Origin: an uncultured Amylibacter sp.
GTDB taxonomy: Bacteria > Pseudomonadota > Alphaproteobacteria > Rhodobacterales > Rhodobacteraceae
Reading direction: 5' to 3'
DNA length: 64,000 nucleotides
Assembly (NCBI GenBank): GCA_947497475.1
Contig: CANMGS010000001.1
Span: 310,001-374,000, forward strand
Shown here: one piece after another, positions 1-64,000 of the stretch
Layout of the letters: every line of letters begins with the position of its first letter
Position numbering within the stretch: position 1 is the stretch's first letter
Position numbers and translations under genes: made by a program
Notes under the pieces: model-generated
What the model was told of the DNA's origin: nothing
Databases searched by the model: none
The model's input: only the letters and a program-made list of their open reading frames with translations

Positions 1-3
1 ATA

Positions 4-984
4 TTACTTTAAATCTTTAACCCAATCGGTGATCAACATCGTTGTTTCAGCCGTTTGATTTGGGCTTAAAATATCACCAGCTAAAACATGGTGATATGGA
101 TCATCTTGATCTGTCATCACACGTTTTTCAACACGTGCCCCAATGCCCCAGCGCGAAGCCACATCATTTACCCAAGCAGGGTCGATAACACTGTCTTCTT
201 CACTCACAAAGAATAATGCAGGCACTTCAATAGCACTGAAATCTATTTTACGGACAGCCCGTTGAATTGTCGCCATCGAAAGAGTTGATAGCGACGGATA
301 CTCATTCGTCCAGTATTTCTCATGATCAGCGTTTACCCCATCAAAACCACGACGCTCCCCTGCAACATAATTGCCCCAGTGGCGAACCCAAGGTAAATCT
401 AAAATAGCCGTTAAAGGATTACCAAGCTTGTATGCAGGCGATGTCAGCACAACACCAGTGACTTTATCTGCATGCTCAGGATTATTCAAAACATAGGTCG
501 TAACAGCACCGCCATTAGAGGTAGCCAGTACAATCACTTTTTCACCAATGCGCCCACCAATTTCAATCGCCTCTATCACATCTTGCACCCATTTTTCAGG
601 GCTACCATCCATCATCGCATCGCCAGAACGGCCATGTCCTGCAAGGCGGGCATAATACAGGTTCGCCTCCAGCGCATCCGCAACATTTTGCGGTACAGGG
701 CGTATTTCATGCGATGTGCCAGAAAAGCCATGTACATATAAAACAGAATACTCCGTCTTTGCCCCGACGGAACCCGCCCAAACCACTTGTTTATGCGCAT
801 CCTCAATGATGTCCGTGAATTGTGCTTCTTTATCGCTTAAATATTCATCAATGTCTGCGGGAACCACAATAGGAGCAAATGCAATCTCTTCATTTACAGT
901 CTCACGTGGGCCGAACACGTAAATCAAACCCAAGATTACAGTCAGACCAACCAGTCCCTTAAACATTACTTTAATAAATCTCAT
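4..984 (-). CDS. Membrane-anchored alpha/beta hydrolase
   Basis: A 326-residue serine-hydrolase-fold protein with an N-terminal hydrophobic segment (about residues 5-25) that looks like a signal anchor, so the catalytic domain probably sits in the periplasm. Visible fold elements are the oxyanion strand YVHGFSG, the GHGRSGD loop, the nucleophile elbow ATSNGG, a likely acid in SEEDSVIDP and a C-terminal His in YHHVLAGD. The elbow has Ala in place of the first Gly of GxSxG. Substrate unknown; carboxylesterase or lipase-like activity is an inference from the fold. The next gene upstream on this strand (1000-1752) is also an alpha/beta hydrolase 15 bp away, so the two may be cotranscribed. Confidence 0.8.
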   Translation of the reverse strand: MRFIKVMFKGLVGLTVILGLIYVFGPRETVNEEIAFAPIVVPADIDEYLSDKEAQFTDIIEDAHKQVVWAGSVGAKTEYSVLYVHGFSGTSHEIRPVPQNVADALEANLYYARLAGHGRSGDAMMDGSPEKWVQDVIEAIEIGGRIGEKVIVLATSNGGAVTTYVLNNPEHADKVTGVVLTSPAYKLGNPLTAILDLPWVRHWGNYVAGERRGFDGVNADHEKYWTNEYPSLSTLSMATIQRAVRKIDFSAIEVPALFFVSEEDSVIDPAWVNDVASRWGIGARVEKRVMTDQDDPYHHVLAGDILSPNQTAETTMLITDWVKDLK

Positions 985-999
985 ATTCAGGCTTTCGTT

Positions 1000-1752
1000 T
1001 TACGCTTTCATCGTCACAGAATGAATTGCTCTACGGATCATTGCTAAATTCTCTGGTTCAGAAAAGCGGTGATCAGCCCCTTTAATCAAGGATAACCGAA
1101 CGTCATCCCCTGTAACATGATCCAAAATCCGCAATGGCACCGACATATCGACATCAGCATCAGCAGTGCCATGCAACAATCGTACAGGGAACGGCAAATC
1201 CAACGGTTCACGTAAAATCAGTTGATTGCGCCCATCTTCGATCAACTTCTTGGTAATGATATATGGCTCATCTGAATAATCATTATCCAGCGCCAATTGC
1301 CCATCACGCATAATCTGCTCTTGCTGCTCAAGTGTAAAATTCGCCCACATACTGTCTTCGGTAAAGTCAGGTGCAGCAGCAATACCGACCAATCCCGCAA
1401 CCCACTCAGGAATACGCTTTGCCATTAGTAAAGCAATCCAACCGCCCATAGAAGATCCCACAAGGATTTGCTTGCCATCGGTCAGTTCCGAAATGATTTC
1501 CAACGCATCATCTGCCCAATCGCCAATACACCCGTCCACAAATCTTTCAGATGACAAACCATGCCCTGAATAATCAAAACGTAAAAAAGGCCGATCTTTT
1601 GATTTTGCCCAATCCTCAAGGTAAACTGCTTTGGTTCCATCCATATCAGATTTAAAACCACCAAGGAAAACAACTCCCACACCTTCGCCATCTGTTTTGT
1701 GATAAGCAATCTTGCGTCCTAATGATGTGTCAAAAAACTGTGGTTCTGTCAT
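1000..1752 (-). CDS. Alpha/beta hydrolase
   Basis: A cytosolic alpha/beta hydrolase of about 250 residues. It shows the GHGLSSERF loop after the oxyanion strand, the nucleophile elbow GSSMGG, an acid in GTADADVD and the catalytic His in GADHRFSEP. The overall pattern resembles the ABHD10-like thioesterase/esterase group, but the substrate cannot be read from sequence. The open frame extends upstream to 1866, yet the residues before MTEPQFFDTS look non-native and the ATG at 1752 has an AAGGTTGGA ribosome-binding stretch, so this start is preferred. It lies 15 bp upstream of another hydrolase gene on the same strand. Confidence 0.82.
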   Translation of the reverse strand: MTEPQFFDTSLGRKIAYHKTDGEGVGVVFLGGFKSDMDGTKAVYLEDWAKSKDRPFLRFDYSGHGLSSERFVDGCIGDWADDALEIISELTDGKQILVGSSMGGWIALLMAKRIPEWVAGLVGIAAAPDFTEDSMWANFTLEQQEQIMRDGQLALDNDYSDEPYIITKKLIEDGRNQLILREPLDLPFPVRLLHGTADADVDMSVPLRILDHVTGDDVRLSLIKGADHRFSEPENLAMIRRAIHSVTMKA

Positions 1753-1916
1753 TGTTTTAATCCAACCTTTGCAGAATGAAGTGGTTACAATCCATAGATT
1801 AGTTTTCCCACTCCTTAAGTGCAAGAACAGTTGACAAATATCCCATCTCTGGCAAAAGCAACGCACATAACCGCAACCGGGCGTTTCGTAGGCGCCAAAA
1901 TGAGGAGAACAGCATC

Positions 1917-3863
1917 ATGGCTGACATTACCCTTACCTTACCCGATGGAAACCAACGCAGCTATCCAGCTGGCACAACAGGTTTGGAAGTCGCCAAAGAC
2001 ATTTCCACATCCTTGGGCAAAAAAGCCATCAGCTGTTCCGTGGACGATGTTCACCGCGACCTGTCTCGTCCAATTGATACGGACGCAAGCTTTGCCATCC
2101 ACACAATGCAGGATGAAGCACAAGCACTTGAATTGATCCGCCACGACTGCGCCCACATCATGGCACGCGCTGTCCAAGAGATCTGGCCAGACGTCAAAGT
2201 CACAATCGGCCCAGTGATCAAAAACGGTTGGTACTATGACTTCGATCGCGAAGAGCCATTCACGCCAGAAGATCTTGCGACCATCGAAAAAAAGATGAAA
2301 GAGATCATCAACAAGCGTGATCTTGTGCGCACCGAAACATGGGACCGCGCCCGCGCGCTGAAGCATTACGAAGATAATAACGAGCCTTACAAAGTAGAGC
2401 TTGTGAACATGATCCCCGAAGGCGAAGACCTGCGCATGTACTGGCACGGCGACTGGCAAGACCTTTGCCGTGGCCCACACCTAGTTCACACAGGTCAGGT
2501 TCCAGCAGATGCTTTTAAACTGATGAACGTGGCAGGTGCTTACTGGCGTGGTGACAGCAACAACGCGATGTTGCAACGTATTTACGGCGTGGCGTTTAAG
2601 AACAAAGAAGACCTAAAAGCCCACCTTCACATGTTGGAAGAAGCCGCCCTACGCGACCACCGCAAGTTGGGCCGCGAAATGGATCTGTTCCATATGCAAG
2701 AAGAGGCACCAGGCCAAGTGTTTTGGCACCCAAATGGCTGGCGCATCTACACACTCTTACAAGACTACATGCGCCGTCGCCAAACCGCTGGCGGTTATGT
2801 TGAGGTGAACACACCACAAGTCGTAGACCGTAAATTGTGGGAAGCCTCAGGCCACTGGGAAAAATACCAAGAAAACATGTTCATCGTCGAAGTGGACGAA
2901 GACCACGCACGCGAAAAAGCAGTGAACGCCCTAAAGCCGATGAACTGCCCATGCCACGTGCAGATTTTCAACCAAGGTTTGAAATCCTACCGCGACTTGC
3001 CATTGCGCATGGCAGAATTCGGTTCCTGTAACCGCTATGAACCGTCAGGTGCCTTGCACGGCATCATGCGCGTACGTGGCTTTACACAAGACGATGGTCA
3101 CATTTTCTGTCGTGAAGATCAGATCGAAAGCGAAACTGCTGTCTATATCGAATTCTTACGGGATATCTACAAAGACCTAGGCTTTGATAACTTCCGCGTA
3201 AAATTCTCAGATCGCCCGGAAAAACGCGCAGGCTCTGACGAAGTCTGGGACAAAGCCGAAGCCGCTCTCCTATCCGCAACACGCGCTGCGGGCATCGAGC
3301 CAGAAATCAACCCAGGCGAAGGCGCTTTTTATGGCCCGAAACTAGAGTTCGTTCTAACAGACGCAATTGGTCGTGACTGGCAGTGTGGTACGCACCAAGT
3401 GGACTTCGTCCTACCAGAACGCTTGGATGCAAACTATGTTGGCGAAGACGGCAACAAACACCGTCCAGTTATGCTGCACCGTGCAACATTGGGCTCATTT
3501 GAACGTTTCATCGGCATCTTAATCGAAAACTTCTCTGGCAAGCTGCCGTTCTGGTTAGCGCCGCGCCAAGTTGTTGTGGCCTCTATCGTTACAGATGCAA
3601 ATGACTACGTAACCGAAACTGTTGCTAAACTACAGGCCGCTGGCATCCGCGCCGAGGCTGATGTTCGCAACGAGAAAATCAATTATAAAGTCCGTGAACA
3701 TTCATTGGGTAAAGTGCCCGTGATTCTTGCGGTCGGCATGCGTGAAGTTGAAGAAGGTACTGTCTCGGTGCGCCGTTTGGGTAACAAACAAACATCAGTT
3801 CAGGTTTTAACAGATGTGATTGCTGAATTATCAGCTGACGCAACTCCACCAGATATGCGTTAA
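1917..3863 (+). CDS. thrS: Threonine-tRNA ligase
   Basis: Class II aminoacyl-tRNA synthetase that charges tRNA-Thr; 648 residues, normal full length. In order: N-terminal TGS domain (about 1-62), the editing (SAD) domain with an HxxxH motif in [10 protein letters not shown], the catalytic core with the zinc Cys in MNCPCH, motif 2 around [15 protein letters not shown], the zinc His in TQDDGHIFC, motif 3 [12 protein letters not shown], and a C-terminal anticodon-binding domain. An AGGAG box lies 8 bp before the ATG. Its TAA stop overlaps the stop of the convergent gene at 3860. Confidence 0.98.
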
Positions 3864-4720
3864 CCTCGGCTCGCCCGAGCTGCTAACAATGCGCCGCCCG
3901 CGATTAATGTCGCGGCGGCTGCCAGCACCCATGTCAGTGGTGCGTAACCTGCAAGCACCAATACCAATGTTGATAAAAGCGGTGCGGCATAGCTGAAAAC
4001 ACCCAACAACTGAATGTTGCCTTTCTTGACACCAATATCCCAAACGTAAAACGCCAACCCAACGGGTCCCAATCCTAGACCAATAACAGACAACCATCCA
4101 ATTGATGTTTGCGGCCAAACTGTTGTTTCCAATGCAAAATGCGCAACTGCGGACAAAATAGCAGTCGCAATACAAAATATTGCAACACTTGATGTTGGCG
4201 TATCGCCAAGTTGTCGAGAAATCACAGAATAGCCAGACCAAAACAATGCACATAACATCGCTAAGCCATATCCAGTCAAAGCATCACCTTGAAACGATGC
4301 GCCTCCATTAGATACGATAAGTGCAGCGCCCGAAAAGCCAATCAAGCCGCCCAATACATGCCCTCTTTTCAATGTTTCACTGGGTAAAAGCCCTGAAAAC
4401 AAAACAATCAAAAGTGGCCACAGATATGCAATCAACCCCGCTTCAGCAGCAGGTGCCATACGCAAGGCCGAAAAATAAAAGAAGTGATAGCCAAACAGGC
4501 CAAGCGTTCCAAAAGCATAGATTTTCCAACTGGTTTGTTTCAGCTCCGCTTGGGCACCTGTTGCCAAAACCCAAATCAAACCAATAGTCCCACCAATGGC
4601 AAAACACATCGCATTCAATTGAAACGGTGGGACAGGGCTAGAGCCAACCGTAAACAGCGCCAAAAGTGCCCACAAAAGCACAGCGCCAAATCCCAATACT
4701 GTTGCTTTTGATCGCGTCAT
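3860..4720 (-). CDS. EamA/DMT-family transporter
   Basis: A 286-residue integral membrane protein with about ten hydrophobic helices arranged as two EamA repeats, the pattern of the drug/metabolite exporter superfamily. Helix 1 is [16 protein letters not shown], and the second repeat starts near [17 protein letters not shown]. Such proteins usually export amino acids or other small metabolites; the substrate here is not determinable. It is convergent with thrS and the two stop codons share the four bases TTAA (3860-3863). A second EamA gene, not closely similar by eye, lies at 20513-21424. Confidence 0.88.
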
Positions 4721-4771
4721 CTATCCCCGCGCTTTAGATGCCTGATAATCAGGTTTCCAATATCAGCTTAA

Positions 4772-5098
4772 TTAAACTGTATGCTGATTGGTAATATATG
4801 TATCCAAATTATATTCCACCGAAAGCGAAAATGCGCAGCTTTGATGAATATGCACTTTAATGGCTTTCTCCAACTCTTCGGTCAAAGACACCGTAAACGC
4901 ACGATCACGATGTGGCTTCTGCAACAATGCAACCGTTACCAATATATGCGTATGATTGAACTGGTCCGCAGGATAAGCACGCCCTTTACAAGCACCTGCA
5001 CCTGTATCTTTACCCAGAATGGTTTCCTCAATAGCCTGCAAAATCTCTTCAGCATTAATCTTAAGGTCGCTGCTGTATTTAATATCAGCATGGGGCAT
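4772..5098 (-). CDS. 5-carboxymethyl-2-hydroxymuconate isomerase (CHMI)-family tautomerase
   Basis: A 108-residue protein beginning MPHADIKYSSDL, which matches the CHMI (HpaF) branch of the tautomerase superfamily, where Pro2 becomes the catalytic N-terminal base after Met removal. The central segment GRAYPADQFNHTHILVTVALL fits the family. In homoprotocatechuate degradation this enzyme isomerises 5-carboxymethyl-2-hydroxymuconate. No other hpa genes are in the window, so its physiological role here is open. It is a little shorter than typical CHMI. The upstream intergenic DNA (5099-5218) is AT-rich with repeated CGTAT words. Confidence 0.72.
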   Translation of the reverse strand: MPHADIKYSSDLKINAEEILQAIEETILGKDTGAGACKGRAYPADQFNHTHILVTVALLQKPHRDRAFTVSLTEELEKAIKVHIHQSCAFSLSVEYNLDTYITNQHTV

Positions 5099-5218
5099 AA
5101 TGAATATCCTTATTGGCTTACATAATACGTATATTTTCTACTTATATAACGTATGAATACCAGCTTTATATACATGAGAAATATCACAAAATTGTTGCGT
5201 ATGTTTGATTTTTTAAAA

Positions 5219-5710
5219 TCAAACAACTTCAGGCGCTACCAAACCCTCTGTAATTCCTGCCTGAACAGGACGCTCTAAATACGTAGATAACACCATATAA
5301 CTCTTCGTCGCTGTCACACTTGGCATTGCGTATAAGCGCGCCAACAATGCTTCCATGGCCTGAGATGTTTCCATACGCACCTTTAACAACATGCATGTGT
5401 CACCCGTCACCGAATGGATTTCCTCAACTTCTGGTAACTCACTCAGCGCCATAAGCTCTTTGGTTTTTCCCCAGCCTGTCGTATCCACATGAATGAATGA
5501 TAAAAAACCCTTACCCGTTTCAGCAGGCTCCAAAGCCGCAACAACCGATTTGATCCGCCCTGATGCTTTATGTCGTTTCACACGTTCATGCACCGCTGGC
5601 GCAGACAACCCAACCAGATTCCCAAGCTCCGCATAACTGCGCTCTGCATTCTCTGTTAATAGACCTAATAATTTTCGGTCAATCGCATCTAATCCTTTAG
5701 TCTCTTTCAT
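5219..5710 (-). CDS. Lrp/AsnC-family transcriptional regulator
   Basis: A 163-residue regulator: N-terminal winged helix-turn-helix (about 8-55, with RSYAELGNLVGLSAPAVHER) followed by an Lrp-type RAM/ACT ligand domain (about 70-145, containing HSVTGDTCMLLKVR). The family senses amino acids and binds DNA as oligomers. The gene is divergent from an MFS transporter starting at 5816, which is its likely target. A 10-bp-arm inverted repeat (5203-5212 with 5215-5224, two-base loop) overlaps the stop codon and may help to end the transcript. Confidence 0.9.
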   Translation of the reverse strand: MKETKGLDAIDRKLLGLLTENAERSYAELGNLVGLSAPAVHERVKRHKASGRIKSVVAALEPAETGKGFLSFIHVDTTGWGKTKELMALSELPEVEEIHSVTGDTCMLLKVRMETSQAMEALLARLYAMPSVTATKSYMVLSTYLERPVQAGITEGLVAPEVV

Positions 5711-5815
5711 CTTACACAGAACCTCATTCGTATTTACACCATAAGGCGTTATTTCACTTTTACTTTATTTAATTCTGCAAAATAATCCATGTCAATTACA
5801 AGGTACGAGATAAAA

Positions 5816-6955
5816 ATGAATCCTATTCTACTCTTAACACTTTCCATTGGCATCATCGGCTCCAATTCATTGGTGCTAAGTCCCATTGCGGCAGAAGTTG
5901 CAAAATCCTTCGAACACCACTCCCCTTCTGACATCTTAATTGCATCAGCAATCTACGGCTTAATGACAGCAATAAGCGCGCTAGTCCTCGCCCCAAAGGC
6001 AGACACTTACGGGTTACGGAAGTCATTATTTTTGTCTCTGATTACTGCAACATTCGGCTTATCAATCAGTGCAATGACACAAACATTAATCGTCCTTTGC
6101 ATTGCTCAAGGAATAATCGGCCTTGCCGCTGGGGTCGCATTACCCGCCACATATGGTTTGGCCGCAGATATTGCTGTGAAAGGCCGTGAAAGTGAAACAA
6201 TGGGTAAAGTGCTGACAGGCTGGACACTTAGTCTGGTCGTTGGCGTGACTTTATCCGCACTCATCGCCGATTGGATACATTGGCGCTTTGTATTTATCAG
6301 TATGGCCATTATGAGTGGTATAATTGCACTCTTTGTAAAATCCATCGCACGACGCGAACAACGAACCCCACCAGATAAGAAAACCTCTCCTTTAACGGCC
6401 CTTTGTATTCCAGGCATCACAAGTGCATTGATTTCTGTTGCTGCTTTTATGACGGCATTTTACGGGCTCTATTCTTTTTTGGGTGCACATATGCAAACAA
6501 CACTTCTCGCGCCTACATCCTATATCGGCCTTGCATCTTTAGCTTATGGAATAGGTTTTGGTATCATCGCCCCAATCGATCGTTTCATCGACAGATATGG
6601 TGCTCATCGCGTGGCACCACTGGTTTTCACTACTATGATTGGTGTGTATCTAATGCTGTCTCTTACATCAGGCGCCGCATACACACTTATTCTATGTTGC
6701 TTGCTCTGGGGCGGTATAAACCATCTTGGCCTTAATCTATTGGTGGGGCGCCTTACGGCCATCGATCCAGCCCAGCGCGCCTCTATAATGGGATTGTACA
6801 GCGCAGTCACATATGTCGCGATGTTTATTGGTGCGACTTCCTTTAAGCCAATTTTTGACCAATATGGCTTTGCAATAATCGCAATACTCTCAGCAAGTTG
6901 CATCATCCCTGCCCTTTGGAACTCTCTGCGATTTCGCAGATATTCAATGAACTGA
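5816..6955 (+). CDS. MFS transporter
   Basis: A 12-helix major facilitator superfamily permease of about 379 residues. The first helix is LLLTLSIGIIGSNSLVLSP. An MFS motif-A-like loop, LAPKADTYGLRKSL, follows helix 2, and helix 4 reads GLAAGVALPATYG. The layout resembles sugar-efflux or drug-efflux MFS proteins. The start at 5816 is preferred over 5789 because hydrophobic sequence begins at once and a GAGA element lies just upstream. The divergent Lrp/AsnC gene suggests amino-acid-responsive control of export, which is an inference from position. Confidence 0.87.
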   Translation: MNPILLLTLSIGIIGSNSLVLSPIAAEVAKSFEHHSPSDILIASAIYGLMTAISALVLAPKADTYGLRKSLFLSLITATFGLSISAMTQTLIVLCIAQGIIGLAAGVALPATYGLAADIAVKGRESETMGKVLTGWTLSLVVGVTLSALIADWIHWRFVFISMAIMSGIIALFVKSIARREQRTPPDKKTSPLTALCIPGITSALISVAAFMTAFYGLYSFLGAHMQTTLLAPTSYIGLASLAYGIGFGIIAPIDRFIDRYGAHRVAPLVFTTMIGVYLMLSLTSGAAYTLILCCLLWGGINHLGLNLLVGRLTAIDPAQRASIMGLYSAVTYVAMFIGATSFKPIFDQYGFAIIAILSASCIIPALWNSLRFRRYSMN

Positions 6956-7083
6956 AACCATATACCGTTGCATAAAATCCCACATATTTTTCCGCAGCAC
7001 GCCTAATTTGCGCCATATTTCAGGCTCAGCCTTCTAAGAATAACGACTCGCAACAATGCGGGCAAAAATGAGAGAGCAGACCA

Positions 7084-7281
7084 ATGGCAAGTAATAAGAA
7101 GTACCAATTAAACGGTGTATCTTTGGCTACTCCACCAGAATTCATGGGTGGTCGGACAGAGACACATATGGAAAAAACCAACTGGCTAAAGCGCACAGGT
7201 TCAAAAATGCGCAACAAAGATAAGATGAAAACATCTGATCCAAACAGGTTTTATGACGGCATTCAAACCCTATACGGTTAA
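7084..7281 (+). CDS. Small hypothetical protein
   Basis: A 65-residue basic, hydrophilic reading frame of unknown function, with no membrane segment or recognised motif. Lysine-rich patches (KMRNKDKMK) precede a C-terminal RFYDGIQTLYG. Support for it being real: a GAGAG element about 9 bp before the ATG, and a stop that overlaps the convergent MocR gene in the same TTAA arrangement seen at other gene ends in this window. No family is recognised, and it could still be a chance frame. Confidence 0.45.
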   Translation: MASNKKYQLNGVSLATPPEFMGGRTETHMEKTNWLKRTGSKMRNKDKMKTSDPNRFYDGIQTLYG

Positions 7282-8663
7282 GTATCCACATCCATAGGTG
7301 GTGAACTCAGCAAACGATCTATCGTGGTTAAAGCATCCCCATATGCTTCGATAGGTACGCTTGAGTTTAAGGATATTCGCACAGCATGTGGCGTTGGCAT
7401 ATTGTTCAATGCAAATTCGTCAGCAGCACGCACGATTATAGACTCGCGTTCACATGCCATAGTAAACGATGACGCGCGCCAGCCCCGTGGTAATTGTAGC
7501 CATATAAACGGCACATCACGGCGCCATGATATATCCCACTTACCCAAACGGTTGACCGTGTACTCCACACGTTTGCTTACGACCTCCAAAACATTACGTC
7601 TGGTCTGAGCAGCGTCACCGGATGTCAGTAATTCAGCAGCAACATCTGTCACTAACCCAGATACACCAAAGCTTGCCGTTTGCATTAAACGCGTCGCTAT
7701 AGAAACCTTATCATCTGGGCATAACAGATACCCAAACCGTAACCCCGCCGAAACGGATTTGGAAAATGATGATAAATACCAAGCACGTTCAGGGCATATA
7801 TTTATGAAACTCGGAACTTTCGCAGGCCCAATGCCCCAACAATCATCTTCAATCACCTGAAAATCATATCGGCGCGCTAAATTCGCAATCGCTAAACGAC
7901 GCTCAAGCGGCATTTCCCCCGTCGTAGGGTTTAAAACATTACAAGACGTGAAAAGTGCCTTGAATGGTCGGCGTTTATATACCGTTTCTAAATGTTCGGG
8001 AATAATTCCGAACTCGTCTGTCTTAACACCCAACAAATCTGCACGTTGTCCTTGTACCGCATATCTAATACCTGGATAGGTCAACGCATCCAAAGCGATT
8101 GCACCAATACCGTCAGACAAAACAGCGGCACATGCCAACCCAATGGCATTCTGCCCACCGTTGGTCACAATCAGATTTTCATGATTACAAAATACATTCG
8201 AATATTCCATCCACTTCGCCAAATGTGGATAGATCGCATGGCGGCCATCGCGTTCAGGGTAATATAAATATTCATTCGCTTTTGTCTGCCCAACCTTAAC
8301 AATGGCACGTTGTAACGCCTCAGCCTGACCCACATTCGTCGTGTTCGTATTACGCAGATTAACCAGTTGATCCGGAACTGTGCCAAATGTCTTAGAAAAT
8401 TCCTCGATATGCTCGGTTTTACCAGCAACAAATGTGCCACGACCAACAGTCGCTTGTAGCAAGCCTTCTGAAATTCCTTCCTTATAGGCGCGCGCGACCG
8501 TCCCCGGAGTGACCCCTATATCCCAGGCAAGGTCACGCACAGGCGGAAGTTTTGTACCAGCTTCCAAACTACCTTTCGCAATATCCGCCCGCAATGCCGC
8601 CACAACGGCTTTGTATTTAGGCCCATCAAAATCAGATAAGGTTGGCTGCCAAATTGTACCCAT
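7278..8663 (-). CDS. MocR-type GntR regulator with aminotransferase domain
   Basis: A 461-residue fusion of an N-terminal GntR winged helix (about 15-85, LPPVRDLAWDIGVTPGTVAR) with a fold-type-I PLP aminotransferase-like domain (about 120-455). The presumed PLP lysine lies in SSFSKSVSAGLRFGY. MocR/PdxR-like proteins use PLP or amino-compound adducts to control a divergent gene. Here the divergent neighbour is the DUF1127 gene at 8759, and the intergenic DNA carries repeated ACAATA words and an inverted repeat suited to such a regulator. Confidence 0.93.
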   Translation of the reverse strand: MGTIWQPTLSDFDGPKYKAVVAALRADIAKGSLEAGTKLPPVRDLAWDIGVTPGTVARAYKEGISEGLLQATVGRGTFVAGKTEHIEEFSKTFGTVPDQLVNLRNTNTTNVGQAEALQRAIVKVGQTKANEYLYYPERDGRHAIYPHLAKWMEYSNVFCNHENLIVTNGGQNAIGLACAAVLSDGIGAIALDALTYPGIRYAVQGQRADLLGVKTDEFGIIPEHLETVYKRRPFKALFTSCNVLNPTTGEMPLERRLAIANLARRYDFQVIEDDCWGIGPAKVPSFINICPERAWYLSSFSKSVSAGLRFGYLLCPDDKVSIATRLMQTASFGVSGLVTDVAAELLTSGDAAQTRRNVLEVVSKRVEYTVNRLGKWDISWRRDVPFIWLQLPRGWRASSFTMACERESIIVRAADEFALNNMPTPHAVRISLNSSVPIEAYGDALTTIDRLLSSPPMDVDT

Positions 8664-8705
8664 TACAATATTTCCCTAGCGTAACTATTCGAATCTTTGT
8701 ATCAC

Positions 8706-8745
8706 TACAATACAAGTACAATATTAATTGTACCAATACAATATA
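8706..8745. promoter_or_regulatory. Repeat-rich putative MocR operator
   Basis: The space between the divergent MocR and DUF1127 genes holds an inverted repeat, GTACAAT (8716-8722) and ATTGTAC (8727-8733) around a 4-bp spacer. It is flanked by same-direction copies of TACAATA at about 8706 and 8736. A further ACAATATTT lies next to the MocR start. Direct plus inverted repeats in the divergent promoter are typical of MocR/GntR operators; assignment to this regulator is inferred. Confidence 0.55.
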
Positions 8746-8758
8746 GAAAGTTAGGAAA

Positions 8759-8992
8759 ATGCCTTACAATCACTCACATACTGCCCAAATCGCGCTCAAT
8801 TTAGCACATAGAACAGACCTACCGGTCCTTTCACAAGTTGCTATCCGCTTTGCGAATACAGCAGCTAAGTGGGCAGATCGGTACAAATCCCGACAAAAAC
8901 TTGGTACAATGACGCCAGAGCAAATGAAAGACATCGGCATCACCAAATATGAGGCCTATCACGAGTCTCGCAAGTCATTCTGGCGCGAATAG
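8759..8992 (+). CDS. DUF1127 domain-containing small protein
   Basis: A 77-residue protein whose C-terminal half matches DUF1127 (YjiS-like), with WADRYKSRQKLGTMTPEQ and MKDIGITKYEA. In alphaproteobacteria such small arginine/lysine-rich proteins have been linked to RNA turnover and stress or nutrient adaptation; the role of this one is unknown. An AGGA box lies 3-6 bp before the ATG. It is divergent from the MocR regulator, its probable controller. Confidence 0.8.
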   Translation: MPYNHSHTAQIALNLAHRTDLPVLSQVAIRFANTAAKWADRYKSRQKLGTMTPEQMKDIGITKYEAYHESRKSFWRE

Positions 8993-9030
8993 TTTCCCCT
9001 TTGCGCGGTTCGTGCAGATTTTACCGCGCA

Positions 9031-9067
9031 AAAAAAAGCGCCCGTCTTTTCTTCCGAAGACGGGCGC
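9031..9067 (-). terminator. Rho-independent terminator (minus strand)
   Basis: Inverted repeat GCGCCCGTCTT (9038-9048) and AAGACGGGCGC (9057-9067) with an 8-base loop. On the minus strand it is followed by seven Ts (complement of 9031-9037). It lies 18 bp past the stop of the flavoenzyme gene ending at 9086 and should close that operon. Confidence 0.88.
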
Positions 9068-9085
9068 GTCTGCTTTAAACTTACT

Positions 9086-11506
9086 CTAAGCTCTTAAACG
9101 TTCACCTTTCGGATCAAACGCAGGCTCATCCAACAGAACCGCTCGATGGGGCTTTCCAAGGATCGCCACATCAAACTCTGCTCCAGATTTCACATAATCC
9201 GCTTTGATAAAACAAAGGGCGATGGATTTTTCCACACTATAGCCATACGCCCCAGAACTCACACGCCCCACAGGTGTGCCATCTGGCAAAAACACAGGCT
9301 CCCCACCACTCGCATCCGCATTATCTACCTCTACAGCCAAACTCACCAACAACTCACGCGGTGGATTACCCATAAGCTTTGCATAGGCCTCTTTACCCAA
9401 AAACTCTGGCTTATCCATTTTGATCAAGCGATCCAAACCAACCTCTTGCGGCCAATATTCTGGGCTATACTCACGCGACCAAGACCCATAGCCTTTTTCA
9501 ATCCGCAATGATCCCAATGAGCGCCCACCAACAGGACGCACGCCCAAATCTTTGCCCGTTTCCAAAAGAGCTTCGTATAGTTTCAACTGATCCGCAGTTT
9601 TCACATACAATTCCCAACCCAGATCGCCAGTAAAGGACACACGCAGCGCAATCGCATCAACACCTGCCACAGTGATTTGTGCAGATCGCATAAATTTCCA
9701 AGCCTCATTCGACAAATCCGCTTGCGTTAAGCGCGATAACAATTCACGCGATTTAGGTCCCGCAACGTTAAACCCACAATAGCTTTCCGTCAGACTTTCA
9801 AAATTCACGGCATCAGGCCGTTCAACCGCATTGAAATACCGCTGATGATAGCGTTCAGCCATCCCAGACCCGACCATATAGAAATGATCATCATCCAGCT
9901 TCGTCACAGTGAAATCACCCGCAATACCGCCACGTTTACCCAGCAATGGCGTCAAACATGATCGACCAACTTCTTTGGGCACATGATTTGCAATGATACG
10001 GTCTAACCAATCCGCAGCACCAGAACCCTTGATCTCATATTTACCAAAGTTCGACACATCAATAACACCAACGTCTGCACGCAATGCCTCACATTCCGCA
10101 CGCACAGGTACAAACCAATCTTGGCGATCAAAGCCGTAGTCTTCTTTGCCTTCAACACCTTCTCCTGCAAACCACAACGGATGCTCCCAACCATAGTTCA
10201 GGCCAAACACAGCCCCCATTTCCTTTTGCTTCTGATACGCAGGGCGCATCCGCATCGGGCGCCCCGCCTCACGTTCCTCATAAGGGAAATGGATTTTGAA
10301 ACGGTTGGCGTATTGATCTTCGACACGCGCTTTTGTGAAGCCTTTGTCCGCCCAATGACCAAAACGCGCCACATCCCAAGGGAACATATCAAACTCTGGC
10401 TCGCCCTCGACAATCCATTGCGCTGTCATCAAACCCAAACCACCCGATTGACTGAACCCTGGAATAATTCCGTTACAACAGAAATAGCCTTTCAATTCAG
10501 GAATTGGCCCATACAATGCCGAACTATCAGGCGACCATATCATCGGCCCATTGATCACACGTTTCACACCAACTTCAGCCGCAGATGGCACACGATCCAT
10601 CGCCCGCATGATGTTATCCATGATCCGATCCAAATCATCCGCAAACAATTCATGTCCAAAGCCAAGCGGTGTACCTTCTTCAGCCCAAAAACGCATGTCC
10701 TTTTCATAAGCACCAATCAGCAGCCCATCACCCTCTTGGCGCATGTAATATTCACCATCACGATCTGCCACAGATGGTAAACGACGATCCATCGCCGCGA
10801 TTTCTGGAATGGTTTCCGTGACCAAGTACTGATGTTCTGTGGGTTGCAACGGCAGTTCAATCCCAGCCATAGCCGCCACTTCACGCCCCCAAAGCCCTGC
10901 AACATTCACAACCCAATCCGTTTGAATATTACCCTTTGGAGTCTCTACAATCCAAGACCCATCGGGTTGCTGCACAGTCCCTGTCACAGGTGTAAAACGA
11001 TGGATTTCGGCCCCCATCTGCCGCGCGCCCGTTGCATAAGCTTGGGTCACACCAGATGGGTCAACGTTGCCACCATCAGGTTCAAACATGATGCAACGTA
11101 TATCATCAAAGTTCACCAATGGGTTCTTGGCAGCCGCCTCTTCATGGCTCAGCTCATAAAAGTCAGCCTCAAAATACCGCGCTTTAGCCGCCTGAATACG
11201 CAACTGATGTTCGCGTTGTTCGGTCTGCGCCAAATACAGCGATCCAGGTTGAAAAACACCGCAACCCTGTCCCGTTTCCGCCTCCAGTTCTGTATACAAT
11301 TTCATCGTATAATATTGCAGCTTCGAGATATTATTGTTGTCGTGCAACCCGTGCAAATTCGCCGCCGCGTGCCATGTAGAGCCTGATGTCAATTCATCGC
11401 GTTCCAACAACACAACGTCTTTCCATCCCAATTTCGCAAGGTGATACAGGATCGAACAGCCAACTAGGCCACCCCCAATAACAACTGCCTGTGCATGCGT
11501 TTTCAT
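9086..11506 (-). CDS. FAD-dependent oxidoreductase with GcvT domain (DMGDH/sarcosine dehydrogenase-like)
   Basis: An 806-residue flavoenzyme. The N-terminal DAO-type FAD domain starts with VVIGGGLVGCSILYHLAKLG. The STWHAAANLHG segment aligns with the region that carries covalently bound FAD (His) in dimethylglycine and sarcosine dehydrogenases. A middle FAO_M-like domain leads to a C-terminal aminomethyltransferase (GcvT) fold with SFTGDLGWELYV and a final barrel. The family oxidatively demethylates N-methyl amino acids and passes the formaldehyde-level carbon to tetrahydrofolate. It is the last gene of an operon with a Rieske oxygenase, consistent with glycine betaine to dimethylglycine to sarcosine catabolism. 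The exact substrate is inferred. Confidence 0.88.
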   Translation of the reverse strand: MKTHAQAVVIGGGLVGCSILYHLAKLGWKDVVLLERDELTSGSTWHAAANLHGLHDNNNISKLQYYTMKLYTELEAETGQGCGVFQPGSLYLAQTEQREHQLRIQAAKARYFEADFYELSHEEAAAKNPLVNFDDIRCIMFEPDGGNVDPSGVTQAYATGARQMGAEIHRFTPVTGTVQQPDGSWIVETPKGNIQTDWVVNVAGLWGREVAAMAGIELPLQPTEHQYLVTETIPEIAAMDRRLPSVADRDGEYYMRQEGDGLLIGAYEKDMRFWAEEGTPLGFGHELFADDLDRIMDNIMRAMDRVPSAAEVGVKRVINGPMIWSPDSSALYGPIPELKGYFCCNGIIPGFSQSGGLGLMTAQWIVEGEPEFDMFPWDVARFGHWADKGFTKARVEDQYANRFKIHFPYEEREAGRPMRMRPAYQKQKEMGAVFGLNYGWEHPLWFAGEGVEGKEDYGFDRQDWFVPVRAECEALRADVGVIDVSNFGKYEIKGSGAADWLDRIIANHVPKEVGRSCLTPLLGKRGGIAGDFTVTKLDDDHFYMVGSGMAERYHQRYFNAVERPDAVNFESLTESYCGFNVAGPKSRELLSRLTQADLSNEAWKFMRSAQITVAGVDAIALRVSFTGDLGWELYVKTADQLKLYEALLETGKDLGVRPVGGRSLGSLRIEKGYGSWSREYSPEYWPQEVGLDRLIKMDKPEFLGKEAYAKLMGNPPRELLVSLAVEVDNADASGGEPVFLPDGTPVGRVSSGAYGYSVEKSIALCFIKADYVKSGAEFDVAILGKPHRAVLLDEPAFDPKGERLRA

Positions 11507-11510
11507 TTTC

Positions 11511-11741
11511 TTATTCCTCGCGCCCGTAGGCGACTAATGTTTTGTGAATGTCTTTCGCTTCTGGAAGACCGCCCTCCAGCGCATATACGTAAGCTTGGGT
11601 CAAGAAATAGGCACCCTCTAATTCATGCCCATTCGCCAACTCATCATTTCCAAGTTTTTGGTAAATCCGAACAAGGGTCGCATTATCCCCACTGTCATGG
11701 GCCGCTAACACCTCTGCGTTCAGACGGTCATAATCGATCAC
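11511..11741 (-). CDS. Small TPR-like helical protein between oxygenase and dehydrogenase
   Basis: A 76-residue acidic, helical protein beginning at a GTG whose last bases overlap the TGA of the Rieske gene (GTGA at 11738-11741), a clear sign of translational coupling. A longer ATG-initiated frame from 11789 would lie inside the oxygenase gene and is less likely. The sequence (LNAEVLAAHDSGDNATLVRI, then YFLTQAYVYALE) has the helix-turn-helix spacing of a tetratricopeptide repeat and no catalytic motif. Its stop lies 4 bp before the dehydrogenase start. Function unknown; an assembly or regulatory partner of the two enzymes is plausible from position. Confidence 0.75.
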   Translation of the reverse strand: MIDYDRLNAEVLAAHDSGDNATLVRIYQKLGNDELANGHELEGAYFLTQAYVYALEGGLPEAKDIHKTLVAYGREE

Positions 11742-12907
11742 TCTGCTGCCATTTTCGCACGACCATTGTTGATTTGGGTTGCAACCCATTCGTGGAAAAT
11801 ATGCGTAGGTCCATCCATAGCAGGAGAAAACTTACCACCGTCAAAGAAAACGCCGTGACGCCCCTTTTGCATCCCTTCAACCACGAAAATATCTTCTTTG
11901 AACACCTCTTCCCAGAAATCCGCATTCGTAACTCGCAGCTTTTTATATGTGTCACCAACGGCTTCATCGCTGGCATAATACAGCGCCACATGTTCGCGTG
12001 TTTTATTCACCCCAACAGGTTCCAAAATAATCGCATAAGAATGATCACGGTGCACACCAAACAGGACGTTTGGATAAAGCGTGGCGTACTCTGATGCAGT
12101 ATCCCACTTATCCGTCAAGTCTTTGAAATCAGGAAAAGTTTGCCCGTCTTCACCCTTCAGCTGCTGATAAACAACAGATCCTTGGCCAGAATATTTATAC
12201 TGTTCTTCAAGATGATAATGATCTTCTAATCTCGAAACCGTATTCAAGCCTGGGTGCACCCACGGCAGGTGGTAACTTTCACTGTAATTCTCAACAGCCA
12301 ACTTCCAATTGCTGTCCACCTCTAGAACAAACGCACCATCCTCATGATGATAAAGCGGTTTATCAAACTCTTTCCAACGTTCCAGCAATTCAGAATGTGC
12401 CACGGTGAAATCATCCGCTGTTCCACTGATATTCACAAACACGACACCCAAATACACATGGCTACGAATTTCAAACAATCCCAGCTCATTACGCTTGATA
12501 TCTTCATGGATATTCTGACCAGGCCCACCCACATGCGGGGTAGAGCGTAATGCGCCATCCAAACCGTAACACCATGAATGATACGGACAGCGGATCGTGC
12601 CACGGATATTACCCTTTTCTTTGACCAAAATCATACCGCGATGACGGCATGTGTTTTGATAGACCTTCACAACACCATCCGCATCACGCACCAACAGCAA
12701 TGGCATGCCAAGGAAATCGACAGGCATTGCATCACCTTCATTCGGCACATCATGCGCAAAGCCAACACCAGCCCAATTATCAAACAGCACCGATTGGCGT
12801 TCCTCTTTGAACACCTCTTCATCAATGTAATGTGCATTTGGCAATCCGCGCGCAAGGCTGACGGGCTTCGTCACATCGGACAAATCTGATAAATGAGACT
12901 CAGTCAT
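11738..12907 (-). CDS. Rieske 2Fe-2S ring-hydroxylating-type oxygenase (GbcA-like)
   Basis: About 389 residues. The N-terminal Rieske domain has its two CxH / CxxH ligand pairs in CRHRGM and CPYHSW. The C-terminal catalytic domain carries the mononuclear iron ligands in ESYHLPWVHPG. This architecture fits the alpha subunit of glycine betaine or stachydrine demethylases (GbcA/Stc2-like), which remove an N-methyl group as formaldehyde using O2 and electrons from a separate reductase. No reductase (GbcB) is in the window. The start at 12907 is chosen for its GAGGAG box; the frame continues to 12952. First gene of the operon that ends with the DMGDH-like enzyme. Confidence 0.87.
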   Translation of the reverse strand: MTESHLSDLSDVTKPVSLARGLPNAHYIDEEVFKEERQSVLFDNWAGVGFAHDVPNEGDAMPVDFLGMPLLLVRDADGVVKVYQNTCRHRGMILVKEKGNIRGTIRCPYHSWCYGLDGALRSTPHVGGPGQNIHEDIKRNELGLFEIRSHVYLGVVFVNISGTADDFTVAHSELLERWKEFDKPLYHHEDGAFVLEVDSNWKLAVENYSESYHLPWVHPGLNTVSRLEDHYHLEEQYKYSGQGSVVYQQLKGEDGQTFPDFKDLTDKWDTASEYATLYPNVLFGVHRDHSYAIILEPVGVNKTREHVALYYASDEAVGDTYKKLRVTNADFWEEVFKEDIFVVEGMQKGRHGVFFDGGKFSPAMDGPTHIFHEWVATQINNGRAKMAAE

Positions 12908-12995
12908 AGCAATACTCCTCTTAAAGAAGCATTTTTCAGTGAATCTTAACAATCACAATACGGAAACAATTCCTATTGAGTTGAGTTTAATTCAT

Positions 12996-13880
12996 TCACT
13001 TTTGCCCAAGTAGCCATTCAGAAAAAACCTGCACTTCTGAGCGTTTACGCGCACCATCCTTGAACAACAAATAAAACGCACCAGGTGCCTCTATTGAATG
13101 GTGGCTAAACGGTACAAGTTTATGATCATCCAACAGGGATTTAGACAAACGCCGCCAACCCAAAACGACCCCTGCACCATCCTGTGCCAATTGTAACGCA
13201 ATAGTATAGTTATTCACCTTTTGCCCAGCAGGAATGGAACCCGAATACCCTAGCATTTCAAACCATTGCGCCCAATTCGTCCACTTTTTTTCTACGGCCT
13301 CTAAATGTATCAAAGATGACTGCGCTAACTCTTCTATATTGCTTGGTGCACGTTCCTGAAACTGTGGGCTACAAAGCGGAATAAGCTCATCCCCAAACAA
13401 ATAAACACAATCTTCTTTTGGCTTCGATGTTGCGTATTCGATAACCATATCCATTTGTAAAGGCCGCATAAATGGGCGATCCCTTACATTTTGGTTTACA
13501 GTTATATCTGGATACGCACGCCAAAACTGTGTTACCAAAGGCGTAAGTAACAATGTAGAAACCGCCGTTGTCACACCAATGGTGATCTGTGGCATTTCTT
13601 GGCGAGCCCGTATATCCACAACAACGTTGGAAAGTGATGCAAAGCTTGATGCCAAAGCTTGCATTAATTCACGTCCTTCAGGTGTCAGCTCAACAGCACG
13701 GTGTCCCCGCTCAAACAAGGCAACCCCAAGGTCTTGTTCCAGTGATTTAACCTGATGACTGATCGCACTGGTCGTCACATTCAATTCCGCAGCAGCCGTT
13801 TTAAATGACCCGCGCCGTGCAGCACACTCAAACGTGGCAAGCATTTTCAAGGATGGCAGATTGTAATGACGTTGTACCAT
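12996..13880 (-). CDS. LysR-family regulator (GcvA-like)
   Basis: A 294-residue LysR-type transcriptional regulator. The N-terminal winged helix-turn-helix (about 8-68, with SFKTAAAELNVTTSAISHQV) is followed by a periplasmic-binding-fold effector domain. The N-terminal wording LPSLKMLATFECAARRGSF is typical of the GcvA subgroup. It sits directly upstream of, and on the same strand as, the demethylation operon (88 bp to the Rieske start), so control of that operon is likely but not shown. Confidence 0.9.
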   Translation of the reverse strand: MVQRHYNLPSLKMLATFECAARRGSFKTAAAELNVTTSAISHQVKSLEQDLGVALFERGHRAVELTPEGRELMQALASSFASLSNVVVDIRARQEMPQITIGVTTAVSTLLLTPLVTQFWRAYPDITVNQNVRDRPFMRPLQMDMVIEYATSKPKEDCVYLFGDELIPLCSPQFQERAPSNIEELAQSSLIHLEAVEKKWTNWAQWFEMLGYSGSIPAGQKVNNYTIALQLAQDGAGVVLGWRRLSKSLLDDHKLVPFSHHSIEAPGAFYLLFKDGARKRSEVQVFSEWLLGQK

Positions 13881-13945
13881 GATGATGGTTCCGTTGATGT
13901 AATTTCACCCAAAAAACCACTTAATCAAACAAGACGCAATCCTAT

Positions 13946-14611
13946 CTACGCCAAAGGATTCATCAATTGCGACGTGTCATTACGTCTGGAATTCACCTCA
14001 TGCGACACACGGTATGTCTCATAAAACCCATCTGGGGCGGCCTGCATCAGTTTTGCAGCACCTTTACCTTCTTCCCCCAACCACAAGCCAAAATCATCGT
14101 GCGCAAGTGTAACAGGCTCGCGGTGATGTATATGCGAGATATCTTTTCCTGCGGCAGTCGTGACGATTGCACAAGCCACCTGACGTTCTCCATCTGGTGA
14201 TGTCCATGCCTGCCAAACACCCGCAAAGGCCAGCATCTGTTTTTCTGGGCGTTTCAAAAACCACGGTTCTTTGCCAGTCCCTTTATCACGGTGCCACTCA
14301 TAAAACCCAGATGCGGGGATCAAACACCGCCGTGCTCGTACCGCCTCGCGAAAAGCTGGTTTTTGTGCCAAAGTTTCAGACCGCGCATTGATCAACAACG
14401 GCCCATCACTGGGTTTCTTGTACCAATGCGGAATAAAACCCCAGCGCATATCCACCAAATGCCGTTGCCCGTCATAAGCAACAGCAACTGGGATAGATTG
14501 AGTAGGACAAACGTTATAACGCGGCTCAGAAAAAGAGCTTTTGGAAGCGCTCACACCAAACTCTTCCACTACAGCATCTGGGTCTTCTATTAAAACAAAT
14601 CGTCCACACAT
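13946..14611 (-). CDS. SRAP domain protein (YedK/HMCES family)
   Basis: A 221-residue SOS-response-associated peptidase. The mature N-terminal Cys2 (MCGRFVL) is the residue that cross-links to abasic sites in single-stranded DNA. The conserved LINARSETL, SGFYEW and HHREPV segments hold the Asn, Glu and His of the active site. The family protects abasic sites at stalled forks. Length is normal. It is divergent from the DUF952 gene. Confidence 0.95.
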   Translation of the reverse strand: MCGRFVLIEDPDAVVEEFGVSASKSSFSEPRYNVCPTQSIPVAVAYDGQRHLVDMRWGFIPHWYKKPSDGPLLINARSETLAQKPAFREAVRARRCLIPASGFYEWHRDKGTGKEPWFLKRPEKQMLAFAGVWQAWTSPDGERQVACAIVTTAAGKDISHIHHREPVTLAHDDFGLWLGEEGKGAAKLMQAAPDGFYETYRVSHEVNSRRNDTSQLMNPLA

Positions 14612-14731
14612 ATCGCAGACTTGACGAAAACAAATCCGAATGTCCAGATATCCATTCCCGAATACGCGTTATTACAGCGCAAAACACCTTTAATACTTGA
14701 CCAAACTGCGTTTGCACGGCATCTGCACCTT

Positions 14732-15070
14732 ATGTTGATATATAAGATATTCCGCAGCGATGAATGGGCTGCATTTGAAGCAAATGGCGAAACACAAGGG
14801 GCGCCAATTGACTTGCAAGATGGCTTCATTCATTTTTCTACAGCTCAGCAAGCTGCCGAAACAGCCGCAAAGCATTTTGCAGGCATAGATGGCCTTATAC
14901 TGTTGGCATGCGAAGGCGACAATTTTGGTGATAAGCTAAAATGGGAAGTCTCCAGAAATGATGATCTGTTCCCGCATTTATTTAAAATCCTACAAATGAC
15001 GGATGTACTTTGGTCTAAGCCTTTACCACTAAAAGACGGCATTCATCAGTTTCCAGAGGATATGGTATGA
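14732..15070 (+). CDS. DUF952 family protein
   Basis: About 112 residues starting [17 protein letters not shown], the usual DUF952 start. It contains the characteristic [20 protein letters not shown] segment and a C-terminal H-Q-F-P stretch. Function unknown; the fold is related to ADP-ribosyltransferase-like small domains by family annotation. The frame is open from 14621, but the extra residues are unlike the family. The TGA stop overlaps the pyrD start (ATGA at 15067), so the two are translationally coupled. Confidence 0.85.
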
Positions 15071-16125
15071 ACCTATTAGAAAAAATCGGCCTATCCGCCA
15101 TGTTTAAACTAGACCCAGAATTGGGTCATTCTTTGGCTGTGAAAGCTTTAAACATGGGCTTGGTGACCAGTAAGGGCCCTTATACCTCTGATCGCTTAAA
15201 GACCACAATTTCAGGCTTAGATATCCCAAACCCTGTTGGCTTAGCAGCAGGTTTTGACAAAAACGCCCAAGTCATTGCGCCACTATTAAAAGCTGGTTTT
15301 GGCTTTATAGAAGTGGGGGCAGCAACGCCAAAGCCCCAAGACGGCAATCCAAAACCACGCTTATTCCGCTTGGGAGAAGATCAAGCGTCAATAAACCGTT
15401 TCGGATTTAATAACGAAGGCATGCGTGCAATTGCCAATCGTTTATCACAACGCCCATCAACAGGCGTGGTCGGTATTAATCTTGGTGCAAATAAAACCAG
15501 TTCTCATCGTGCAATCGATTACGTGAAAGTCTTAGAAACTTGTGGCCCATACGTAGATTTCGCGACAATTAATGTATCCTCGCCAAACACGGAAAAACTG
15601 CGCGATCTTCAGGGTCGTAGCGCCTTAACAGCACTCGTTGCGGGTGTAATGGAAACCCGTGATAAATTGGATAAACACGTCCCAATTTTCTTGAAGGTAG
15701 CGCCCGATCTAACAGACACCGATATCGAAGACATTTGCTATGTCGCTCGTATGTCCCGCATTGATGCAGTGATTGCTACAAATACCACAATCACACGCGA
15801 TGGTTTACACAGTGAACATGCGCATGAAACTGGTGGTTTAGCTGGTGCACCACTGTTCGACCTGTCTACACGCGTTCTGGCGCAATTCTCAAACCTATTA
15901 CAGGATGAAGTCCCATTGATCGGTGTGGGTGGTATTTCCACAGCTGAACAAGCCTATGCCAAAATCAAAGCAGGTGCTTCTGCCGTCCAACTTTACACCG
16001 CATTGGTTTATGGTGGCTTCTCAATGGTCAACGACATTGCACGCGGGTTGGATGCACTATTGGAACAAGACGGATACGCCCATATTTCCGATGCTATTGG
16101 TGTAGAAAGGGACGCATACCTATGA
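15067..16125 (+). CDS. pyrD: Dihydroorotate dehydrogenase (quinone), class 2
   Basis: A 352-residue membrane-associated flavoenzyme of pyrimidine synthesis that oxidises dihydroorotate to orotate with quinone as acceptor. Visible motifs are [14 protein letters not shown] and FNNEGM near the FMN and substrate, the [15 protein letters not shown] loop with the catalytic-base Ser, and the FMN phosphate site [16 protein letters not shown]. The N-terminal helical extension typical of class 2 is present. It sits between coupled DUF952 and ArsC-family genes with ATGA overlaps at both ends. Confidence 0.97.
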
Positions 16126-16469
16126 GCCAACCCACCATCTGGCACAACACCCGCTGCTCAAAGTCGCGCCAAACATTGCAACTTTTAAAAGATAACGGGT
16201 TCAAACCCGAGATCGTTGATTATGTCAGCAACGCACCAACAAAGGCCGAAATCGAAAATGTGCTTGCGCTTTTAAAAATTGAAGCCATCCAACTGATGCG
16301 CACAAGCGATGCACGCTTCAAAGAGGCTGGTCTATCAAAGACAGCCCCATCTGATGTTTTGATTGATGCGATGGTGGCACAACCTATCCTGATAGAACGT
16401 CCTGTGGTTTTGCACAACGGCAAAGCCTCTATCGGCCGGCCGCCTGAATCTGTTCTGGATATTCTCTAG
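16122..16469 (+). CDS. ArsC-family (arsenate reductase/YfgD-like) protein
   Basis: A 115-residue thioredoxin-fold protein of the glutaredoxin-coupled ArsC/Spx family. The catalytic Cys lies in [13 protein letters not shown], and the basic residues that follow bind the oxyanion. The C-terminal [19 protein letters not shown] is the family's conserved end. True arsenate reduction is uncertain, because chromosomal YfgD-type members far from ars genes have undefined roles. It is the last gene of the DUF952-pyrD string. The stop overlaps the convergent MATE gene in CTAG (16466-16469). Confidence 0.85.
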
Positions 16470-17779
16470 GTTTTCTCAACCGATGCTTCTAATGCTGGAT
16501 ATTTCCAAGCCAGCGTAGCGCCGCGTGCAATGAATAGAATGTTCAATGCAGCCCATAGGCCATGGTTGCCATATGCAGGCACTAAGAAATACAGAGCGAC
16601 AACGTAGATCACTACAGACACAAACATCATATTCCGCATATCTTTGCTGCGTGTCGCACCAATAAACACACCGTCTAGCATCCAACACGTCACTCCAGTA
16701 ATTGGAGCCAACACCATCCATGGCAGGTACTCACGCGCATCTATGCGCACATCTGCGGCATTGGTCATGATATCAATAACCCAACCACCACAAAACCAGA
16801 ACAGAACCGCCATAGCAGAAATAATTGCAACACCCCAAAAGCAGGACAAATAAACACTTCGTCTGAATTGATTACGGTTCTTAGCTCCTAAAGCTTGTCC
16901 AACCAATGCTTCGGCAGATATCGCAAAACCATCCATCGCATAGGCCGTGATTTCCATGAATTGCAACAACACTTGATTGGCGGCAAGCGTCACATTTCCA
17001 AAACGCGCCCCCATAAACAGAAACGTCATAAACGATGCTTTTAGCATCATGGATCGCAGCATAATATCGCTGTTCACAATCGCCATTCGGGTCAACCGAA
17101 TACGGTCAAACACCTGATCCCAATTGCGCCATAAAGCATTCTTAAAAACATCGCGCGCCAAGAATACACCCAGTGCAAAACCGCTCCATTCTGCAAGGAA
17201 TGTAGCGATAGCAACGCCTTCTACACCCCAACCGAATTTTAAAACGAACAGCAAATCCAATACGATATTCAAGCCATTCATCCACACTTGTAAAACCAGC
17301 ACAGCGCGGGTTCGTTCATGTGCCAACAACCAGCCAGTGATCCCGTAAAGCCCAATAGCAGCAGGCGCCGAATATATGCGAATTTGCAGGTAACTGCGCG
17401 CCATATCTTCGACTTCAGGTGTTGCTGGTGCCGCTTTAAAGGCCAGCCAGAACAGTGGAATTTGCAAGAGCATCACCAACAACCCTGCCCCAACACCAAT
17501 GACTAGCGTGCGCGTTAATAACGCCGCTGTTTCACCTGCATCATTTTCACCAATCGCTTGCGCAGTTAGGCCAGTCGTGCCCATGCGCAAAAAGCCAAAC
17601 ATCCAATAAATACTGCTGATGATAATCGCACCGATACCCACAGCACCAATCGGGACCGCATCCCCAAGCTGTCCCACAACCCCTGTATCCACAGCCCCTA
17701 AAATTGGGATCGTTGCATTGGATAAAACGATTGGTAAGGCAATGGAAAGAACGCGTTTATGCGTTAAAGTTTGGCTCAC
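16466..17779 (-). CDS. MATE-family efflux transporter
   Basis: A 437-residue, roughly 12-helix membrane protein of the multidrug and toxin extrusion family (DinF-like branch). The N-terminal MatE repeat has IALPIVLSNATIPILGAVDT, with GVVGQLGDA following. The second repeat starts near SDIMLRSMMLKASFMTF. Such transporters use Na+ or H+ gradients to export cationic compounds. It begins immediately after the stop of the thioesterase gene at 17780, so it is the last gene of a three-gene transcript. Confidence 0.92.
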   Translation of the reverse strand: MSQTLTHKRVLSIALPIVLSNATIPILGAVDTGVVGQLGDAVPIGAVGIGAIIISSIYWMFGFLRMGTTGLTAQAIGENDAGETAALLTRTLVIGVGAGLLVMLLQIPLFWLAFKAAPATPEVEDMARSYLQIRIYSAPAAIGLYGITGWLLAHERTRAVLVLQVWMNGLNIVLDLLFVLKFGWGVEGVAIATFLAEWSGFALGVFLARDVFKNALWRNWDQVFDRIRLTRMAIVNSDIMLRSMMLKASFMTFLFMGARFGNVTLAANQVLLQFMEITAYAMDGFAISAEALVGQALGAKNRNQFRRSVYLSCFWGVAIISAMAVLFWFCGGWVIDIMTNAADVRIDAREYLPWMVLAPITGVTCWMLDGVFIGATRSKDMRNMMFVSVVIYVVALYFLVPAYGNHGLWAALNILFIARGATLAWKYPALEASVEKT

Positions 17780-18286
17780 TTAGCCTTCCTTCGATGGCAT
17801 CAAAAAATGCCCTGTGGCTTGGCCAATAATCTTTTGGCGATTGTCTTGCCATGCTTCCACATGCACAGATGCATACCGACGACCAGAACGGTTAATACGT
17901 GCTCGCGTATAGATATCACGTGGCTTACCAGCCGCCAAATAATCCGTGGTAAAGTCAATCGTCTTAGGTAAAACAGGCAGTGGTAATGCTTCGATTTCTT
18001 CACCACTAAGTTTTTCATCTTCTATTTTAGTCCAGATCTCCGCCCACGCCAATTCAATGATAGCCGTCGTTTCAAGAAACGCGGCCGTCGCACCACCATG
18101 GATAGCAGGCAATGTTGGATTGCCAATCAACATATCTGAATATGCCATTGTTCCAGTAAGCTCATCACCACGACGGTCAAATCGGATTCCCATAAATTTG
18201 ATATAAGGAATCGCATCAACCAAACGTAACAGCGCCCCATCACGACGTTCTTTGATCACTTGCATCGGTTCTGGTTTTTCACGCAT
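17780..18286 (-). CDS. PaaI-type hotdog-fold thioesterase
   Basis: A 168-residue member of the hotdog superfamily, PaaI/YdiI-like. The central helix region PTLPAIHGGATAAFLETTAI matches the family signature with the HGG motif. A second conserved stretch, DYLAAGKPRDIYTRA, follows. It probably hydrolyses an acyl-CoA thioester of unknown identity. The start codon overlaps the stop of the preceding thioesterase gene (TAATG at 18284-18288), so the two related proteins may be made in step. Confidence 0.88.
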   Translation of the reverse strand: MREKPEPMQVIKERRDGALLRLVDAIPYIKFMGIRFDRRGDELTGTMAYSDMLIGNPTLPAIHGGATAAFLETTAIIELAWAEIWTKIEDEKLSGEEIEALPLPVLPKTIDFTTDYLAAGKPRDIYTRARINRSGRRYASVHVEAWQDNRQKIIGQATGHFLMPSKEG

Positions 18287-18726
18287 TACGCTGGCTCCTT
18301 CTTTTTTCGTGTAAACGAAAAGGCACCTGTCGCCGTTGCAGTTGGTTCATCTTTCTGATCACCAGCCCAAGCAACAACACGGACAAAAGCAACAGTTCGC
18401 GTAACATGGAAACAATGTGCTTCTGCAAAGATACGTTCGCCTGGTTTAGCAGATCGCATGTAATCAATGCGCAAATCTAATGTTACAGATGCACTGCCGT
18501 TTTCTGGATGCGCGAAAACTGACGCGCCTCCACAACTGTCCATCAAGGCAGAGATGGCCCCACCATGAATAACACCAGTATTAGGATCCCCAATTAAGCG
18601 TTCATCATAAGGCATAGACATAATCGCATGTGCGTCTTCAATTAAATCCATGCGCATATTCAATGCCTTGCAATGAGGTAACGCCGTTGCGAAATGTTCA
18701 CCGATTTGTTTTAGGGCCGGTCTCAT
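18286..18726 (-). CDS. PaaI-type hotdog-fold thioesterase
   Basis: A second hotdog thioesterase, about 146 residues, related to but clearly distinct from its downstream neighbour. The signature GVIHGGAISALMDSCGG carries the HGG motif with a following Asp, and DLRIDYMRSAKPGERI is the conserved strand. A GTG start at 18759 is possible, but the ATG at 18726 (MRPALKQIGEHF) fits the family length. First gene of thioesterase-thioesterase-MATE. It may act as heterodimer partner of the next gene product, which is an inference. Confidence 0.85.
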   Translation of the reverse strand: MRPALKQIGEHFATALPHCKALNMRMDLIEDAHAIMSMPYDERLIGDPNTGVIHGGAISALMDSCGGASVFAHPENGSASVTLDLRIDYMRSAKPGERIFAEAHCFHVTRTVAFVRVVAWAGDQKDEPTATATGAFSFTRKKKEPA

Positions 18727-18843
18727 ACAAATACTTTCTATGTAGGCTGTTAGATACACTATTCATGTTGCTAAAATTGCACGCAAGGTTAAAAATGCAT
18801 ACGTATAGCCTATCTGCTCACATACGGTGTAAATCCAAAAAAT

Positions 18844-18858
18844 ATGACGCTACGTCAT
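18844..18858. promoter_or_regulatory. ACGT-containing inverted repeat in the thioesterase/MerR divergent region
   Basis: ATGACG (18844-18849) and CGTCAT (18853-18858) form a near-palindrome in the region between the leftward thioesterase operon and the rightward MerR genes. A similar ACGT-bearing stretch (TAACGTGACGTAA) follows the first MerR gene at about 19344-19356. Sites with paired ACGT halves are known for MerR regulators of the LiuR type, so these are candidate operators for the two MerR proteins. Confidence 0.4.
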
Positions 18859-18968
18859 TTCCAACCCCAAGTTGAGTTGGTTATCTGGGGTTTATTCATT
18901 TTATCCTCATTCTAAAAGCTTGAAAAACGAAACAAATTCAATAAACTGTCCCCAACAGTGGAGCTTAA

Positions 18969-19346
18969 ATGAACGATCAAGACAAATTAACACTCAAGGA
19001 AATGTGTGAGAAGTTCGACGTAACTCCTCGTACATTACGGTATTATGAATATATCGAATTGCTACAGCCTGAGAAGGAAGGGCGCACACGATATTTCGGC
19101 TCCACAGAAATGGCGCGATTAGAACTGATCTTACGCGGCCGCCGTTTTGGATTTTCTTTAGAAGAAATCAGGCAATGGTTGGAACTTTATAACCAAGACC
19201 CAAGCAATGTAACTCAGATGGAAGCATGGCTTGAAATGTCCGAAGCTCAAATAAAAGAGCTAGAGCTTCGCAAGTTGCAATTGGATGAAACGATACAAGA
19301 ACTTAACACTTTACGTATACATACTAAGAAAGTGCTAGGCAGGTAA
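18969..19346 (+). CDS. MerR-family transcriptional regulator
   Basis: A 125-residue MerR regulator. The N-terminal winged helix-turn-helix reads LKEMCEKFDVTPRTLRYYEY and continues with ARLELILRGRRFGFSLEEIR. A C-terminal coiled-coil dimerisation helix follows (about 80-120). No cysteine-based metal-binding C-terminus is present, so it is not a metal sensor of the classic type. Tandem MerR genes of this kind often sit near fatty-acid or branched-chain acyl-CoA catabolism genes in roseobacters; here only thioesterases are near. Confidence 0.92.
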   Translation: MNDQDKLTLKEMCEKFDVTPRTLRYYEYIELLQPEKEGRTRYFGSTEMARLELILRGRRFGFSLEEIRQWLELYNQDPSNVTQMEAWLEMSEAQIKELELRKLQLDETIQELNTLRIHTKKVLGR

Positions 19347-19441
19347 CGTGACGTAAATCATCTGTTTGCCCACACACAACTTGAAGTGAAATAACTTTCT
19401 TCATACATGCCAGCCACAGACGTAACAGTTAGGTGACAACG

Positions 19442-19831
19442 ATGGATGCTGTATTAACGATCCGCCAGATGTGCGACAAATTTGATGTAACAGCGCGCAC
19501 ACTGCGCTTCTATGAAGATAAAGAACTGATCGCCCCTATCAGGGAAGGTCAGAAACGTTTGTATACCAAACGTGAACAAGTCCGTGTCAGTCTCATCCTT
19601 CAAGGTAAACGTTTTGGCTTCTCTTTGGAAAACATGCGCGAGCTTTTGGACTTATACTATCTAGACGATCAACAAAAAACGCAGATGGAACGTGCCGTTA
19701 CTTTGGGTGAACAACGCCTGATCGATATGGAACAACAGCGTAAAGAGCTGGATCAAGCGATCATTGATATCAAAGAGCGTTTAAAAATCAGTAATGACTG
19801 GCTGAAATCAGCTAAAAAGAGAACTGGTTAA
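19442..19831 (+). CDS. MerR-family transcriptional regulator (tandem paralogue)
   Basis: A MerR regulator of about 129 residues, clearly paralogous to the one ending at 19346 (IRQMCDKFDVTARTLRFYED matches its helix-turn-helix nearly position for position). It too has a long C-terminal coiled coil and no metal-site cysteines. A GTG at 19433 is an alternative start; the ATG at 19442 is favoured because AGGTGA lies 6 bp upstream. The stop overlaps the convergent sulfotransferase in TTAA. Confidence 0.9.
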   Translation: MDAVLTIRQMCDKFDVTARTLRFYEDKELIAPIREGQKRLYTKREQVRVSLILQGKRFGFSLENMRELLDLYYLDDQQKTQMERAVTLGEQRLIDMEQQRKELDQAIIDIKERLKISNDWLKSAKKRTG

Positions 19832-20475
19832 AATTCATACCCAAATTTATTGATATCGCTTTCGAATGCGGTACCAATAATTTCACGACCAGTATCATCA
19901 TAATACTTTGAATACTCTTTATCGCGTTGGGATTTGTTATCATGGGGCAACTCCCCCAGCTTTAATCCCAACGCCACCTCAAGCTTCTGCACATCTTCAT
20001 GCAGGCGTTCTAATCGTAGATACAAATCACATTGTTCCACGCCATCCTTGTCCATAACATATCGCGGTGCTGCATCGTTTTGTAAGCTGCGCTGTATAAA
20101 TCCATCTTGCAAAAAACCAGTAAAAGGCATGGATTGAGCGATCCTAACGGCAGGATGATCAAACGATTGACCTTGTAACCAATGATAATATGACACCACA
20201 CGATCCCATGGATTACGCACAATAGTAAAAACAAAATACTGCTCAATCTGCGCCTGATCTACCAACCCATAAATATCAGTCAGCCGCGCATGTTTCCATA
20301 AACGACCAGAGGCTTTTATATCTTTTAATCGGCTGCGCCTCTTCTTAGCCTTGGGCGTATCACCAATAAGTATATCATCCTTCATCGCTTTGCTTTCCAA
20401 AGCTAAACTTAAAGACGTTCCACCTGTTTTAGGAATATGAACAAAGATGTATTTGCGGCCGTGCGATATGATCAT
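19828..20475 (-). CDS. Sulfotransferase-family protein
   Basis: A 215-residue protein with the PAPS-binding 5'-phosphosulfate loop HIPKTGGTSLSLAL near the N-terminus (about 13-26). A 3'-phosphate-binding segment, FTIVRNPWDRVVSYYHWL, lies in the middle. These define the sulfotransferase-2/Stf0-like group, which transfers sulfate to carbohydrates or lipids. The acceptor is unknown and no PAPS synthesis genes are nearby. Confidence 0.85.
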   Translation of the reverse strand: MIISHGRKYIFVHIPKTGGTSLSLALESKAMKDDILIGDTPKAKKRRSRLKDIKASGRLWKHARLTDIYGLVDQAQIEQYFVFTIVRNPWDRVVSYYHWLQGQSFDHPAVRIAQSMPFTGFLQDGFIQRSLQNDAAPRYVMDKDGVEQCDLYLRLERLHEDVQKLEVALGLKLGELPHDNKSQRDKEYSKYYDDTGREIIGTAFESDINKFGYEF

Positions 20476-20512
20476 GGGAAAACGTACCCCGTCTGCTGAT
20501 CTGGCTCAACCA

Positions 20513-21424
20513 TCAAGCATCTTTACTGCGGATTGCAATCAATGTTCCTGACACAATAATCGCAATCATGCCAATAATAGAGAGCCAATCCATGGATTGG
20601 CCCCACATGACCCAACCAAAGAAACCAACAGATATCAAAAAGCTGTATTCATAAACGGCTAAATATGATGCATCCGCCATTTGATAAGCCTTTGCTTGGG
20701 CTGTCATAACCCCCATCGCAATTGCAGCCATCAATGCAATTATCCCTGATGCATAGACCGAAGGCCATATCCAACCCCGCGTTGCAAAGGTAACATCAGC
20801 CTCTGCAGGCGGGGAAACCCACAAGAAATAACTGGCCCCGATAACCCCATATGCGGCCATAGTTGCCAAAAACCAAAACGCCAAAACCCCTGCGGATTCA
20901 TCCGAACATTTTACGCGTGTCACAATAAGACCAAGCGCATAAAACGCAGCACCAATAAGCGGTAAGATACTAAGGATTGAAAAGTCAGATGCACTGGGTT
21001 TAAGCACAAGTAAAACGCCAATGAAGCCTAAAAATATGGCCCCGATGCGCCAAATGCCAATGCGTTCTTTGAACAGCAAAACCGAAAAGATCAAAACGAA
21101 AATAGGTGCTGCAAACAAAGCTGCCCCTGCTTGTGCAATGGGCATATACGCGATCACCGCAAAATACAGCATTGCACCTGATGTGATAAAAAGGCTACGC
21201 AACAAGACCCATGTTTTTTGTTTGGGTACAAAATCCCATTTCAGGTAAATACCTATCAAAACCAGCAAAACGCATGAAATTGCATTTCGGATGGCGTGCA
21301 TTTGCCAAACACCAATTTCATCAGAGATAAAGTAGACCAAGTTGTCTGAAAACCCGATGGATGACATCGCAACAACCACCAAAAACGCGGCGCGCAAGGT
21401 CGTATTATCAGTTCCTACACCCAT
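20513..21424 (-). CDS. EamA/DMT-family transporter
   Basis: A ten-helix EamA-type permease of about 303 residues. The first repeat begins LRAAFLVVVAMSSIGFSDNL; the second begins SILSILPLIGAAFYALGLIV. The start at 21424 has an AAGGGG box; the open frame upstream to 21541 adds a non-family segment. Probably exports a small metabolite; substrate unknown. It lies 37 bp upstream of the sulfotransferase start on the same strand, so the two could be cotranscribed. Confidence 0.87.
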   Translation of the reverse strand: MGVGTDNTTLRAAFLVVVAMSSIGFSDNLVYFISDEIGVWQMHAIRNAISCVLLVLIGIYLKWDFVPKQKTWVLLRSLFITSGAMLYFAVIAYMPIAQAGAALFAAPIFVLIFSVLLFKERIGIWRIGAIFLGFIGVLLVLKPSASDFSILSILPLIGAAFYALGLIVTRVKCSDESAGVLAFWFLATMAAYGVIGASYFLWVSPPAEADVTFATRGWIWPSVYASGIIALMAAIAMGVMTAQAKAYQMADASYLAVYEYSFLISVGFFGWVMWGQSMDWLSIIGMIAIIVSGTLIAIRSKDA

Positions 21425-21617
21425 GGTGCATCCCCTTTGAAACAGTTTAACAATTCTTAAAAATAGCCCGCGAGTTTGAATATCTGTTAGGCCAGTCACA
21501 CAGTGAAAGCACCAAAGATTATACAAAGCAAGAACAATCATTGAAACAAAGCTAGCGAGAGCCGATTATTCAGGCTATAGTTTCGCTAACAATAAGGCCG
21601 CAAAGGTCAATCAGGCG

Positions 21618-22628
21618 ATGACAGCATTAAAAAAATTTGAACGATTAGAAAGCCTTGGGCTTTGGAAGGAAACAGAAACCTCTCAAAAAGTAGAGACCGT
21701 TGTTTCCTTTGGAAAGTCCAGTCTTGTTATATCCGATCACAAAGACACGCCACTTACGCATTGGGCTTTGGGGGCTATTGAAATCGTTTCATCTGATGAG
21801 GATTGTACGGTTTATGCTCCAGATAAAGAATATACAGAGACATTAGAAGTTACTGATCAGACGATGAACCGCGCGATTGCAAAAGTGCGCAAAGATATTC
21901 GCAGGCCAAAATCCCACCGCGGTCGTATTCGATTGCTATCCGCAGGTTTGGTCGCTGTGTCCTTTGGATTACTCAGTCTCTTTTGGCTTCCAAAAGCATT
22001 GGCTGATTATACAACAGCAGCGGTCACTGATGCTAAATCGCGCGAGATCGGCGCTAAGTTAATGCCCTATATCAACCAATATGCAGGAACACCTTGCCGG
22101 AAAGGGGAAACCTTATCCTCTGTTCGTAAATTAGAAGACCGGCTAATTGGTGGTGATCACAGCACTCTGTTTATCTCGGACTTAGGTGCACTTAAAAGTA
22201 TGCATCTGCCAGGTGGTATAATCCTTGCAAACAAAACATTGGTAGAGAACTATGATGGAGCGGAAATTTTAGCGGGCTACGTTCTGATGGAAAGAGCATT
22301 GCAGAATGAAACCCCAGCTATAAATACCTTGTTCCTAGAAGCTGGTACAATTGCGACGATTTCATTCCTTGCAACGGGACAAATCAAAAACAGTGTTTTA
22401 GAAAAATTCGCAAAAAACACCATAACAGGAGCAATGGATCAACCCGATAGTGCGACCCTGCTAGAATTGTTTAAATCCGCCAATTTACCAAGCACGCCTT
22501 TTGCAATGACTTTGGCGCCTTCTGAAGCAACCCAAGCTCTTATTACGGATAATCCAGTATCAGGCCCATACGAGCCGCTTCTAACCGACCCACAATGGCT
22601 TGCATTGCAATCTATTTGCGAAAGCTAA
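21618..22628 (+). CDS. Membrane protein with degenerate M48-peptidase-like domain
   Basis: A 336-residue protein. A cytoplasmic N-terminal region (about 1-110) precedes one transmembrane helix (about 112-135, LLSAGLVAVSFGLLSLFWLP) and a periplasmic C-terminal domain. In that domain SMHLPGGIILANKTLVENYD resembles the NAFALPGG strand and helix that precede the zinc helix of M48 (HtpX/BepA-like) peptidases. The following helix reads EILAGYVLMERAL, with no HExxH, so peptidase activity is unlikely. The M48 relation is read by eye. It is convergent with lolD, and the stops overlap by four bases (22625-22628). Confidence 0.7.
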   Translation: MTALKKFERLESLGLWKETETSQKVETVVSFGKSSLVISDHKDTPLTHWALGAIEIVSSDEDCTVYAPDKEYTETLEVTDQTMNRAIAKVRKDIRRPKSHRGRIRLLSAGLVAVSFGLLSLFWLPKALADYTTAAVTDAKSREIGAKLMPYINQYAGTPCRKGETLSSVRKLEDRLIGGDHSTLFISDLGALKSMHLPGGIILANKTLVENYDGAEILAGYVLMERALQNETPAINTLFLEAGTIATISFLATGQIKNSVLEKFAKNTITGAMDQPDSATLLELFKSANLPSTPFAMTLAPSEATQALITDNPVSGPYEPLLTDPQWLALQSICES

Positions 22629-23305
22629 ACATCGACTAAGCTGCCGTTTTCCAAACGTACAACACGGTCCATACGTTGTGCCAATTCAAGGTTATGGGTC
22701 GCAATCACCGCAGACAATCCAGTGCCGCGCACCAATTCCATCAGCGCATCAAACACAGTGTCAGATGTTGCCGGATCTAGGTTGCCTGTCGGCTCATCTG
22801 CCAACAGAAGCTTTGGTTCATTCGCCAAAGCACGACAGAATGCAACACGCTGTTGTTCACCGCCTGACAGCTCTGCGGGACGGTGATTGATACGGTTTTC
22901 CAAACCAATCTTACCCAGTAAATTACGCGCGCGTTTTGCGGCATTAGATTTAGACACACCATTTGCAAGTTGCGGTAACACAACATTCTCTTCTGCCGTA
23001 AATTCCTGCAACAGATGATGGAACTGATAGATAAAGCCAACATCTTGGCGACGTGTATTGGTACGACGGCGATCTGATTTACCTATCTGATCTTGACCTG
23101 AAATCATCACGCTGCCAGCGTCAGGCGTGTCCAGCAGTCCAGCAATATGCAGCAATGTGGATTTACCTGCACCAGAAGGTGCAATCAGCCCAATAACTTC
23201 GCCTTTTTTCACATCCAATGACGCATTGGATAGAACAACAACTTCTGAAGGTTTCCCTTTGTTATAAGCTTTAGATATTCCAGATAGGTTTAACACATCA
23301 CTCAT
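22625..23305 (-). CDS. lolD: Lipoprotein-releasing ABC transporter ATPase
   Basis: A 226-residue ABC ATPase with Walker A APSGAGKST, Q-loop YQFHHLLQEF, signature LSGGEQQRVAFCRAL and Walker B LLLADEPTGNLD. LolD drives release of outer-membrane lipoproteins from the inner membrane to the LolA carrier. It overlaps the 3' end of the permease gene by 8 bp, which supports the pairing. Confidence 0.94.
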   Translation of the reverse strand: MSDVLNLSGISKAYNKGKPSEVVVLSNASLDVKKGEVIGLIAPSGAGKSTLLHIAGLLDTPDAGSVMISGQDQIGKSDRRRTNTRRQDVGFIYQFHHLLQEFTAEENVVLPQLANGVSKSNAAKRARNLLGKIGLENRINHRPAELSGGEQQRVAFCRALANEPKLLLADEPTGNLDPATSDTVFDALMELVRGTGLSAVIATHNLELAQRMDRVVRLENGSLVDV

Positions 23306-24587
23306 TGCGCAAAGCCTCCACTGGGTTCAAACGTGCTGCACGACGGGCGGGGAAATATGTAATTGTAAAAGACAGCCCAAGCGACAGAGCAACGGCTTTT
23401 AACACGTCTGTAAACAAAAGCTGTGCAGGCAGCGTGGATAGATAGAATTTCTCTGGGCTCCAAACTTCACCACCTAACGTTGAATTTACAAAGCTAAAGA
23501 TTGGATCAATATAAATCGCGAACAGGCATCCTAAAATAACGCCGCAAATCGTGCCAATCGTCCCAATTGCTGCCCCGCATATAAAAAACACGCGCAAAAT
23601 AGACCCTTCGGTCAGTCCCATAGTGCGTAAAATACCAACATCCCGCCCTTTGTTTTTCACCAGCATAATCAGACCAGACACAATATTCATCGTCGCAAGG
23701 AGAACCAGAATAGATAAAATCACAAACATGATATTATCTTCGGATTTCAACGCTTTGAGAAACGCACCGTTCGATTGCTTCCATGTCCATGTCAGGCTGC
23801 GATCACCCGCAGCAATTCGTAAATCCCCTGCAAGCGCATCAACATTATCAGGATCAGCGACCATCACTTCGAATTCATCAACCACACCTTCGCGGTTGAA
23901 AAATGACTGCGCCTCGGTCAAAGGCATATACACTCTAGTTCTATCGATGTCATAGCGCCCAACGCCGAAGATATAAACGATATCATAACTGCCCACACGC
24001 GGGCTGGTGCCAAAAGCTGTTTGTACCCCATCTGGTGAAATCAATGTGATCTTATCGCCCAGACTAAGCCCAAGCTCACGCGCAACGCCTGTGCCAATAG
24101 CAACCCCATTCTCAAAATCCTCAATCGATCCGATTGCAGTTTCGGGTTCAGCAATCAATTTCAATGTTTTCAAATCAGACAGGGCTTCACCAAACACCTG
24201 AACACCAGCATTGCGACCATTACCTGATGCCATAACTTGCGCATTCACAATCGGAGCTGCACGTACAACCCCTGGAATGGCCTTTATGTCAGTCGCTTTC
24301 GCTTCGTAATCTGTGAAACTGCGAATGGTCTGTCCTTGCGCGTCTAGATAAGGCGACACATAGACTGTTGCATGGGCATTTGCCCCCAAAATCGTATTGG
24401 TAAACTCAATCCTAAACCCAGAACGCACAGCAAGCGTTGCAATCAATGCAAACACGGCCAAAGTGATCCCAATCAATGAAATCCATGTCATAGCGCTCAC
24501 ACCACCTTCGCGGCGTTTGGCTTTGATATATCGCCAAGCGATCATCCATTCAAAGTTTGCAAAAGGTTTTGTTGAACCTGTACTCAT
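23298..24587 (-). CDS. lolC: Lipoprotein-releasing ABC transporter permease LolC/LolE
   Basis: A 429-residue inner-membrane permease with one N-terminal helix (about 37-58), a large periplasmic MacB_PCD-type domain (about 60-260) and three C-terminal helices in an FtsX domain (SILVLLATMNIVSGLIMLVK and onward). The N-terminal FEWMIAWRYIKAKRREGGVS is the typical LolC/E start. Only one permease gene is present, as is common in alphaproteobacteria. The start overlaps the DUF2937 stop (ATGA). Confidence 0.93.
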   Translation of the reverse strand: MSTGSTKPFANFEWMIAWRYIKAKRREGGVSAMTWISLIGITLAVFALIATLAVRSGFRIEFTNTILGANAHATVYVSPYLDAQGQTIRSFTDYEAKATDIKAIPGVVRAAPIVNAQVMASGNGRNAGVQVFGEALSDLKTLKLIAEPETAIGSIEDFENGVAIGTGVARELGLSLGDKITLISPDGVQTAFGTSPRVGSYDIVYIFGVGRYDIDRTRVYMPLTEAQSFFNREGVVDEFEVMVADPDNVDALAGDLRIAAGDRSLTWTWKQSNGAFLKALKSEDNIMFVILSILVLLATMNIVSGLIMLVKNKGRDVGILRTMGLTEGSILRVFFICGAAIGTIGTICGVILGCLFAIYIDPIFSFVNSTLGGEVWSPEKFYLSTLPAQLLFTDVLKAVALSLGLSFTITYFPARRAARLNPVEALRNE

Positions 24588-25072
24588 ACTGCTGCCTTTT
24601 TTGGTTTTCTGCGCAATAAACGCATGAAGCCCGCAAATAATCCATAGCCAAATAAAAAACCGATACCAACAAAGCTGGCGCCTTCAAGGTTCAACGGCAC
24701 GGCTGGTTTAAAATCCTTTGCAGTGCCCTTAAAAACCTCGCCATCACGCATGCGCGCGACATAGGCCAAACGGTTAAAAGCATTGGCATCTTTCAGCCGA
24801 GAGTAATCTTCAAAGAGCGTATCAAAACGATCAAAGGTACGGCGCATGTCTTGTTGGCGGCTTTCTAAGAATTCCGAGCCTGTCATCACTGCCAAAGCTT
24901 CATCCCGATTATAACCTGCACTTTTTGCGGAACTGTCAAAATCTTGAACAACTGTCGCCAGTTCATCCAATGCACCGCCCATGCGTTGCACATACTGTTG
25001 GGAATATTCAGGAAACTGAGACAAAGCACAGCCGCATAAAATGCCCCCAACAGTGTTGACGATACTGACCAC
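24584..25072 (-). CDS. DUF2937 family membrane protein
   Basis: A 162-residue protein with a hydrophobic N-terminus and the conserved FPEYSQQYVQRMGGALDEL stretch that defines DUF2937, a mostly helical middle and a C-terminal transmembrane helix (GIGFLFGYGLFAGFMRLL) before a basic tail. Function unknown. The GTG start shares one base with the proS stop (TAGTG), and the stop overlaps lolC/E. It is therefore the middle gene of a tightly coupled proS-DUF2937-lolC-lolD transcript. Confidence 0.85.
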   Translation of the reverse strand: MVSIVNTVGGILCGCALSQFPEYSQQYVQRMGGALDELATVVQDFDSSAKSAGYNRDEALAVMTGSEFLESRQQDMRRTFDRFDTLFEDYSRLKDANAFNRLAYVARMRDGEVFKGTAKDFKPAVPLNLEGASFVGIGFLFGYGLFAGFMRLLRRKPKKAAV

Positions 25073-26409
25073 TAGATGCCTGCGTAAATCTTCGTGAGTT
25101 TTTCCAAAGCCATTTCAGGTGTCATTTCTTCGCTTTCACCCGTCTTGCGCGATGTCAGTTCAACCACACCGTTTTTTAAACCACGCGGTCCAACCGTGAT
25201 GCGCCATGGCATACCGATCAAATCCATCGTTGCGAATTTACCGCCTGCACGCTCGTTACGGTCATCGTAAATTGGATCAAGGCCAAGGGCGATTGCAGAT
25301 TTGTACAAAGCCTCACAAGCTGTATCTGCTTCGTCATCACCTTGCTTCAGGTTTACGATACCAACACCAAACGGTGTTACACCTTCTGGCCAGATAATAC
25401 CTTTGTCATCATGGCTAGCCTCGATAATGGCGCCAATCAAACGGGATACACCGATACCGTGCGACCCCATGTGCACAGGTACATCTTTGCCCTCTGCATT
25501 GGTGACTGTGGCGCCCATAGCTTCGGAATACTTTGTTCCAAAATAGAAAATTTGACCAACTTCGATACCGCGGGAAACTTTGCGACGTTCCTCTGGTACT
25601 TCATTAAACAATGCCTCGTCATGCGTTTCATCTGTACGGGCATAAGGTGTCGTCCACTCTTTCATTATATCCGCACATTGATCCCAGTTGTCGTAATCAA
25701 CTTCGCGATCACCCAATGTCAGGTCTAAGATTTTAGTGTCATAAAACACTTCACTTTCGCCTGTATCCGCCAACACCAAGAATTCATGCGTATCATCGCC
25801 ACCGATTGGGCCACTGTCGGCACGCATTGGGATAGCTTTCAACCCCATACGTTCATAGGTGCGTAGGTAGCTGACCAAATGACGGTTGTAGGCATGCAAA
25901 GCACTATCTTTATCAATATCAAAATTGTAGCCGTCTTTCATGAAAAATTCGCGGCCACGCATCACGCCAAAACGTGGGCGACGTTCATCACGGAACTTCC
26001 ATTGGATTTGGTAAAGCGTTTGTGGCAAATCTTTGTAAGACCGCACATGGCTGCGGAAAATGTCTGTAACCTGTTCTTCATTCGTTGGGCCATATAGCAT
26101 ATCGTGACCGTGGCGATCCGTAATACGCAACATCTCTTCGCCATAGTCATCATAGCGTCCACTTTCACGCCAAAGATCGGCAGATTGTAATGTCGGCATC
26201 AGGATTGGATTGTGCCCAGCGCGTTGCTGTTCTTCGTGCACAATGTTTTCCAATTTGCGTAGAATTTTAAAGCCCATCGGCAACCAAGAATAGATCCCAG
26301 ACGATGCCTGCTTGATCATCCCTGCCCGCAACATTAAGCGGTGGCTGACGATTTGCGCGTCTGTTGGGTTTTCTTTGAGCGTTGGTAAAAAGTAACGTGA
26401 CATACGCAT
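25072..26409 (-). CDS. proS: Proline-tRNA ligase
   Basis: Class II synthetase for tRNA-Pro, about 445 residues. The N-terminal [20 protein letters not shown] and the motif 2 region [17 protein letters not shown] are typical. It lacks the roughly 180-residue cis-editing insertion of E. coli-type ProRS, matching the short alphaproteobacterial form. A C-terminal anticodon-binding domain follows (from about 350). The ATG at 26409 is favoured over 26478 by homology and a GGAG box 11 bp upstream; 26403 is also possible. First gene of the operon leading to the Lol exporter. Confidence 0.96.
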
Positions 26410-26491
26410 GGGCGCGCAACTCCGATCTAAGTGGATATAATTGCCATTTGTTCTATGGGAAAAGGGACCCGTTAGCAATTATGAAACTTGG

Positions 26492-27958
26492 TTATTCTAT
26501 GCGCATCTCTGGTGTGCGTTCCATTGTGTTTGCCAAACTGTTCAATCGACGTTCAACAACCTCTCCCATCACTCCTGCACTCTCTGGATCAATCTCTAAG
26601 ATCAGCCTGTCTTTGATCAATTTCAACTTACCCATATGTGCAACATCTGGACCACCTAACATAGCGCCCAAGCGCATCGCGCGGCCTACTGTTTCGGCCT
26701 GAATGCGATCCTCTGGGGATAACATTGCATTCAACTCGGCCAGTTTCGTGGCTTTGGGTTTGTTGCGGTATCGATGGATCAAAGCAACGGCCAAGAAAAT
26801 ACATTCCTTATGAGATAATCCCAAGAGATTTCCCCGCGCTACATAGTCAAAACTGACTTCACCACGGTAATCAGGATGTGCACGCCAATTCACATCATGT
26901 AAAAGGCACGCCGCCCAAATCAAGCGTTTGCGAGCTTCATCGACATTCGTGAACAGCGCTAACACCCATGCGTATAATGTCGTGCCAAATTCAGCAAAAC
27001 GCGCGTCTGTGCGTTCAAAATATTGGCATGCTTCAATCAACGGATCACGGCGTTGCACACGTGGCGGCATCTTTTCATAAAGGACACCTTCACGAATACC
27101 AAAGGATGAGAATGTCACCTTTTTGATATCTAAGGCTTTCAAAACACCCAACATGACCTTTGCAACAAGATGTACATAATCCAAACGGTCGACGTTTACG
27201 GCACCATAAACTGCGATATCTTCACGTGAGTTTTTCAAAACCCATTTTAAGAAGTCTTTAAAATCAGCAGCCGTTAATGTGTATTCGTTGATCACTGACA
27301 ATGGATAGTCTTTGCGCGCCATGTCTAAAGCTGCCAAGGATCGAATTGTACCGCCAATCAGATACAATTGATGTGCCCCTTCAATCCCAGTGGTCAGCCC
27401 CATAAGTTGCATTTTAATTTCAGCTTTTAAAGCGTCTTCATCTGCTTCAAACTTTTGTAAATGTAATGGGCCCAGCTCGGAGGTGCGGGCCAGATCAATA
27501 TCGCCCTCTCCGATCTTTGCTAACTCCATTGAGGAGCCGCCCATATCGCAAACTAGTGCTTGTACATCAGGTCGGCAAAAGAACACACCTTGTGCAGATA
27601 GTGCTGCCTCTTCATGTCCCGATATAACGCGCAACGATATGTTGGTTGCCAGCAGCACATCATCACAAAAAGCTTGCCCATCACTGGCATTACGCACAGC
27701 TGCTGTAGCAACTGTATGGATTTTTTTAACCCCCATACGTTTGGCAATTTCGACAAAACGCTCAATCGCAGCCAAAGCACGTTTGCGTCCATCAGGGTTT
27801 AAGACACCACTATCGGCCAACCCACGCCCCAAACCACAGCTGACTTTTTCATTATAAAACTGCAAAGGAGCGCGTTTCGTGCCATAATACACAACCAAAC
27901 GAACAGAATTTGAACCCACATCAATCACTGCGGTTTTATCGGGTTCCGTCATATTCAT
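26492..27958 (-). CDS. ppx: Ppx/GppA phosphatase (exopolyphosphatase)
   Basis: A 488-residue actin-like-ATPase-fold enzyme that hydrolyses polyphosphate and/or pppGpp. The N-terminal phosphate loop AVIDVGSNSVRLVVY and second loop LVCDMGGSSMELAKI are the ASKHA signatures, with ISGHEEAALSAQGVF between them. The C-terminal HD-like helical domain contains CLLHDVNWRAHPDYRG. It starts 3 bp after the hdaA stop in a leftward transcript. Confidence 0.92.
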   Translation of the reverse strand: MNMTEPDKTAVIDVGSNSVRLVVYYGTKRAPLQFYNEKVSCGLGRGLADSGVLNPDGRKRALAAIERFVEIAKRMGVKKIHTVATAAVRNASDGQAFCDDVLLATNISLRVISGHEEAALSAQGVFFCRPDVQALVCDMGGSSMELAKIGEGDIDLARTSELGPLHLQKFEADEDALKAEIKMQLMGLTTGIEGAHQLYLIGGTIRSLAALDMARKDYPLSVINEYTLTAADFKDFLKWVLKNSREDIAVYGAVNVDRLDYVHLVAKVMLGVLKALDIKKVTFSSFGIREGVLYEKMPPRVQRRDPLIEACQYFERTDARFAEFGTTLYAWVLALFTNVDEARKRLIWAACLLHDVNWRAHPDYRGEVSFDYVARGNLLGLSHKECIFLAVALIHRYRNKPKATKLAELNAMLSPEDRIQAETVGRAMRLGAMLGGPDVAHMGKLKLIKDRLILEIDPESAGVMGEVVERRLNSLANTMERTPEMRIE

Positions 27959-27961
27959 GTA

Positions 27962-28639
27962 TTAAGCGCCAATCATTTCATCAAGTACACGTCCAGCCAG
28001 ACGTTTATTGATAGGCTTTTTACCAGTTAAAGCCGCACGGTCCAAATTTTTCACAAGATCACCTGTAAAAGCGAACGAACGATCCATACGTTTCAGGATG
28101 TATTCGATCAAAGACGGCTCAACATCTATTTGGCGGTCGGAAAACAGTTTCACCAAAAGCACGGATAACAGCACATCATCAGGGGCGGAAAGTTGTGCTA
28201 ATTGTGTGCCGGATAAACGGCTTAACAAATCAGGCAATTGAATGCCCCACTCCCCAATCACACCGCTCCCTGTCATCAACAATGGATGGCCCATTTGTTG
28301 CATCAAGTTGTGCAGATGAAACAATGCATTTTCACCATCTGCATCCCCTGCAAGCTGATGTACATCTTCAATGACAACAGGTTGCTCTGCTAAAGTTTCC
28401 AAACGTTCATAAGCCAGCGCATTGGCTTTTAACGTTATTGCCCCCACATCTTCGGCCCAAATCTGTGCCAAATGTGTTTTGCCTGATCCCACAGGGCCAC
28501 ACAAAACCAGCTTGCCCAACGCCCAAGATTGCCAGTTTTCCATCATACGCACGGCAACGTCATTGGCAGGGGAGACAAAGAAATCTTCGCGCCCAAAAGC
28601 CGTTTTTGGCGGCAGGTCAAAAATAAGTTGTTCTGGCAT
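27962..28639 (-). CDS. hdaA: DnaA-related regulatory inactivator HdaA
   Basis: A 225-residue AAA+ protein like the ATPase domain of DnaA without its DNA-binding domain IV. Walker A is CGPVGSGKTHLAQIWAE and the Walker B-like stretch is VVIEDVHQLAGD. The N-terminal MPEQLIFDLPP, with its QLxF-like word, is the beta-clamp-binding motif of Hda proteins, which promote DnaA-ATP hydrolysis after initiation. It sits between an AI-2E family gene and ppx, a common alphaproteobacterial arrangement. Confidence 0.9.
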   Translation of the reverse strand: MPEQLIFDLPPKTAFGREDFFVSPANDVAVRMMENWQSWALGKLVLCGPVGSGKTHLAQIWAEDVGAITLKANALAYERLETLAEQPVVIEDVHQLAGDADGENALFHLHNLMQQMGHPLLMTGSGVIGEWGIQLPDLLSRLSGTQLAQLSAPDDVLLSVLLVKLFSDRQIDVEPSLIEYILKRMDRSFAFTGDLVKNLDRAALTGKKPINKRLAGRVLDEMIGA

Positions 28640-28643
28640 TGAA

Positions 28644-29753
28644 TTATGACTTTGGTTTCACAGCCCGTTTACGGGGCTTTGCTGCAGCTTTTGGTTTCAT
28701 GGCCTCTGTGCCGCGATAAAGTTTGCCTTGCAAGTACTGACCGATGCCAAAGCGGAAAAAGACGCCTAAAATAGCCGCCACAGGGACAGCCACCAACATA
28801 CCCGTAAAGCCCATTAAGCCACCAAAGGCAGATAGCGCAAACATTAACCAAACAGGGTGAAGGCCGACTGATCCGCCAACCAATTTCGGCGTTAAAACAT
28901 TTCCTTCCAAAACTTGGCCAATCACAAAAATCACAGCCACAACCACGATCCATTCAGGCGTGTTCCAAAACTGGAACAATGCAAGGCCTATGGAAAGCAC
29001 ACCACCAATCACGGATCCGACATAAGGAATGAACGTCAGCAATCCTGCGATCAACCCGACAACCAGACCGAACTGCAATCCGACAACCATCAGCGCGATC
29101 GCATAAAATGTTCCCAAAATCGCACAAACGGTCAATTGTCCGCGCACAAAGCCCGCTAATACAACATCTATATCACGCGCCAATGATCGCAGTTGTTCCA
29201 GATGGTCTCGCGGTAACCAACTGTCCACGGTTTCGATCATATCGTCCCAATCCAAGATCATATAGAACGCCACAACAGGTGCTACGACAACAAAGATTAC
29301 AGCATCTAAGATTGAGAATGCTGATGCTAATACAGCATTCGCAAAAGCAGCGCCTTGCCCACTTAAAACATTCGCTATGGATTGTAGGCCACGATTGATT
29401 GCAGAACCTTCTTCCATCATGCTGGGGAAACGTTCCGTTAAAATCGTTTGGATATGTGCAAAATATACTGGCGTTGCTTTTACCAAAGCCCCCAATTGTT
29501 CTACCAACATCGGTACCAGAAGCACGATCATGAGAATACTAAAGACCAATGCCACAGCTGTTATTATGATTGTTGCAGAAACACGACTGAATTTCATCGC
29601 CTCTAATCGGTCTGCGACAGGGTCCATGAAATAGGCAATCGCCATACCTGTGATAAATGGCAGGATGATATCCCCTAGCATCCACATAGCCAAAAGGAAG
29701 ACGACAAAACCGATGCCCCAGTAGGATACTTGCTGCCGAACTGTTAACGCCAT
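28644..29753 (-). CDS. AI-2E family transporter (PerM/TqsA-like)
   Basis: A membrane protein of about 369 residues and seven to eight helices, with the AI-2E/UPF0118 signature in its C-terminal half (LIAGLLTFIPYVGSVIGGVL, then NVLTPKLVGGSVGLHPVWL). The C-terminal tail is lysine/arginine-rich. Members export autoinducer-2 or act as Na+/H+ exchangers; the role here is unknown. The start at 29753 removes an unlikely N-terminal extension that would overlap the divergent Lin0512 promoter. First gene of AI-2E-hdaA-ppx. Confidence 0.9.
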   Translation of the reverse strand: MALTVRQQVSYWGIGFVVFLLAMWMLGDIILPFITGMAIAYFMDPVADRLEAMKFSRVSATIIITAVALVFSILMIVLLVPMLVEQLGALVKATPVYFAHIQTILTERFPSMMEEGSAINRGLQSIANVLSGQGAAFANAVLASAFSILDAVIFVVVAPVVAFYMILDWDDMIETVDSWLPRDHLEQLRSLARDIDVVLAGFVRGQLTVCAILGTFYAIALMVVGLQFGLVVGLIAGLLTFIPYVGSVIGGVLSIGLALFQFWNTPEWIVVVAVIFVIGQVLEGNVLTPKLVGGSVGLHPVWLMFALSAFGGLMGFTGMLVAVPVAAILGVFFRFGIGQYLQGKLYRGTEAMKPKAAAKPRKRAVKPKS

Positions 29754-29873
29754 ATTGGCCCCCAAACTACTTTTATCCCTTGTCCAACAGGTGCCCATGA
29801 AATGCAAGTCCTTGATCATCTTGCCCTTAGCGCCAAAACCCGCCATATCTTGCGCAACTTCAGGAGATTTATC

Positions 29874-30224
29874 ATGGCAAAAACACGTATGTTACATGAG
29901 TTTGGGATGGGCAGTTCGCTGCGCCGCACCGATTACACAGGGGCGGCAATGCGCGCCTTAAAAGATGCGCTTTGGCACAATTCCATCAGCATCGCACCCG
30001 CGTTTGGGTTTCCAAAAGAAGCGATGATTGTCGATGTGGATGTGGCCGTGCAAAAACCAGATCAGGTGAATGTCGAGGAATTGAAAGCTGTGTTTCCATA
30101 CGGCCAAATCAATGTATCCGCATCGGCAGGTGGTTTAGATGTGCCTAAACCTGACGGCTCGGGGATCACCATCGTGGCACATGCCGCTATTGTCGTGTCT
30201 TTTGATATGGAGTTGGCATCATGA
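29874..30224 (+). CDS. Lin0512 family protein (first of pair)
   Basis: About 116 residues starting MAKTRMLHEFGMGSSLRRTD, matching the Lin0512 family of conserved small proteins. The pattern of an N-terminal EFGMG strand, a helix (TGAAMRALKDALWHNS) and alternating beta strands (MIVDVDVAVQKPD) suggests a compact alpha/beta fold. Function unknown. The ATG at 29874 has an AGGAG box. The stop overlaps the start of a paralogue at 30221 (ATGA), so the two subunits are probably made in a fixed ratio and may form a hetero-oligomer. Confidence 0.82.
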   Translation: MAKTRMLHEFGMGSSLRRTDYTGAAMRALKDALWHNSISIAPAFGFPKEAMIVDVDVAVQKPDQVNVEELKAVFPYGQINVSASAGGLDVPKPDGSGITIVAHAAIVVSFDMELAS

Positions 30225-30586
30225 GTGTGGAACGTATCATTTTGGAAATGGGCGCAGGCAATGATCTTTATGGTCAAGATTACACCAAAGCCGCCAACCG
30301 TGCTGTGCAAGACGCTTTGCGCCACAGCTCGCTGATTTTCTTTCGTTCGTTGGATATTCCATCCGAAGAAATGACTGTGAAAGTCACCATTGGGGTGCAA
30401 GAGCCAGATAAGGTGGATATCGAGGCTGTTGCTGCCACATTGCCACGCGGACGTGCCGAAGTGACAGCCGTGTTTGGTGGACAGAATGTTGTGGATACGG
30501 AAAATGATACGGTATCTGTGATTGCCACCGCTGCTATAGAGGCGTTTGTGGATATTGATCAATCCAAATGGAAGCTCAGCGAATAA
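30221..30586 (+). CDS. Lin0512 family protein (second of pair)
   Basis: A 121-residue paralogue of the preceding gene: LEMGAGNDLYGQDYTKAANR and MTVKVTIGVQEPDKVDIEAV align with the corresponding EFGMG and MIVDVDVAVQKPDQVNVEEL stretches. Function unknown. Translationally coupled to the first copy and followed by a clear terminator at 30642, so the pair forms a self-contained two-gene operon. Confidence 0.82.
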   Translation: MSVERIILEMGAGNDLYGQDYTKAANRAVQDALRHSSLIFFRSLDIPSEEMTVKVTIGVQEPDKVDIEAVAATLPRGRAEVTAVFGGQNVVDTENDTVSVIATAAIEAFVDIDQSKWKLSE

Positions 30587-30641
30587 GGCCATCTTTGGAT
30601 TTGGATATTTAAGGAAAAAAGAAATAAAGACACGCTTTTTG

Positions 30642-30673
30642 CCCCGTTGGCCTGATTTGGCTGGCGGGGTTTT
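30642..30673 (+). terminator. Rho-independent terminator of the Lin0512 operon
   Basis: An 11-bp stem, CCCCGTTGGCC (30642-30652) with GGCTGGCGGGG (30659-30669), pairs completely on RNA if three G-U pairs are allowed. It has a 6-base loop and is followed by TTTT. It lies 55 bp after the stop of the second Lin0512 gene. Confidence 0.85.
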
Positions 30674-30915
30674 GCATCTCTATATGTAATGTAAGTTATA
30701 AAAGGTGGCGCCACCTGCGTGTGGTATAATGCCTGCTAGGGGTTGATAGCCCCTATACCTATTCCAACTGTTGTTTCGGTGGTTTCCTCATTTGACGCTG
30801 TTACCCGCCCTTCGAAAACCCATGAACCACTTTTGCTAGCGGGGTTAATTATACAGCGAGAATGGTTATGGAAGTGTTAGGGGTGCGTTCGGTAGGAATA
30901 TCCGTCATTAAAAGT
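30674..30915. other. Non-coding stretch with small palindromes
   Basis: No credible gene. It contains a 14-bp perfect palindrome, AGGTGGCGCCACCT (30703-30716), and a hairpin TAGGGG (30737-30742) with CCCCTA (30750-30755). A TATAAT-like word lies at about 30725. The right end runs into the former 3' end of the phosphoesterase gene (see 30916-30978). Confidence 0.5.
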
Positions 30916-30978
30916 CTATATTTTCAGCTTTATAGGACGACGCAAATGCCCGTCAGGCCTATCTACGGAGGATGCATT
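30916..30978 (-). pseudogene. Detached C-terminal codons of the metallophosphoesterase
   Basis: On the minus strand this stretch reads NASSVDRPDGHLRRPIKLKI followed by TAG. It is out of frame with the annotated gene but comes into frame if one copy of the 35-bp repeat at 30979-31048 is removed, giving TTYINASSVDRPDG in continuity. The I-N-A-S word is the normal final beta strand of this phosphoesterase family, so this is the original C-terminus, separated by the duplication. Confidence 0.75.
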
Positions 30979-31604
30979 TATATATGTTGTCCTAAATTTT
31001 TTCGACATTCCTCTATATATGTTGTCCTAAATTTTTTCGACATTCCTCCAGCAGCGTGAACATGGCCATAACAATGGATATTAGGCGCGATTTCCGCGAC
31101 TCTATTCGCAAGGTTTGGGCATCCAAGGTTCTGCCCACGACTAGACCTATCAAAAATACCCGCAGGTGGAGTATGTGTAATGAGAACATCAGTTTCTACA
31201 GGGATTTTTGACCATTTTTCCTGTAACATCATTGAATCTGCATAAAAAGCATGTCCTTTTAGAAACGGCACCCATGGTGTTCCGTAAAAAGTTAATCCTT
31301 TATATAGATAGGCTTCATCTTCCAGATAAATCGCATTCTTAAAAAATGGAGTTGTTTTGTCACCTCTATCTTCAAGAGCACGGTCATGATTACCACCAAT
31401 ACATAAAATAATATCAAAATCTTGACGCCCGAACCAAGCATCTACATTTTCGATATCATCAGGCCTATTTTCAAATAGATCAAACATATCTCCACAATGA
31501 ATAAGAACATCACCCTTGAGTGTGCCCAATTCGTTATGGCGCATATGGGTATCGCTTATAATTGTGAGTTTAATGCGAGACAAGTTGGACAAAATCTTCC
31601 ACAT
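30978..31604 (-). CDS. Metallophosphoesterase, C-terminus altered by a 35-bp duplication
   Basis: A 208-residue calcineurin-like phosphoesterase of the UPF0046/MPPED-like group. The metal-binding motifs are in order: ISDTHMRH (DxH), IHCGDMFD (GDxxD), IGGNHDRAL (GNHD), a His in LITHTPPAGI and CYGHVHAAG (GHxH). All catalytic motifs are intact. After TTYI the reading frame is shifted by an exact 35-bp tandem duplication, giving a new tail EECRKNLGQHI and an early stop. The ancestral frame would end at 30916. The protein may still be active, because only the last strand is lost. Confidence 0.85.
   Translation of the reverse strand: MWKILSNLSRIKLTIISDTHMRHNELGTLKGDVLIHCGDMFDLFENRPDDIENVDAWFGRQDFDIILCIGGNHDRALEDRGDKTTPFFKNAIYLEDEAYLYKGLTFYGTPWVPFLKGHAFYADSMMLQEKWSKIPVETDVLITHTPPAGIFDRSSRGQNLGCPNLANRVAEIAPNIHCYGHVHAAGGMSKKFRTTYIEECRKNLGQHI
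30979..31048. repeat. Perfect 35-bp tandem duplication
   Basis: Two identical, directly adjacent 35-bp units (30979-31013 and 31014-31048), each starting TATATATGTTGTCC and ending GACATTCCTC. Thirty-five is not a multiple of three, so the duplication shifts the frame of the phosphoesterase on the minus strand. Complete identity of the copies points to a recent event. Confidence 0.97.
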
Positions 31605-31676
31605 AATAATGTCCTATCCTCTAATTCTTAATCAGCACATCACCAATCAATAGTTCGGTCTAAATTATAGAATACC

Positions 31677-32813
31677 TTACCGCAGCCCCAACTTCTTCAA
31701 CAACCGATCCCGTTTCATCAACCACCAGCCCGACTCTATCGGCCATGCGGCGTGGTTTTCATCAGCTTCTAATGCTGCAGCCGCATGAAGCGGCCAGTTC
31801 GGGTCGTCTAACAACTCACGCGCCAGTGCCACCATATCGGCCTGTCCGTTTGATACTAAATTTGCGCAAGCCTTTGCATCCCATAAGAATCCGACAGCCA
31901 TTGTGGGTATGTCAGCCTGTTTGCGGATTTGCTCTGCGAACGGCACCTGAAAGCCCTGTTCGATCACCATGCGACGCGGGCGGTCTTTGCCGCCGATGCC
32001 GCCTGTGGAACAGTCGATGATATCAACGCCTGCAGCTTTTAGCGCTTTGGCGGTTTCAACTGTGTCTTCTACCTCTACCCCGCCATCCAGCCAATCAGTT
32101 GCAGACAGACGAAATGCCAGTGGGTATTTTTCGGGCCAATGGGCGCGAATGGATTTCGCCACTTCCACCGCAAAGCGTCTGCGTTTTTTTGTATTGCCGC
32201 CCCACCCGTCTGTGCGTTTGTTGGCAATCGGTGACAGGAACTGATGCACCAAGAAACCATGGGCCGCATAGACCTCGATCATCTTAAAGCCCGCTTCCAA
32301 CGAACGACGTGCGGCTTGACCAAAGGATGCGATCACACGGTGAATATCTGCTTCGGACATTTCCAATGGTGTTGGCCACCCGTCTGCATAAGGAATGGCG
32401 GATGGGCCTATGGCTTGCCAAGGAGCCTCTCCACGTTCTGCAACATCTTCATCATCTACAGGTGTTTCGCCATGCCATGGGCGACGTTCGGATGCTTTGC
32501 GGCCTGCGTGGGATAATTGGATGGCGGGCACGGCACCCTCTTGTTCGATAAAACTTGTGATCTGTTTCAGCTTTTCAATTTGGCCATCTTCCCAAATGCC
32601 CAGATCCCCATGTGTGCGACGCGCATCTGCTTCAATCGCAGTTGCTTCGGCATAAACAACAGCAGCGCCGCCCAATGCGAAACGACCTAAGTGAACCAGA
32701 TGCCAGTCATTCGCATAGCCATCTATGGCGCGGTATTGGCTCATCGGTGATACAGCGATGCGGTTTTTAAAGGTGATGTCTCGTAATGTGTACGGCGTAA
32801 AAAGTGTGGTCAT
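31677..32813 (-). CDS. NADH:flavin oxidoreductase (Old Yellow Enzyme family, NamA/YqjM-like)
   Basis: A 378-residue FMN-dependent ene-reductase-fold enzyme. It begins MTTLFTPYTLRDITFKNRIA and continues with SPMSQYRAIDGYANDWHLVH, typical of the YqjM class. The catalytic/binding segment IQLSHAGRKA holds the substrate His, and VYAAHGFLVHQFLSP with NKRTDGWGG is the family block. The C-terminal phosphate-binding region includes ADMVALARELLDDPNWP. It reduces activated alkenes with NAD(P)H; the natural substrate is unknown. It starts 2 bp after the NAD kinase stop. Confidence 0.92.
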   Translation of the reverse strand: MTTLFTPYTLRDITFKNRIAVSPMSQYRAIDGYANDWHLVHLGRFALGGAAVVYAEATAIEADARRTHGDLGIWEDGQIEKLKQITSFIEQEGAVPAIQLSHAGRKASERRPWHGETPVDDEDVAERGEAPWQAIGPSAIPYADGWPTPLEMSEADIHRVIASFGQAARRSLEAGFKMIEVYAAHGFLVHQFLSPIANKRTDGWGGNTKKRRRFAVEVAKSIRAHWPEKYPLAFRLSATDWLDGGVEVEDTVETAKALKAAGVDIIDCSTGGIGGKDRPRRMVIEQGFQVPFAEQIRKQADIPTMAVGFLWDAKACANLVSNGQADMVALARELLDDPNWPLHAAAALEADENHAAWPIESGWWLMKRDRLLKKLGLR

Positions 32814-32815
32814 AT

Positions 32816-33580
32816 TTAGACGAATTGTTCCCTGATTAAACGTTCTTCCAAACCGTGGCCTGGATCAAAAAGGATGCGGTGCGATACATTTGGCTCGTTG
32901 CAAATTTCAACCGACAACACATGGATCGCTTCTTTGCCATCCGCCACTGCATTCACAGGGCGTTTTTCAGGTTCCAACACATCAAACCTCACATGCGCAG
33001 ACATCGGCAATAATGCACCCCGCCAACGACGCGGGCGGAAGGCTGCCATTGCTGTTAATGCTAAAATCTCTGCTCCAATCGGCAAGATCGGGCCGTGGGC
33101 AGAATAGTTATACGCAGTGGAACCCGCAGGTGTAGACAACAAGGCACCATCACAAACCAATTCGCTAAGACGTTCGCGCCCATCTACGGATATTTTTAGT
33201 TTTGCCGCTTGCGGACCGTGGCGGATCAATGAGACCTCGTTAATAGCCAACGATTCAACTGTTGTGCCATCCTCGCATTGTGCTGTCATTTTTAAGGGGT
33301 GAATAACCGCCTCTTCCGCTTCTTCCAAACGGGTGAACAGGCAATCGTCTGAATATTCATTCATCAAGAAGCCAACAGAGCCGCGATTCATTCCATAAAC
33401 GGGTGTAGATAAATGCTCGGTTGAATGCAGGGTTTCCAGCATCAAACCATCCCCGCCAAGGGCCACAATCACGTCAGCCTCTTCAATGGGAACGTTGCCG
33501 TATTCCTTGGATAACAGTTCAAATGCGTCACCGGCATCATCTGCGCGACTCGCTACGAAGCTTAATTTTTTGCGACTCAT
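32816..33580 (-). CDS. nadK: NAD kinase
   Basis: About 254 residues; phosphorylates NAD to NADP with ATP or polyphosphate. The hallmark GGDG motif is in IVALGGDGLMLETLH, the NE/D region in LAINEVSLIRHGPQAAKLKI, and GALLSTPAGSTAYNYSAHGP is the conserved nucleotide-binding loop. The ATG at 33580 (MSRKKLSFVASR) is favoured by family length and an AAGGTG box; a GTG at 33613 is possible. Followed by an NADPH-type flavoenzyme in the same transcript and divergent from glyA. Confidence 0.93.
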   Translation of the reverse strand: MSRKKLSFVASRADDAGDAFELLSKEYGNVPIEEADVIVALGGDGLMLETLHSTEHLSTPVYGMNRGSVGFLMNEYSDDCLFTRLEEAEEAVIHPLKMTAQCEDGTTVESLAINEVSLIRHGPQAAKLKISVDGRERLSELVCDGALLSTPAGSTAYNYSAHGPILPIGAEILALTAMAAFRPRRWRGALLPMSAHVRFDVLEPEKRPVNAVADGKEAIHVLSVEICNEPNVSHRILFDPGHGLEERLIREQFV

Positions 33581-33629
33581 CTGCTCTGTCACCTTATTCA
33601 CAGGCGTTTTCACACCAAAATCTTCTTAA

Positions 33630-33649
33630 AAGTTTCCTATAGGAAACTT
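33630..33649. promoter_or_regulatory. 20-bp perfect palindrome upstream of glyA
   Basis: AAGTTTCCTATAGGAAACTT is a perfect 20-bp palindrome in the divergent nadK/glyA region. A second weaker copy of the pattern, TTTCC-AATA-GGAA, follows at about 33651-33663. Tandem operator-like sites before glyA suggest a dimeric regulator of glycine/one-carbon metabolism. I cannot name the regulator. Confidence 0.6.
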
Positions 33650-33773
33650 ATTTCCAATAGGAACCGTTGATATGCGGCGTCTTGTACACCACGCTTGTCG
33701 TTTTACAACTTACATACATAAATCCAATATACTAGGACAGTCTCAGATTTATAGACCTTTAGGAGTGAGTGCT

Positions 33774-35066
33774 ATGACAACAGCTCGTGACGCTGGATTT
33801 TTCACAGAAGACCTATCTTCTCGTGACCCTGAACTATTCGGTTCCATTACACAAGAATTGGGCCGTCAACGCGATGAAATCGAATTGATCGCATCTGAAA
33901 ACATTGTGTCTAAAGCAGTGATGCAGGCACAAGGTTCTGTGATGACCAACAAATATGCCGAAGGCTATGCAGGTCGTCGTTACTATGGCGGTTGCCAATA
34001 TGTAGACATCGCAGAAAACCTTGCAAATGACCGCGCAAAACAATTGTTCGGCTGTGAATATGCAAACGTTCAGCCAAACTCTGGTTCTCAAGCAAACCAG
34101 GGTGTTTTCCAAGCATTGATTCAACCAGGTGACACAATCCTAGGTATGGATTTGGCTTCAGGTGGTCACCTTACTCACGGTGCAGCCCCCAACCAATCTG
34201 GTAAATGGTTTAACGCTGTTCAATACGGCGTGCGCAAAGAAGACAACTTGATCGATTATGATCAAGTGGCTGCTTTGGCAAAAGAGCACCAACCAAAGTT
34301 GATCATCGCTGGTGGTTCGGCTGTTCCACGCCAAATCGATTTCGCTAAATTCCGCGAAATCGCAGACAGCGTTGGCGCATATCTACACGTAGACATGGCA
34401 CACTTTGCGGGTCTTGTGGCAGCGGGTGAGCACCCAAGCCCTTTCCCACATGCGCACGTTGCAACAACAACAACGCACAAAACATTGCGTGGCCCACGCG
34501 GTGGTATGATCCTGACGAACGACGAAGCGATCTTTAAAAAGACAAACTCTGCGATCTTCCCAGGTATCCAAGGCGGTCCTTTGATGCACGTGATTGCAGC
34601 CAAAGCAGTTGCATTCGGCGAAGCATTGCGCCCTGAGTTCAAAGATTACCAAAAGCAAGTGCGTGCAAATGCTGTTGCCTTGGCTGATCAGTTGATCAAA
34701 GGCGGTTTGGACATCGTAACAGGTGGTACAGACACGCACGTGATGTTGGTTGACCTACGTCCAAAAGGCGTGACAGGGAACATCACTGACAAAGCTTTAG
34801 GTCGTGCACACATCACATGTAACAAAAACGGTATCCCGTTTGACCCAGAAAAACCAACAGTAACATCTGGTATCCGTTTGGGCACACCAGCGGGTACAAC
34901 ACGTGGCTTTGGCGAAGACGAGTTCCGTCAAATCGCTGACATGATCGTGGAAGTGGTTGATGGCTTGGCTGCAAACGGCGAAGAAGGCAACGCGGAAGTA
35001 GAAGCAGGCGTTCGCGCTAAGGTTTCTGAGCTTTGTGCAAAGTTCCCACTTTACGACGATCTGTAA
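33774..35066 (+). CDS. glyA: Serine hydroxymethyltransferase
   Basis: A PLP enzyme of about 430 residues that interconverts serine plus tetrahydrofolate with glycine plus methylene-THF. Motifs include the N-terminal [20 protein letters not shown], the Tyr-rich [18 protein letters not shown] and the PLP lysine in [14 protein letters not shown]. The C-terminal [20 protein letters not shown] is also typical. The start at 33774 has an AGGAG box; the open frame upstream to 33672 is not part of the protein. It has its own terminator at 35090. Its product feeds the same one-carbon pool used by the GcvT-type flavoenzyme at 9-11.5 kb. Confidence 0.98.
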
Positions 35067-35089
35067 GGTTTAAGACTTACTAAGTTTTA

Positions 35090-35123
35090 GGCGCGCAAGG
35101 CAAATGTCTTGCGCGCCTTTTTT
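35090..35123 (+). terminator. Rho-independent terminator of glyA
   Basis: A 10-bp GC-rich stem, GGCGCGCAAG (35090-35099) with CTTGCGCGCC (35108-35117), an 8-base loop and a run of six Ts. It lies 23 bp after the glyA stop. Confidence 0.93.
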
Positions 35124-35170
35124 GTGTTCCATAAGCTGAAGGTTCATTACATTGTTTTAGTGAGAACCAA

Positions 35171-35653
35171 ATGAGTTTAACAATCAGAGCATTTGACAAG
35201 ACCGATGTAGATGCTTTTCTCATGCTTTATCGGGAATGTTTGGCGTATTATCAAATCCCCCCTGCCACGTCAGAACAAGAAGAACGTGTGTTATCTCTAC
35301 TAATCGCAGAGCGTCATATGGCATGTCATATAGCATTTGAGGGAACGACACCTTTGGGGTTTGCAACATGGGGGCTTAACTTTCCAGCAGGTGCAGGCAC
35401 ATCGTTGGTTATGAAAGAGCTCTTTGTATCCTTAAATGCACGTGGCAAGGGCGTTGGCAAAGCTTTGCTATCAACATTGACTGATGTCGCGCGGCATGAG
35501 GGATGTATACGGTTTGACTGGGCGACAGACGGATCGAATAAAGCTGCACAGAGGTTTTACGCTGCCATTGATGCCCCGAAGATGGCAAAGCAGAACTACC
35601 GTGTTTCCTCAGACGGCTTTGATGCATTTCAAGCTCGCCTGAGTGAAAAATAA
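35171..35653 (+). CDS. GNAT-family N-acetyltransferase
   Basis: A 160-residue acetyltransferase. The acetyl-CoA pyrophosphate loop (motif A) is seen in VSLNARGKGVGKALLSTL, and a following DWATDGSNKAAQRFYAAID is the motif B region. The N-terminal MSLTIRAFDKTDVDAFLMLY is a typical GNAT opening. The acceptor substrate is unknown. It stands alone between the glyA terminator and a small lipoprotein gene. Confidence 0.88.
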   Translation: MSLTIRAFDKTDVDAFLMLYRECLAYYQIPPATSEQEERVLSLLIAERHMACHIAFEGTTPLGFATWGLNFPAGAGTSLVMKELFVSLNARGKGVGKALLSTLTDVARHEGCIRFDWATDGSNKAAQRFYAAIDAPKMAKQNYRVSSDGFDAFQARLSEK

Positions 35654-35768
35654 ACGCAATAAGCAAACGTTCCAAGCTATGATTTGGTCACTTCAAGAAC
35701 ACACACCTTGCGTGCCTTTTTAGGGGTCGTTACAAGAGATGAAATATATCTTTGTGGAAAGTCCCCAA

Positions 35769-35987
35769 ATGAAGCGCACACTTGCGATATCCTTGCTGAT
35801 TATGACGCCGATTATGCTGAGTGCATGCGATATCAAAACCGCTGTTCCAGAGTTTGATTACCCAAAATACAAACCAGATACCAAATGGCCAAAACTGTCA
35901 CCTACGGCGGAATTAGAGCAAGCTTCTGACGTTGATATGGAAGCAACGCTTGAAGAGATCGAAAAGTTAGAGGCTTTAGCCCAATAA
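35769..35987 (+). CDS. Small predicted lipoprotein
   Basis: A 72-residue protein whose first 20 residues form a lipoprotein signal with lipobox LSAC, so Cys20 is the likely acylated N-terminus. The mature part is short, acidic and proline-rich at first (FDYPKYKPDTKWPKL), then helical. A GGAAAG box 9 bp upstream favours this ATG over 35739. Function unknown. It lies 85 bp upstream of hom and might share its transcript. Confidence 0.75.
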   Translation: MKRTLAISLLIMTPIMLSACDIKTAVPEFDYPKYKPDTKWPKLSPTAELEQASDVDMEATLEEIEKLEALAQ

Positions 35988-36072
35988 CACGCAAAATACA
36001 CACCGCTTGCGCATTGCCCCCACTGGGCAGTTGCGGTAACAAACCTGCATAAATCAAACGGAGCGACGAACG

Positions 36073-37359
36073 ATGTCGAATGCATTAAGACTTGGGATTG
36101 CCGGACTGGGAACAGTTGGCGTTGGTGTTATTAAAATTATCCAAGAGCATGCGACGATGTTGGAAATGCGCGGTGGTCGTCCTGTGACGATTACAGCTGT
36201 GTCTGCACGCTCTAAAACCAAGAACCGTGATGTTGATTTGTCTGGTTACACTTGGGAAGACAATGCTGTTGAACTGGCAAAGCGCGATGATATCGATGTG
36301 TTCGTTGAATTGATCGGTGGCGACAGCGGTCCTGCGAAAGCTTCTGTTGAGGCAGCGATTGCAGCTGGTAAAGATGTAATCACGGCAAACAAAGCGCTGC
36401 TAGCGATGCACGGTCAAGAATTGGCGGTTGCAGCAGAAAATGCTGGTGTGAACCTGCGTTATGAAGCGGCGGTTGCAGGCGGCATTCCGATTATCAAAGC
36501 TTTGACTGACGGGTTGGCCGGCAACAAGATTAACCGCGTTATGGGCGTTATGAACGGCACATGTAACTACATCCTAACTCGGATGGAAAGTGCGAACCTG
36601 CCTTATGAAACTGTGTTCGAAGAGGCCAACCAACTTGGCTATTTGGAAGCGGATCCAAATCTGGACGTGGGCGGCATTGATGCAGCACATAAACTGGTTC
36701 TGTTGTCCTCTATCGCTTTTGGTACACAGGTGAATTTTGCGGGTGCCGAGCTAGAAGGCATTGGCGAAGTCACGATTGAAGATATTGAACATGCACGTGA
36801 TATGGGTTTCCGCATTAAACTGCTTGGCCTTGCTGAAATGACAGATGCAGGGTTAGAGCAATCTATGCGCCCGTCTCTTGTGCCAGCAACATCGCCATTG
36901 GCACAGCTTGAAGGTGGCACAAATATGGTTGTTGTCGAAGGCGACGCAGTTGGCCAGATCGCTATGCGCGGTGCAGGTGCCGGCGAAGGCCCGACAGCAA
37001 GTGCTGTGATGGGCGACGTTATGGACATTGCGCGCGGGTTGAAAATGCCAGTGTTTGGGCAACCTGCGAAATCATTGAAAGTTGCTAAGGTTGCTAAGGC
37101 AAGCGGCAAGTCAGCATTCTGTTTACGTCTGAACCTAAAAGACGAAGCGGGTGCGATGGCGAAAGTTTCCTCTGCTTTGGCAGATGCTGGTGTTTCCATC
37201 GACCGTATGCGCCAGTTCAGCCATGATGATGCTTCTGCGCCTGTTATGATCGTGACCCACCCTGTGGAGCGCGCAACGGTGGAAGCCGCATTTGTTGCAA
37301 TCGCTGCATTGAACATCACAACACAAGAGCCATTGATGCTTGGTATAGTGGATGCATAA
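36073..37359 (+). CDS. hom: Homoserine dehydrogenase
   Basis: A 428-residue enzyme that reduces aspartate semialdehyde to homoserine, feeding threonine and methionine synthesis. The N-terminal Rossmann motif is GIAGLGTVGVGVIKI. The middle catalytic domain has GIPIIKALTDGLAGNKI, NRVMGVMNGTCNYIL and ADPNLDVGGIDAAHKL. The C-terminal ACT domain (about 350-425) with LNLKDEAGAMAKVSSALADA suggests feedback control by threonine. Preceded by a GGAGCGA box. Confidence 0.97.
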   Translation: MSNALRLGIAGLGTVGVGVIKIIQEHATMLEMRGGRPVTITAVSARSKTKNRDVDLSGYTWEDNAVELAKRDDIDVFVELIGGDSGPAKASVEAAIAAGKDVITANKALLAMHGQELAVAAENAGVNLRYEAAVAGGIPIIKALTDGLAGNKINRVMGVMNGTCNYILTRMESANLPYETVFEEANQLGYLEADPNLDVGGIDAAHKLVLLSSIAFGTQVNFAGAELEGIGEVTIEDIEHARDMGFRIKLLGLAEMTDAGLEQSMRPSLVPATSPLAQLEGGTNMVVVEGDAVGQIAMRGAGAGEGPTASAVMGDVMDIARGLKMPVFGQPAKSLKVAKVAKASGKSAFCLRLNLKDEAGAMAKVSSALADAGVSIDRMRQFSHDDASAPVMIVTHPVERATVEAAFVAIAALNITTQEPLMLGIVDA

Positions 37360-37389
37360 AGCGCAAGCTGACCATATGTTGGCAGTCCA

Positions 37390-39135
37390 ATGACTGCATT
37401 TCTGGGTGTAGAACACTCTATCACAGGCCGCCGCTGGATTGGCCTTGGCAGCGATCAGGATCGTCACGCCCAACTGATTACACAACAAACTGGATTACCA
37501 GAGGTCGTTGCCCGTTGTTTGGCGCGACGTGGTATCCCAGTGGAAGAAGCGCAAGGGTTTCTTACCCCATCATTGCGCGAACTGATGCCAAACCCATCTG
37601 TGTTGAAAGACATGGATAAAGCCGCTGAACGTATTGTGGACGCGGTAGGTAAAAAACAGCGTATCGCTGTGTTTGCGGATTACGATGTGGATGGTGCCAC
37701 GTCTGCGGCTTTGATCGTTTCATGGTTGCGAGACTTTGGCCTGCCCGCCACGCTATATGTGCCTGACCGCATTGACGAAGGGTATGGCCCGAATGACGAA
37801 GCCATGCAGATGTTAGCGAAAGATCATGATCTGATCATCTGTGTGGACTGCGGGACGCTATCGCATGGCCCTATTGAGGCAGCCAAAGGGACAGATGTGA
37901 TCGTTCTTGATCACCACCTTGGCGGGGAAACTCTGCCCGATGCGTATGCTGTAGTGAACCCGAACCGTCAGGATGAAGATACGGAATTTGGTTATCTTTG
38001 TGCCGCTGGCGTAGTATTTTTGGCGCTTGCAGCTTGTAATCGTATCTTTAAAGGCAAAGGCAAAGCCGTACCAAATCTGATGAACGCGCTTGATCTGGCG
38101 GCTCTTGGCACAGTTGCAGATGTCGCTCCGTTGGTTGGCTTTAACCGCGCTCTGGTACGCCAAGGGCTTGCAATCATGGCAAATCGTGCACGCCCAGGTT
38201 TGGTTGCCCTTGCCGATGCTGCAAAGATGAACTCTGCGCCAACCTCTTATCATCTGGGGTATCTACTAGGACCACGCATCAATGCTGGTGGTCGTGTGGG
38301 CAAAGCTGATTTAGGTGCGCGTTTATTATCGACTACTGATATGGATGAAGCGCACTCTATAGCAGATCGTTTGAATCAATTGAACGATGAACGCCGTGAG
38401 ATCGAAGCCCAAGTTCAACTGCAAGCCATGGAACAAGCCGAACAGCGTGGATTAGACAAACCCCTTGTCTGGGCCGCTGGCGAGGGTTGGCATCCAGGCG
38501 TAGTAGGCATCGTGGCATCCCGTATGAAGGAAGCGACCAACCGCCCTGCAATTGTCATTGGTTTGGACGGGGAAGAAGGCAAAGGATCAGGTCGTTCGGT
38601 TACAGGTATTGATCTGGGGAATGCCGTTGCCACCTGTGCACGTGAAGAGCTGCTGTTGAAAGGTGGCGGTCATAAAATGGCGGCGGGTTTGACTGTTGCG
38701 GCAGCAAACCTTGAAACCGCGATGGAACGTCTGTCGGAACTTTTGGAAAAACAAGGCGCTGGAAACCTTGGCCCCAAAGACCTGCAATTAGACGGCGCAA
38801 TCGCCCCCACTGGAATCACTCCAGACCTAATCGAGCAACTCGAATCTGCAGGTCCATTCGGTGCAGGCGCTGCTGCACCGCGTTTTGCCCTACCCGCCCA
38901 GCGTATTGCATTTGCCAAACGCGCAGGTGAGTCGCATTTGCGGTTAACATTACAGGGCGAAAATGGTGGGCGGATCGATGCGATTTGCTTTGGCGCCTAT
39001 GATACTGCGCTTGGAAGCACGTTGGAAAAGCACAACGGAGCCTTATTTCATTGCGCTGGACGCCTTGAAATCGACGATTGGGGCGGTCGACGCAAAGCAA
39101 AACTGCGTTTAGAAGATGCAGCAGAAGCAAAGTAA
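37390..39135 (+). CDS. recJ: Single-stranded-DNA-specific exonuclease RecJ
   Basis: A 581-residue DHH-family 5'-3' exonuclease used in recombination and mismatch repair. Motifs: FADYDVDGATSAALIVSWL (motif I), CVDCGT (motif II), VLDHH (motif III), and later GPRINAGGRVG plus a DHHA1 region with GGGHKMAAGLTV. The C-terminal OB-like domain is present and length is normal. It starts 31 bp after hom. Confidence 0.96.
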   Translation: MTAFLGVEHSITGRRWIGLGSDQDRHAQLITQQTGLPEVVARCLARRGIPVEEAQGFLTPSLRELMPNPSVLKDMDKAAERIVDAVGKKQRIAVFADYDVDGATSAALIVSWLRDFGLPATLYVPDRIDEGYGPNDEAMQMLAKDHDLIICVDCGTLSHGPIEAAKGTDVIVLDHHLGGETLPDAYAVVNPNRQDEDTEFGYLCAAGVVFLALAACNRIFKGKGKAVPNLMNALDLAALGTVADVAPLVGFNRALVRQGLAIMANRARPGLVALADAAKMNSAPTSYHLGYLLGPRINAGGRVGKADLGARLLSTTDMDEAHSIADRLNQLNDERREIEAQVQLQAMEQAEQRGLDKPLVWAAGEGWHPGVVGIVASRMKEATNRPAIVIGLDGEEGKGSGRSVTGIDLGNAVATCAREELLLKGGGHKMAAGLTVAAANLETAMERLSELLEKQGAGNLGPKDLQLDGAIAPTGITPDLIEQLESAGPFGAGAAAPRFALPAQRIAFAKRAGESHLRLTLQGENGGRIDAICFGAYDTALGSTLEKHNGALFHCAGRLEIDDWGGRRKAKLRLEDAAEAK

Positions 39136-39207
39136 AAAACTTTTACATTTCTTGCAAAAACCCTCTTGCAAGCCGCCGCAGTTCACACTAAACACCCCCT
39201 CAGTTGC

Positions 39208-39282
39208 GGTCCCTTCGTCTATCGGTTAGGACGCCAGGTTTTCAACCTGGAAAGAGGGGTTCGATTCCCCTAGGGACTGCCA
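39208..39282 (+). tRNA. tRNA-Glu (UUC)
   Basis: A complete cloverleaf of 75 bases including an encoded CCA. Acceptor arms GGTCCCT and AGGGACT pair with one G-U; the D-arm is around CTATCGGTTAGGA. The anticodon stem CAGGT/ACCTG holds loop TTTTCAA, giving anticodon TTC (UUC, Glu). The T-arm GGGG-TTCGATT-CCCC is canonical. It lies 72 bp after recJ. Confidence 0.98.
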
Positions 39283-39365
39283 CTTAAAACTTCCAAGACA
39301 ATCTATCAAAAAAAACCTCTGCAATAGCAGGCAATTGTCTTTGTGTATTCAGAAGTTTCCGAAAC

Positions 39366-39980
39366 TTACCTTAACAGCCCTAAATCGCTTGCGCGCTGAA
39401 CAGCTTCAGCAGTTGTACGTGTTCCCAAAAGCTCACGCACTTCGGCCAAACGTGTTTTCGTCTTCACTGCAGACAGCCCTAAGGTCTTGGATGCATCTTC
39501 AATACGCATTCCTTTTGCCAATTCATTCAGCAATGCCTTTTGCTTGTCATCTAATTGTACAGCATCTACTTTTGCTTTGTGAATGTTGGTATAAATCTCA
39601 ACGATCTCGGCAATTTCATCATCTGTAAATTCACGGTCATTCCTCGCAAAACTTGCGATAGAGTGCTCATCATCAATTTCAATTGATACAGTGCAGCCAT
39701 ATTTGATATTGAATTTTGCAGCGTCATCTAAAATTCCGCGTGTATCTAAATCATATAAATCGCTCCAACGGCATGATCCACGATTTTCAAACGCCCAAAC
39801 AATCGTAGGGTCACTTACAAAATAGCCCTTTTCCTCGTAATGATTAACCCACTCTGATGAGTATGCTTGGAACATCAAAGAAGGGCCGTTGTAATTCATA
39901 TATAAGCCCATAGCGTAGCCTGCAGGCGCTTTTATCTTCAATAATTCCAACCATTTGTTGATGCTTTCCATCTTGTACAT
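39366..39980 (-). CDS. LuxR-type regulator with autoinducer-binding domain
   Basis: About 204 residues. The N-terminal autoinducer-binding domain keeps the key aromatic/acidic set: W and Y in EWVNHY, D in SDPTIVW, and a W fifteen residues on in GSCRWSDL, matching TraR W57, Y61, D70 and W85. The C-terminal LuxR/GerE helix-turn-helix (about 150-204) includes LAKGMRIEDASKTLGLSAVK. It should bind an acyl-homoserine lactone or similar molecule. No luxI gene is in the window, so it is a LuxR solo locally. It is divergent from a paralogue at 40080. The start could also be at 39971. Confidence 0.88.
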   Translation of the reverse strand: MYKMESINKWLELLKIKAPAGYAMGLYMNYNGPSLMFQAYSSEWVNHYEEKGYFVSDPTIVWAFENRGSCRWSDLYDLDTRGILDDAAKFNIKYGCTVSIEIDDEHSIASFARNDREFTDDEIAEIVEIYTNIHKAKVDAVQLDDKQKALLNELAKGMRIEDASKTLGLSAVKTKTRLAEVRELLGTRTTAEAVQRASDLGLLR

Positions 39981-40079
39981 AACACGTCCACTCTGTAATC
40001 TTTTTTTATAGTTAAAAAATAAATACTTTTTTTGCCTTACAAAGTCACTATTATAAGACAAATTTCTTGAAAGTTGATC

Positions 40080-40688
40080 ATGGTCGTCGAAGCGAAAATC
40101 AATGAAATTTCTTGGCTTGCCCCTTCTGGCATGCAAATTTCGTTGCATATTCGATTTGGTCTTCCTTTGTGTTCTTGCAATACTTACTCAAAGGAATGGA
40201 TTAAAAGATACACAGATCTTGGGTTTATGATCCACGATCCCAATATGAAATGGGCTTATGAAAATATTGGTACATGCCGCTGGAGTTCTTTAACCCAATC
40301 AGACACTCATAGTGTACTTAGAATGGCCGCAGAGCATGGTATAAAATATGGGGCGACTATTGCTTGCAACACAGCAAATCAGCCTGGGAAGCGCAGCATT
40401 GCAACATTTGGACGAAATGATCGTGAATATGAAGATGCAGAATTATTGCACTTAAATGACTTCGTTCAAAATCTGCATGATGACATGTTGCCCCCAATCA
40501 ACATAACTGCGGCGGAAATAGAAGCGCTTTCATTATTGAAACGTGGTTTGATTATCAAAGAAGTTGCAGACAAGCTTGGTGTCAGTGATAACGCTGTTAA
40601 ACAACGCCTTAGCAATGCGCGTCGAAAATTGAATGCAAATACAACTGTGCATGCAACATCGCTGGCACAGCAATATGGCTTGATATAA
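40080..40688 (+). CDS. LuxR-type regulator with autoinducer-binding domain (divergent paralogue)
   Basis: About 202 residues, clearly related to the divergent gene: HDPNMKWAYENIGTCRWSSL and FGRNDREYEDAEL match its SDPTIVW...GSCRWSDL and FARNDREFTDDEI. The W, Y, D and W ligand-pocket residues are kept. The C-terminal helix-turn-helix contains LKRGLIIKEVADKLGVSDNA. A TTG at 40074 is an alternative start. The two genes share a roughly 100-bp intergenic region, suggesting mutual control from one promoter segment. Confidence 0.87.
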   Translation: MVVEAKINEISWLAPSGMQISLHIRFGLPLCSCNTYSKEWIKRYTDLGFMIHDPNMKWAYENIGTCRWSSLTQSDTHSVLRMAAEHGIKYGATIACNTANQPGKRSIATFGRNDREYEDAELLHLNDFVQNLHDDMLPPINITAAEIEALSLLKRGLIIKEVADKLGVSDNAVKQRLSNARRKLNANTTVHATSLAQQYGLI

Positions 40689-40725
40689 AACTACCATACA
40701 CAGTTATGAATTCATGCCTAAGAGA

Positions 40726-41097
40726 TTATCTTCGGGTAGCCGAATTAGGCACAGCTTGACCAATAGCAGACCAATTTACACTGGCACGCGCGATTTTAGT
40801 ATCACTCCAAGTTTTCATCACAATTTCAAACCCTTCTAGGCTTATATTCTCTGCTAAAAGCGAAAACCTCAAATTTTGTGCTTTAGAACTATCCATTCCA
40901 GAAACGCCAAGTGTTACGTGTGGTTGTTTCTGAAAACTGTCCGAAAAAACTATTTTAAAGCGGACCTCACGATCGCCCTCTTCATACCACATCGGCCCAT
41001 TTTCTGCGACGTGATTGAATAACTCACCAGCACCAGAAATAATTTGCACGCCCACCAATGGAGATGTTGTATGTTGTATGATCAAGTCCTTGCTCAC
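40726..41097 (-). CDS. H-type lectin domain protein
   Basis: A 123-residue protein whose middle and C-terminal parts match the H-type lectin fold: VRFKIVFSDSFQKQPHVTLG, then FEIVMKTWSDTKIARASVNW, with the typical V-W-x-A-I-G ending. H-type lectins bind GalNAc or related sugars in eukaryotes; bacterial members are mostly uncharacterised. No signal peptide is visible. Lone gene, divergent from the antiporter gene at 41259. Confidence 0.75.
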   Translation of the reverse strand: MSKDLIIQHTTSPLVGVQIISGAGELFNHVAENGPMWYEEGDREVRFKIVFSDSFQKQPHVTLGVSGMDSSKAQNLRFSLLAENISLEGFEIVMKTWSDTKIARASVNWSAIGQAVPNSATRR

Positions 41098-41258
41098 TTA
41101 ATCGCCCCTCTTATTGTTTTAAATTATTTATATGTGCTGCCTCATAAAATGGTAGTATTAAATAACCTTTCCCTATGGTCACATCACTAAAAAATATGCA
41201 CACTGAAGGGGAAACGACAAAAACTACAACTTAAAGATTACTTAGTAATAGGACTTTC

Positions 41259-43139
41259 ATGGACAGCTTCTTACTTCAGGCCACAATTTATCTCGCAGCA
41301 GCAATCATTACAGTACCGATTGCTAAAAGATTAGGACTTGGGTCTGTCTTAGGATATTTGATCGCTGGTGTATTGATCGGGCCAACATTTGGTTTCGTAG
41401 GTTCTGAAACACAAGACTTACAACACTTTGCTGAGTTCGGTGTTGTTATGATGCTATTTATCGTTGGCTTGGAGTTAGAACCTAAAGCCCTGTGGGACAT
41501 GCGCGCACGTTTGATTGGTTTGGGGGGATTGCAAATTTCACTTACCACTGCGGCCATAACAGCTGCATCTATGGCTCTTGGACAGAATTGGGCAATCAGT
41601 TTAGCAATAGGTTTGGCTTTTTCACTCTCTTCTACGGCTATCGTTATCCAAACATTAAATGAAAAAGGGCTTATGAGTACACAAGGGGGACGATCATCTT
41701 TTTCCGTCTTACTCACCCAAGATATTGCCGTTATCCCTATGTTGGCAATGATCCCTTTGCTGGCCATTTCTGGCATTCATAATTCTGCAGGACACCATTC
41801 ATCTCATCATGGCCCAGAACTTAGTTTGGTTGCTGGGTTACCCGGATGGGGCGTTACACTTGTTACTTTAGGTGCTGTTGCCTCTGTAATCTTATCAGGC
41901 ATCTATCTAACACGGCCTGTATTTCGCTTTATTGCAGCCAGCCGCTTGCCAGAAATGTTTACAGCAGCAGCGCTATTGATTGTTGTGAGTATCGCTTTGT
42001 TAATGACACTGGTTGGTTTATCCCCTGCGCTTGGTACATTTCTTGCGGGTGTGGTCTTAGCCAACTCTGAATTCCGCCATGAATTAGAATCCAATATCGA
42101 ACCATTCAAAGGTTTGCTTTTAGGGCTCTTCTTTATCACGGTTGGCGCTGGTATTAACTTCAACATCCTCTTTGGGAACTTTACCAACATCATCGGCATG
42201 ACACTCGGTGTGATGATGATTAAAGCGTTGATACTTTGGATACTTGCTTACATTTTTAAAATCCGCGGTCGAAACAGATTGCTGTTCATCCTAAGCCTTG
42301 CTCAAGCAGGTGAATTTGGATTTGTAATGCTCAGCACTGCTTTGCAAACAAACGTGATCCCGACACAACTGTCACAAACCTTACTATTGATCATTGCTCT
42401 TTCCATGCTGCTGACACCTGCCTTGTTTATCCTCTATGAGTTCATGCAGAAACGCAGAAAAACTGACAGCGTTACTCAAGATCATGATGACATAGACGAG
42501 CAAGGCAAAGTGATCCTTGTTGGCATTGGCCGCTTTGGGCAAATCATCAACCGCATGGCTTTGGCCACAGGCATTAAAACCGTTGTGATTGACCACCATA
42601 TCGATCAAATTGAACAGATGCGTAAATTCGGTGTCAAAGGATACTTTGGCGACCCAACACGGCCAGAGTTGATGCATGCGGCCGGCCTGCATGAAGCAAG
42701 TATTCTGATCGTTGCTATTGATGATTTAGACGCATCAGTGAAGCTTGTGGAACATGCACGCAAATTACGCCCGAATTTACGGATCATCGCACGTGCCTAT
42801 GATCGCAACCACACGTACCGTCTATTTAAAGCAGGTGCTACGGATATTGTTCGTGAAACTTTTGACAGCTCTGTTCGTGCAACGAAATATATGCTCGAAG
42901 AACTGGGTTGGTCAGATTACGAAATCGAACATGCCGCAGAAGAGTTTGTAAAATCAGATCGTCATGCGCTCTTCGAATTGGCAGAACTGTGGGATCCAAA
43001 CCTAGATACGATGGACAATGAAGCCTATGTAAAACGCGCACGTGAGATTAATGCCGAGTTTAATACAAGCTTCTTAGCAAATTTGGAAAAGATCGTTAAA
43101 GATGACGATACTGAGTCACCTAAAGATCAAGCTATTTGA
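41259..43139 (+). CDS. KefB/KefC-type monovalent cation:proton antiporter
   Basis: A 626-residue CPA2-family membrane antiporter. The N-terminal 12-13 helix exchanger domain (about 1-390) contains LGYLIAGVLIGPTFGFVG and LFIVGLELEPKALWDM. The cytosolic RCK/TrkA-N domain (about 410-530) begins GKVILVGIGRFGQIINRMA, with the nucleotide-binding acidic residue in VVIDHH. The RCK domain gates K+ or Na+ efflux in response to NAD(H) or glutathione adducts. No KefF-like ancillary gene is nearby. Confidence 0.93.
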   Translation: MDSFLLQATIYLAAAIITVPIAKRLGLGSVLGYLIAGVLIGPTFGFVGSETQDLQHFAEFGVVMMLFIVGLELEPKALWDMRARLIGLGGLQISLTTAAITAASMALGQNWAISLAIGLAFSLSSTAIVIQTLNEKGLMSTQGGRSSFSVLLTQDIAVIPMLAMIPLLAISGIHNSAGHHSSHHGPELSLVAGLPGWGVTLVTLGAVASVILSGIYLTRPVFRFIAASRLPEMFTAAALLIVVSIALLMTLVGLSPALGTFLAGVVLANSEFRHELESNIEPFKGLLLGLFFITVGAGINFNILFGNFTNIIGMTLGVMMIKALILWILAYIFKIRGRNRLLFILSLAQAGEFGFVMLSTALQTNVIPTQLSQTLLLIIALSMLLTPALFILYEFMQKRRKTDSVTQDHDDIDEQGKVILVGIGRFGQIINRMALATGIKTVVIDHHIDQIEQMRKFGVKGYFGDPTRPELMHAAGLHEASILIVAIDDLDASVKLVEHARKLRPNLRIIARAYDRNHTYRLFKAGATDIVRETFDSSVRATKYMLEELGWSDYEIEHAAEEFVKSDRHALFELAELWDPNLDTMDNEAYVKRAREINAEFNTSFLANLEKIVKDDDTESPKDQAI

Positions 43140-43199
43140 TGAAAGTGCCACCAACATATTTGCAATGCTGGTGGCGCCTATAAATCTTAAGTGTATTTC

Positions 43200-45242
43200 T
43201 TAAAAGGCAAACGTCAGACCGAGGCTACCGATGTGGCTTTCTGAGTTACTTCCAGACGTGCCAAATTGATAATCCGCAGTTATTGAAAGCGTATCATTGA
43301 TATCGAATTTAGCTCCTAGATCAAAAACAAAACCGCGGCCATCTGGATCATCAATCGTCAATGCCGTTGGTGTTGCCGTTGAACCAATCGCACTCACGGA
43401 TTGTCCACCACTATAGCTTAGGTAATCTTCATACCCGATACCTGCTGAGAAGAAGCCTTTTAAGCCAGTACCGTTATCAAAGTTTTTGACCGCTTTTAAA
43501 TTAACAGCACCAGTCACAGCATCAATTGTACGCTCACCAAATTGTAGCGGGGCAAATGGACCAGTTTCTGTAAAGCCATCTAACTCTGTTCGGAAATAAC
43601 CCAATGTCGCAGATGGTATAACAGAAAATCCATTCTGTTGAATGTTATATCCGACCTCAAGAACCGCGCTATACTGACGACCATCAGTCTCAGAACTATT
43701 CGTTAGACCACCAACACCAACACTACGTTCTACGTCAGAGATATCGATAAGGGCGGCGCCAATGCTGGCTGCTGCAAATACATTGCCAAATGTCTTTGTT
43801 GCGTAAAAATCAACACCGTAACTTTCTGTATCAAATGTCGTACCAGGTTGAGATCCGCTTCCCGATATAAATGATCCTTGTACACCTACAACAAGATCAT
43901 CGCTTTGATAAAAATCTGTACCAAACCGAACACCACCAAAACTGGATTCAACGCTTGGTGTAGACCCACGTGCGGCAACTTCACTTCGTCCTGCTATCGC
44001 TTCAAAAAATGCTGCACGACGCGTAAAAGACTGGCCATCAAATGAAAGCGCATTTTTCGACACGACACCACCTGCACCACTTGTATTTGTAAAAAATGAG
44101 CGGCCACGGCTTAATGCAGAGCTTGTCACAGCTTGGCGTGACACTATTGGAGCGTCAGCAACGCCACTTATGGCATCCCCGCCAATTTCTGGGTTCACAG
44201 ATTGCGCAACCAATGCAGCAACTAAAGCATGCCCTGCATTCGTCGGATGAACACCATCTGCAAATAGAAACGTGTTTTGTGTCGCCTGATCAGCAGTTGC
44301 ACAAGCTGGATCAAGCAAACAAGCGCCCGTCACATTCGAAAACCCAAATGCATCAGGGTCTGCAATAACCGCATCAAATGCAGTCGCCACATCAACCTGA
44401 ATAAAGTCTGTGTCTGTATCTGTTGCAGCAAGATTAGAAACACCAGTGGCTAAAGTCGTATTGTATACATCTGTAGCGATAGAGGCTGCACCAAGTACGC
44501 CTGCACGAGCAGTCTCTGCTGCTATAGCTTGTGCGGCTGCATCACCCCCTGCTGCACCAACTGCGGCTGCAGCACCTGCTGCGGCTGAATTTGCACCAGC
44601 AACTGTTGCAGGTAACAACGCAAAATCTGGTAAGTTAAAGATAATCGCCTGACCTGGCCCGCCCCCAGGGACAAACGCACCACTCGTCAGGGTTCCAATA
44701 TCGTTCACGGCTAGTCCGCCAACATTTTGTCCCAGAGCAAATGCATCCGCAGCACTTCCAACAGTTGGCAATCCTGCAAAAAAGTTATTCGCACCAGCCC
44801 AATAGGTTATAGTATCCTCTTGGCTAATGGTTCCGCCAGCCGCCGCAAATGCGCCGATCTGTTCTGTTACACCTGGCAACAAAGCACCTAAATTACCGCT
44901 ACCAGCAAAAGCACCACCAACGGCTAAATTCACATCACCCGTTACACCACCCCCTGCAAAGAATACAGACTGTGGGCTTGTAGCATTCACATTAGTAGGA
45001 TCTTGTTGGCCTCCTAAAAGCTGCTCAACGGCAGTTAAGCCTCCCCCTGTCGTAAAGCGAACTCCAGAAAAAGGTGCACCCGGTGCTAAGCCTCCTGATA
45101 AAGCAGCGACATTACCATTATCCGACAGACTGTCGCCAAACGAAATGACGTCTCCTTCAAATGTAACAGATTGTGCAGATGCTGCCGTCCCAACGGCAAT
45201 CACTGCAACGCTTGTTAGTAAAAGCGTTTTAGTTAAGTTCAT
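43200..45242 (-). CDS. GDSL/SGNH esterase autotransporter
   Basis: A 680-residue outer-membrane protein. A signal peptide (about 1-23, ending AASAQ) is followed by an SGNH hydrolase passenger domain with block I SFGDSLSDNGN and block V FADGVHPTNAGHALVA holding the catalytic Asp and His. Ala/Gly-rich helices lie in between. A C-terminal autotransporter beta barrel (about 410-680) ends SLGLTFAF with the terminal Phe expected for BAM recognition. It resembles EstA-type surface esterases. It appears monocistronic, and an inverted repeat GCCACCA/TGGTGGC lies just past its stop (43147-43175). Confidence 0.92.
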   Translation of the reverse strand: MNLTKTLLLTSVAVIAVGTAASAQSVTFEGDVISFGDSLSDNGNVAALSGGLAPGAPFSGVRFTTGGGLTAVEQLLGGQQDPTNVNATSPQSVFFAGGGVTGDVNLAVGGAFAGSGNLGALLPGVTEQIGAFAAAGGTISQEDTITYWAGANNFFAGLPTVGSAADAFALGQNVGGLAVNDIGTLTSGAFVPGGGPGQAIIFNLPDFALLPATVAGANSAAAGAAAAVGAAGGDAAAQAIAAETARAGVLGAASIATDVYNTTLATGVSNLAATDTDTDFIQVDVATAFDAVIADPDAFGFSNVTGACLLDPACATADQATQNTFLFADGVHPTNAGHALVAALVAQSVNPEIGGDAISGVADAPIVSRQAVTSSALSRGRSFFTNTSGAGGVVSKNALSFDGQSFTRRAAFFEAIAGRSEVAARGSTPSVESSFGGVRFGTDFYQSDDLVVGVQGSFISGSGSQPGTTFDTESYGVDFYATKTFGNVFAAASIGAALIDISDVERSVGVGGLTNSSETDGRQYSAVLEVGYNIQQNGFSVIPSATLGYFRTELDGFTETGPFAPLQFGERTIDAVTGAVNLKAVKNFDNGTGLKGFFSAGIGYEDYLSYSGGQSVSAIGSTATPTALTIDDPDGRGFVFDLGAKFDINDTLSITADYQFGTSGSNSESHIGSLGLTFAF

Positions 45243-45362
45243 AATATTCTCCCGTATATTATCATTCAGGGAGCAGGCTTTTTATGAACCTCAAATTCAA
45301 CAGTTACGTAGAGGCGCTTTTTTACAAAACACATAATTGTTATCAATGAACGTAAGGGAAAC

Positions 45363-47378
45363 TCAGCCCATGATTGCAATTCGTGGGCGTCCAGATGCAA
45401 TGGCTGTAATTTCTGCCTCTACAAACACTTTGCGTCCTTCAACTTCAGCAGTCTTGATATCTCGGTCAAAGCGCACACGAATGCCTTCGGCTCCTGCATC
45501 TTTAGCGCCCGTCAAAGCCTCTGTTTCTAAGCGTGCTTCCAAGCTGGACAATGCCTGTTCTTCTGTTGTGAAATCCTCTGGCCCCGCTTCAAAATGCACC
45601 CGATAACGACCTTCGCCTTGCGATGTTATCTGTCCAGAAACACGCATTGATATTTGTCCGACAACCGCACCGATTGCATTCGCAACACCTGCATATTTCG
45701 GCATAATCGTTTTGGTTGAAAGACGTTCACCAACGGCACCATAGTAACTGTGTGCAGAGGCACCCAAGCCAATCACAGGACGGTTTAAACCCGCATCTAA
45801 AGCAACCAGACCACGATGACGATCCAAGCCTTTTTGCATCAACACATGGCGCGCTAATTCTTGCGGTGAAATCCCGAAATCAAATTCATCCTCAGCAAAA
45901 GCGGTTTCCAAAAGCGCATGCGCCGTTTGCTCTGTTAATTGGTCGACAATCATCTGTGCAAGGGTTTGAGCATTTGCAGTCAAACGATTGCCACTACCCG
46001 TGCGTTGGCGCGCAAACAACTCTAATGCTTTTTCTGCCGCAGCCGTATCCCAAGCATCCAAACGCCCCAATACATGCGATGCATCCGAAGGCGTGACACC
46101 ACACATCATTACAAGCCCACGGTTCACCAATATATTCAATGCAGCCTGATCCATGCGGTTTTGCAAAACAGAACCCATTGTATGTGCCGTATCACCAATG
46201 CGGTTCAACAACGTCATTTCGCGATCACTCAACCCATCGCGCGATACATCTGTGCGTTTGATTGCCCGCACAAACCGCCCATCATATTCACCAACAATGC
46301 TTTCACCCAATTGTGCATCCAACATACCGTGCACAAGGTCAGGATAATCCATCGCCAATAATGAGACTGGCATGACACGGCGAGGGCCCAATGTTAACGC
46401 AGCTGCCAAACCATCCTTAGCCATATGAACCTGACTGTCACCACCTAAACCTGTAGTTCGCATTGCAACGGCCTCGACCATCGTGCGGAATTCCCCCACA
46501 CGCGCGCCTTGCGGATCAATGATCGGTCGCCCATCGCGTAACACAGCAACATCCGTGGTTGTCCCACCAATATCCGATACAATCGCATCTTTTTCATCCG
46601 TCAACCAACGTGCCCCTACGATCGAGGCTGCTGGACCAGATAGGATGGTTTCAATAGGCGATATTCGTGCTTGATCTGCTGAAATCAACGCACCATCACC
46701 GCGTACAACCATAAACGGCGCATTGATAGATTTTTCAGTCAACAAACCTTCAACCGCGCTGATCAAGTGGTCAATCATCCCGATCAGTCGCGCATTCAGC
46801 AAAGCTGTCATCGCGCGCTTAGGGCCATTCAGTTTTGCGCTTAAATCATGCGAACATGACACAGGTTTTCCAGTCACTTCACGGATAATATCGCGTGTCC
46901 GCGTTTCATGTTCTGGATTACGCGTGGCAAACTGGCTGGCCACAGCAAATCCAGAAACAAAAGCACCATGCTCCTCTAACCCAGCGCGCAATGCGGCCTC
47001 ATCATACGGAACAGCTTCACCACCTGCATGATTGTGACCGCCATCTACAAAAATCACAGGGTCACCTTTTAGGGCTTCCTCTAATCCTTGGCGGGTTAAA
47101 TCACGTTCTGAAAATCCGATGAAAATCAGACCAACACGTCCGCCTTGACCTTCGACCAAAGCGTTGGTTGCCAATGTTGTGGACAATGATACCATTGCAA
47201 TATCCGCAACATTGGCACCACTTTCAGCCAACACCGCATCAATCGCATCACCTACGCCAGCCGCCAAATCATGACGCGTGGTCAAAGCCTTTGCATGAGC
47301 AATAATGCGGTCTTCATCTTCGATTAAAACCGCATCGGTATAAGTGCCACCAGTATCAACGCCAAGCAGTAGGGCCAT
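45363..47378 (-). CDS. hyuA: Hydantoinase/oxoprolinase family protein (HyuA-like)
   Basis: A 671-residue ATP-dependent hydantoinase A subunit homologue. The N-terminal ASKHA phosphate loop is LLGVDTGGTYTDAVLIED, with VSLSTTLATNALVEGQGG following. The central IVSDIGGTTTDVAVLRDG and the metal-ligand stretch CSHDLSAKLNGPKRA fit the family. It opens cyclic amides (hydantoins, 5-oxoproline, N-methylhydantoin) with ATP. The usual HyuB partner gene is absent on both sides, so this is either a stand-alone form or its partner lies elsewhere. Confidence 0.88.
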   Translation of the reverse strand: MALLLGVDTGGTYTDAVLIEDEDRIIAHAKALTTRHDLAAGVGDAIDAVLAESGANVADIAMVSLSTTLATNALVEGQGGRVGLIFIGFSERDLTRQGLEEALKGDPVIFVDGGHNHAGGEAVPYDEAALRAGLEEHGAFVSGFAVASQFATRNPEHETRTRDIIREVTGKPVSCSHDLSAKLNGPKRAMTALLNARLIGMIDHLISAVEGLLTEKSINAPFMVVRGDGALISADQARISPIETILSGPAASIVGARWLTDEKDAIVSDIGGTTTDVAVLRDGRPIIDPQGARVGEFRTMVEAVAMRTTGLGGDSQVHMAKDGLAAALTLGPRRVMPVSLLAMDYPDLVHGMLDAQLGESIVGEYDGRFVRAIKRTDVSRDGLSDREMTLLNRIGDTAHTMGSVLQNRMDQAALNILVNRGLVMMCGVTPSDASHVLGRLDAWDTAAAEKALELFARQRTGSGNRLTANAQTLAQMIVDQLTEQTAHALLETAFAEDEFDFGISPQELARHVLMQKGLDRHRGLVALDAGLNRPVIGLGASAHSYYGAVGERLSTKTIMPKYAGVANAIGAVVGQISMRVSGQITSQGEGRYRVHFEAGPEDFTTEEQALSSLEARLETEALTGAKDAGAEGIRVRFDRDIKTAEVEGRKVFVEAEITAIASGRPRIAIMG

Positions 47379-47468
47379 GTCTTACCTCATTTATTCAGAC
47401 ATTGGCCTAACAAGACAACGCAGAACTGTCACGACTGAAAACGACATAGAAGATGCCGCAAACCCGTA

Positions 47469-49802
47469 CTATTGGAATAGACCTTTCAGTGCATTCCCAA
47501 CTTCTTCCTTCAACTTATCTTCAGCGCTTTGCTTGATCGCATCTTCTGTGGATTGTTGTGCCGCCGATTCATCTTGGGCTCTTTGCAAGTTCAATTTTTC
47601 CAATAGTTTAGCTTTTGCTTCAGCTTTCAACTCGTCTTCACGCGCTTTCAGGTTCAATTTTTCCTGTTCCAAACGCCCCTTAGTCAGCAAATCAATCAAG
47701 CCACCTAAATCAGGCTTAAAACTCAAGTTGCTCCACGGCCCCGTGATTTCCACAGGCACAGAAAACTTTGCATCCTCAGACAATGAACTTGGCGTCACTG
47801 TATAATTCATACTTTGACCACCCACATTGATCTGTCCTTTACCTTCCGCTTTAAACAACGGACTGATCAGAGACATATCTACATTCTGCAACACACCGTT
47901 CTTCATTGTGAACGTACCCGTTAAGCTGGTAAATTCTGTAGCCCCTTCAAACCCGCCAAAAGCTTGTTTTAGGTTCTTCATCATCGCTGCAAGATCGATA
48001 CCTTTAAAGCTACCTTTATCCACACGCACCGAACCATTTCCAGAAAGGCTGTGCATGATTTGATACAGGCTTCCACCCGTTCCTGACATTTTCAATGTCG
48101 TGTTACCCGAACCAGTCAAGCGCTTCAAATCCAGGAGACGTCCCAACAATGGCTCTAACTGCACACCGTTCGCCCGAATATTCGAGCTGAACTTCACAGC
48201 ATTTCCACCAGAGAAGTTCACAGTTCCTGCCAACGCCCCTTGATAGGCGCGCACATCATTCAATGTCAGCGCAAGAGCGCCATTTCGCAACTTCGCATTA
48301 ATATCAGTTTTACCCAATTCGCTCACACCAAGGTTCACAGACTTCGCTTTCAAAGCAATATCAGCATTGATCGCATCAAGCCCAGTAATACGGATAGGGT
48401 CTTTGCTCCAACCACTGCCAGAACTGCCGCTACTTGAACCAGCACTACCACCAGAACCACCTTCGTCAGATGTAAAAGCAGAAAAATCCAAAGTACCCGC
48501 CGTTAAGTTTGCCGCGATATAAGGACGGCGATCAAAGAACATCTCTGCATTGCCGTTAAATGTATTTTGGTCCAATGCAATCACCGCATTCTTTAATTGG
48601 TTCTTACCATCACGTACCCGCACAGTGCCCTTTACACGTGCCGTTTGACCTGTGCCTTTTGGAAAGCCAACCGCTTGCCCAGCCAATGCCAGCGTATTGG
48701 GTAAATTGTTTGCCTTGAAATCGATCGTCCCATCCGCATTGCCAGTGGTGCCATTCACCAAGCCAGACCAAGCAAACGTAAACGCATCTTTGCTGGCAAC
48801 GTTTAGCCCCAGCTCAACACGCAATGTTTCCGCCCAATTCTCTGGGCCTTTCAGATCAAAGTTCGCTGTGATCGGCTTACCATTCATCATCATCGACGCA
48901 TCACCAGCAAAAACAATGCCAGTCTCAGAGATGTTGATCGTTCCGTTCGACAAAATCTCATTTGCGCCTTTCAATTCATTGGGGATCGTCAAACGCGTCA
49001 TTTCTGCAATGATCGAAGGCTCTAAAAATTCAAAGGTATAACTACCATTCATCAAAGGAAGCCCATCTTCCTTTAGCGCCAGTTGCCCATCCAAACTGGC
49101 ACCAAGCCCCGCCATTTCAGCAGAACCTTTGACTTGCGTCATCTGACCACCCGTAAGTGCCGCCAAATCCGCAACAGACATATCCACATCCACAACTTGG
49201 CCGTTCCAAACAGACGCGCCTTTAACAGCCGCAGCACCTGACTTTGGTAGGGCGAAATTCACGTTGATTTCTTGGATCACATGATATTTTTGGGTCGTAC
49301 CATCTGTGAATGTCAGTTGACCGTTGGTAATGGCACCTTTGTCCAAAGAAAACGCACCGCCACTGGAACTTTCACTCGACGTCCCACCTGAAGACGTATC
49401 ACCAGAACTGGCAGAACCGCCCAATTCCCAGTTTGCCAAACCATCCGCACGACGCTCCAAATGAATGATTGGCTCATCCAAGATCAACCGTTTCACTTCC
49501 AAATCACCACCCAAAAGCGCAGACAGGCCAACGCCAACAGATGCACCTTGCGCCGAAATCATATTCGGCTCATTCGCCCAATCCGCATTAGAAATCGTCA
49601 ACGGCCCTGTTTTCACACCCAAGACAGGATAAATCGTTGGCTTAAACTCACCAGATAACGTCAGCTTACGTCCAGTCGCTTTTTCCAACTGTGCAGATGC
49701 AATGTCGCCGATTTTATCCGCTGGCAATAAAAACACCAAACCAACAGCACCGATCACCAGTACCACCACAATCATCAACAACCGGAAAATCCAACGCATC
49801 AT
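47469..49802 (-). CDS. AsmA family protein
   Basis: A 777-residue protein with one N-terminal transmembrane helix (IFRLLMIVVVLVIGAVGLVF) and a long periplasmic beta-rich region. The N-terminal AsmA repeat has KATGRKLTLSGEFKPTIYPV and the C-terminal AsmA_2-like part has LLGRLLDLKRLTGSGNTTLK. Low-complexity Ser/Gly linkers occur at about 130-150 and 445-460, and a coiled, Lys/Glu-rich tail lies at about 715-775. AsmA-like proteins are thought to form lipid-transfer grooves between the inner and outer membranes. Divergent from the enoyl-CoA hydratase gene. Confidence 0.9.
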   Translation of the reverse strand: MMRWIFRLLMIVVVLVIGAVGLVFLLPADKIGDIASAQLEKATGRKLTLSGEFKPTIYPVLGVKTGPLTISNADWANEPNMISAQGASVGVGLSALLGGDLEVKRLILDEPIIHLERRADGLANWELGGSASSGDTSSGGTSSESSSGGAFSLDKGAITNGQLTFTDGTTQKYHVIQEINVNFALPKSGAAAVKGASVWNGQVVDVDMSVADLAALTGGQMTQVKGSAEMAGLGASLDGQLALKEDGLPLMNGSYTFEFLEPSIIAEMTRLTIPNELKGANEILSNGTINISETGIVFAGDASMMMNGKPITANFDLKGPENWAETLRVELGLNVASKDAFTFAWSGLVNGTTGNADGTIDFKANNLPNTLALAGQAVGFPKGTGQTARVKGTVRVRDGKNQLKNAVIALDQNTFNGNAEMFFDRRPYIAANLTAGTLDFSAFTSDEGGSGGSAGSSSGSSGSGWSKDPIRITGLDAINADIALKAKSVNLGVSELGKTDINAKLRNGALALTLNDVRAYQGALAGTVNFSGGNAVKFSSNIRANGVQLEPLLGRLLDLKRLTGSGNTTLKMSGTGGSLYQIMHSLSGNGSVRVDKGSFKGIDLAAMMKNLKQAFGGFEGATEFTSLTGTFTMKNGVLQNVDMSLISPLFKAEGKGQINVGGQSMNYTVTPSSLSEDAKFSVPVEITGPWSNLSFKPDLGGLIDLLTKGRLEQEKLNLKAREDELKAEAKAKLLEKLNLQRAQDESAAQQSTEDAIKQSAEDKLKEEVGNALKGLFQ

Positions 49803-49952
49803 CTGCTCCTAATAGTTTTCTTTAGAATAACATGTAGGCACGCACACGCCTATTCACAATCTTTTAATCATCAAAATTCATATCGCTACGTTACATCTGG
49901 TCAGATTGCATATGATAGGCTTTACTTCCCTCATACAAATGATGAGGCCGCC

Positions 49953-50747
49953 ATGACACAGACGTTAAAGACCGATATCACAGACCAGATTGCAACGGTG
50001 ACCCTGAACCGTCCTGAAAAGAAAAACGCCATGTCTATGGTGATGATGGATGAGCTTACAGAAACAGGCCGCACATTGGCCGCAAACAAAGACGTGCGCG
50101 TGGTCATCATTACAGGTGCCGACAACAGTTTTTGCTCTGGCATCGACCTTGCTGACCTGATGGCAGGCGCTGCAAAAATGGATGAGCTGCGCGACAGCAT
50201 CCTGAACCCACCAGCGGGCGAAACATCCAACCGTTTCCAAGCGCCAACCACGATTTGGTCCACGTTGGATGTCCCTGTCATCGCCGCTCTAAACGGTGTG
50301 GTCTACGGCGCAGGGGCGCAGCTAGCTCTAGGTACCGATTTCCGCATCGCAGCCCCAGACACAAAGTTCTCAATTATGGAGGCCAAATGGGGCCTGATCC
50401 CAGACATGGGGATCAGCCAATCCTTACCCAAACTTATGCGCGCTGACCAAGCGATGGAACTCATCATGACAGGCCGCGTTCTTGAGGCAACAGAAGCACA
50501 ATCTCTAGGCCTCTTAACCCGCATAGCAGATGATCCACTGGCCGAAGCCATCGCCATGGCAGAACTGCTAAAAACCAAATCCCCAGACGCCCTGAAAGGC
50601 AGTAAAAAACTGGTAAACGGCACATGGGGGTGCGGCGAAGCAAGTCTGAAACTAGAAGCCGAACTCCAAGCCGCTATCATGGGACAGGCCAATCAAATGG
50701 AAATGGTCATGGCAACAATGCAAAAACGCGCGCCAAACTTCACCTAA
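49953..50747 (+). CDS. Enoyl-CoA hydratase/isomerase family protein
   Basis: A 264-residue crotonase-fold enzyme. The oxyanion-hole segments FCSGIDLADLMAG and ALNGVVYGAGAQLALGTDFR, and MEAKWGLIPDMGISQSLPKL, are the family blocks. One Glu of the hydratase pair seems replaced (KWGLIPDMG with an Asp), which is more typical of crotonase relatives with isomerase or other activity, so the exact reaction is uncertain. It lies 42 bp upstream of rimO and probably shares its transcript. Confidence 0.88.
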   Translation: MTQTLKTDITDQIATVTLNRPEKKNAMSMVMMDELTETGRTLAANKDVRVVIITGADNSFCSGIDLADLMAGAAKMDELRDSILNPPAGETSNRFQAPTTIWSTLDVPVIAALNGVVYGAGAQLALGTDFRIAAPDTKFSIMEAKWGLIPDMGISQSLPKLMRADQAMELIMTGRVLEATEAQSLGLLTRIADDPLAEAIAMAELLKTKSPDALKGSKKLVNGTWGCGEASLKLEAELQAAIMGQANQMEMVMATMQKRAPNFT

Positions 50748-50789
50748 CCGCGCTTGCCAAGCCGCCCCGATGCACGCTATGGCACGCCT

Positions 50790-52169
50790 ATGACACAGAA
50801 CCCGCCAAACCTACGCCCCGATTTAGCCCCGAAAGCCAAAATCAACGAGCCCACACGTGACGGCCAACCGCAAATTGGTATGGTCTCTTTAGGCTGCCCA
50901 AAGGCATTGGTGGATAGCGAACGCATCCTGACCCGCCTACGCGCCGAAGGCTATGCCATCAGCCCTGACTATTCAGGCGCAGATGCGGTCATCGTTAATA
51001 CATGCGGTTTCTTAGACAGCGCAAAAGCGGAAAGCTTGGATGCCATCGGCGAAGCCTTGAATGAAAACGGCAAGGTCATCGTCACGGGCTGTTTGGGCGC
51101 GGAACCTGATTACATCCGCGAACATCATCCAAACATCCTCGCCGTCACAGGCCCGCACCAATACGAACAGGTCTTGGATTCAGTGCATCAAGCGGTGCCG
51201 CCTTCCCCTGATCCCTTCATCGATTTGCTGCCCGCCACAGGTGTCAGCCTGACGCCGCGCCACTACAGCTATCTGAAAATATCCGAGGGCTGTAATCACA
51301 AGTGTAAGTTCTGCATCATTCCTGATATGCGCGGTCGCTTACAATCCCGCCCAGCGCATGCTGTTATTCGTGAGGCCACTAAATTGGTCGAGGCTGGCGT
51401 CAAAGAATTGCTGGTGATCTCGCAAGACACCTCTGCATATGGCCTCGATATCAAACACGCCACCGAGCGCGAACATCGTGCGCATATCACGGATCTAACC
51501 CGTGACTTGGGCGAACTGGGTGCGTGGGTGCGTTTGCACTACGTCTACCCCTATCCGCATGTGCGGGATTTGTTGCCCATTATGGCGGATACATCTAACA
51601 ATGTGCTGCCCTATATGGACATCCCATTCCAACACTCGCACCCTGATGTTTTGAAACGGATGGCGCGGCCTGCGAAATCGGCGAACACTTTGGAGGAAAT
51701 CAAAGCTTGGCGCGATGTCTGCCCTGATATCACCCTGCGCTCGACATTCATCGTTGGCTATCCAGGGGAGACTGAAGATCAGTTCCAACACCTGCTGGAT
51801 TGGATGGATGAGGCGCAATTGGATCGTGTGGGGTGTTTTCAGTATGAAAACGTGGATGGGGCACGGTCGAATGATCTGGATGGGCATGTGGATGCGGATG
51901 TGAAACAAGACCGCTGGGAGCGGTTCATGGAAAAAGCCCAAGCGATCAGCGCTGCGAAATTAGAGGCCAAAGTTGGCAGCCGTATCGACGTGATTATTGA
52001 TGAGATTGACACGGATGGTGTCGCCACCTGTCGGACCAAATCAGACGCCCCAGAGATTGATGGGAACCTGTTCATTGATGAGGGAACTGAAACCCTGTCT
52101 GTGGGTGAGATCGTGACGGTTGAGGTGGATGAAGCCAGTGAATATGATCTGTGGGGTCAGGTGGTTTGA
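50790..52169 (+). CDS. rimO: Ribosomal protein S12 methylthiotransferase
   Basis: A radical-SAM methylthiotransferase of about 459 residues. The N-terminal MTTase domain binds a first Fe-S cluster (cysteines in [21 protein letters not shown] and TGCLGAEP). The radical-SAM CxxxCxxC lies in [20 protein letters not shown]-terminal TRAM domain (about 395-459) follows. It methylthiolates Asp of S12. A TTG start at 50754 is an open alternative; 50790 gives the usual N-terminus. An 18-bp palindrome follows 8 bp after the stop. Confidence 0.95.
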
Positions 52170-52177
52170 AATAGGTG

Positions 52178-52195
52178 ATGTCCCAATTGGGACAT
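52178..52195. promoter_or_regulatory. 18-bp perfect palindrome after rimO
   Basis: ATGTCCCAATTGGGACAT is a perfect 18-bp palindrome 8 bp past the rimO stop and 142 bp before the next gene. It has no downstream T-run, so it is a poor terminator and could be an operator for the orphan gene at 52338. Confidence 0.45.
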
Positions 52196-52337
52196 TGGGT
52201 TAAGTTATTGATATTAAATACCTATGATCAAAATTCCAACAAAACTATGACTTTTCACACGAACTCTCATAATCATTGAAGCTGATGAAGGCGTTTAATA
52301 TAGTTTATCCATTATATATGTCCTTTGTGAGAGTTTA

Positions 52338-53075
52338 ATGTTTAAAATAAAATTCCTAATGAATTTCGCAGGCGGCCTAGCCTTAGGCACCATTGCTACT
52401 TTATTCCTTTGTTGGATGTTTGACAGCCAAATTTCGGAAGATTTAAAAAAGCTTTATACCTTTATCTTCTCTGCAATCATGACAGCATTGGCTGCGACCC
52501 TTGCTTTAGCAGGTGCACTAAATAATGTTTACACACAGCGTGAATTAGACAGAAATAACAGACTACGAAGATTAAATGCAGCAAAAGCAAACTTACCCAT
52601 AGCATTAAATAATTTTATCAAGGTATGTAAAATTGCAAAAAACAAGGAAACAAGTGAATTATCTACAGGTTTCCCTCAAGGCACACCGGCTAGAAACTTT
52701 GGTCTGGACCATAAAGAAGAAGCAATAAATACATTAACAAGTGTAATAGAAAATGCCGAGATAAGAGAGGCAAAGATTTTATCAAGCATTCTTGCTAATC
52801 ATCAGGTACTTGTAGCTCGAATGGGAGAAATGCAGCCAGAGAGAAGTGAACGAGAAATTTTAGAAAGTATAGCCTATTGGTCTTATCAAAGCTGTCTAAT
52901 CAGCCATTGTTTTAATTACGCCCGTGGCGATGAACACATCGAAGATACAATAACTGAAGAATTTATTCTTAGCTCCATGAACCGTGATTTAGACGGCATC
53001 TTAGAAGAAGAACAATATGCCGTATGGGTAGGAGTTTATTATCGTTCACACTTGCGCAAGAATTTTTATAAATAA
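52338..53075 (+). CDS. Hypothetical two-helix membrane protein
   Basis: A 245-residue protein of unknown function. Two N-terminal transmembrane helices (about 8-28, FAGGLALGTIATLFLCWMF; and about 41-62, FIFSAIMTALAATLALAGAL) precede a charged helical cytosolic domain (about 63-245) rich in Lys, Glu and Asn. No catalytic motif is recognised. Base composition and codon choice (frequent AAA, AAT, ATA, TTA) are more AT-rich than neighbouring rimO, suggesting later acquisition. The region before it is also AT-rich. A GAGAG element precedes the ATG. Confidence 0.65.
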   Translation: MFKIKFLMNFAGGLALGTIATLFLCWMFDSQISEDLKKLYTFIFSAIMTALAATLALAGALNNVYTQRELDRNNRLRRLNAAKANLPIALNNFIKVCKIAKNKETSELSTGFPQGTPARNFGLDHKEEAINTLTSVIENAEIREAKILSSILANHQVLVARMGEMQPERSEREILESIAYWSYQSCLISHCFNYARGDEHIEDTITEEFILSSMNRDLDGILEEEQYAVWVGVYYRSHLRKNFYK

Positions 53076-53105
53076 GCTCAAACTTTGATATACAACCCAG
53101 TGCCC

Positions 53106-53174
53106 GATCCGAGGGTGGGTGTGAAGCACCCGCCCGTGAGGGCGGATCAGGTGCTGCCCGTGTAAAACACGGGC
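53106..53174 (+). ncRNA. Unassigned multi-hairpin leader element
   Basis: A GC-rich island in AT-rich surroundings. An outer stem GATCCG (53106-53111)/CGGATC (53143-53148) encloses a 9-bp hairpin GGGTGGGTG (53113-53121)/CACCCGCCC (53127-53135, one G-U). A second hairpin, GCCCGTGT (53156-53163)/ACACGGGC (53167-53174), has a 3-base loop. A further weak hairpin CAGCGG/CCGCTG with TTT follows at 53249-53268, before the AAGGAG of the 53297 gene. I do not recognise any known riboswitch or RNA family. It could be a regulatory leader of the small membrane protein. Confidence 0.45.
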
Positions 53175-53296
53175 TGATGTGTGGAGAGCGATACACCAGC
53201 CTAAAAAACATTTCCCACATCTCACATTCCGTGATAGCGCTTAGACAGCAGCGGCATAACCGCTGTTTCCTTACATCGTTATTCAAAGGAGATCGC

Positions 53297-53545
53297 ATGC
53301 GACGTTTTTCGCTTGCCGCCTATGAGCAGCATTTAAAATGGCTGGCCCTCGTGCTTGGCCTGTGTTCCACCATCGCCATTGTGCAGAATTGGCATCCTTG
53401 GCCCATGTTTTTTGGCCTGCCGTTTTGTATCATCTGGATTTATTGTGCTTGGCTGCATACCGAACGCCAGTTGAAATACATCAACATCATTTTCGCCCTG
53501 CTGTATGTGTATGGCATTGGGAAATATATGTTGAGTGGCGTTTGA
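53297..53545 (+). CDS. Small membrane protein of unknown function
   Basis: About 82 residues with three hydrophobic helices: LALVLGLCSTIAIVQNW, FFGLPFCIIWIYCAWL and INIIFALLYVYGIGKYML. The Trp/Pro-rich loop HPWPMFFG and the order of helices are reminiscent of a PnuC-like half-transporter, but too little is present to assign it. A strong AAGGAG box fixes the ATG at 53297; the frame is open upstream to 53177 through the structured leader. Probably regulated through that leader. Confidence 0.72.
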   Translation: MRRFSLAAYEQHLKWLALVLGLCSTIAIVQNWHPWPMFFGLPFCIIWIYCAWLHTERQLKYINIIFALLYVYGIGKYMLSGV

Positions 53546-53827
53546 TCCTAACTTTTTGGGTGCAAGGGGCGTTGGCCAAAGACACGCGATAATAGCAAAG
53601 CTTTGCCAACTGGCCTGAACGTTGATGGCAGTTTTCTGCCAGTGAAAACCTATCAGCCTTGGCCCGCTTATTCGAATCCAGAAAACCAGCCAAATGATGC
53701 ACAAAATACGCCGATGTCTTTAACCCGATTGTGAGCACATCCTTCATCCGTAATGCTGATCCACAGAAGCGATAAACGTTTCTGTTCGGTATCTCCCAAT
53801 CCGGACTAATCTAATAGGAGACTACAG

Positions 53828-54064
53828 ATGAAAAAGACAATTCTAGCTCTAGCAGCAGTAACATTCGGCACAGCAGCATATGCAGCTGATTTCGCAACAA
53901 TTGATGCAGATCAGGATGGCGCAGTTTCAGCCGAAGAATTGACAGCAGCAATGCCAGATGTGGACACAAACACATTCCTAGCAGCTGACACAGATCAAAA
54001 CGGTACGCTTAGCGAAGCTGAAATGACAGCCGCTATCGAAAGCAACCTATTGCCAGCAGGTTAA
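53828..54064 (+). CDS. Secreted EF-hand protein (copy 1)
   Basis: A 78-residue protein with a signal peptide (about 1-19, ending AYAAD) and two EF-hand calcium loops, DADQDGAVSAEE and DTDQNGTLSEAE. The mature protein is very acidic. It is the near twin of the gene at 54164. A periplasmic calcium buffer or sensor role is inferred. An AGGAG box precedes the ATG. Confidence 0.85.
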   Translation: MKKTILALAAVTFGTAAYAADFATIDADQDGAVSAEELTAAMPDVDTNTFLAADTDQNGTLSEAEMTAAIESNLLPAG

Positions 54065-54074
54065 TAGGCCAGTC

Positions 54075-54108
54075 GCCCCTGCCTTTTCCATCCCCCGCGG
54101 GCAGGGGC
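54075..54108 (+). terminator. GC-rich hairpin after EF-hand copy 1
   Basis: A 9-bp stem, GCCCCTGCC (54075-54083) with GGCAGGGGC (54100-54108), 10 bp after the stop. No T-run follows, so it is more likely an mRNA-stabilising or attenuating hairpin than a full terminator. The stem repeats in the terminator after copy 2. Confidence 0.55.
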
Positions 54109-54163
54109 ACACTGATGCATTTCCTTGGGCATTTTGCCCCTAACCTTAATTCGGAGAAAACCC

Positions 54164-54400
54164 ATGAAAAAGATTATTCTAGCTCTTGCAGCAACAACAT
54201 TCGGCACAGCAGCTTTTGCTGTTGATTTCGCAACAGTAGACGCAAACCAAGACGGTGCTGTTTCTGCAGAAGAACTGACAGCCGCAATGCCTGAAGTCGA
54301 TACAAACGCATTTCTTGCAGCCGACACAGACCAAAGCGGCACATTGAGCGAAGAAGAAATGGCAAATGCCATTGATAACGGCCTATTGCCAGCTGGCTAA
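54164..54400 (+). CDS. Secreted EF-hand protein (copy 2)
   Basis: A 78-residue paralogue of the preceding gene, same length and layout: signal peptide (KKIILALAATTFGTAAFA), then EF-hand loops DANQDGAVSAEE and DTDQSGTLSEEE, and the same LLPAG C-terminus. Most differences are conservative. A GGAGA box before 54164 favours this start over the open frame from 54125. Tandem duplication with the 3' hairpin included is evident. Confidence 0.86.
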   Translation: MKKIILALAATTFGTAAFAVDFATVDANQDGAVSAEELTAAMPEVDTNAFLAADTDQSGTLSEEEMANAIDNGLLPAG

Positions 54401-54410
54401 CAGCAAAACG

Positions 54411-54446
54411 ACCCCTGCCATGATCTCCCCGCTGGCAGGGGTTTTT
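54411..54446 (+). terminator. Rho-independent terminator after EF-hand copy 2
   Basis: A 10-bp stem, ACCCCTGCCA (54411-54420) with TGGCAGGGGT (54433-54442), a 12-base loop and a T-run from 54442. It shares its CCCCTGCC core with the hairpin after copy 1. Confidence 0.9.
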
Positions 54447-54502
54447 CTATTTTGCGTTAAGTATGCCTTTAGCTTTTTGATTTATCTTCGTAAGCTAAAG
54501 TT

Positions 54503-55168
54503 ATGCATCAAGACCCAAGTGATATTTACCCCGATTATTCCCCCGCAGAACGTATAGCAGATGGAACAATGCACCTGATTGGTGTCGTTGGATCGATCAT
54601 AGCGACCTATATGTTGATCAGTCTGGTTTCCAATGATGGCACGATGACTGATTTGATAGCCGTTGGGTTGTATTGTGGGACTGTGATTTTCGCATTCATG
54701 GCATCTGCCTGTTATCATATGACCCCGATTGAGACATATCGCCCAATCTTTCGCCGCTTCGATCATGCTGGTATTTTTCTAAAAATCGCGGGGACATATA
54801 CCCCGATTGTGATGCTGATCGGCAGTCATTTCAGCTATACGGTTTTGGCAATGGTTTGGATGGTGGCTCTCTATGGTGTCACGCGTCGTATATTCTATTG
54901 GACGGCTCCCGATAACAATTCAACGCTACTTTATATGGGGTTGGGCTGGGCCAGCTTGGCCTTAACCTGGCCTATGGTTCAAACCATTCCAACAACTAGT
55001 TTTTGGCTGATCATTTTTGGTGGGCTAACCTATTCCCTTGGGGTGATTTTTTACAAATGGGAAAGTTTGAAGTTTGCGAACGCCATTTGGCATGTCTTTG
55101 TTGTTGCTGCGACACTGATGTTTTATGTGGCCATTTATTACGGCGAAATGGCAAAGCAATCCATTTAA
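54503..55168 (+). CDS. Hemolysin III (PAQR/YqfA) family protein
   Basis: A 221-residue, seven-helix membrane protein. The conserved motif set of the family is present: an N-terminal AERIADGTMHLIGVVGSI, the SACYHM motif, the RRFDHAGIFLKIAGTYTP block and the C-terminal FANAIWHVFVVAATLMFY with the HxxxH-like histidine. Despite the name, bacterial members are membrane-homeostasis proteins of unclear chemistry, related to adiponectin receptors and probably metal-dependent. Confidence 0.92.
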   Translation: MHQDPSDIYPDYSPAERIADGTMHLIGVVGSIIATYMLISLVSNDGTMTDLIAVGLYCGTVIFAFMASACYHMTPIETYRPIFRRFDHAGIFLKIAGTYTPIVMLIGSHFSYTVLAMVWMVALYGVTRRIFYWTAPDNNSTLLYMGLGWASLALTWPMVQTIPTTSFWLIIFGGLTYSLGVIFYKWESLKFANAIWHVFVVAATLMFYVAIYYGEMAKQSI

Positions 55169-55172
55169 CACC

Positions 55173-55217
55173 AAAAACCCCGACGCTAGGTATCTGGAGG
55201 GATCTAGCATCGAGGTT
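55173..55217 (-). terminator. Rho-independent terminator on the minus strand
   Basis: AACCTCGATGCTAG and CTAGCGTCGGGGTT (minus-strand reading of 55204-55217 and 55176-55189) pair over all 14 positions with two G-U pairs and a 14-base loop, then run into TTTTT. Read on the plus strand the same arms have two C-A mismatches and no T-run. It therefore ends a leftward transcript coming from 55.2-55.6 kb. Confidence 0.8.
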
Positions 55218-55262
55218 CCGGTAAAGTAGTTATGATTACCGTAAAGGGATGATACCGTTCAG

Positions 55263-55514
55263 TTAACCAACCAAGCGTAGGTAAAATGTATCATCACAGT
55301 TGTCGTGTTGCTTCAAACTCTCTGCAAATTGGGTAACAGAGTTTTTGAAAACTGGAATAACAAGAAGTCTATTCTTCAAGAAACTATCAATAAAATTATA
55401 AATGCGCAGGGCACGCGCAAAATGAGATATCCTTGGTACATGGTATGCTGTAAGTACCACATACTTAAGAAGCCCCCATATAATCACTGATATTACAATG
55501 AAATATAAAACCAC
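55263..55514 (-). CDS. Possible small membrane protein
   Basis: An 83-codon GTG-initiated frame with one N-terminal hydrophobic helix (about 2-23, VLYFIVISVIIWGLLKYVVL) and a polar C-terminal part ending in DDTFYLRLVG. A GAGGG element lies about 9 bp before the GTG, and a good minus-strand terminator (55173-55217) lies 46 bp past its stop. No family is recognised. The transcript could equally be a small RNA. AT-rich flanks give little further help. Confidence 0.4.
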   Translation of the reverse strand: MVLYFIVISVIIWGLLKYVVLTAYHVPRISHFARALRIYNFIDSFLKNRLLVIPVFKNSVTQFAESLKQHDNCDDTFYLRLVG

Positions 55515-55615
55515 TCAATCAGCCCTCTTTACTATCCTCAACTAGGTTACTGGTTATTATTCTGAATTCATTCCAGTTTAACACAAATACAACCTAAAGT
55601 TGATTTAAGGCGAGA

Positions 55616-56032
55616 TTATGGCGAAAAGGTTAACGCGCGTTGCATTTTCACATAAAGGACATCGCGTTTATAAAATGTATCACCTAATTGTTCAAACTCA
55701 AGTTTCTGATAAAACGGGATGGCTGTTGTACGAGCATCAAGCCACAGAAATGAAACGGTTTTATGATTTAACGCTTCACAAATGTATTTTAACATTTCTG
55801 TACCGCAACCTTTTCCTTGCATGTCAGGCAAAACTGCAAATTTACGCAATCTATGGTTGTTTTTACATGAAAACACAGATGCAACGCAGATGAGGGCATC
55901 ATCCACATAACCACCAAAATGCTGTCCAGTGTTATCTTCAGCTAAAATACATTTTTCCATTGGTAAACTAGGCCATAAAACTTGATGACGAATGCTAAGT
56001 GTTTCTTTCGCTGTGATTTTGCGAATATCCAT
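55616..56032 (-). CDS. GNAT-family N-acetyltransferase
   Basis: About 138 residues. The acetyl-CoA loop is in FAVLPDMQGKGCGTEMLKYI, and the C-terminal FYQKLEFEQLGDTFYK is the usual GNAT end. The start at 56032 (MDIRKITAKETLSIRHQVLW) lies 7 bp past the stop of the IMPACT-family gene, so the two form an operon; an upstream start at 56077 would overlap it. Acceptor unknown. Confidence 0.85.
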   Translation of the reverse strand: MDIRKITAKETLSIRHQVLWPSLPMEKCILAEDNTGQHFGGYVDDALICVASVFSCKNNHRLRKFAVLPDMQGKGCGTEMLKYICEALNHKTVSFLWLDARTTAIPFYQKLEFEQLGDTFYKRDVLYVKMQRALTFSP

Positions 56033-56039
56033 CACCAGA

Positions 56040-56387
56040 TCACACACCAAAATATTCCCGCACACATGTTTGCACATGCCGAAACCGATCGCCGCCTAAA
56101 TGTGTGCCCCCATACCAACGCGTCACCACGACAATATGATCAAACATTTCTTCGCGTTCTAGCATACGCAAAATTATTGCGCCTGCACCGCTTTCACCAT
56201 CATCGTTTTTCACTTGTTCGCCGTCTGCAAACACAACAGCCCATGTGTTATGCGTGGCTTTGGCAAACTTCTTTTTGCGCTTTAACTCTTTGATAAACGT
56301 CGCGGCCTCTGCGCGTGATGTCACTTTCCCACCGCTGACCGCATATTTTGATCCTTTGTCGGTCAGAACATGTTCGATCTGGCGCAT
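56040..56387 (-). CDS. IMPACT (YigZ/UPF0029) family protein, short form
   Basis: A 115-residue protein with the YigZ N-terminal domain signature: KATHNTWAVVF, DDGESGAGAIILRMLE and VVVTRWYGGTHLGGDRFRHV. It is about half the length of E. coli YigZ and lacks the C-terminal DUF1949 domain, as in other alphaproteobacterial short forms. Eukaryotic IMPACT affects translation control; the bacterial role is unknown. It starts 3 bp after the S-formylglutathione hydrolase stop. Confidence 0.87.
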   Translation of the reverse strand: MRQIEHVLTDKGSKYAVSGGKVTSRAEAATFIKELKRKKKFAKATHNTWAVVFADGEQVKNDDGESGAGAIILRMLEREEMFDHIVVVTRWYGGTHLGGDRFRHVQTCVREYFGV

Positions 56388-56390
56388 GTA

Positions 56391-57224
56391 TTATACCGCG
56401 TACAAAGCATCCGCATGAAATGCGATGTGATCTTCCATGAATGTCGCCACAAAGTAATAGCTGTGATCATAGCCCTCTTGCATACGCAGCGTTGCAGGTT
56501 GGCGTTTGGTTGCTATTGCAGCCGCCAAAGCTTCTGGCTTTAACAAATCCAAGAAGTTATCTGCGGTCCCTTGGTCAATTAAAACGTGATTTGGATGACC
56601 TTTTTCCGCCATCAACACGCTTGCATCATGTGCGCCCCAAGTGCTTTCGTCATCGCCCAAATAAGCCGACAATTGTTTGCGCCCCCAATCAGACCCCGTT
56701 GGATTTGCGATAGGAGCAAAAGCAGACACAGATTTATAAATCTCAGGATACGCCATAGCGATTGTTAGCGCACCATGACCGCCCATAGAATGCCCTGTGA
56801 TGCCTTGTGCATGCGCATCCAGTGGGAATTTGGCGAATACCAGTTCTGGCAATTCCTTAGTGATATAATCCCACATCTGAAAATGCGGTGTCCATGGGTC
56901 TTGGGTTGCATTCACATAGAACCCAGCGCCCTGCCCCAGATCATAAGCCTCATCATTGGCAACCCCGTCGCCACGCGGAGATGTATCAGGGAAAATCACA
57001 GCCACGCCATGTTCAGCAGCCCAAGCTTGCGCGCCCGCTTTTGTCATTGCGTTTTCATGTGTACATGTCAGGCCCGATAGATACCAAATCACCGGTACTT
57101 TTTCGTATTTTGCAGCAGGCGGCAGATAGACCGCAAAAGTCATATCACATGCACATGATTTCGATGTGTGCGTATAGACACCTTGGACACCGCCAAAGCA
57201 TGCATTTTCTGAAACTGTTTCCAT
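56391..57224 (-). CDS. fghA: S-formylglutathione hydrolase
   Basis: A 277-residue esterase-D-family enzyme that hydrolyses S-formylglutathione to formate and glutathione, the second step of glutathione-dependent formaldehyde detoxification. The nucleophile Ser is in GHSMGGHGALTIA, the acid in IDQGTADNFLD and the His in GYDHSYYFVATFMEDH. The oxyanion region is WYLSGLTCTHENAM. The partner dehydrogenase (adhI/frmA) is not in the window. It may serve formaldehyde made by the demethylation operon at 9-13 kb, which is an inference. Confidence 0.95.
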   Translation of the reverse strand: METVSENACFGGVQGVYTHTSKSCACDMTFAVYLPPAAKYEKVPVIWYLSGLTCTHENAMTKAGAQAWAAEHGVAVIFPDTSPRGDGVANDEAYDLGQGAGFYVNATQDPWTPHFQMWDYITKELPELVFAKFPLDAHAQGITGHSMGGHGALTIAMAYPEIYKSVSAFAPIANPTGSDWGRKQLSAYLGDDESTWGAHDASVLMAEKGHPNHVLIDQGTADNFLDLLKPEALAAAIATKRQPATLRMQEGYDHSYYFVATFMEDHIAFHADALYAV

Positions 57225-57322
57225 CGGTCTGATCCTAATAAGCCATTTGATAAGTTACCCAAGTGGTAGCGGCATTTCATGGCTACCGCCATCATTTTTG
57301 GGTCATTTGGAGCGAATTTCGC

Positions 57323-57404
57323 GTCATATCTTTTGTCATACGTGTGGTGCACGTAAGTCATACGCGGATCATACATCTGTTTTGGGGGATTGAAACGCGG
57401 ATCA
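57323..57404. repeat. Short direct repeats upstream of the que operon
   Basis: TCATA words occur at 57324, 57336, 57358 and 57369 (spacings 12, 22 and 11 bp, close to helical turns). The decamer ACGCGGATCA occurs twice (57362-57371 and 57395-57404). An inverted repeat ACGTG/CACGT lies at 57340-57354. They may mark a regulator site in the fghA/queC divergent region. Confidence 0.35.
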
Positions 57405-57424
57405 AAACCCAGTATCTGCCACCT

Positions 57425-57457
57425 ACCAGTCGCAGCCTACCTGGTTAAAAACAAGGA
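57425..57457 (+). promoter_or_regulatory. preQ1-I riboswitch before queC
   Basis: P1 is ACCAG (57425-57429) with CTGGT (57441-57445). The loop begins TCGCAG (57430-57435), the conserved ligand-pocket stretch of type-II preQ1-I aptamers. The 3' tail TAAAAACAAGG follows directly. CCT in the loop (57436-57438) can pair with AGG (57454-57456) to form the H-type pseudoknot, covering the AAGGA ribosome-binding site 9 bp before the queC ATG. This closely matches the Thermoanaerobacter tengcongensis aptamer as I remember it, and the gene context is exactly right. Translational repression by preQ1 is expected. Confidence 0.88.
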
Positions 57458-57465
57458 CCAAGAAC

Positions 57466-58161
57466 ATGAAAACCATCGTCATCTGCTCCGGCGGATTAGA
57501 CAGTGTTTCGCTTGCTTATAAAATCGCATCCGAGAACACATTACACAGCCTTTTATCCTTTGATTACGGTCAACGGCATAAAAAGGAATTGGATTATGCT
57601 GCCCGTGCAGCAAAAGCGCTTGGTGTACCCCATCAGATCATTGATATCTCTGCTATTGGCGCCAGTTTAACAGGCTCTGCTTTAACCGATGATATCGACG
57701 TGCCTGACGGGCATTACGCCGAAGAAAGCATGAAGATTACTGTGGTTCCAAACCGCAATGCAATCATGCTGTCCGTGGCGTTTGGCGTGGCTGCAGCACA
57801 AGACGCAGATGCCGTTGCAACGGCCGTTCATGGTGGAGATCACTTTATTTATCCAGACTGTCGCCCAGGGTTCATTGATGCTTTTCAAACCATGCAGAAT
57901 GAAGCCTTGGATGGTTATGCATCTGTAAAGCTTTACACACCTTTTGTGCATGGTTCAAAAGCCGATATCGTAACAGAAGGTGCTACACATAACACACCGT
58001 TTGCCGATACATGGTCCTGTTATAAAGGCGGTAAAAACCATTGTGGGCGCTGCGGTACATGCGTCGAACGCCGCGAAGCATTTGACCTTGCAGGTGTGGC
58101 TGACCCAACGGAATATGATGATCCCAATTTCTGGGTCAAAGCCACGAAAGAAAACGCTTAA
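57466..58161 (+). CDS. queC: 7-cyano-7-deazaguanine (preQ0) synthase
   Basis: A 231-residue ATP-dependent enzyme that converts 7-carboxy-7-deazaguanine and ammonia to preQ0. The PP-loop is ICSGGLDSVSLAYK, and the C-terminal zinc site has four cysteines in SCYKGGKNHCGRCGTCVERR. First gene of a four-gene queuosine operon controlled by the preQ1-I riboswitch just upstream. The queD start follows one base after the stop. Confidence 0.97.
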   Translation: MKTIVICSGGLDSVSLAYKIASENTLHSLLSFDYGQRHKKELDYAARAAKALGVPHQIIDISAIGASLTGSALTDDIDVPDGHYAEESMKITVVPNRNAIMLSVAFGVAAAQDADAVATAVHGGDHFIYPDCRPGFIDAFQTMQNEALDGYASVKLYTPFVHGSKADIVTEGATHNTPFADTWSCYKGGKNHCGRCGTCVERREAFDLAGVADPTEYDDPNFWVKATKENA

Positions 58162-58162
58162 T

Positions 58163-58522
58163 ATGACCTATCGCATTACAAAAGAGTTCCACTTTTCCGC
58201 GTCACACCAATTACACGGTTTGCCAGAAGACCATCAATGCGCTCGCCTGCATGGGCACAATTATATTGTAAAGGTAGAGCTATCTGCCGAAACTTTGAAC
58301 GAGCATGGTTTTGTGCGTGATTACAATGAGTTGTCATCATTGAAAGCCTATATTGACGACACTTTGGATCATCGTCACCTTAATGACATTCTGGGCGATA
58401 ATATGGTGACCGCCGAACGCTTGGCAAAACACTTCTATGATTGGTGCAAACCACATCTGCCAGAGGTATCAGCCGTAAGCGTATCTGAAACCCCTAAGAC
58501 ATGGGCTGAGTACCGTCCATGA
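58163..58522 (+). CDS. queD: 6-carboxytetrahydropterin synthase
   Basis: A 119-residue zinc enzyme that turns dihydroneopterin triphosphate into 6-carboxytetrahydropterin. The family motif [24 protein letters not shown] region holds the three zinc histidines and the catalytic Cys; DHRHLND is also conserved. The start at 58163 ([11 protein letters not shown]) lies one base after the queC stop; longer upstream frames are artefacts. The stop overlaps queE (ATGA). Confidence 0.95.
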
Positions 58523-59241
58523 GCGATATTCGTGTCAGCGAAATCTTTGGCCCAACCATTCAGGGCGAAGGCGCACTGATCGGTGTGCCGACGGTTTTCG
58601 TGCGCACGGGTGGTTGTGATTATCGCTGTGTGTGGTGCGATAGTCTGCATGCTGTGGATCAAGAATTTCGTCACACATGGCATCCGCTATCCACATCCGC
58701 CGTTTTTGCGGAAATCGAGAAACTATCTGGCGGTAAGCCCCTGACAGTAACACTTTCTGGCGGCAACCCAGCCATTCAGCCATTTGGCGATTTGATCGCT
58801 ATGGGACATGCCAAGGGATATAAATTCGCATTGGAAACCCAAGGCTCCGTAGCAAAGGATTGGTTTGCGGATTTGGATACTTTAGTTCTAAGCCCCAAGC
58901 CGCCATCCAGCAAAATGGATACGGATTGGGCGTTATTTAACGATTGCTTAAAAGCTGCGCAGGGCAAGCCCAATACCATCTTGAAAATCGTTATTTTTGA
59001 TGATGCAGATTACGCTTATGCAAAAGATGCCGCAAAACGCTATCCTGAGTTGCCCATATATTTGCAACCTGGGAATGATACACCACCAGCGGGTGATGAA
59101 GATAATGCTAATATCGACCAGACTGATGTCACAGATAAGATGCTGTGGTTGGTTGACAAAGTAACTAAAGATCAATGGTTTACCGCAACCGTACTGCCGC
59201 AATTGCATGTGATGCTTTGGGGCAATAAGCGCGGTGTTTAG
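58519..59241 (+). CDS. queE: 7-carboxy-7-deazaguanine synthase
   Basis: A 240-residue radical-SAM enzyme that contracts the pterin ring to 7-carboxy-7-deazaguanine. The Fe-S cysteines are in [15 protein letters not shown] (CxxxCxxC). The N-terminal [20 protein letters not shown] is the QueE signature, and [11 protein letters not shown] is the SAM-binding GGE-like strand. Third gene of the operon, ATGA-coupled to queD. Confidence 0.96.
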
Positions 59242-59255
59242 AAAGGATAGATCCT

Positions 59256-59723
59256 ATGAGTGATGAAACAATCTATAGCAACCTGAAACAACTTGGCGGC
59301 GATACTGTTCTGCCAACGAACCCAGAAGAGGCCGAGTTGGAACGTGTGGAAAACCCACAAGCAGGTGTGCGCTATGCAGTGCGCTTTACGGCACCTGAAT
59401 TCACATCGTTATGCCCGATGACAGGCCAACCAGATTTCGCGCATCTTGTGATTGATTATATCCCAAATAAGTTTCTGGTCGAAAGTAAGTCTTTGAAATT
59501 ATACCTTGGTTCCTTCCGCAATCACGGCGCATTCCACGAAGATTGCACCGTTTCTATTGGGCGCCGTTTAGAAGAGTTTCTTGACCCTATTTGGTTGCGC
59601 ATTGGTGGTTATTGGTATCCACGCGGTGGTATTCCGATTGATGTGTTTTACCAAACGGGCGAAGCACCAACAGATGTCTGGATTCCAGATCAAGGTGTCC
59701 CAACCTATCGCGGGCGCGGGTAA
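59256..59723 (+). CDS. queF: NADPH-dependent preQ0 reductase (preQ1 synthase)
   Basis: A 155-residue type-I (unimodular) QueF that reduces preQ0 to preQ1, the riboswitch ligand. The nucleophilic Cys is in [17 protein letters not shown], and [15 protein letters not shown] is the QueF motif that contacts NADPH. An AGGAT box precedes the ATG, 14 bp after queE. Last gene of queCDEF; its product closes the feedback loop on the riboswitch. Confidence 0.97.
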
Positions 59724-59738
59724 CTCAATGCGAAACCA

Positions 59739-62700
59739 TCATCTTTGACCATGGTTGCGTTCTGTTACATCCATTAGATACGACGATACTGTTTTCAGCA
59801 AACTCATAGCCGTAGACGCATCATGCTCGACAACAGACAAGAATTCGTCGCGGCCAACACGTAAAGCGACCATATCCGTATGTGCGCGCATATCTAACCA
59901 TCTTGTGCGGCCATGAATAAGTGTAATGTCACCGACCAATCTGCCTGGGTGGACATCGGTGATCAAATCCGTTTCTTGCCCTGAGTTTGGATAATACAGC
60001 CCAGCTTCCCCTTCCACCATCAGATATGCACCGTCGGAACCATCATCGCCGCGTTGAAAGATCGTGTCACCCTTAGAGGCATGGTACCAACGTGCACTAA
60101 ACGCAAGAAGACGAAGCTGTTTGCGATCCAATCCAGCAAACATATCCGTTTTGGACAGCGCTTTCATTTTACGCTTAAGGTCTTCGTGCTCACCTTCACC
60201 AATGTCGTGAACCCCCGTAACCTCGTTGGTCATAATGCGCCCATCTTCCAATTCGATGAGAATATCAAATTCGCTTTCATCTTCGAATTTTTCATCAACG
60301 AAAACCAAAGTAGATTCAGGCATAAGTTCTCGCATTTTTCGAGGCAAACCTGCACGTGTCTCTGGTTCAGAGCTTAACATTGCACGTTCTAATATCATTA
60401 TGTCAGGGCGCTTGATCGCGGCACGGTTGAAAGAAACACGTTCTGCAAAAAAGCTTGATAAAGCTGTCCCATCTAAACCTGTTTGGAAGTCATAAATCAG
60501 TTGTGCAACAAGCCCTTTTAGCCCCGCTTCTAAAAGTGTTTCAGCAACTATTTCTTTGACCTTATCAGTTTTACTGCCTGCGGCTTTTGACAGTTTACCA
60601 TACAATGCATTTTCTAAAACCGTTAAGCTTGGCACGAATGCATCTGGCTTTATAGGTGCAAAAAGGTCATCAAATCGCAGTTGTAATTCCGCACCTTTAT
60701 CACGGCGTAATTCTAAAATTGCATCTTTCATATGTTCTGGGAAAACAGACCCGATTTGTTCCGCTGATACGCTAAATGGCACAGTCAAAAGCAAGGAATA
60801 CTCTTCTTCGGTCAATGGTTCGCCGCCATTTATGCGACTTTTACGAACCAGCTCGACTGCGTGTTCATAAAACTCCGCGTCAATACCCAGTTTTTGGAAC
60901 AGAGGATGACCTGTGCCGTCTTCGCCGAAAATGCGGGACAACATTTTGATAACATCACGCGCAAGCTTTAAAAGGCTTTCGTCTAATTCAACTTCACGTA
61001 AAAACTGCACAAACCCTTCTCGTTTCGCGAGTTTTCTCTGTGAAATCTTAAAACGCGGCGTAGCAAACAATAAGTTACCAGCAACAGGAAGCTCTGGGTT
61101 ATACTTGTCTTCATCAAACCCAAAATACAATTCGCATAGATCAGCGTCTTTGATTTTTTGTGAAATCAAAGGTCTCAATTCTACCAGTTTATCAGCGAGT
61201 TCTGGATGAGCATCCGCTTCGAATGGTTGTTCCAAGCCTCGGCGAAACAACGCATTCCCCGTTCCTAAACCATCCACCAGTTTTAGCCACCAGCCATCGA
61301 CATCTTCGTCTGTTTCAAATCCTGCAAGTTTTGGATCTTGCCACTCCAGTGATAAATCATCCCCACTGTTTCCTGACCGTGATGCTTCCACCAATGCACG
61401 TTTGGGCATAGAACCTTCTTGTCCTTCAGACATCCGAGGCTGGCGGCGTAATGGCATCATCACGTTTTCTCCAACGGTTCCTGCAAAAACATGTGGTCTT
61501 GAATTTGCATGACCGATACGGGCGGCAATCACACTTTGATGCAAATGAGCAAGATTATTATCGCCAATAATAACCTCTCCATGTGATGGTACTATCTCTC
61601 GTGTAAGAAGCTCTGAAATTGCGCGTCGATCGTATTCACTGCTGCTTGTGATACCTACAGTGCTACCTTTTGGGAATTGCGCATTTAGGTCGTCTAAGAC
61701 AACTGACCCGTCAACATCACGCACTGTTACACCTTTTAAAACCACATCACCAGAAAGACGGTCAATCTGATCTGGTTCATTTTCGAATAAATTCTCTTCC
61801 ACCATACCTTTTGGAGCAAAACGTTTAATAATAACGTCCCAACGCAAAGTCATGTCTTGGACTTGGTTGTAATACGCCAATAGCTCTTTCCACGGCGCAG
61901 AAAGGTCTTTGTATGCAGCAAGCGCTGCAACCAATGCCCCAAGGGTCATACTGCCCTTGATCACCAAAAAACCGCCAACAGAGAAAAAGAAGAACGGTGT
62001 AAGTTGCGTGATGAAGTTATTGATGAACTTCATAAAGAACTTCTTTTGATAAATCTGAAAACGAATATCAAACAACGTACCAAGGCGTTCGGAAATCATT
62101 GCCATACGGTGCCGCCAACCACCGTTTGTTCTTAACGAGCTTGCACCCGCTGCATTTTCGCCAATTTCTGCGGCAAGTTTACGGACTTCTTGAATGCGTT
62201 CCTTGTGCAATAGATTCACTTGACGTTGTAGTTTTGGAATAAGCCAAGCTTGCAAAGGGATAAATGCAACAGCAGCTAACCCAAGCCAAAAGCTTTGCAT
62301 AAATAAGAACACCAATATTGTCAGCATTTGCCCTGCTTGCAACACAGGTTGTGCCAATGCATCGCCCATCAACCCACCCAAAGGCTCAGCCTCTGCCGTG
62401 ATCATAGAAACGAGTTCGGCTTGCGAAGTCCGTCGGAAATACGGTTGTGGAAAACGTAATACGCGTGAAATCAACGAATATCGAAAACGGCGCAACATGC
62501 GCTCAGACAAGACACCTTTCATTGTATTGATACGCATCTTTAACAAGCCATGGGCAAGTATAGCGACAAGGAAAGCTATACAGAGCAGGCCCAAATACGG
62601 CACTTGCTCGATATCATAGCCATAGGCATTAATTACATCACTATCTGCACCAATCGCATCGTTGATGATCTGTTTTGGCAACTCGAGCGTTAGATAAAGT

Positions 62701-62777
62701 AATGGAAACAAAAATGCTGTAACAGCAAGTAAAATAAACTGCTGTCGTTTCGAATATTTCCAAATAAATGCAAACAA
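59739..62777 (-). CDS. ABC-transporter-like protein with degenerate ATPase and C-terminal cNMP-binding-like domain
   Basis: A 1012-residue protein. A six-helix ABC exporter membrane domain (about 10-320) leads to an ATPase-like region split by a long insertion (about 447-770). The Walker A position reads GITSSSEYDRRAI (no Gly-Lys-Thr/Ser), the signature position ALSSFFAERVSFNRAAI and the Walker B position PDIMILERAM; all three lack the catalytic residues. A cyclic-nucleotide-binding-like domain (about 880-1000) has GDTIFQRGDDGSDGAYLMVE and VGDITLIHGRTR. ATP hydrolysis by a single chain looks unlikely. Transported substrate unknown. Convergent with queF, 15 bp apart, without stop overlap. Confidence 0.85.
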   Translation of the reverse strand: MFAFIWKYSKRQQFILLAVTAFLFPLLYLTLELPKQIINDAIGADSDVINAYGYDIEQVPYLGLLCIAFLVAILAHGLLKMRINTMKGVLSERMLRRFRYSLISRVLRFPQPYFRRTSQAELVSMITAEAEPLGGLMGDALAQPVLQAGQMLTILVFLFMQSFWLGLAAVAFIPLQAWLIPKLQRQVNLLHKERIQEVRKLAAEIGENAAGASSLRTNGGWRHRMAMISERLGTLFDIRFQIYQKKFFMKFINNFITQLTPFFFFSVGGFLVIKGSMTLGALVAALAAYKDLSAPWKELLAYYNQVQDMTLRWDVIIKRFAPKGMVEENLFENEPDQIDRLSGDVVLKGVTVRDVDGSVVLDDLNAQFPKGSTVGITSSSEYDRRAISELLTREIVPSHGEVIIGDNNLAHLHQSVIAARIGHANSRPHVFAGTVGENVMMPLRRQPRMSEGQEGSMPKRALVEASRSGNSGDDLSLEWQDPKLAGFETDEDVDGWWLKLVDGLGTGNALFRRGLEQPFEADAHPELADKLVELRPLISQKIKDADLCELYFGFDEDKYNPELPVAGNLLFATPRFKISQRKLAKREGFVQFLREVELDESLLKLARDVIKMLSRIFGEDGTGHPLFQKLGIDAEFYEHAVELVRKSRINGGEPLTEEEYSLLLTVPFSVSAEQIGSVFPEHMKDAILELRRDKGAELQLRFDDLFAPIKPDAFVPSLTVLENALYGKLSKAAGSKTDKVKEIVAETLLEAGLKGLVAQLIYDFQTGLDGTALSSFFAERVSFNRAAIKRPDIMILERAMLSSEPETRAGLPRKMRELMPESTLVFVDEKFEDESEFDILIELEDGRIMTNEVTGVHDIGEGEHEDLKRKMKALSKTDMFAGLDRKQLRLLAFSARWYHASKGDTIFQRGDDGSDGAYLMVEGEAGLYYPNSGQETDLITDVHPGRLVGDITLIHGRTRWLDMRAHTDMVALRVGRDEFLSVVEHDASTAMSLLKTVSSYLMDVTERNHGQR

Positions 62778-63163
62778 AGATTTAGGTATTGGATTTCTCC
62801 ACTCTAATATTGGAGGTTGTTAAATTGCATCTCTATAGACGCAGGAATAGACACATATAAGTCTTTAATTTTGCAGACAACCATTGTTTGTAAGTAGACA
62901 GTAACATTATCGCTATGTCTATACATCTAGCCAAATATCAGCCGTCAAAATGATGGCAATAACACAGATGGTAAACGCAATAATTTCACCTTTGTTTTAT
63001 TCGTGAACAAATAGATAGGCCTAGAGTTCTTTTTCGCAAAAAATTCCTAAGAATTAAATTAATTTACCCATATGATAAAAAATTCTTCGGGTGCACAATA
63101 TTTATGCTATAAAGAGAAATATTTACACGAATACGATGGTGAACACTTTAAGGAGTTATTATT
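62778..63163. other. Intergenic region between ABC-like and XRE-cupin genes
   Basis: A 386-bp AT-rich divergent promoter region with no gene seen. It holds repeated GTCTA/TAGAC words (about 62835-62930), which may be operator half-sites. A TATGCTATAAAG-like -10 region lies at about 63105-63116. The GTG start at 63164 has an AAGGAG box. Confidence 0.45.
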
Positions 63164-63820
63164 GTGGCTGGGTATAAAACCGCAGTGGAACAGAATATCG
63201 TGAATTTAGGCCAGAACCCACACCGCATTCGTGATGAACGTGAAAAAGTCCTTGAAATTGCTATTGGCAGAGAAGTTAAAGCGCACCGGCGTCAAAAATC
63301 TCTTACCGTATCAGAGCTGTCTGAACGGACAGGTCTGTCTATTGGCATGTTATCCAAAATAGAAAATGGCAATACTTCACCATCATTGACCACATTGCAA
63401 ATGTTGGCAGACGCACTTGGATTGCCGATTACGGCCTTCTTTAAACGTTTTGAAGAAAACCGTGTAGCTGTTCACACGAAAGCCGATGAAGGCGTTGAGA
63501 TGGAGCGTGCAGGTACACGTGCGGGGCATCAATATAATCTGTTGGGGCACATAGGCACGAATTCAAGCGGTGTAACTGTAGAACCGTATCTGATCACCTT
63601 AAGCACAGAAGCTGATGTTTTTCCAACATTCCAACATGATGGGATCGAGACACTTTACATGTTGGAAGGAGAAGTGGATTATCGTCACGGAGATGATATT
63701 TACCCCCTTAAACCAGGTGACACGCTTTTCTTTGATGCCGATGCACGTCATGGGCCAGAAAAGCTGGTAAAGTTGCCAGCAAAATATCTTTCTATTATTT
63801 CTTATCCGCAGAAATCTTAA
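63164..63820 (+). CDS. XRE-family regulator with cupin domain
   Basis: A 218-residue regulator: an N-terminal extension, an XRE helix-turn-helix (about 45-100, with LTVSELSERTGLSIGMLSKI and ENGNTSPSLTTLQMLA), and a C-terminal cupin_2 sensor domain (about 140-215, with ETLYMLEGEVDYRHGDDIYPL and GDTLFFDADARHG). The family senses small organic ligands, often amines, in its cupin barrel. The GTG start is supported by AAGGAG. It is divergent from the ABC-like gene and convergent with the partial gene at the window end. Confidence 0.92.
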   Translation: MAGYKTAVEQNIVNLGQNPHRIRDEREKVLEIAIGREVKAHRRQKSLTVSELSERTGLSIGMLSKIENGNTSPSLTTLQMLADALGLPITAFFKRFEENRVAVHTKADEGVEMERAGTRAGHQYNLLGHIGTNSSGVTVEPYLITLSTEADVFPTFQHDGIETLYMLEGEVDYRHGDDIYPLKPGDTLFFDADARHGPEKLVKLPAKYLSIISYPQKS

Positions 63821-63829
63821 AACGCTTCC

Positions 63830-64000
63830 TTAAGTGTTTGGTGCATCTGCAACATGATCCAAAGATTGCATGATTGGTTTTGCTTCACCAATTGGGTCGC
63901 GCATTGCGTTTATTATGGGCTCAAAAGCCAGTCTCAATGTATTAATACACACGCCATGCTGATTGAATGGGGTAGGCCTCTGTTGGTATTTGCCGTTCTT
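63830..64000 (-). CDS. C-terminal fragment of an unidentified protein (runs off the window)
   Basis: A 56-codon open frame entering from the right edge on the minus strand and stopping at TAA (63830-63832), 10 bp past the XRE-cupin stop. It reads QQRPTPFNQHGVCINTLRLA, then FEPIINAMRDPIGEA and ends DHVADAPNT. The codon pattern looks genuine. Too short to assign a family. Confidence 0.55.
   Translation of the reverse strand, partial: KNGKYQQRPTPFNQHGVCINTLRLAFEPIINAMRDPIGEAKPIMQSLDHVADAPNT

Follow-up and report, generated by a model that had tools for sequence, protein, structure and literature searches.

MPPED1 and MPPED2 are class III metallophosphodiesterases, and the rat MPPED2 enzyme is represented by three solved structures (PDB: 3rl3-3rl5). 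Metal-dependent phosphodiesterase activity has been demonstrated for the fly orthologue dMpped, according to the excerpts available of PMC10547211. For changes of the kind described here, the closest precedents are found in other types of genes. Reversible tandem duplications are known from cap3A, cap8E/wchA, and tts of the pneumococcus, for which the accessible parts of two articles (PMC4243769 and PMC4022640) offer secondary accounts of the work of Waite et al. These duplications are short and exact, lie in a coding frame, and abolish the normal product. The microhomology-mediated tandem duplications in ssp1 of fission yeast likewise consist of two copies within a gene and are potentially reversible; according to the available portion of a review (PMC13207564), they use pairs of short homologies at their edges.

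In the window (the whole stretch of 64,000 nucleotides that was analysed), a minus-strand ORF of 208 aa encodes a protein which resembles rat MPPED2 in sequence, predicted fold, and metal motifs. The calcineurin-like domain Metallophos (PF00149; E value 5.1e-10) was found above the Pfam cutoff, and the PDB sequence relatives returned by phmmer at E 0.001 are the three rat MPPED2 entries, with 3rl4 the best (E value 2.8e-30). The metal-site motifs DTH, GD, GNHD, THTPP, and GHVH agree with the calcineurin-like pattern of D-x-H, GD, GNH, TH, and GHxH; they show no variation across all 8 aligned rows and are intact, the latter as the sequence-only reading had stated for the motifs upstream of the altered end. 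The closest solved structure is MPPED2, both by sequence and by Foldseek. Unlike rat MPPED2, however, the window gene in its present frame has neither the C-terminal NA(S/T/A) turn nor the last strand. On these sequence characteristics, the gene is read as a broken MPPED1/2-like member and not as a different family.

Two identical 35-bp units lie head to tail near the 3' end of this gene (Table 1). TRF reports a period of 35, 2.0 copies, and a 100% match, and a scan for the unit allowing up to three mismatches returned only these two copies within the window, with none expected from 100 shuffles. A search of positions 27000-36000 against Rfam at the gathering score returned no known RNA at the site of the duplication. 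Because 35 is not divisible by three, the frame is shifted. No unit was removed from the DNA for these readings; the frames were compared with each other and with those of relatives. The present frame ends in ...TTYIEECRKNLGQHI, i.e., EECRKNLGQHI followed by TAA. The last 35-bp unit still encodes TTYINASSVDRPDGHLRRPIKLKI in another frame, which is open, and when the second unit and the sequence beyond it are read in the third frame, they encode MSKKFRTTYINASSVDRPDGHLRRPIKLKI up to a TAG stop at 30918-30916. Both the exact adjacent duplication and the frameshift of the gene end, which had been proposed from the letters of the window, are borne out by TRF, the mismatch scan, and the frames through both units.

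Table 1. Positions in the window of the phosphoesterase gene, the 35-bp copies, and the former C-terminal coding stretch.
Feature	Position	Strand	Basis
MPPED2-like metallophosphoesterase ORF, frameshifted form, 208 aa	30978..31604	minus	ORF list; PF00149 E 5.1e-10; 3rl4 E 2.8e-30
First 35-bp copy in transcription order, ancestral frame (..GMSKKFRTTYI)	31014..31048	minus	Sequence, TRF, mismatch scan, frame reading
Second 35-bp copy, shifted frame (EECRKNLGQHI, stop TAA), with A_AAA_AAT and A_AAT_TTA in -1 phase	30979..31013	minus	Sequence, TRF, mismatch scan, frame reading
Ancestral coding region of the C-terminus, no longer in frame, MSKKFRTTYINASSVDRPDGHLRRPIKLKI and TAG	30916..31008	minus	Third-frame reading; match to L031 at 14/24 residues

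The relative age of the two ends was judged from the tails of 28 homologous loci, namely 7 close loci (L002 from the family search and L031-L036 from a search of genome contigs), 8 loci from the phylum search (L068-L075), and 13 viral loci, some of which have identical tails. Beyond the GHxH motif, every one of the 15 bacterial loci has the sequence NA[STA], as do 8 of the 13 viral ones. It is missing from four viral tails, so that NA[STA] is not shared by all of the wider family, and one further viral tail is unreadable. All 15 bacterial homologues read in one uninterrupted frame through to the NA[STA] tail, while the EECRKN tail occurs in none of the 28 loci (15 bacterial, 13 viral). The nearest homologue (L031; 63% identity) ends in TTYVNASSVDRPHNALRHPVQIDVRTA, and 14 of 24 residues match the out-of-frame tail of the window. 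Because NA[STA] is found in every bacterial homologue and EECRKN in no locus, the frameshift is derived, i.e., the comparison of tails identifies the INAS-type tail as the ancestral end and the present tail as the newer one. The direction of the change, a duplication and not a loss, rests on the homologous tails because the collections searched contain no close one-copy relative. The sequence-only reading had described INAS as the normal final part of this enzyme group and had proposed a comparison of the C-terminus with relatives; the former agrees with the bacterial homologues, and the latter yielded no EECRKN end. It had also named a very recent event as one of several possible readings of the identical units. 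No decay was seen in the out-of-frame DNA of the former INAS tail, which fits a recent event, and with the units identical as well the duplication does look recent.

The consequences for the protein were approached with AlphaFold2 models of L031 and of the window protein, both made from one set of 8 aligned sequences. The mean pLDDT and pTM are 80.4 and 0.86 for L031 and 64.9 and 0.70 for the window protein, values that fall short of proof of damage because they come from two different queries and a shallow alignment of 8 rows, in which the position of the window protein may account for part of its lower confidence. The L031 model has a strand at 187-191 (TTYVN) and another at 206-211. The model of the window protein keeps the TTYI strand (194-197), the rest beyond it is gone, and residues 200-208, the last 9, fall below a pLDDT of 50. 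With Foldseek, the three MPPED2 entries rank 1-3 for both models; TMq is 0.85-0.87 with L031 as the query and 0.59-0.61 with the window protein. Taken together, the models suggest damage to the window protein.

Searches in several collections show that the gene is rare. Among 394 genomes of the family, 82 have any match at E 0.001, and identities of at least 50% occur only in the own genome and in one other (G328, 53%); the other family matches have 24-41% identity, many over part of the query. Within the genus, 11 of 33 genomes have a match at E 1e-10, with E values of 1.1e-109 for the own genome and 1.1e-15 for the next, so that a score at the level of an orthologue is confined to 1 of 33, the own genome. 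At E 1e-30, the class search returned 1 of 385 genomes, again the own, and the phylum search 5 of 398, the own included. The gene is also A+T-rich, with a G+C content of 38.3% against 46.4% for the window; in 400-bp steps over 26000-35999, the steps over the gene range from 36.5 to 43.5% G+C and the other steps from 42.5 to 54.2%. In a relative, genome G402, the flanks are syntenic with the window (31676-35127 at 91.3% and 26531-30573 at 82.8%). The interval that separates the dispersed repeat 3' of the gene from the NADH:flavin oxidoreductase gene (30901-31675 in the window) there contains a gene other than the phosphoesterase, an ORF of 145 aa (L047 6019-6453, minus strand) with a T6SS_Tdi1_C domain (E value 2.9e-13). 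The locus is probably a small variable gene spot which holds a rare, acquired gene, and horizontal acquisition of the phosphoesterase gene is probable. From a variable spot and a rare gene it would follow that loss is easily tolerated.

A donor among phages or plasmids was considered and rejected, since only relatives below 60% identity were found there and no recent donor. The window protein is matched at E 1e-5 by 6 plasmid and 91 phage records, and the 13 viral loci have at most 38% identity save for one match of 52% over 29 residues. Phages do carry MPPED-like phosphoesterases: 72 of the 91 matching records are Flavobacterium phages, e.g., of the vB_FspM_immuto and vB_FspP_elemo groups.

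We propose, with a probability of roughly 0.8, that a recent spontaneous flush 35-bp duplication impairs a dispensable, probably acquired MPPED2-like gene and that no evolved switch is involved. The duplication, which shifts the frame near the 3' end of the gene, would have arisen spontaneously. Every metal ligand remains in the product, as does the beginning of the last core strand (TTYI); the conserved turn NAS and the strand C-terminal to it are lost, with 11 foreign residues in their place. Judging from the models, the frameshifted product is most likely unstable or low in activity; partial activity is possible because all metal-site residues lie upstream of the change. The phosphoesterase gene would be dispensable in this lineage, and the mutation would be tolerated for that reason. 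Slippage or recombination between the two copies could revert the change, as a by-product and not as an evolved switch. The duplication, its frameshift, the older tail, and the rarity of the gene are established; recency, horizontal acquisition, loss of activity, and dispensability are each what we infer, and the most likely meaning of the locus is an ordinary one, i.e., a recent loss of function in a dispensable gene. As a single event, it captures cleanly how a short flush tandem duplication without microhomology breaks a gene that is rare and probably acquired.

How the duplication arose was addressed by scanning the window and twenty stretches of 20 kb, together 464,000 of 3,022,946 bases of the genome, for exact tandem duplications whose units measure 12-499 bp. 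The 35-bp array is the sole one in the sampled bases. The run of matching bases is exactly as long as the period, which leaves 0 bp of microhomology at the edges of the junction. The array thus does not fit the microhomology-mediated type of fission yeast, with its short homology pairs (PMC13207564, available portion), although it shares with it the two copies within a gene. An origin by simple slippage, or by filling and joining of a staggered break, is possible.

Given the pneumococcal precedent, a reversible ON/OFF switch deserves consideration. The duplication would then form and collapse at an appreciable rate and the population would contain both alleles, as reported for the capsule genes (PMC4243769 and PMC4022640, accessible parts). 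The exact, frame-shifting duplication in the window agrees with this, as do the perfect identity of units whose length is not divisible by three and the still open frame of the former tail. However, reversibility has been reported for the capsule genes, whereas here one state is seen in one genome and in another kind of gene. That no second allele was seen counts for little, as each species is represented by one genome in the collections. None of the 29 related loci (28 homologues plus the stretch of G402 in synteny; 131,095 bases) contains an exact tandem duplication with units of at least 12 bp, the 464 kb of the genome hold no other, and to our knowledge MPPED2-like metallophosphoesterases have no phase-variable role. 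Reversion by collapse of a unit is plausible in principle, and a 35-bp unit could revert more often than a 9-bp insertion. For the latter, a rate of at most ~1e-5 is to be expected from the accessible part of PMC4022640. We therefore regard a switch as improbable, and the reversible slippage switch suggested by the sequence-only reading is so far unsupported by the related loci, by the single array in 464 kb, and by the lack of microhomology. If both alleles were to coexist, duplication-based phase variation would extend to a metallophosphodiesterase.

Ribosomal slippage might compensate for the frameshift. In this case, ribosomes would slip by -1 on one of two heptamers of the second unit, A_AAA_AAT or A_AAT_TTA, return to the INAS frame, and make some full-length protein with 12 additional residues. 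Both heptamers follow the X_XXZ_ZZN pattern; the second unit (CGA AAA AAT TTA GGA) places them in phase, and in the first they are out of phase. A_AAA_AAT lies 7 nt after a GAGG stretch resembling a Shine-Dalgarno sequence, and a -1 slip there re-enters the INAS frame. An imperfect stem lies 3' of the heptamers, but the downstream fold is no better than that of shuffles (z -1.0; equal or greater stability in 32 of 200 shuffles). In an E. coli survey, 61% of the heptamers tested (39) were prone to frameshifting even with no stimulator, and codons UUN and AAN shift more on average than CCN and GGN (PMC4066793, partial text). On the other hand, the same part of the survey rates ZZN codons of the heterogeneous type, AAU and UUA among them, as poorer shifters than homogeneous ones, and both heptamers are missing from its list of 18 underrepresented motifs which shift at >0.10% without a stimulator, an absence that could also mean that the motif is not underrepresented. 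By the rules given in those pages of PMC4066793, A_AAA_AAT and A_AAT_TTA would be weak slippers. Moreover, the -1 arrangement is not conserved, as 15 of 15 bacterial homologues reach NA[STA] in one uninterrupted frame. Rescue by slippage is accordingly very unlikely.

The same low probability applies to an artefact of assembly or sequencing, in which the organism would have a single 35-bp unit. The duplication is indeed known from one genome only. Ordinary sequencing reads are longer than 70 bp, and an assembly error is unlikely because the 70-bp array fits well inside one of them; in addition, the contig measures 1.69 Mb in an assembly of 11 contigs that is 99.87% complete. Least probable is a combined scenario of bet-hedging, in which one duplication both breaks the gene and brings slippery heptamers into -1 phase behind a Shine-Dalgarno-like stretch; the broken allele would leak a little full-length enzyme by slippage and could collapse to one copy, as a partly self-correcting mutation. 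Three further candidates were rejected: a mobile repeat or array unit, as no further 35-bp copy exists within the window at up to three mismatches; a transposon target-site duplication, as these are typically shorter than 35 bp and there is no DNA between the units; and a genome-wide habit of short duplications, with one array in the 464,000 bases sampled.

Directly 3' of the phosphoesterase gene, at 30622-30900 of the window, lies a dispersed intergenic repeat of ~270 bp that contains a covarying hairpin and the palindrome GGTGGCGCCACC; its core spans 30776-30834 on the minus strand. When positions 30600-31700 were used for a DNA search of the genus, many matches were returned, and all except the own full-length one fell within query bases 4-301. 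Searching with a 59-position model of the core (R1) yielded 15 copies in the own genome; of the 33 genomes of the genus, 8 have matches, and in the family it was found in 1 of 198, again the own, under stricter filters that lose weak matches. The alignment comprised 17 of 21 copies (the window and L047-L066, without L047, L059, L062, and L064), 12 from the own genome and 5 from G402. Of the 22 pairs predicted by RNAalifold, 13 were counted; these are standard in 97.2% of cells. Changes on both sides were found in 14 cells versus 2.8 in shuffles (reached by 0 of 500), for a structure derived from the consensus of the same copies, which favours it; the further pair types are less striking (11 versus 9.0, reached by 22 of 500). 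The G-U pairs fit the minus-strand orientation of the window (GU in 13 of 17 at one pair) and would be mismatches on the other strand. Rfam returned no match in 27000-36000 at the gathering score or in five repeat loci at E 0.1, and a crude scan found no ORF of at least 90 aa across 17 of 18 repeat copies. At the syntenic locus of G402, the repeat has 97.3% identity over a 226-bp core and 91.0% over 279 bp; compared with 91.3% for the flank, the whole element is no better kept. The repeat is a candidate for a lineage-specific structured RNA or a REP/MITE-like element, and with its covarying hairpin it may merit more attention than the duplication. Beyond it lie two adjacent Lin0512-family genes (29802-30224 and 30221-30586) which overlap by 4 bases (PF09585; E values 1.8e-30 and 9.5e-33). 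At 44532-44587 of the window, TRF detected imperfect tandem repeats of 15 and 18 bp.
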